DNA from: an uncultured Propioniciclava sp.
Lineage (GTDB): Bacteria > Actinomycetota > Actinomycetes > Propionibacteriales > Propionibacteriaceae
DNA length: 16,737 nt
Assembly: GCA_937872005.1 (NCBI GenBank)
Contig: CALMPQ010000449.1
Coordinates: 1 to 16,737 of the forward strand
Direction: 5' to 3'
The notes beneath the pieces are model-generated. The model had not been told where the DNA came from. It searched no databases and saw only the letters and a program-made list of their open reading frames with translations. The first letter of the stretch is position 1, and every line of letters begins with the position of its first letter. Of this stretch, positions 1-16,737 are shown in pieces. Both the position numbers and the translations under genes were made by a program.

Positions 1-372
1 CGCCACGTGCGGCGCGTGCGCGTGCCCCCACGCCGACGGGGTGGGGGCGAGCCCGGCACCCGGCGGCGGTGCCAGCGGGACGGGCTCGCCCTCGGGCGCC
101 TCCAGCGGGCCGGACGACCACGACGTCATCGGCGTCGACACGACGTCGAACGCCTCCCTCGGGTCCCGCTCGGAGGCAGGCGCGGGGACCAGCGCGTCGA
201 GGGCGGGGGCGTCCGGGGCGGTGTAGGAGGGGGCCGTCTGGGCTTCGACAGGCTCAGCCACCCCGGCCCCTGAGCTCGTCGAAGGGTCGTCCAACGGCTC
301 GGCGTCGGGCTCGACGAAGACGTCGGGGCGCTCGGTGGGCGCGTATTCGGGGCCGTCGGTCCAGTGGGCCAC
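1..372 (-). CDS. Pro/Ala-rich protein of unknown function, 5' part only
   Basis: The minus-strand frame starts at a GTG (372-370) preceded by GGAGG four bases upstream, and stays open to the window edge, so the C-terminus is missing. The 124 visible residues begin VAHWTDGPEYAPTERPDVF and are rich in Pro, Ala, Glu and Asp, with no signal peptide or membrane segment in this part. It looks like a disordered N-terminal region, possibly preceding a membrane or globular domain outside the window. I do not recognise a family. Residues about 30-43 are encoded by a REP-like palindrome (see separate entry). The gene is divergent from the cold-shock gene, separated by about 125 bases. Support comes from the ribosome binding site, the open frame and the GC-rich third positions. 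Confidence 0.6.
   Translation of the reverse strand, partial: MAHWTDGPEYAPTERPDVFVEPDAEPLDDPSTSSGAGVAEPVEAQTAPSYTAPDAPALDALVPAPASERDPREAFDVVSTPMTSWSSGPLEAPEGEPVPLAPPPGAGLAPTPSAWGHAHAPHVA
243..284. repeat. REP-like imperfect palindrome inside a coding frame
   Basis: CTTCGACAGGCTCAG (243-257) and CTGAGCTCGTCGAAG (270-284) are inverted arms of 15 bases with two mismatches around a 12-base loop. The TTCGACAGGCTCAG / CTGAGCnnGTCGAA core resembles, from memory, a short repetitive palindrome scattered through many actinobacterial genomes, usually between genes. Here it lies in the open frame of the minus-strand gene, where it encodes Ser-Thr-Ser-Ser...Pro-Val-Glu-Ala-Gln. The repeat character is inferred because only one copy occurs in this window. 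Confidence 0.6.
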
Positions 373-452
373 GGTTCCTCCCTTCGCGCGGTGCCCCCAC
401 AGGCTACCCGAGCGGCCGGCGTCCCCCGCGTGTGTGAGTTGCGGGGTTCGGA

Positions 453-458
453 TAGGCT
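453..458 (+). promoter_or_regulatory. Candidate -10 box for the cold-shock / DUF3027 pair
   Basis: TAGGCT (453-458) fits the actinobacterial TAnnnT -10 pattern. It would place the transcription start near 465 and leave a leader of about 30 bases before the ATG at 497. No good -35 box is visible at the usual distance. Confidence 0.45.
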
Positions 459-496
459 GAGCGGGTTCGACCAGTGACTTGCCAGGAGTGTGTGCC

Positions 497-883
497 ATGC
501 CGACCGGCCGCGTGCGGTTTTTCGACGCCGACAAGGGCTTCGGGTTCATCGCCAAGGATGGCGGGAGCGACGAGGTGTACGTGCACGCATCTGCGCTGCC
601 CGCGGGCACGGCGACCCTGAAGAAGGGCCAGCCCGTCGAGTTCGGCATCATCGACGGACGCCGTGGCGAGCAGGCCATCTCGGTGCGCCTCCTGGAGGCC
701 CCCGTGTCGCTGTCGAAGGCCCAGCGCAAGTCGCCGGACACGATGGCCGTCATCGTCGAGGACCTGATCAAGATGCTTGACTCGATCGGCAACGGCTACC
801 GGCACCACCGGCACCCCGACGCCAAGCACGCCGCCAAGACCGCCCAGGTACTGCGCGCGGTCGCCGACGAGTTGGAGCTGTGA
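497..883 (+). CDS. Cold-shock domain protein with C-terminal extension
   Basis: This is a 128-residue nucleic-acid-binding protein. Residues 1-65 form a cold-shock (OB-fold) domain with the RNP1-like motif KGFGFI (15-20) and the RNP2-like motif VYVHAS. The usual KWF before RNP1 is RFF here. Such proteins bind single-stranded RNA or DNA and act as cytoplasmic RNA chaperones. At 128 residues it is about twice the classic 66-70 residues. The extra C-terminal half (EDLIKMLDSIG... to VLRAVADELEL) is helical-looking and charged; from memory, longer forms of this kind occur in actinobacteria. The ATG at 497 was chosen because AGGAG (484-488) lies 8 bases upstream; the in-frame ATG at 479 has no such site. 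The stop codon lies two bases before the preferred start of the next gene, so the two are probably co-transcribed. Confidence 0.9.
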   Translation: MPTGRVRFFDADKGFGFIAKDGGSDEVYVHASALPAGTATLKKGQPVEFGIIDGRRGEQAISVRLLEAPVSLSKAQRKSPDTMAVIVEDLIKMLDSIGNGYRHHRHPDAKHAAKTAQVLRAVADELEL

Positions 884-885
884 GC

Positions 886-1659
886 GTGGCGACGAAGACC
901 ATCGATCTGGACGCCGCCTGCGCGGCCGCCGTCGACCTGGCCCGGGCCGCCGCCGAGGGGCGGGCGGACGTCGCCGGCGTCGGCGAGCACCTGGCCGTCG
1001 TGGGCGAGGACAGCCGCGTGGCCACCCACTACTTCGCCGTCGAGCACCCCGGCTACCACGGCTGGCGCTGGGCCGTGACCGTCGCCCGCGCCGCGCGCGC
1101 CCGCGTCGTCACCGTCAGCGAGGTCGTCATGCTGCCCGGCGAGGGCGCGCTGCTGGCCCCCGCGTGGGTGCCGTGGTCCGACCGCATCCAGGCCGGCGAC
1201 GTCACCCCCGGCGTCCTCATGCCGACCGCCGACGACGACCCGCGCGTCGAGGCGGGCTTCACCGGGGGCGACTCTGCCCGCGACACCGAGCCGGCCGAGT
1301 GGGCCGCCACCCGTGCCGTGGTCGCCGAGCTGGGCCTGGGCCGCGAGCGCGTGATGAGCCGGTACGGCCGCGACGAGGCCGCAGACCGCTGGGTCGAGGG
1401 CGAGGGCGGCCCGCACAACGCGATGACCAAGCAGGCGCCGGGCGTCTGCCAGGGCTGCGCCTACTTCGTCCGCCTCACGGGGTCGCTGGGCCGCCAGTTC
1501 GGCGTCTGCGCGAACGAGTTCTCGCCGCAGGACGCGCACGTCGTCACCGTCGATCACGGGTGCGGCGCACACTCCGACGTCGTGGAGCCGCAGCGCGGGG
1601 TCGACCTGCCGCGTCCGGTGTGGGACACCATCTCCACCGACGACCTGCTCTTCGACTGA
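886..1659 (+). CDS. DUF3027 family protein
   Basis: A 257-residue protein that matches the actinobacterial DUF3027 family as I know it. Signatures are HYFAVEHPGYHGWRWAVTVA near residue 48, VTVSEVVMLPGEGALLAPAW near residue 76, followed by PWSDRI. The C-terminal third has CQGC, a third Cys about 17 residues later and HGCG, which together could bind zinc. Function is unknown; there is no signal peptide or membrane segment. The start is ambiguous. GTG at 880 overlaps the cold-shock stop codon (GTGA), but GGAG at 874-877 is only 2 bases before it and 8 bases before the GTG at 886, so 886 is preferred. Close coupling to the cold-shock gene suggests a shared stress or RNA-related role, which is inference. 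Confidence 0.85.
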   Translation: MATKTIDLDAACAAAVDLARAAAEGRADVAGVGEHLAVVGEDSRVATHYFAVEHPGYHGWRWAVTVARAARARVVTVSEVVMLPGEGALLAPAWVPWSDRIQAGDVTPGVLMPTADDDPRVEAGFTGGDSARDTEPAEWAATRAVVAELGLGRERVMSRYGRDEAADRWVEGEGGPHNAMTKQAPGVCQGCAYFVRLTGSLGRQFGVCANEFSPQDAHVVTVDHGCGAHSDVVEPQRGVDLPRPVWDTISTDDLLFD

Positions 1660-1677
1660 CACCCGAGACGGCACGAT

Positions 1678-1693
1678 CCATCGGTAGCGATGG
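1678..1693. promoter_or_regulatory. Perfect 6-bp dyad upstream of the purine permease
   Basis: CCATCG (1678-1683), GTAG, CGATGG (1688-1693) form a perfect inverted repeat just upstream of the -10 box at 1698-1703, in the spacer to -35 region. It could be an operator, or a weak stem ending the upstream transcript. Confidence 0.35.
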
Positions 1694-1697
1694 GCCG

Positions 1698-1703
1698 TAG
1701 GCT
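1698..1703 (+). promoter_or_regulatory. Candidate -10 box, leaderless promoter of the purine permease
   Basis: TAGGCT (1698-1703) ends 7 bases before the ATG at 1711, so transcription would begin at or next to the start codon. There is no Shine-Dalgarno sequence before this ATG, which fits a leaderless mRNA. No clear -35 box is seen. Confidence 0.5.
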
Positions 1704-1710
1704 GCGCACC

Positions 1711-3192
1711 ATGTCTTCCACCACAGCTCCTGTCGCGCCTGCGTCCGGGCTCGACGGGTACTTCGGCATCTCGCGCCGGGGTTCGTCGATCGCCCAAGAG
1801 GTCCGCGGCGGCCTCGTGACCTTCTTCACGATGGCCTACATCATCGCCCTGAACCCGCTCATCATCGGTACCACCCCCGACAAGGACGGCAACCTCGTGA
1901 GCGGCCTCTCGGCCGCCGACCCGGCCAACATCGGGCCCACCATCGCCATGGTCGCGGCTGCGACGGCCCTGGTCGCCGGCATCATGACAATCCTCATGGG
2001 CGTGGTCGGCCGCTTCCCGCTCGCGTTGGCGACCGGCCTGGGCCTCAACGCCATGCTCGCCTACGTGATCGCCCCGCAGGTCACCTGGCCGCAGGCCATG
2101 GGCCTGGTCGTGTGGGAGGGCATCATCATCCTCGTCCTGGTGCTCACTGGGTTCCGCGAGGCGGTCTTCCGCGCCGTGCCGCGCCCGCTGCGCACCGGAA
2201 TCGCCGTCGGCATCGGCCTGTTCATCACGCTGGTCGGCCTGGCCGACGCCGGCATCGTCCGCCCCGGCAGCCCGCTGCTGCAGATGGGCGTCAACAACCA
2301 CCTGCTCGGCTGGCCGATGGCGGTCTTCGTGGCGGGCCTGATCCTGCTCGTGCTGCTGTTCGTGCGCCGCGTCCCCGGCGCGATGCTCATCACGATCGTG
2401 AGCCTGACCGTGCTGGGGGTCATCCTCGAGGCCGTGCTGAAGATCGGGGCGAACCTCCCCGACGGCTCCAACCCCACCGGCTGGATGCTGAACGTGCCCG
2501 CCATCGAGGGCTCCGTGTTCAGCCTGCCCGACCTCTCCCTGCTCGGCCGGGTGGACATCTTCGGTGCGTTCACCGTCGGCCCGGAGGTCACGATCGCCAT
2601 GCTGATGACGGTCTTCGCGCTGCTGCTGGCCGACTTCTTCGACTCGATGGGCACCATCGTGGCCGTGGGCGCCGAGGGCAACCTGCTCGGCGAGGACGGC
2701 AACCCCGAGCGCACCCGCGAGATCCTCGTGGTCGACTCGCTGGCCGCCGTGGCCGGTGGCCTCGGGTCCGTGTCGTCGAACACCTCCTACATCGAGTCGG
2801 CCGCCGGCGTCGGCGAGGGCGCCCGCACGGGCTTGGCCTCCGTCGTCACGGGGATCGCGTTCCTGCTCAGCCTGTTCCTGGCCCCGCTGGTCAAGCTGGT
2901 GCCGTCCGAGGCCGCGGCGCCCGCACTGGTGTTCGTCGGCTTCCTGATGCTGAGCCAGGTCATCCATGTCGACTGGACCGACCCGGAGGAGGGCTTCCCC
3001 GCCTTCATCACGATGATCGCCATGCCGTTCACCTACTCGATCACGGTGGGCATCGGCGCCGGCTTCATCTTCTACGTGCTCATCAAGCTCGTCCGCGGCA
3101 AGGCGCGCGAGGTGCACCCGCTGCTGTTCGCGGTGGCGGCGGCCTTCGTGCTGTTCTTCGCCGAGGGCGTGATCGGCGCGTTGATCAGCTAG
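1711..3192 (+). CDS. NCS2-family purine permease (AzgA/PbuG-like)
   Basis: A 493-residue integral membrane transporter with about 12-14 hydrophobic segments, expected to import hypoxanthine, guanine or adenine by proton symport. Family marks are GGLVTFFTMAYIIALNP near the N-terminus, GLGLNAMLAY, LLADFFDSMGTIVAVGAEGN and SNTSYIESAAGVGEGARTGL. The last two correspond to the conserved DxFDTxGT and TTSYxESAAGVxxGGRTGL blocks of the AzgA/PbuG branch, rather than the UraA/xanthine branch. Length fits the family. The start at 1711 was preferred over an ATG at 1690 because the -10 box lies between them. The gene ends directly against the stop codon of the convergent gene, so no terminator fits between them. 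Exact substrate cannot be read from sequence. Confidence 0.9.
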   Translation: MSSTTAPVAPASGLDGYFGISRRGSSIAQEVRGGLVTFFTMAYIIALNPLIIGTTPDKDGNLVSGLSAADPANIGPTIAMVAAATALVAGIMTILMGVVGRFPLALATGLGLNAMLAYVIAPQVTWPQAMGLVVWEGIIILVLVLTGFREAVFRAVPRPLRTGIAVGIGLFITLVGLADAGIVRPGSPLLQMGVNNHLLGWPMAVFVAGLILLVLLFVRRVPGAMLITIVSLTVLGVILEAVLKIGANLPDGSNPTGWMLNVPAIEGSVFSLPDLSLLGRVDIFGAFTVGPEVTIAMLMTVFALLLADFFDSMGTIVAVGAEGNLLGEDGNPERTREILVVDSLAAVAGGLGSVSSNTSYIESAAGVGEGARTGLASVVTGIAFLLSLFLAPLVKLVPSEAAAPALVFVGFLMLSQVIHVDWTDPEEGFPAFITMIAMPFTYSITVGIGAGFIFYVLIKLVRGKAREVHPLLFAVAAAFVLFFAEGVIGALIS

Positions 3193-3849
3193 TCAGGAGC
3201 GGTACCACACGACGAGGTCGGGCGCGGGGCGTCCGGCCTCGTCGGCGTCTGGGGCGCCGTTGGTGAAGACGCCCAGCCAGCCCGCCACGCGGCGGGCGAG
3301 GGCGTGCTCGCCCTCCAGCTGTCCGACCGCCTCGCCCCAGGCGGACGCCATGGCCACGGCCACGCGGTTGCGGACGTACCCGTCGGCCATCCCCGGCAGC
3401 AGCTTGATCGGGAGCGCGGTGTCGCCCTTGAACAGCTGACGCAGGCCGTACCTGCTCGGCAGCCCCGCCGCGGCCATCTCGAAGTCGAGGTCGTCGATCG
3501 TGCGGTCGTCGGCCTCGAAGGCGAGGCTGTCGCGCGCGGTGGCGGCGACGAAGGCGTCCACGAGCGCCCAGGCGGCCTCGCGGCGGTCCGGCGGCACCTC
3601 ACGGCCGTGGGTGACGTCGTGGAGGTCGCGCCCGGTCGGGACGCCGGGCCGGACGATGGGTGCCCCCACCCCGCGCCGGGAGAAGGGGCCGAGCTTGCCG
3701 AGCAGCCCGCCCTCGCGGCGTCCGGGTGCCGGGGCGGGCGGCCACGTCGCGAGCGCGACGGTGCGCAGGCGGTCGACGGCGGCGTCCGTGCCCGAGAAGA
3801 CGTCCCGCAACTCGTCGATGCTGATGGCGTGGAGGCTGACGGTGCCCAT
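3193..3849 (-). CDS. Conserved-looking protein of unknown function
   Basis: A 218-residue soluble protein beginning MGTVSLHAISIDELRDVF, with a basic Gly/Pro-rich stretch (LLGKLGPFSRRGVGAPIVRP) at residues 49-68 and a largely helical remainder ending DLVVWYRS. No signal peptide, membrane segment or catalytic motif was recognised, and I cannot assign a family. The ATG at 3849 follows CAGGCT by 6 bases, the same geometry as the leaderless genes nearby, so it may be leaderless too. It is convergent with the purine permease (stop codons abut at 3192/3193) and divergent from the exported protein at 3915. Third-position GC and the well-placed start support a real gene. Confidence 0.7.
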   Translation of the reverse strand: MGTVSLHAISIDELRDVFSGTDAAVDRLRTVALATWPPAPAPGRREGGLLGKLGPFSRRGVGAPIVRPGVPTGRDLHDVTHGREVPPDRREAAWALVDAFVAATARDSLAFEADDRTIDDLDFEMAAAGLPSRYGLRQLFKGDTALPIKLLPGMADGYVRNRVAVAMASAWGEAVGQLEGEHALARRVAGWLGVFTNGAPDADEAGRPAPDLVVWYRS

Positions 3850-3855
3850 GGCCCC

Positions 3856-3861
3856 AGCCTG
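3856..3861 (-). promoter_or_regulatory. Candidate -10 box for the minus-strand gene ending at 3193
   Basis: Read on the minus strand, CAGGCT (3861-3856) differs from TAGGCT in one base and ends 6 bases before the ATG at 3849. This is the spacing seen for the other leaderless candidates in this window. The non-T first base makes it the weakest of them. Confidence 0.3.
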
Positions 3862-3866
3862 CCAGA

Positions 3867-3900
3867 CGGCGACCCTGGGCAGACCCTCTGGGGGTCGCCG
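3867..3900. promoter_or_regulatory. 9-bp perfect inverted repeat between divergent genes
   Basis: CGGCGACCC (3867-3875) and GGGTCGCCG (3892-3900) are perfect inverted arms separated by 16 bases, and the spacer contains a smaller GGG-CAGA-CCC stem. The repeat fills the space between the candidate -10 boxes of the two divergent genes and would cover both -35 regions. It is therefore a candidate shared operator. It could also form an RNA hairpin if transcription reads through. Confidence 0.45.
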
Positions 3901-3902
3901 GA

Positions 3903-3908
3903 TAGACT
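3903..3908 (+). promoter_or_regulatory. Candidate -10 box, leaderless promoter of the exported protein
   Basis: TAGACT (3903-3908) ends 6 bases before the GTG at 3915. No Shine-Dalgarno sequence precedes the GTG, so a leaderless transcript is likely. Confidence 0.5.
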
Positions 3909-3914
3909 GGCGCG

Positions 3915-4880
3915 GTGAAGCTCAAGGCGCAGAACCGGATCGTGACGGCGGCCCTCGTGCTCCTGCTCCTCCTGGTCGTATTCGGTGCCCTGCTCTCGGG
4001 CGCGCCCCCCGCACGCGCCACCGAGGCCTTCACCCTCAAAGTCCGCTCCGCCCCGGTCGGCATGGCGACCGACCATGAGCGCTCCCGCTACTGGCTGCTC
4101 GACAAGGCCTCCGGACGCCTCTCGCTCACCGCGCTTGGGACCGACGGGGCGGTGCAGGGCCACATGACCTCCCGCGACACCCTCGTGAACGCGACCGGCC
4201 TGGCCTACGACGCCGGCGAGCTCTACGTGGGCGACGTCGGCGGCGAGCGCCCCGAGGTGACCGTCTACCAGGTGATGGAGCCGTGGCCGGCCACGGACAT
4301 CCTCAAGGCCGTCCCGTTCGTGCTCACCTACCCCGACGGCGTGCACGCCGGCACCGCGATCCTGCTCGACCGCGACGGACGCCTCCATGTCGTCACCGGC
4401 GGCGACGCCCCCGGCATTTACGCCGCCCCGGTCGCGCCGTCAAGCTCCGAACCTAACCTGCTCGAGCGGGTGGCGGACGCCCCGGCCGGCACCACCGACG
4501 CCACCGTGCTGCGCGACGGGCGCTGGATCGTGCGCACCGCGACCACGCTGGTCACCCTCGACGCCACCACCCACGAGCCCATCGGCCAGGTGGAGATTGG
4601 CGTCGAGGAGACCGGGCAGGTGCTCGCCCAGGGCTTGGCCGACGACACCGTGCTCACCGCGATGGGCCCCGGCGGCCTCGTGACGAGCACCGAGATCCCG
4701 GGGCCGGCGCCCACCGCGACCCCGGCCCCCGCCCGCACCCGGGCCGCCGCACCGCGTCCGGTGGTGGCCGAGGCCGAGGACGACGCGGTCACGTTCGAGC
4801 AGACCGGGACGACGTTCGCCCTCGGTGCGGCTGTGGCCGTGGCCGCGCTGGCGGGGCTGGTCGTCCTCGTCCGGCGCTAG
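3915..4880 (+). CDS. Exported membrane-anchored protein, propeller-like ectodomain
   Basis: A 321-residue protein with an N-terminal hydrophobic segment (residues 9-30, ending SGAPPARA, a plausible signal peptide or anchor). The extracellular part of about 225 residues is followed by a Pro/Ala/Thr-rich linker (about 263-287). A C-terminal membrane helix (about 302-319) ends in VRR. The ectodomain has repeated short strands such as GMATDHERSRYWLLDK, GLAYDAGELYVGDV and ATVLRDGRWIVRT, which recall blades of a beta-propeller (NHL or SMP-30-like). That fold is inference. The layout, with stalk and C-terminal helix, is that of a surface-exposed sensor or binding protein. It precedes ideR by 30 bases and may be co-transcribed with it. 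The GTG start is supported by the -10 spacing; no enzyme motif was recognised. Confidence 0.75.
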   Translation: MKLKAQNRIVTAALVLLLLLVVFGALLSGAPPARATEAFTLKVRSAPVGMATDHERSRYWLLDKASGRLSLTALGTDGAVQGHMTSRDTLVNATGLAYDAGELYVGDVGGERPEVTVYQVMEPWPATDILKAVPFVLTYPDGVHAGTAILLDRDGRLHVVTGGDAPGIYAAPVAPSSSEPNLLERVADAPAGTTDATVLRDGRWIVRTATTLVTLDATTHEPIGQVEIGVEETGQVLAQGLADDTVLTAMGPGGLVTSTEIPGPAPTATPAPARTRAAAPRPVVAEAEDDAVTFEQTGTTFALGAAVAVAALAGLVVLVRR

Positions 4881-4910
4881 GGTGGGCACGTCGAGCCAGA
4901 AGGAGGCGGC

Positions 4911-5591
4911 GTGAGTGACCTGATCGACACCACCGAGATGTACCTCCGTACGGTGTACGAGCTCGAGGAAGAGGGCGTCCCGCCCCTGCGCGCGCGCATC
5001 GCCGAGCGGTTGGCCCAGAGCGGCCCCACCGTCAGCCAGACCGTCCAGCGGATGGAGCGCGACGGCCTCCTGCACGTCGCTGACGACCGGACGATCCAGC
5101 TGACGCCGGCGGGCCGGGCCAAGGCCACCAGCGTGATGCGCAAGCACCGCCTGGCCGAGGTGCTGCTCACCGAGGTGATCGGGCTGCCGCTGGAACTCGT
5201 CCACGACGAGGCCTGCCGTTGGGAGCACGTGATCTCCGACGCCGTCGAGGAGCGCATCGTCGCGATCCTGGACGCGCCGACCCGCTCGCCCTACGGAAAC
5301 CCGATCCCCGAGGCCGGCACGCTCGGCCCGTCGGGGCCGGAGACCGCCGGCCTCTGCACGCTGGCGACCGTTCTGCGGCCGGGCTCCCCCCTCAGCGTCG
5401 TGGTGGAGCGCCTCACCGAGGTCATCCAGGCCGACCCCGAGCTCATCTCCCTGCTTCAACGCGCCGGCATCGCGCCCGGAACGACCGTGACCGCCCTCCT
5501 GTCCGGCGACCGCCTCGAACTCACGGCGTCCGACGGCCCGCAGGCGGTCGAGGCCGAGGTGGCCCACCACCTCTTCGTGCGCATCCCCTGA
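4911..5591 (+). CDS. ideR: Iron-dependent repressor, DtxR/IdeR family
   Basis: A 226-residue metal-responsive DNA-binding regulator. An N-terminal winged helix-turn-helix (residues 1-70, with RIAERLAQSGPTVSQTVQRM as the helix-turn-helix) is followed by the dimerisation and metal-binding domain and a C-terminal SH3-like domain (about 150-226). The ligand residues fall at the DtxR/IdeR positions by direct count: Met10, Cys102, Glu105 and His106 (one site), and His79, Glu83, His98, Glu170 and Gln173 (the other). Cys102 and Met10 argue for iron (IdeR/DtxR) rather than manganese (MntR). It would repress iron-uptake genes when iron is sufficient. The GTG at 4911 has AGGAGG at 4901-4906. No iron-box palindrome was found in this window, so its targets lie elsewhere. 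Confidence 0.93.
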   Translation: MSDLIDTTEMYLRTVYELEEEGVPPLRARIAERLAQSGPTVSQTVQRMERDGLLHVADDRTIQLTPAGRAKATSVMRKHRLAEVLLTEVIGLPLELVHDEACRWEHVISDAVEERIVAILDAPTRSPYGNPIPEAGTLGPSGPETAGLCTLATVLRPGSPLSVVVERLTEVIQADPELISLLQRAGIAPGTTVTALLSGDRLELTASDGPQAVEAEVAHHLFVRIP

Positions 5592-6631
5592 TGGATCGCG
5601 CGATCCTGCGTCCGCTGCTGGAGGGGCACTGGTACGACGCCCTGTCCTCGGTCCTGGACGCCGAGGTGCGGCGCGGCGCCGCGACGCCGGAGCTCGTCCG
5701 CGCCCGCGACCTGGCGACCGCCGCCAAGCGCGTCCTCGACCTGGACGCCGAGGACTTCGAGTCGATCTCCGCGGCGTTCCCGCGCGCGGAGTGGCGCGAG
5801 GGCCTCAACGGCGCCTGTTTCCCGGCGGCGCCTCGCAGCGAGGAGCGCGGGGCGCTGGGCTCGCTCGTGCCCCTGTACGAGCTGATGCTCGAGGTGCTCG
5901 ACCTGCGAGCGCAGCGCCACGAACCGTTGCAGGTCGTCGTGACGGCGCACCTCATCGGCGAGTACCTGCCGCAACTGGCGTGGGAGTCGACCCTGGGCCA
6001 CGCCGGGGACCCGCTCGTGCTGGGGAAGTACGTGGGCGAGCGCTGGGGCACCGACGACAGGGCCTGCCCCCACGGCTCGGCCCTGCGAACCACGGCCCGG
6101 CGGGCGCTGCACGCCTGCTCCGGCGACCCGGCGGGCTACCGTGCCTACCTCGACCGCTTCCACAGTCGCCAAGGCGCAGCGCTGGCCATCTGCGCCATGC
6201 ACCACGAGGCCACCTCGGTGGGGGAGCGGCCCGACGTGGGCGACACCTGCCCCAACCCGTGCTCGTGGGCCACCCGCGGCACCCTCGACCAGCAGCGCGA
6301 CCTGGACGCCCGCGTCCGGCTCGCGATCATCTACCAGGAGTCCCCCATCGTGGGCCTGCGGCACCACGCCCCGGTGGGCCACTTCTTCGGCGTCCCCAGC
6401 ACCACCGAGATCTCCGAGGCGTGGCTCGCGACCTGGACCCGCCTCGTCGCCCCCTGGCCGGACGGCAGCAACCCGCTCACCGCGGGGGATGTGCTGGGCC
6501 GGCCCGACCCGACCGAGGCGCTGCCGGGCATGGCGGCGCTGGTGTCGGCCGTCGCCGGGGCGACGATGGGCCCGGGACGGCTGCTGCGCGAGATCGGGGC
6601 GACCCTCGCGGAGTTGGAGGGGGAGTCATGA
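5591..6631 (+). CDS. Unknown Cys/His-rich protein in the ideR cluster
   Basis: A 346-residue soluble protein I cannot assign to a family. The ATG at 5591 shares one base with the ideR stop (TGATG), and the stop overlaps the next start (ATGA, 6628-6631), so translation is coupled on both sides. No signal peptide or membrane helix was seen. The N-terminal half is helical (MDRAILRPLLEGHWYDALSS). The middle carries clustered metal-ligand-type residues: Cys159, His161, His174, Cys176, Cys201, His204, His205, Cys220 and Cys224 (DTCPNPC), followed by His258, His259 and His264. This pattern suggests a metal-binding or zinc-stabilised fold, but that is inference. Third-position GC matches its neighbours. 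Location next to an iron regulator makes metal handling worth considering. Confidence 0.8.
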   Translation: MDRAILRPLLEGHWYDALSSVLDAEVRRGAATPELVRARDLATAAKRVLDLDAEDFESISAAFPRAEWREGLNGACFPAAPRSEERGALGSLVPLYELMLEVLDLRAQRHEPLQVVVTAHLIGEYLPQLAWESTLGHAGDPLVLGKYVGERWGTDDRACPHGSALRTTARRALHACSGDPAGYRAYLDRFHSRQGAALAICAMHHEATSVGERPDVGDTCPNPCSWATRGTLDQQRDLDARVRLAIIYQESPIVGLRHHAPVGHFFGVPSTTEISEAWLATWTRLVAPWPDGSNPLTAGDVLGRPDPTEALPGMAALVSAVAGATMGPGRLLREIGATLAELEGES

Positions 6632-7428
6632 GGAAGGGTTTCGACTGGGCCGCTTACCTGCGGGGCTTCCACGACACCACCCCCGGCGTGACCGAGGCCG
6701 TGCTGTCGAGGACCCTCGCCGGCGGGCACACCCCCTACCGCTGGTTGGCCCGCGCCGTCTCCCCGCGCGCCCAGCTGATCGTCGACCTCGCCTGCGGCTC
6801 GGGCGCCATGTCCCGCGAGCTCGCCCTACCCGGCCGAACGGTGCTGGGCGTCGACCTGGCCGAGTCGGAACTGCGGTTGGCCTCGGAACGGTCGGAGGGG
6901 CCGTGGCTCTGCGCTGACGGCCTCGCCCTGCCGCTGGCCGACGCGTCGGTGGACGCCGTGGTCAGCTCGATGGGCGCCGTGGTGATCCAGCCGGCGCACG
7001 CCCTGTTCACCGAGGTGGGGCGCGTCCTCAGGCCCGGCGGGGTGTTCGCGTTCACCGCGCCCACCGTGCTGCCGCTGCACCCCCGCGACCTGGTCACGTC
7101 CCTGGGCGTGGTGGGACGCCTCAGGTCGCTGCCGCGGTTCCCCGGCCCCACCGAGATAACCGGCTACAAGGACGCCCTGATCGGCACCGGGCTGCGCAAG
7201 GTCGAGGACGCCCGCGAGCGCTACCACTTCGAGGTCGCCACCCCGCAGGACGCCGAGGTCATCGTGTCGGCCCTCTACCTGCCGACCACGTCGGCCCGGC
7301 GCCGCGCGGCGGCCGTCGAGTGGCTCGTCGACCGGACGACCAAGGAGGGGCCCGTCCGCATCTCGCTGGCGATGCGCCGCTTCGTGGTACTGAAGCAGCC
7401 GGTGGCCACCCGCGGCCCGGAGCTGTAG
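6628..7428 (+). CDS. Class I SAM-dependent methyltransferase
   Basis: A 266-residue cytoplasmic methyltransferase with a Rossmann-like SAM fold. Motif I is IVDLACGSGAMSREL (51-65). VLGVDLAES (72-80) supplies the acidic residue that binds the ribose. ADGLALPLADASVDAVVSS (96-114) and EVGRVLRPGGVFAF (129-142) match motifs II and III of the UbiE/Methyltransf_11 group. The ATG at 6628 is preceded by a strong GGAGGGGGAG and overlaps the previous stop codon, so it belongs to the ideR gene run. The substrate is unknown; the family covers small molecules, quinones and lipids. Whether it acts on the same pathway as the preceding unknown protein cannot be judged from sequence. Confidence 0.85.
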   Translation: MRKGFDWAAYLRGFHDTTPGVTEAVLSRTLAGGHTPYRWLARAVSPRAQLIVDLACGSGAMSRELALPGRTVLGVDLAESELRLASERSEGPWLCADGLALPLADASVDAVVSSMGAVVIQPAHALFTEVGRVLRPGGVFAFTAPTVLPLHPRDLVTSLGVVGRLRSLPRFPGPTEITGYKDALIGTGLRKVEDARERYHFEVATPQDAEVIVSALYLPTTSARRRAAAVEWLVDRTTKEGPVRISLAMRRFVVLKQPVATRGPEL

Positions 7429-7492
7429 CCACCCGGGAATGCCTCGCCCGCCCGCGGTGTTGAGGGAGGGTATCTACGAGAGGATCTATCCC

Positions 7493-7906
7493 ATGGCCAC
7501 CGTTGAGCTGACTGCCGAGAACTTCGCCAGCACGATCGAGACCTCCGACACCCTGTTCATCGACTTCTGGGCCGCTTGGTGTGGCCCGTGCCGCATGTTC
7601 GCCCCCGTCTTCGAGGGCGCCGCGGAGAAGCACGCCGACGCGACCTTCGCCAAGCTCGACACCGAGGCCCAGCAGGAGATCGCGGCCGCGCTCGAGATCC
7701 AGTCGATCCCGACCCTGATGGCCTTCCGCGGCGGCGTCCTCGTCTACCGCGAGGCCGGCGCCATGAACGCCGCGGGCTTCGACCAGCTCGTCGAGGCCGT
7801 CAAGGCCCTCGACGTCGAGGAGGTCCGCCAGCAGGCCGCTGCCGCGCAGGCCGCCCACGAGGCCGGCGGCCACGCCGACCACGACCACGGCGACCATCAG
7901 CACTGA
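7493..7906 (+). CDS. trxA: Thioredoxin with His-rich C-terminal tail
   Basis: A 137-residue thioredoxin-fold protein with the redox motif WCGPC (Cys30 and Cys33), the cis-proline SIPTL (Pro73) and the usual FIDFWAAWC strand before the active site. It would reduce disulfides in cytoplasmic proteins; no signal peptide is present. Typical thioredoxins end near residue 108. Here about 25-30 further residues form an Ala/Gln-rich helix and then a tail with seven His in the last 16 residues (His122 to His137), a likely metal-binding extension. The ATG at 7493 has GAGAGG at 7479-7484, 8 bases upstream. A 64-base gap separates it from the methyltransferase, and a hairpin follows 11 bases after its stop. 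No convincing promoter was seen in the gap. Confidence 0.92.
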   Translation: MATVELTAENFASTIETSDTLFIDFWAAWCGPCRMFAPVFEGAAEKHADATFAKLDTEAQQEIAAALEIQSIPTLMAFRGGVLVYREAGAMNAAGFDQLVEAVKALDVEEVRQQAAAAQAAHEAGGHADHDHGDHQH

Positions 7907-7917
7907 GTCACCGGTCC

Positions 7918-7966
7918 GACGCCCCTCGCCCCCACCCGCTTCCTCGGGTGGCAGGCTGGGGGCGTC
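7918..7966 (+). terminator. Nested GC-rich hairpin after the thioredoxin gene
   Basis: The inner stem CCACCCG (7932-7938) pairs with CGGGTGG (7945-7951) around a 6-base loop. The outer arms GACGCCCC (7918-7925) and GGGGCGTC (7959-7966) also pair. There is no T-run after it, as is common for actinobacterial hairpin terminators. Position right after the stop codon favours a terminator or 3'-end stabilising stem. Confidence 0.55.
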
Positions 7967-8014
7967 CGGCGTTTCAGGCAATCGGGCGGGCGGGAATGAA
8001 CAGGCCGCCCAGTG

Positions 8015-8030
8015 AGTTGAAGACTCAACT
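8015..8030. promoter_or_regulatory. Candidate operator: 6-bp dyad before the flavin monooxygenase
   Basis: AGTTGA (8015-8020), AGAC, TCAACT (8025-8030) is a perfect inverted repeat in an unusually A/T-rich patch, 17 bases before the ATG at 8048. A short TTGA-N4-TCAA dyad at this place is what a small dimeric repressor (for example MarR-type) would bind. The regulator is not in the window, so the family is a guess. Confidence 0.45.
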
Positions 8031-8047
8031 ACTTCGAGAGGCACGTC

Positions 8048-9076
8048 ATGGATCTCCAGTTCGGGCTCGACACCTTCGGTGACGTCACCGTCGACGGCGC
8101 GGGCAAGCCGGTCACGCAGGCCCAGGTGATCCGCGACGTCGTGGCCCAGGGCGTCCTCGCCGACTCCCTCGGCGTCGACTACTTCGCCATCGGGGAGCAC
8201 CACCGCCCCGACTTCGCCGTCAGCGCGCCTGACACGGTGCTGGCTGGCCTCGCCACCGCGACCGGGAGGATCCGCCTCGGGTCGGCCGTCGTGGTGCTGT
8301 CGTCGGACGACCCGATCCGCGTGTACGAGCGCTTCGCCACCATCGACGCGCTCAGCGGCGGACGCGCCGAGCCCGTGCTGGGCCGCGGGTCCTTCATCGA
8401 GTCCTTCGGGTTGTACGGCTTCGACCTGGCCGACTACGAGAAGCTCTTCGAGGAGAAGCTCGAGGTCTTCTCGCTGCTGCGCGAGGAGGGCCCGGTCACC
8501 TGGTCGGGCACCTACCGGACGCCCCTTGCCGACGTCGACGTGTTCCCCAAGACCGAGGGCGGACGCATGCGCTCCTGGGTCGCGGTCGGCGGATCGCCGC
8601 AGTCGGTCGTCCGCGCCGCCCACCGCGGGTTCGGGCTGCAGCTCGCGATCATCGGCGGCCCCGCCCAGCGCTTCAAGCCGTTCGCCGACCTGTACCGCCG
8701 CGCGGTGGACGAGTTCGGCGTGACGACCGAGATGCCCGTCGCCGTGCACAGCCCCGGCCACGTCGCCGAGACGGACGAGCTGGCGGCCGAGCAGTTGTTC
8801 CCCCACTTCAAGGCCCAGCGTGACCGCATCGGCCGGGAGCGGGGCTGGGGGGCCATGGGGTCCGACGAGTTCACCCATGAGATCGAGCACGGCGCGCTGT
8901 ACGTCGGGTCGCCGGAGACGGTGGCGGCCAAGATCGCCGCGACCGTGCGCGAACTCAAGGTCGACCAGTTCGACCTGAAGTACGCCAACGGGCCCATGCC
9001 GCACAGCCAGCTGATGAAGTCCATCGAGCTGTACGCCACGCGCGTCGTCCCGCTGGTGCGGGAGATGCTGGCCTGA
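8048..9076 (+). CDS. LLM-class flavin-dependent oxidoreductase
   Basis: A 342-residue luciferase-like monooxygenase with a TIM-barrel fold. Family marks are FGLDTFGDV at the N-terminus, DYFAIGEHHRPDF (44-56), RIRLGSAVVVLSSDDPIRVYE (75-95), FATIDALSGGRAEPVLGRGS and GFDLADYEKLFEEKLEVF. GRGSFIESF with the EKL stretch recalls the FMN-dependent subgroup of small-molecule oxidoreductases, as opposed to the F420-dependent one, but the cofactor is not certain. It would oxidise or reduce an unknown small substrate using reduced flavin and oxygen. The ATG at 8048 has AGAGG 7 bases upstream. It sits alone between a hairpin and the convergent crtU, with a dyad operator candidate upstream, so it is probably an independently induced gene. 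Confidence 0.88.
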   Translation: MDLQFGLDTFGDVTVDGAGKPVTQAQVIRDVVAQGVLADSLGVDYFAIGEHHRPDFAVSAPDTVLAGLATATGRIRLGSAVVVLSSDDPIRVYERFATIDALSGGRAEPVLGRGSFIESFGLYGFDLADYEKLFEEKLEVFSLLREEGPVTWSGTYRTPLADVDVFPKTEGGRMRSWVAVGGSPQSVVRAAHRGFGLQLAIIGGPAQRFKPFADLYRRAVDEFGVTTEMPVAVHSPGHVAETDELAAEQLFPHFKAQRDRIGRERGWGAMGSDEFTHEIEHGALYVGSPETVAAKIAATVRELKVDQFDLKYANGPMPHSQLMKSIELYATRVVPLVREMLA

Positions 9077-9091
9077 CGCTCGGCGACGAGC

Positions 9092-9107
9092 CCACCGTGC
9101 ACCGTGG
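9092..9107. repeat. Near-palindrome between convergent genes
   Basis: CCACCGTGCACCGTGG (9092-9107) is a 16-base palindrome apart from one mismatched pair (bases 5 and 12). It lies in the 58-base gap between the convergent monooxygenase and crtU genes, and could be a two-way transcript-end signal or chance. Confidence 0.25.
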
Positions 9108-9134
9108 CAACGGAGCCCTCCGGGGGTCGGGACC

Positions 9135-10640
9135 TCAGCGGGCCAGGAGTCCGCGGGTCGGGACGGTCCACAGGCCCTCGCCCTGGACTCCCCATCGCTG
9201 GAGCAATGCGTTCGCTGCCAGGATCCCGGTCGTTGCGGCGCGCTCCATCAGCGCGACGGGATAATCGCTGCGTACCCAGTCCCCGGCCAGGACGAGCCAG
9301 GAGGCAGGTGTCTCCACCCCCGGACGGTCGTTCCACGGGGATGGGGTGATGAGGGTGCAGTCGTCCTGAACCAGCACCTCGCGGTGCAGCGTCCCCATGT
9401 GCGCCGTTTCGGGGAAGACCCGGTGCATCTCGCTGGTCAGGTGCTGGACGAGGCGGTCGGTCGAGCCCTCGTTCCCGAGAACGTCCGGGTCGCACGCGTA
9501 GGCGTGCAGTTCCACGACGGATCCTCCGTGTGCCCGGCTTCAGGCGGCGGCTCCTGCCTCGAAGCGTTCCAGCACCGAAACGTTGTCGAGCGCGCCGTAG
9601 CCGCTGGTGCCCAGGAAGGCGGGGCGCTGTGGGGCGACCAGCGCATCGAGCCACAGCCGCACCACGGCAAACGGGGGTGCGTTGACCGTCTCGGCGACCC
9701 GGCGCGTGAACGCGTCCATCGGCCCAGAGGGGTCGCCGATGCCGGCCACCAGGGAGCGGGCAGCGCGGGGGTCGGTGGCCAGGACGACGGCGTCCGCCGC
9801 GATGAGCTCGCCGTGGTCGGTCCGGGCTCCGGTCGGGCCGATGGTGCTCACGCGGACGCCGGTGCGTACCTCCACGCCGAGTCGGGCCAGGTAGTGGCCG
9901 AGGGGTTGCCACAGGGCGGTGTCGTAGTCGTCGTCGGGGACGTCGAACAGGAGTCCTTCGGCCGAGCCCATGAAGTAGGTGTGGAACATGGCGACCAGTT
10001 CGCCGGCGGCGAAGTCGTTCGGATCGGCGAAGAAGGAGCGTGCGAACACCTCGAGGGCGAGGTCGCGTGCGTCGGCGGGGAAGCGCAGTCGGTCCAGGAA
10101 CGCGGCGGCCGATTCGCCGTCGTAATGGCTGTAGGTGTCGGGGAAGCGGACGCGCAACAGCTCCAGGGCGGTGGGTACGTCGACCTTCGCCAGGGACGCG
10201 AGTGTGAATGAGGGGCTCCGGGCGACAAACCCCATGACGCTGAACGGTGGTGTCCTGGGGATGTTGTTGAAGGAGTCCCGCATTCCGTCGGGGCGCTGCA
10301 GTGGGTAGTCGCGTATCGGGATCAGCCGTGCCAGGTCGGGGTCGGGTCGGCGCAGCACCGCTCGCAGGTTGTAGTACTGGCGGAAGAAGGCGTGGAAGCC
10401 GCGGCTCATGGTGCGTCCGTCCTCGAGCGGCCACGCGGCGACGCGTCCGCCGAGTCGGGGTGATGCCTCCACCAGCGTCACTCGGACTCCGCGTTCGGCC
10501 AGGATCGTGGCGGCCGACAGGCCGGCGATGCCGCCTCCGACGACGACGACCTTCGCTTCGCCCCTCAAGCGCTCGGCACCGGAGGGACCGGGGTGGTGGA
10601 CGGCGCGCCGATCGCGGCCGGGGAGTGCGGGTCGCTTCAT
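9135..10640 (-). pseudogene. crtU: crtU isorenieratene synthase, interrupted by in-frame TGA
   Basis: The frame covers 502 codons from ATG 10640 (AGGAG 5 bases upstream, ATGA overlap with crtT) to TGA 9135-9137. It is a CrtI-type FAD enzyme that desaturates and methyl-shifts the rings of beta-carotene to give isorenieratene. It has the dinucleotide motif VVVVGGGIAGLSAATILAER (31-50), then SRGFHAFFRQYYNLRA, LEVFARSFFADPNDFAAGEL and LVAMFHTYFMGSAEGLLF. The C-terminal flavin motif VLAGDWVRSDYPVALMERAA is followed by LLQRWGV. Codon 367 (9542-9540) is TGA in the stretch LERFEAGAAA*SRAHGGSVV. From memory, homologs read through this region without a length change and have Trp there (TGG to TGA). Both halves are in the same frame and well conserved. 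The upstream half alone (366 residues) lacks the C-terminal flavin-binding part and should be inactive unless read through or complemented. Confidence 0.82.
9522..9527 (-). promoter_or_regulatory. Shine-Dalgarno-like site for restart within crtU
   Basis: On the minus strand GGAGGA (9527-9522) lies 6 bases before an in-frame GTG (9515-9513) and 25 bases after the premature TGA. It could allow reinitiation to make a 126-residue C-terminal fragment (MELHAYACDPDVLG...). The same bases encode the conserved Gly-Gly-Ser of the full-length enzyme, so the site may be coincidental. Confidence 0.35.
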
Positions 10641-11359
10641 GCGGTCTCCTGGGGCTTGCGGGCCATGTAGAGGTGGAGGATGTCGTGTTGCCAGCCGGGC
10701 ACACTCCGGGTGGCGATGTCCACGAAGCCGGCGGTGTGGAGCTGCTCCATGAAGTCCGTCGGTGTGTCGAACTCCATCACGCTGCGCCAGAGGTAGGTGT
10801 ACAGCGAGGGGTTGCGGTCGAGCAGGGCTCCGAGCGGGATGATGACCAGCCAGCTCACGATGCTCCACACCAGTTGCGCGCGGAATCGCTCGCGCACGGA
10901 GTACTCGACGACGGTCAGGGTGCCGCCGGGTGTGAGCAGCGCCTGGATCTCCGCCAGGGCGTCTCGGCGTTGAGCGGGTGTGAGGTTGCGGAAGAGATAG
11001 GCCGACAGGATGCCGTGGTGGGTTCCGGGCTGCCACGCTTGGGTGTCCAGCGAGCCGGCGGTGGCCTCGGCGAAGGTGACCGACGCAGGCCACTCTTTGG
11101 CGCGGGCGCGGCTGAGCATGCCGGGGGATGCGTCCAACCCTTGGATGTGGGTGTCGGGTGGGGCTGCGTCCACCAGTGCTCGGGTGGATGCTCCCGAACC
11201 GCAGGCGAGGTCGAGGAGGCGCCATGGTCCGGGCTGGCCGCGCAGCGTGTCCACCAGTGATGCGGCTGCGCTGCGCAGATGGGCGTGGTAGCCGGGGTTG
11301 AGGGCCACCATGAGGTCGTAGTGCCGCGCCCCGCGGTCGAACGCTGCTCGGGTGCTCAT
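10637..11359 (-). CDS. crtT: Carotenoid-cluster SAM methyltransferase (CrtT-like)
   Basis: A 240-residue class I methyltransferase. LLDLACGSGASTRALV (48-63) is motif I, IQGLDASPGML (72-82) the SAM ribose region, and LLTPGGTLTVVEYS (141-154) motif III. The N-terminal FDRGARHYDLMVALNPGYH is UbiE-like. A hydrophobic stretch (LVWSIVSWLVIIPLGALL, 163-180) could let it sit at the membrane where carotenoids are. It overlaps crtB (ATGA, 11359-11356) and crtU (ATGA, 10640-10637). By position it corresponds to crtT of the Streptomyces crt clusters, where crtT lies next to crtU; as far as I know its reaction there is not firmly established. Methylation of a carotenoid, quinone or hydroxyl end group is possible. 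Confidence 0.8.
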   Translation of the reverse strand: MSTRAAFDRGARHYDLMVALNPGYHAHLRSAAASLVDTLRGQPGPWRLLDLACGSGASTRALVDAAPPDTHIQGLDASPGMLSRARAKEWPASVTFAEATAGSLDTQAWQPGTHHGILSAYLFRNLTPAQRRDALAEIQALLTPGGTLTVVEYSVRERFRAQLVWSIVSWLVIIPLGALLDRNPSLYTYLWRSVMEFDTPTDFMEQLHTAGFVDIATRSVPGWQHDILHLYMARKPQETA

Positions 11360-12285
11360 GGTTGCTGGTGGCGGTCCACGCGGCCTCGCACGCTGGTCCA
11401 ACGCGAGGGGCGTAGCGCGCCGACTGCGGCTTGGCGACCGAACAGGGCCAGCTTCTCGTGGGCGGGTACCCGGATGCGTCCGTTGAAGACGTCGTAGTCG
11501 GCTGCTTCGATCCGGTCGAGGATCCGTTGGTACAGGGTCAGGGCGGTGCCAACGCAGCGGCGCGAGGCTTCGGGCAGATAGGGCAGGCCATCGGCTGCGT
11601 GGGCGTACAGCGTGCGGTTGCGGGTCACCTGCTCGGCCATGAACGTGCGCCACTGCGGCGTCACCTGGCGCAGGTGGGGGTCGGCGCCGTGCCTGGCGAG
11701 CTCGTCCTGGGGCAGGTAGACGCGGCCACGGCTCAGGTCCTCGTCGACGTCACGCAGGAAATTGGTGAGTTGAAAGGCCAATCCCAGAGAGCGTGCGTGG
11801 TCGCGGGCAGCGTCGCTGGTGGGTTCCAGGACGGGCAGCATCATCTCTCCGATGACGGCCGCCGAGCCCTCCATGTAGCCGTCGCGGAGCGCGGGCCACG
11901 TGGGCCAGGTGGAGTGGGTCAGGTCGAGCGCCATGGCGTCGAAGAACCGCTCGAAGCACTCGGGGTCGGTGCCGCGTCGCCGCAAGCTGTCGATCACCGA
12001 GGCCATCACCGGTTCGTCCGAGGTGCCGCGGGCCAATGCCGCGAAGAACCAGGCGCGGAACGCGTCGAGACGCTCGGTCGGGGTGCCGTGGGCCGGCACC
12101 GAGGGGTGGGGGGTCTTGTCCGGCTCGTCGACGATGTCGTCGGCCAGCCGGCACAGTGCGTAGACCGCGTGCACGTCCCGGCGCTGGGGTGGGGGGAGGA
12201 GCAGGGCGCCCCAGTAGTACGTGGTGCCGTGCTCGCGGGTGAGGCGTGCGGCGGTGCGGTACCCGTCCTCCAGCAGGGTGCTCAC
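11356..12285 (-). CDS. crtB: Phytoene synthase
   Basis: A 309-residue all-helical prenyl synthase that joins two geranylgeranyl diphosphates to make phytoene. It has both Asp-rich metal sites: DDIVD (49-53) and DVDED (179-183) within FQLTNFLRDVDEDLSRGRVY. The conserved block YAxCRxxDDxxD is present as YALCRLADDIVDE, followed later by YMEGSAAVIGEMM. Length and motifs are as expected for actinobacterial CrtB. The GTG start at 12285 overlaps the crtI stop codon (GTGA), with GGAG 8 bases upstream. It is the third gene of the crt operon and its product supplies CrtI. Squalene-type synthases share the fold, but the crt context and lack of a membrane tail make phytoene the likely product. Confidence 0.93.
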   Translation of the reverse strand: MSTLLEDGYRTAARLTREHGTTYYWGALLLPPPQRRDVHAVYALCRLADDIVDEPDKTPHPSVPAHGTPTERLDAFRAWFFAALARGTSDEPVMASVIDSLRRRGTDPECFERFFDAMALDLTHSTWPTWPALRDGYMEGSAAVIGEMMLPVLEPTSDAARDHARSLGLAFQLTNFLRDVDEDLSRGRVYLPQDELARHGADPHLRQVTPQWRTFMAEQVTRNRTLYAHAADGLPYLPEASRRCVGTALTLYQRILDRIEAADYDVFNGRIRVPAHEKLALFGRQAAVGALRPSRWTSVRGRVDRHQQP

Positions 12286-13748
12286 CAGGTCATCTCCGCA
12301 ACGCGTCGGGCGGCGAGCTTCCCGGAGATGAGCACCATGGGGATACCCACACCGGGGGTGGTGCTCGACCCGGCGAAGACCAGGCCCTTCACGCGCTTGT
12401 CGACGTTCTTGGCCCGGAAGGGGCCGGTCTGGCGGAACGTGTGGGCGAGCGCGAACGGGGTTCCCGCTGCCATGCCCTGCGCCAGCCAGTCCTGGGGAGT
12501 GACCAACTCCTCGGTCACCATGTCGGTGGGGTAGCCCCAGCGCTGCAGGTCGGTGAGCATGCGTTCACGCAGGCGGGGGCCTTCGCTGGGCCAGTCGAGC
12601 CGGCCCACCTCCAGGTTGGGGGTGGGTTCCAGGACGTAGAGGCTGGTGCAGCCCTCGGGTGCCGCGTCGCGGTCGTGCAGGGACGGGACGGCCACGAAGC
12701 GGGAGGGGTCGGCCATGGGACGTCCGCGCCGGAGCAGGTCGTCGAAGGCGTCGTGCCACTGCTGCCCGAAGTGGATGTTGTGGTGGGCGGCCTCCGGCGG
12801 TGGGGCGCCCTTGACGCCCAGGTGCCACACCACGCACGAGGGGGAGTAGCGCCCCCGCGCGGCGACGCGAGGTGTGGCGACCTCGGGGAGGAGCTCTTCG
12901 TAGGCGACCGGGAGGTCCAGCGTGCAGACCACGGCATCCGCGTTCAGGCGTTCTCCACCGGCCAGCCGCACGCCGGTGGCTCGCCCCTGCGCGCAGGTGA
13001 TGCGGTCCACGGTGGCCCCGTAGTGGAACTCGACCCCGGCGTCCATGGCGGCCTGCGCCATCGCATCGGGGACCGCGCGCATGCCTCCTTCGGGGAACCA
13101 GACGCCCTCGACCGAGTCCATGTAGGTGATGACGGCGTACAGCGCCAGCGCCTGGGCGGGCGCGAGGCCGGCGTACATCGCCTGGAAGCTGAAGATGCGG
13201 TGGAGGCGCGGGTCGGAGAAACGGCGCTCGATGGCGGGACCGAGGCGGTCGAAGCCGCCCAGCGCGACCAGACGGGCGGCCGCGACCGGGTTGCGCAACA
13301 GGTCGGTCGGGCGGTCGAAGTTCACGTCGATGAAGTGGGGCAGTTCCGCCAGGTACAGCTTGCGCAGCCAGACGACGAACTCCTCGTAGGCGGCGGCGTC
13401 GACCGACCCGCACTCGCGGGCGATCTCGGCGCGCATCGCCTCCACTCCGTGGCGCACGTGGAGGGTGGAGCCGTCGTCGAAGCACGCACGGTAGGCCGGG
13501 TCGAGCAGCTGCATCGTCAGGTAGTCGTCCGCGCGACGACCCACCGCCCGGAAGGCCTGGTCGAGCAGGTCCACCATGGTGAAAACAGTTGGGCCGGAGT
13601 CGAAGGTGAACCCGTCGCGCTCGATGCGGCCGCTCCGCCCCCCGGGCACAGCAGCACGCTCGAGCACCGTGACGTGGTGACCCTGCCCCCGCAGGTGCAG
13701 CGCAGCGGACAGGCCGGACAGGCCGGCTCCGATGACGAGTACGTTCAT
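12282..13748 (-). CDS. crtI: Phytoene desaturase CrtI
   Basis: A 488-residue FAD-dependent desaturase that introduces double bases into phytoene, giving neurosporene or lycopene. MNVLVIGAGLSGLSAALHLR carries the GxGxxG dinucleotide site, followed by TVLERAAVPGGRSG and FTFDSGPTVFTM, all typical of CrtI. YAVITYMDSVEGVWFPEGGM lies mid-protein, and the C-terminal GLVFAGSSTTPGVGIPMVLI is the flavin-binding signature. The ATG at 13748 was chosen because GGAGGG lies 4 bases upstream; an in-frame TTG (13760) four codons earlier contains that site and is unlikely. It overlaps the upstream idi-crtE by ATGA and the downstream crtB by GTGA. The number of desaturation steps cannot be read from sequence; a CrtU-type pathway would need lycopene. 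Confidence 0.93.
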   Translation of the reverse strand: MNVLVIGAGLSGLSAALHLRGQGHHVTVLERAAVPGGRSGRIERDGFTFDSGPTVFTMVDLLDQAFRAVGRRADDYLTMQLLDPAYRACFDDGSTLHVRHGVEAMRAEIARECGSVDAAAYEEFVVWLRKLYLAELPHFIDVNFDRPTDLLRNPVAAARLVALGGFDRLGPAIERRFSDPRLHRIFSFQAMYAGLAPAQALALYAVITYMDSVEGVWFPEGGMRAVPDAMAQAAMDAGVEFHYGATVDRITCAQGRATGVRLAGGERLNADAVVCTLDLPVAYEELLPEVATPRVAARGRYSPSCVVWHLGVKGAPPPEAAHHNIHFGQQWHDAFDDLLRRGRPMADPSRFVAVPSLHDRDAAPEGCTSLYVLEPTPNLEVGRLDWPSEGPRLRERMLTDLQRWGYPTDMVTEELVTPQDWLAQGMAAGTPFALAHTFRQTGPFRAKNVDKRVKGLVFAGSSTTPGVGIPMVLISGKLAARRVAEMTW

Positions 13749-15397
13749 GCGTCCCTCCAAGCGATGGCGCGGGCCGCGGATCGCAGCCCCTCGATGCCGG
13801 CTTCGGTGAGCTGGCCGTGGGCGAGGCAGGCGTCGGCGCGTGCCACGGCGTCCTCAATCATGGTTTCGATGTCGTCGCGGACGCCGGTGGCTACCAGGGC
13901 ATCACTCACCACGGTGACGTCGCCCGGGCGAAGATCCACGGTCCCGAGGCGGGTGAGCGCCTCGCGGGCGGGACCGTCCAGGCGCTCGAAGGCCAGTGCG
14001 AGGATCACCGTGGCCTTGCCCTCGGCCAGATCGTCGCCAGCCGGCTTCCCGGTGAGCGCCGGGTCGCCCCAGATCCCCAGCTGGTCGTCACGCAGGGCGA
14101 AGGCGCGGCCGATGTGCTCCCCCCATTGCTGCAGTGCGGCGCACGTGCCCTCCTCGGCGCCCGCAGCGAGCGCGCCCAACTGCAGGGGGCGCTCGATGGT
14201 GTACATGCCCGACTTGAGCCGGGCGATGTGCTCGGCGTGGGCAAGGTCACGTCGACCTGCCGCGGCGCCGGTGAGATCGGCGCGTTGCCCGACCATCAGC
14301 TCGACGCAGAGCTCGAACCACAGGCGGCGCAGGCGGATGGGGAGCGGCTGGACAAGGCTGTCGGCCAGCGTGTGCGCCAAGTCACCCAGGAGCATGGCGA
14401 GGTTGACCCCGAAGGCGTCGGGCTCACCGGCGGCGCCCGCCTGCCGGTGCCATTCGGCGGCCTCGACGTGTGCGGCTGGCATCCCGCGACGTGATCCCGA
14501 CTCATCCATGATGTCGTCGTGCACCATGGCGAACAGGTGCAGGGTCTCCAGGGCCGCGGCGATCCGGATCAGCCCCGGATAGTCGGGGCCGGCGATGTCA
14601 CCGCCGGCCGCCACGAAGGCCCAGTGGAGCATGGTGGCGCGCAGGCGCTTGCCGCGCCCCACGAGCAGGCGTTCGAGCCAGGCCGGCAGGTCGTCAGGGA
14701 GCACCTCGACGCCCTCGGCACGGTTGGTCCGCTCCCAGGTGCCGGCCAGGTCGCGCAAGGTGGTGGTCAGCAGCCCGTCCACGCGGTCGACGAAATCCGT
14801 GGGCGAAGGGGCCGGGGCGCACGAGGCGCCCTCGAGCGCGAGCGCGACGCGGGGCACCTGGAGGACGCTCCACGGGCTGTACACAGCGGGGGTGGCGGTG
14901 ATCGCGGCCACCAGGTCCTCCCACCTCACCCAAGCGTGCTCAGCGACCTCGTCCGGGTCGGGGGTGACGAGGGAGGAGGAGACGTGGCCGATGAAGACGG
15001 GGCAGAACTCGTTCTCCACGATTCCGCTGGCGTCCACTGCCCGATAACGGAAGTCGGGCACCGCCGGGAGCAGCTCGGTGACCTCCAGGCCCAGTTCCTC
15101 GCTCACGCGCCGCCGGGCCGCCGCCTCGATGTCCTCGCCCGGGAGCGGGTGCCCGCAGCAGCTGTTGGTCCACACGCCCGGCCAGGTGGCCTTGTGGAGG
15201 GCACGCCGCGTGATCAGCACCCGGCCCTCGGGATCGAACAGGTACGTGGAGAAGGCGAGGTGGAGCGGGGTCTGGCGCGTGTGGACACTGCGCCGGTCGG
15301 CGGCGCCGATGGGCTGGCCCTGCTCGTCGAGAAGCACGACTTCGTCGGCGACGGCCACGTCGGGTTCGCCCGGCGCAGAGTCTTGCCGGACGGGCAT
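13745..15397 (-). CDS. idi-crtE: Fused IPP isomerase-GGPP synthase (Idi-CrtE)
   Basis: A 550-residue two-domain enzyme. Residues 17-180 form a type I (Nudix) isopentenyl diphosphate isomerase with NSCCGHP (catalytic Cys near 80), the Nudix-like box GEDIEAAARRRVSEELGLEV (87-106) and IVENEFCPVF (126-135, catalytic Glu). After a linker (about 181-205), residues 205-550 form a trans-prenyl synthase with GRGKRLRA (247-254), MVHDDIMDES (first Asp-rich motif, 294-298) and LRDDQLGIWGDPALTGKPAG (second, 437-441, with Gly for the last Asp as, from memory, in other actinobacterial enzymes). It would convert IPP to DMAPP and build GGPP for CrtB. ATG 15397 was chosen because the 16 codons between it and an upstream ATG (15448) have only about half G/C third positions, unlike the gene. 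The SD is weak. It is the first gene of the operon. Confidence 0.92.
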   Translation of the reverse strand: MPVRQDSAPGEPDVAVADEVVLLDEQGQPIGAADRRSVHTRQTPLHLAFSTYLFDPEGRVLITRRALHKATWPGVWTNSCCGHPLPGEDIEAAARRRVSEELGLEVTELLPAVPDFRYRAVDASGIVENEFCPVFIGHVSSSLVTPDPDEVAEHAWVRWEDLVAAITATPAVYSPWSVLQVPRVALALEGASCAPAPSPTDFVDRVDGLLTTTLRDLAGTWERTNRAEGVEVLPDDLPAWLERLLVGRGKRLRATMLHWAFVAAGGDIAGPDYPGLIRIAAALETLHLFAMVHDDIMDESGSRRGMPAAHVEAAEWHRQAGAAGEPDAFGVNLAMLLGDLAHTLADSLVQPLPIRLRRLWFELCVELMVGQRADLTGAAAGRRDLAHAEHIARLKSGMYTIERPLQLGALAAGAEEGTCAALQQWGEHIGRAFALRDDQLGIWGDPALTGKPAGDDLAEGKATVILALAFERLDGPAREALTRLGTVDLRPGDVTVVSDALVATGVRDDIETMIEDAVARADACLAHGQLTEAGIEGLRSAARAIAWRDA

Positions 15398-15491
15398 CTG
15401 AAGTTCCAAGGTTCGTCCAATCGTGCGCGGTCGCTGTCCGGGTGACATCAAATCGTTGCCGAAAGCATCCTGTCTACTCCCCCTCGTCGCC

Positions 15492-15497
15492 ACTCTA
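15492..15497 (-). promoter_or_regulatory. Candidate -10 box of the crt operon
   Basis: Minus-strand TAGAGT (15497-15492) would start a transcript near 15485, leaving a leader of about 88 bases before the ATG at 15397. A second -10-like TAGACA lies at 15476-15471. TTGACT at 15507-15502 is too close to the first and too far from the second to be a normal -35 box. Confidence 0.4.
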
Positions 15498-15581
15498 GTT
15501 CAGTCAATGAAGGAAATAACCCCTCCAAAGAAGGATCGCCCGACGCCGCTCGGGTGCGGCTGGGACTGGGGTCAGATCACC

Positions 15582-15587
15582 TAGAGT
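15582..15587 (+). promoter_or_regulatory. Candidate -10 box of the P450 gene
   Basis: TAGAGT (15582-15587) would start a transcript near 15594, giving a leader of about 20 bases that holds GGAGG (15603-15607). The -35 region (TGGGAC at 15561-15566) is poor and badly spaced, so an activator or alternative sigma factor is plausible. Confidence 0.4.
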
Positions 15588-15613
15588 GGCGGGGACACCC
15601 ACGGAGGAGTGTG

Positions 15614-16737
15614 ATGGAGCCGGATCCTGGCCACCGCAAGGCGCACCGCCCCGGAGAGAGCGCCGGGCCCCGGATCGAGCGCCGGGGCCGCACCGTTCGC
15701 GTCCGATCGCTCGAGGCCGCCAGACAGGTGCTGCGGGCGCGTCAGCGCACGACCCAAGCTGGGTTCACCGCCGAGTCCATCCCGCAGGGCGTCCTGAAGC
15801 ACCATCCCATCCTGATGTCGGACGGTCCGCTCCACGACCAGCAGCGCACGAAGGTGGCCCGCTTCTTCGCCCCCTCCGTGGTGCGCGAGCGGTACACCGG
15901 CCTGATGGAGTCGTGCGCCGAGCGGATCGTCGCAGAGGCCGTGTCCTCACCTCGGTGCCGACTCGACGACCTCGCCCTGTTCTACTCCGTGGAGGTCACC
16001 GCCCAGGTCGTCGGGCTGACCGGATCCGACGTGCGCTCGATGGCGCGTCGCCTGGTGACGTTCTTCAACCAGCCACCCTTCGACCTCGACCAACCGGGCC
16101 TGGGACGTACCCGCCGTCAGTGGATGCAGGCGGCGGTCAACGGTCTCGTGCCGCTGGTCCGCTTCTACGTCGCCGACGTCCGGCCCGCCGTCCGGGCTCG
16201 CCGCCGGGAACCCGCCAACGACGTCATCAGCCACCTCATCGCGGAGGGCTACACCGACACCGACATCCTTGTCGAGTCCGTGACCTACGGGACCGCAGGC
16301 ATGGTCACCACGCGCGAGTTCATCTGCATGGCTGCTTGGCACCTCCTGACCGATGACTCCCTTCGGGGCCGGTTCCTCGAGGGCGAGCAGGAGGAAAGGC
16401 TTGCGATCCTGAACGAGGTCATCCGGCTGGAGCCCGTCGTCGGCCACCTGTACCGCCGTGTCCACGAGGGTTTCACCATCCGCGACCGGGACACCCAGGT
16501 GGCGCTGGAGCCCGGGGACCTCGTCGACGTCCACGTCCGCAGCACCAACACCGACCTCGACGCGGTCGGCGACCAGCCGTTGAACGTGTGTCCGGATCGA
16601 CAGAGGGCCCGCGGCGTCGACCCGGCCGGGATGACGTTCGGTGACGGGGCCCACAAGTGCCCTGGCCAACCGCTGGCGTTGCTGGAGGCCGATGCCCTGC
16701 TCGTGCGCCTCTTGGCGCGCGAGGTCCGGATCGTGCG
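15614..16737 (+). CDS. Cytochrome P450, 3' end cut by window edge
   Basis: The frame has 374 codons from ATG 15614 (GGAGG 6 bases upstream) and is open at the window end. It is a soluble bacterial P450 without membrane anchor. It shows the C-helix HDQQR (74-78, HxxxR), the K-helix EVIR (268-271, ExxR) and the heme-binding loop FGDGAHKCPG (342-351) with axial Cys349. The oxygen-activating I-helix reads TAGMVTTRE (227-235). The usual acidic residue before Thr is replaced by Val232, which is unusual. The N-terminus is short before the first strand (about 25 residues). It is divergent from the crt operon and shares an 11-bp promoter element with it, so ring hydroxylation of a carotenoid, as proposed for hydroxy-isorenieratenes in other actinobacteria, is a reasonable but unproven role. 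It would need ferredoxin partners, not seen here. Confidence 0.88.
   Translation, partial: MEPDPGHRKAHRPGESAGPRIERRGRTVRVRSLEAARQVLRARQRTTQAGFTAESIPQGVLKHHPILMSDGPLHDQQRTKVARFFAPSVVRERYTGLMESCAERIVAEAVSSPRCRLDDLALFYSVEVTAQVVGLTGSDVRSMARRLVTFFNQPPFDLDQPGLGRTRRQWMQAAVNGLVPLVRFYVADVRPAVRARRREPANDVISHLIAEGYTDTDILVESVTYGTAGMVTTREFICMAAWHLLTDDSLRGRFLEGEQEERLAILNEVIRLEPVVGHLYRRVHEGFTIRDRDTQVALEPGDLVDVHVRSTNTDLDAVGDQPLNVCPDRQRARGVDPAGMTFGDGAHKCPGQPLALLEADALLVRLLAREVRIV

Follow-up and report, generated by a model that had tools for sequence, protein, structure and literature searches.

The carotenoid genes and the crtU-like gene

The window, by which we mean the whole stretch of 16,737 nucleotides that was analyzed, is contig C449 of assembly G000 (2.49 Mb, 482 contigs, 72% complete), and its minus strand carries a group of carotenoid genes in which adjacent members overlap by 1 to 16 bases. 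The group comprises a gene encoding a fused isopentenyl-diphosphate isomerase and polyprenyl (GGPP-type) synthase (13745..15493), a crtI-like phytoene desaturase gene (12282..13760), a crtB-like squalene/phytoene synthase gene (11356..12285), a UbiE-like methyltransferase gene (10637..11356), and a crtU-like gene of the end-ring desaturase/methyltransferase type and the flavin amine-oxidase family (9138..10640). The first three have no internal stop. NCBI cut-offs were passed by the crtI-like match (TIGR02734, 500 bits, cut-off 238) and the isomerase match and were failed by the crtB-like match, which reached the cut-off of none of the models listed, and by the crtU match, for which no NCBIfam model reached its cut-off and the best was HpnE (158 bits, cut-off 283). 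A lycopene cyclase gene is located on a second contig, C202, and reaches the end of that contig. On the genome of Propioniciclava sinopodophylli KCTC 33808 (G009, locus L034), the ends of the C202 match and of the window match lie 115 bases apart (32,687 and 32,802), and C202 therefore probably adjoins the right end of the window. Two other features were recorded in this region. The isomerase and polyprenyl synthase were fused in 12 loci, the window included; the same test showed them unfused in a further 51 matching loci, of which 12 were looked at and some may be truncated. A stretch of about 110 bases that separates the thioredoxin gene from the luciferase-like gene and is terminator-like to the eye (window 7896-8009) occurs in the window and in genome G001 and is absent from G009.

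The crtU frame (10640-9138) holds 501 codons, or 502 with its natural TGA at 9137-9135, and its start codon shares bases with the TGA that ends the upstream methyltransferase open reading frame. The only internal stop is a TGA at codon 367 (9540..9542, minus strand; numbered from the ATG at 10640-10638), which is followed by an A and lies in LERFEAGAAA*SRAHGGSVV. A sequence-only reading of this DNA had reported exactly this, one TGA at codon 367 of a frame of 502 codons, and we found the same. The Amino_oxidase profile PF01593 matches the gene with the one TGA inside the match. The 366-residue N-terminal fragment (9543..10640, minus strand) covers profile positions 1-292 of 443, leaving the flavin amine-oxidase-type domain of the terminated product incomplete, and the uninterrupted relative P0002 covers positions 1-443. 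Downstream of the stop, a possible restart open reading frame for 126 residues (9135..9515, minus strand) begins with a GTG that has GGAGGA 6 bases upstream and covers positions 349-443.

The name crtU was given on the basis of the relatives, the names given to them by their sources, and a cluster anatomy that we take such genes to have. When read through the one codon, the gene is homologous over its whole length to proteins called isorenieratene synthase, and with the N-terminal part of CrtU as the query, five proteins with that name in their source (P0008, P0039, P0043, P0048, and P0078) were 69 to 74% identical. The closest solved structure by sequence is that of a plant phytoene desaturase (5mog). 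The gene is called crtU-like, and formation of the aromatic rings of a carotenoid would be the expected role of its product. It aligns over nearly its full length with the CrtU/isorenieratene synthases of actinobacteria such as Streptomyces griseus and Brevibacterium, and it keeps the same company as actinobacterial crtU genes (crtI, crtB, a prenyl synthase, and a methyltransferase, with the lycopene cyclase on the probably adjoining C202), but it differs from them by the stop at codon 367.

Codon 367 in related proteins

A CrtU match was present in 107 of the 113 loci compared, two of which were the window itself, and was absent from six (L001, L003, and L030-L033). The aligned relatives, which include both actinobacterial genera named above, were 48 to 98% identical to the window protein. 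At the column of codon 367, 104 of the 105 other loci had Trp and one (L075) had Arg, and the window stop therefore sits on a nearly invariant Trp. Three pairs of loci were the same protein reached twice; the 105 loci thus correspond to 102 distinct proteins, 101 with Trp and one with Arg. The sequence-only reading had placed the stop on a Trp, one base away from TGG, by means of a remembered alignment with Streptomyces CrtU, and this alignment holds at the column in question: in S. griseus (L083) the segment reads LERWEGEAARWSRR. Its statement that the coding sequence downstream of the stop and the conserved C terminus had been kept also agreed with the alignment. It had named relatives that all end at this codon as evidence to the contrary, and no stop was present in the aligned part of any of the 105 loci.

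When 57 genomes (that of the window included) were searched with CrtU, 54 had matches at an E value of at most 0.001, many of them short and to other flavoenzymes. The gene was uninterrupted in G009 and G001 (98% protein identity), the close relatives of the kind to which the sequence-only reading had looked, both with Trp at codon 367, and in G007 (84%). P0002, a metagenomic protein of 501 residues at the head of a 121-member cluster, is 98% identical to the window protein and has Trp at 367 together with Ala370, the residue found in the window, demonstrating that an uninterrupted allele with the window's neighboring residue exists. The window's stop recurred in no other sequence among the genomes and loci compared and the protein clusters listed, and no relative of 366 residues was present among the best 120 of 2210 protein cluster matches (from 7999 scored candidates). 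A second crtU copy was not detected in the 72%-complete G000 assembly, where the only other match fell on crtI. The shortest protein among the matches listed, the metagenome protein P0004 (391 residues), stems from a nearly identical gene and is frameshifted near residue 305, ahead of the codon 367 site; it is a second disrupted crtU reading that could be either an error or another loss.

Placement of the contig and exchange of the carotenoid block

The origin of the contig was considered by comparing G000 with G009, using matches of at least 700 bases and stretches of G009 that amount to about a quarter of that genome. The window was 98.2% identical to G009 and C202 was 97 to 98% identical, and the contigs C36, C85, C204, and C252 were 77 to 90% identical. 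Contig C468 of the same assembly was 70 to 87% identical to its long matches in 14 genomes, G009 not being one of these. As a gauge of the assembly-wide error rate, the comparison offered few homologous stretches between species that are too distant, with the window contig out of line. Either C449 and C202 were misbinned from a strain like P. sinopodophylli, or they were exchanged recently. A second copy of the left-hand genes of the window was not seen among the best 5 of 7 G000 matches, which would mildly favor exchange, in an assembly that lacks over a quarter of its genome.

The carotenoid genes belong to a block that G001 and G009 share over about 15 kb at 98% identity, with flanks that are mostly 78 to 85% identical apart from one 966-base stretch at 96%. 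As aligned here (window 7500-16737 and L226:5697-12036), the block is about 98% identical across G009, G001, and the window, and it appears from these identities to have been exchanged recently between species. The block starts at the 3' end of a tRNA-Arg(CCU) gene. An insert of 14.7 kb in G001 has an exact copy of this 46-base tRNA end (L226:5697-5742) on either side (on C1, near 2770112 and 2784838), and at the same tRNA site C202 carries genes different from those of the insert, including a beta-galactosidase and a melibiase gene. The site beside the carotenoid block looks like an integration hotspot.

Nonsense allele or consensus error

We infer that the base at the stop is real, and our preferred reading, held with somewhat better than even confidence, is that the gene is an ordinary and very recent single-base nonsense allele in the strain or subpopulation behind the contig. 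A one-base substitution would have turned the conserved Trp codon into TGA, and termination at codon 367 would yield a 366-residue protein without the C-terminal 135 residues. With them goes the end of the flavin-binding family domain, and the enzyme would be dead or nearly so. Beta-carotene would then be left unconverted to aromatic carotenoids, and the change would be too recent for any further decay to be visible. Nonsense-interrupted genes and pseudogenes occur in dispensable pathways. Like these, the window crtU has one substitution with the rest of the gene and its neighbors free of stops, and there is nothing distinctive about it. We counted in favor of a nonsense allele the single TGA with the rest in frame, the neighbors without stops, and the uninterrupted genes of the nearest relatives; the lack of a second sequence carrying the stop counted against it.

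The principal competing explanation, possible but clearly the less likely of the two, is that the consensus of this fragmented draft is in error, with one base wrong or a rare variant picked during assembly. The low completeness and the 482 contigs suggest that G000 is a metagenome bin, and the contig looks out of place in it, possibly through mixed strains. Exactly one base is affected with no other decay, and the stop is in no other record found; these points count in favor of an error. Against this stands the quality of the surrounding sequence. In a three-way alignment of the window, G009, and G001, there was no indel in 8,012-15,443, a stretch of 7.4 kb; the only gaps between 8,011 and 16,729 were at 8,011, 15,444, and 15,478, of which 15,444 and 15,478 fall inside the opening 17 codons of the fused gene. 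A frameshift or a pair of compensating indels near the crtU stop was ruled out by the same alignment. Over six genes, the changes unique to the window were 31 silent and 24 nonsilent (with the stop counted in), compared to 36 and 20 for G001 and 36 and 21 for G009. The ratio of amino-acid-changing to silent changes in the window (24/31) did not differ significantly from that of G001 and G009 pooled (41/72; Fisher P = 0.40), and with no indel present the contig is therefore not visibly loaded with errors. We found no literature on premature stops and sequencing error in bins.

Constraint on the gene was compared to that on its neighbors. Relative to G009, dN/dS was 0.24 for crtU (0.20 before the stop and 0.26 after it), 0.22 for crtB, 0.19 for crtI, 0.28 for the fused gene, 0.61 for the methyltransferase gene, and 0.05 for the luciferase-like gene. 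Relative to G001, the values were 0.31 for crtU (0.28 before the stop and 0.29 after it), 0.12 for crtB, 0.13 for crtI, 0.25 for the fused gene, 0.92 for the methyltransferase gene, and 0.06 for the luciferase-like gene. crtU is not an outlier in the comparison with G009 and is somewhat above crtB and crtI in that with G001, where the value of 0.31 could hint at slightly relaxed constraint, a point that we counted against a nonsense allele as recent as the one favored here. Only two window-specific changes lie 3' of the stop (T370A, shared by P0002, and one silent change), so that the test is weak, with almost no power, and the age of the stop is not measurable from it; the values appear consistent with constraint on crtU without clear decay.

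Decoding of the TGA

Of the three readings that the sequence-only analysis had offered, a very recent loss and a read error survive, as described above, and stop-codon readthrough in a programmed form is not supported. Bacterial recoding of UGA (as selenocysteine, through misreading as Trp, or in codes with TGA as Trp) shares with the window a UGA at a Trp position and an A as the next base. The window organism differs in having TGA as a normal stop: it terminates the crtB-like, crtI-like, methyltransferase, and fused open reading frames and crtU itself. An intact RF2 gene (486 bits) is present in G000, and among its 26 tRNAs, an incomplete set lacking Ala, Cys, His, and Asn, for example, the only tRNA-Trp found has the anticodon CCA and none has UCA, which rules out a general code with TGA as Trp. 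Suppressor strains of the Hirsh type have an altered tRNA-Trp body. A suppressor tRNA-Trp was likewise ruled out, the 74-base sequence being 100% identical in G000, G001, G007, and G009. With an ordinary tRNA-Trp, RF2, and a downstream structure no better than that of shuffled sequences, there is no positive evidence for programmed readthrough.

We consider it unlikely that the TGA, although real, is leaky, with the ordinary tRNA-Trp misreading it often enough to insert the ancestral residue and give some CrtU activity. Misreading of UGA by tRNA-Trp usually amounts to a few percent at most, and neither the ordinary tRNA-Trp nor the presence of RF2 speaks for more. The A that comes next makes low-level misreading possible: in E. 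coli, a UGA-A context is cited in PMC5289835 as liable to be misread by tRNA-Trp. The same A follows the Trp codon in the nearest relatives (L005, L006, L034, and L007), and this context was therefore not selected for. The dN/dS values of 0.26 to 0.29 after the stop resemble those of 0.20 to 0.28 before it, a point in favor of a leaky allele, in a comparison without power. The further idea that selection maintains the downstream frame while a leaky UGA-A allele tunes the ratio of beta-carotene to aromatic carotenoids within a population of Propioniciclava would be less likely again.

It is more improbable still that the GTG at 9515 restarts translation to give a 126-residue C-terminal piece that complements the 366-residue N-terminal piece in a split enzyme. 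The in-frame GTG with its upstream GGAGGA would permit this, but the same motif and GTG are present in the uninterrupted closest relatives (L005, L006, and L034); these three and the two window loci are among the 7 of 107 loci that have it, and the site is therefore part of the sequence and not an adaptation to the stop. In addition, the break falls within the flavin-oxidase family domain, and no interrupted or split relative was found among the 105 loci. Insertion of selenocysteine at the TGA is scarcely credible: a tRNA-Sec (76 bits, cut-off 47, which 5 of the 14 control genomes also exceed) and, near the contig end, a SelB-like gene that does not reach its cut-off (235.4 bits, cut-off 242.25) are encoded on C85, and a hairpin starts 7 bases past the stop in the centroid fold, but the codon 367 column is never Cys, the folding energy of the 50 bases counted from the stop is no better than that of shuffled sequence (z = 0.08; 105 of 200 shuffles are as stable or more so), the nearest Trp-bearing relatives have almost the same letters in the hairpin, and C85, which is 79 to 81% identical to G009, may come from another genome than the window contig. 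Selenoproteins have Cys in their homologues and a SECIS hairpin, and the 101 Trp and one Arg together with the z value led us to reject this candidate. Judged by the tRNA-Sec and SelB-like genes (G000:C85:193-2595), the G000 organism probably does make selenoproteins.

Consequences for carotenoid synthesis

Loss of the end of the flavin domain through the nonsense allele should abolish CrtU activity. The enzyme is described in PMC2889829 as a beta-ionone or beta-carotene desaturase and is linked there to isorenieratene in Brevibacterium. The sequence-only reading had forecast that a carrier of the stop would lack aromatic rings and accumulate an earlier carotenoid, which is sensible if the allele is real. 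With a lycopene cyclase gene on C202 and no second crtU found in the 72%-complete assembly, the pigment expected is beta-carotene and not lycopene, and beta-carotene should accumulate in the organism that carries the allele. Because the contig looks out of place in the assembly, the strain to which the forecast applies may not be the one that the assembly represents. Within the literature on Propioniciclava carotenoids, we found nothing evidently on this crtU interruption.

Taken together, the stop looks like an ordinary event or a sequence error and not a new reading of the genetic code. Its own importance is small, as it affects a single copy of a pigment gene that is probably dispensable; the same stop in independent, normally pigmented strains would be of interest, as a case of natural readthrough in an actinobacterium of high GC content. 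The carotenoid block has a bearing on the spread of such clusters, for it is about 98% identical across Propioniciclava genomes whose surrounding sequence is about 80% identical.
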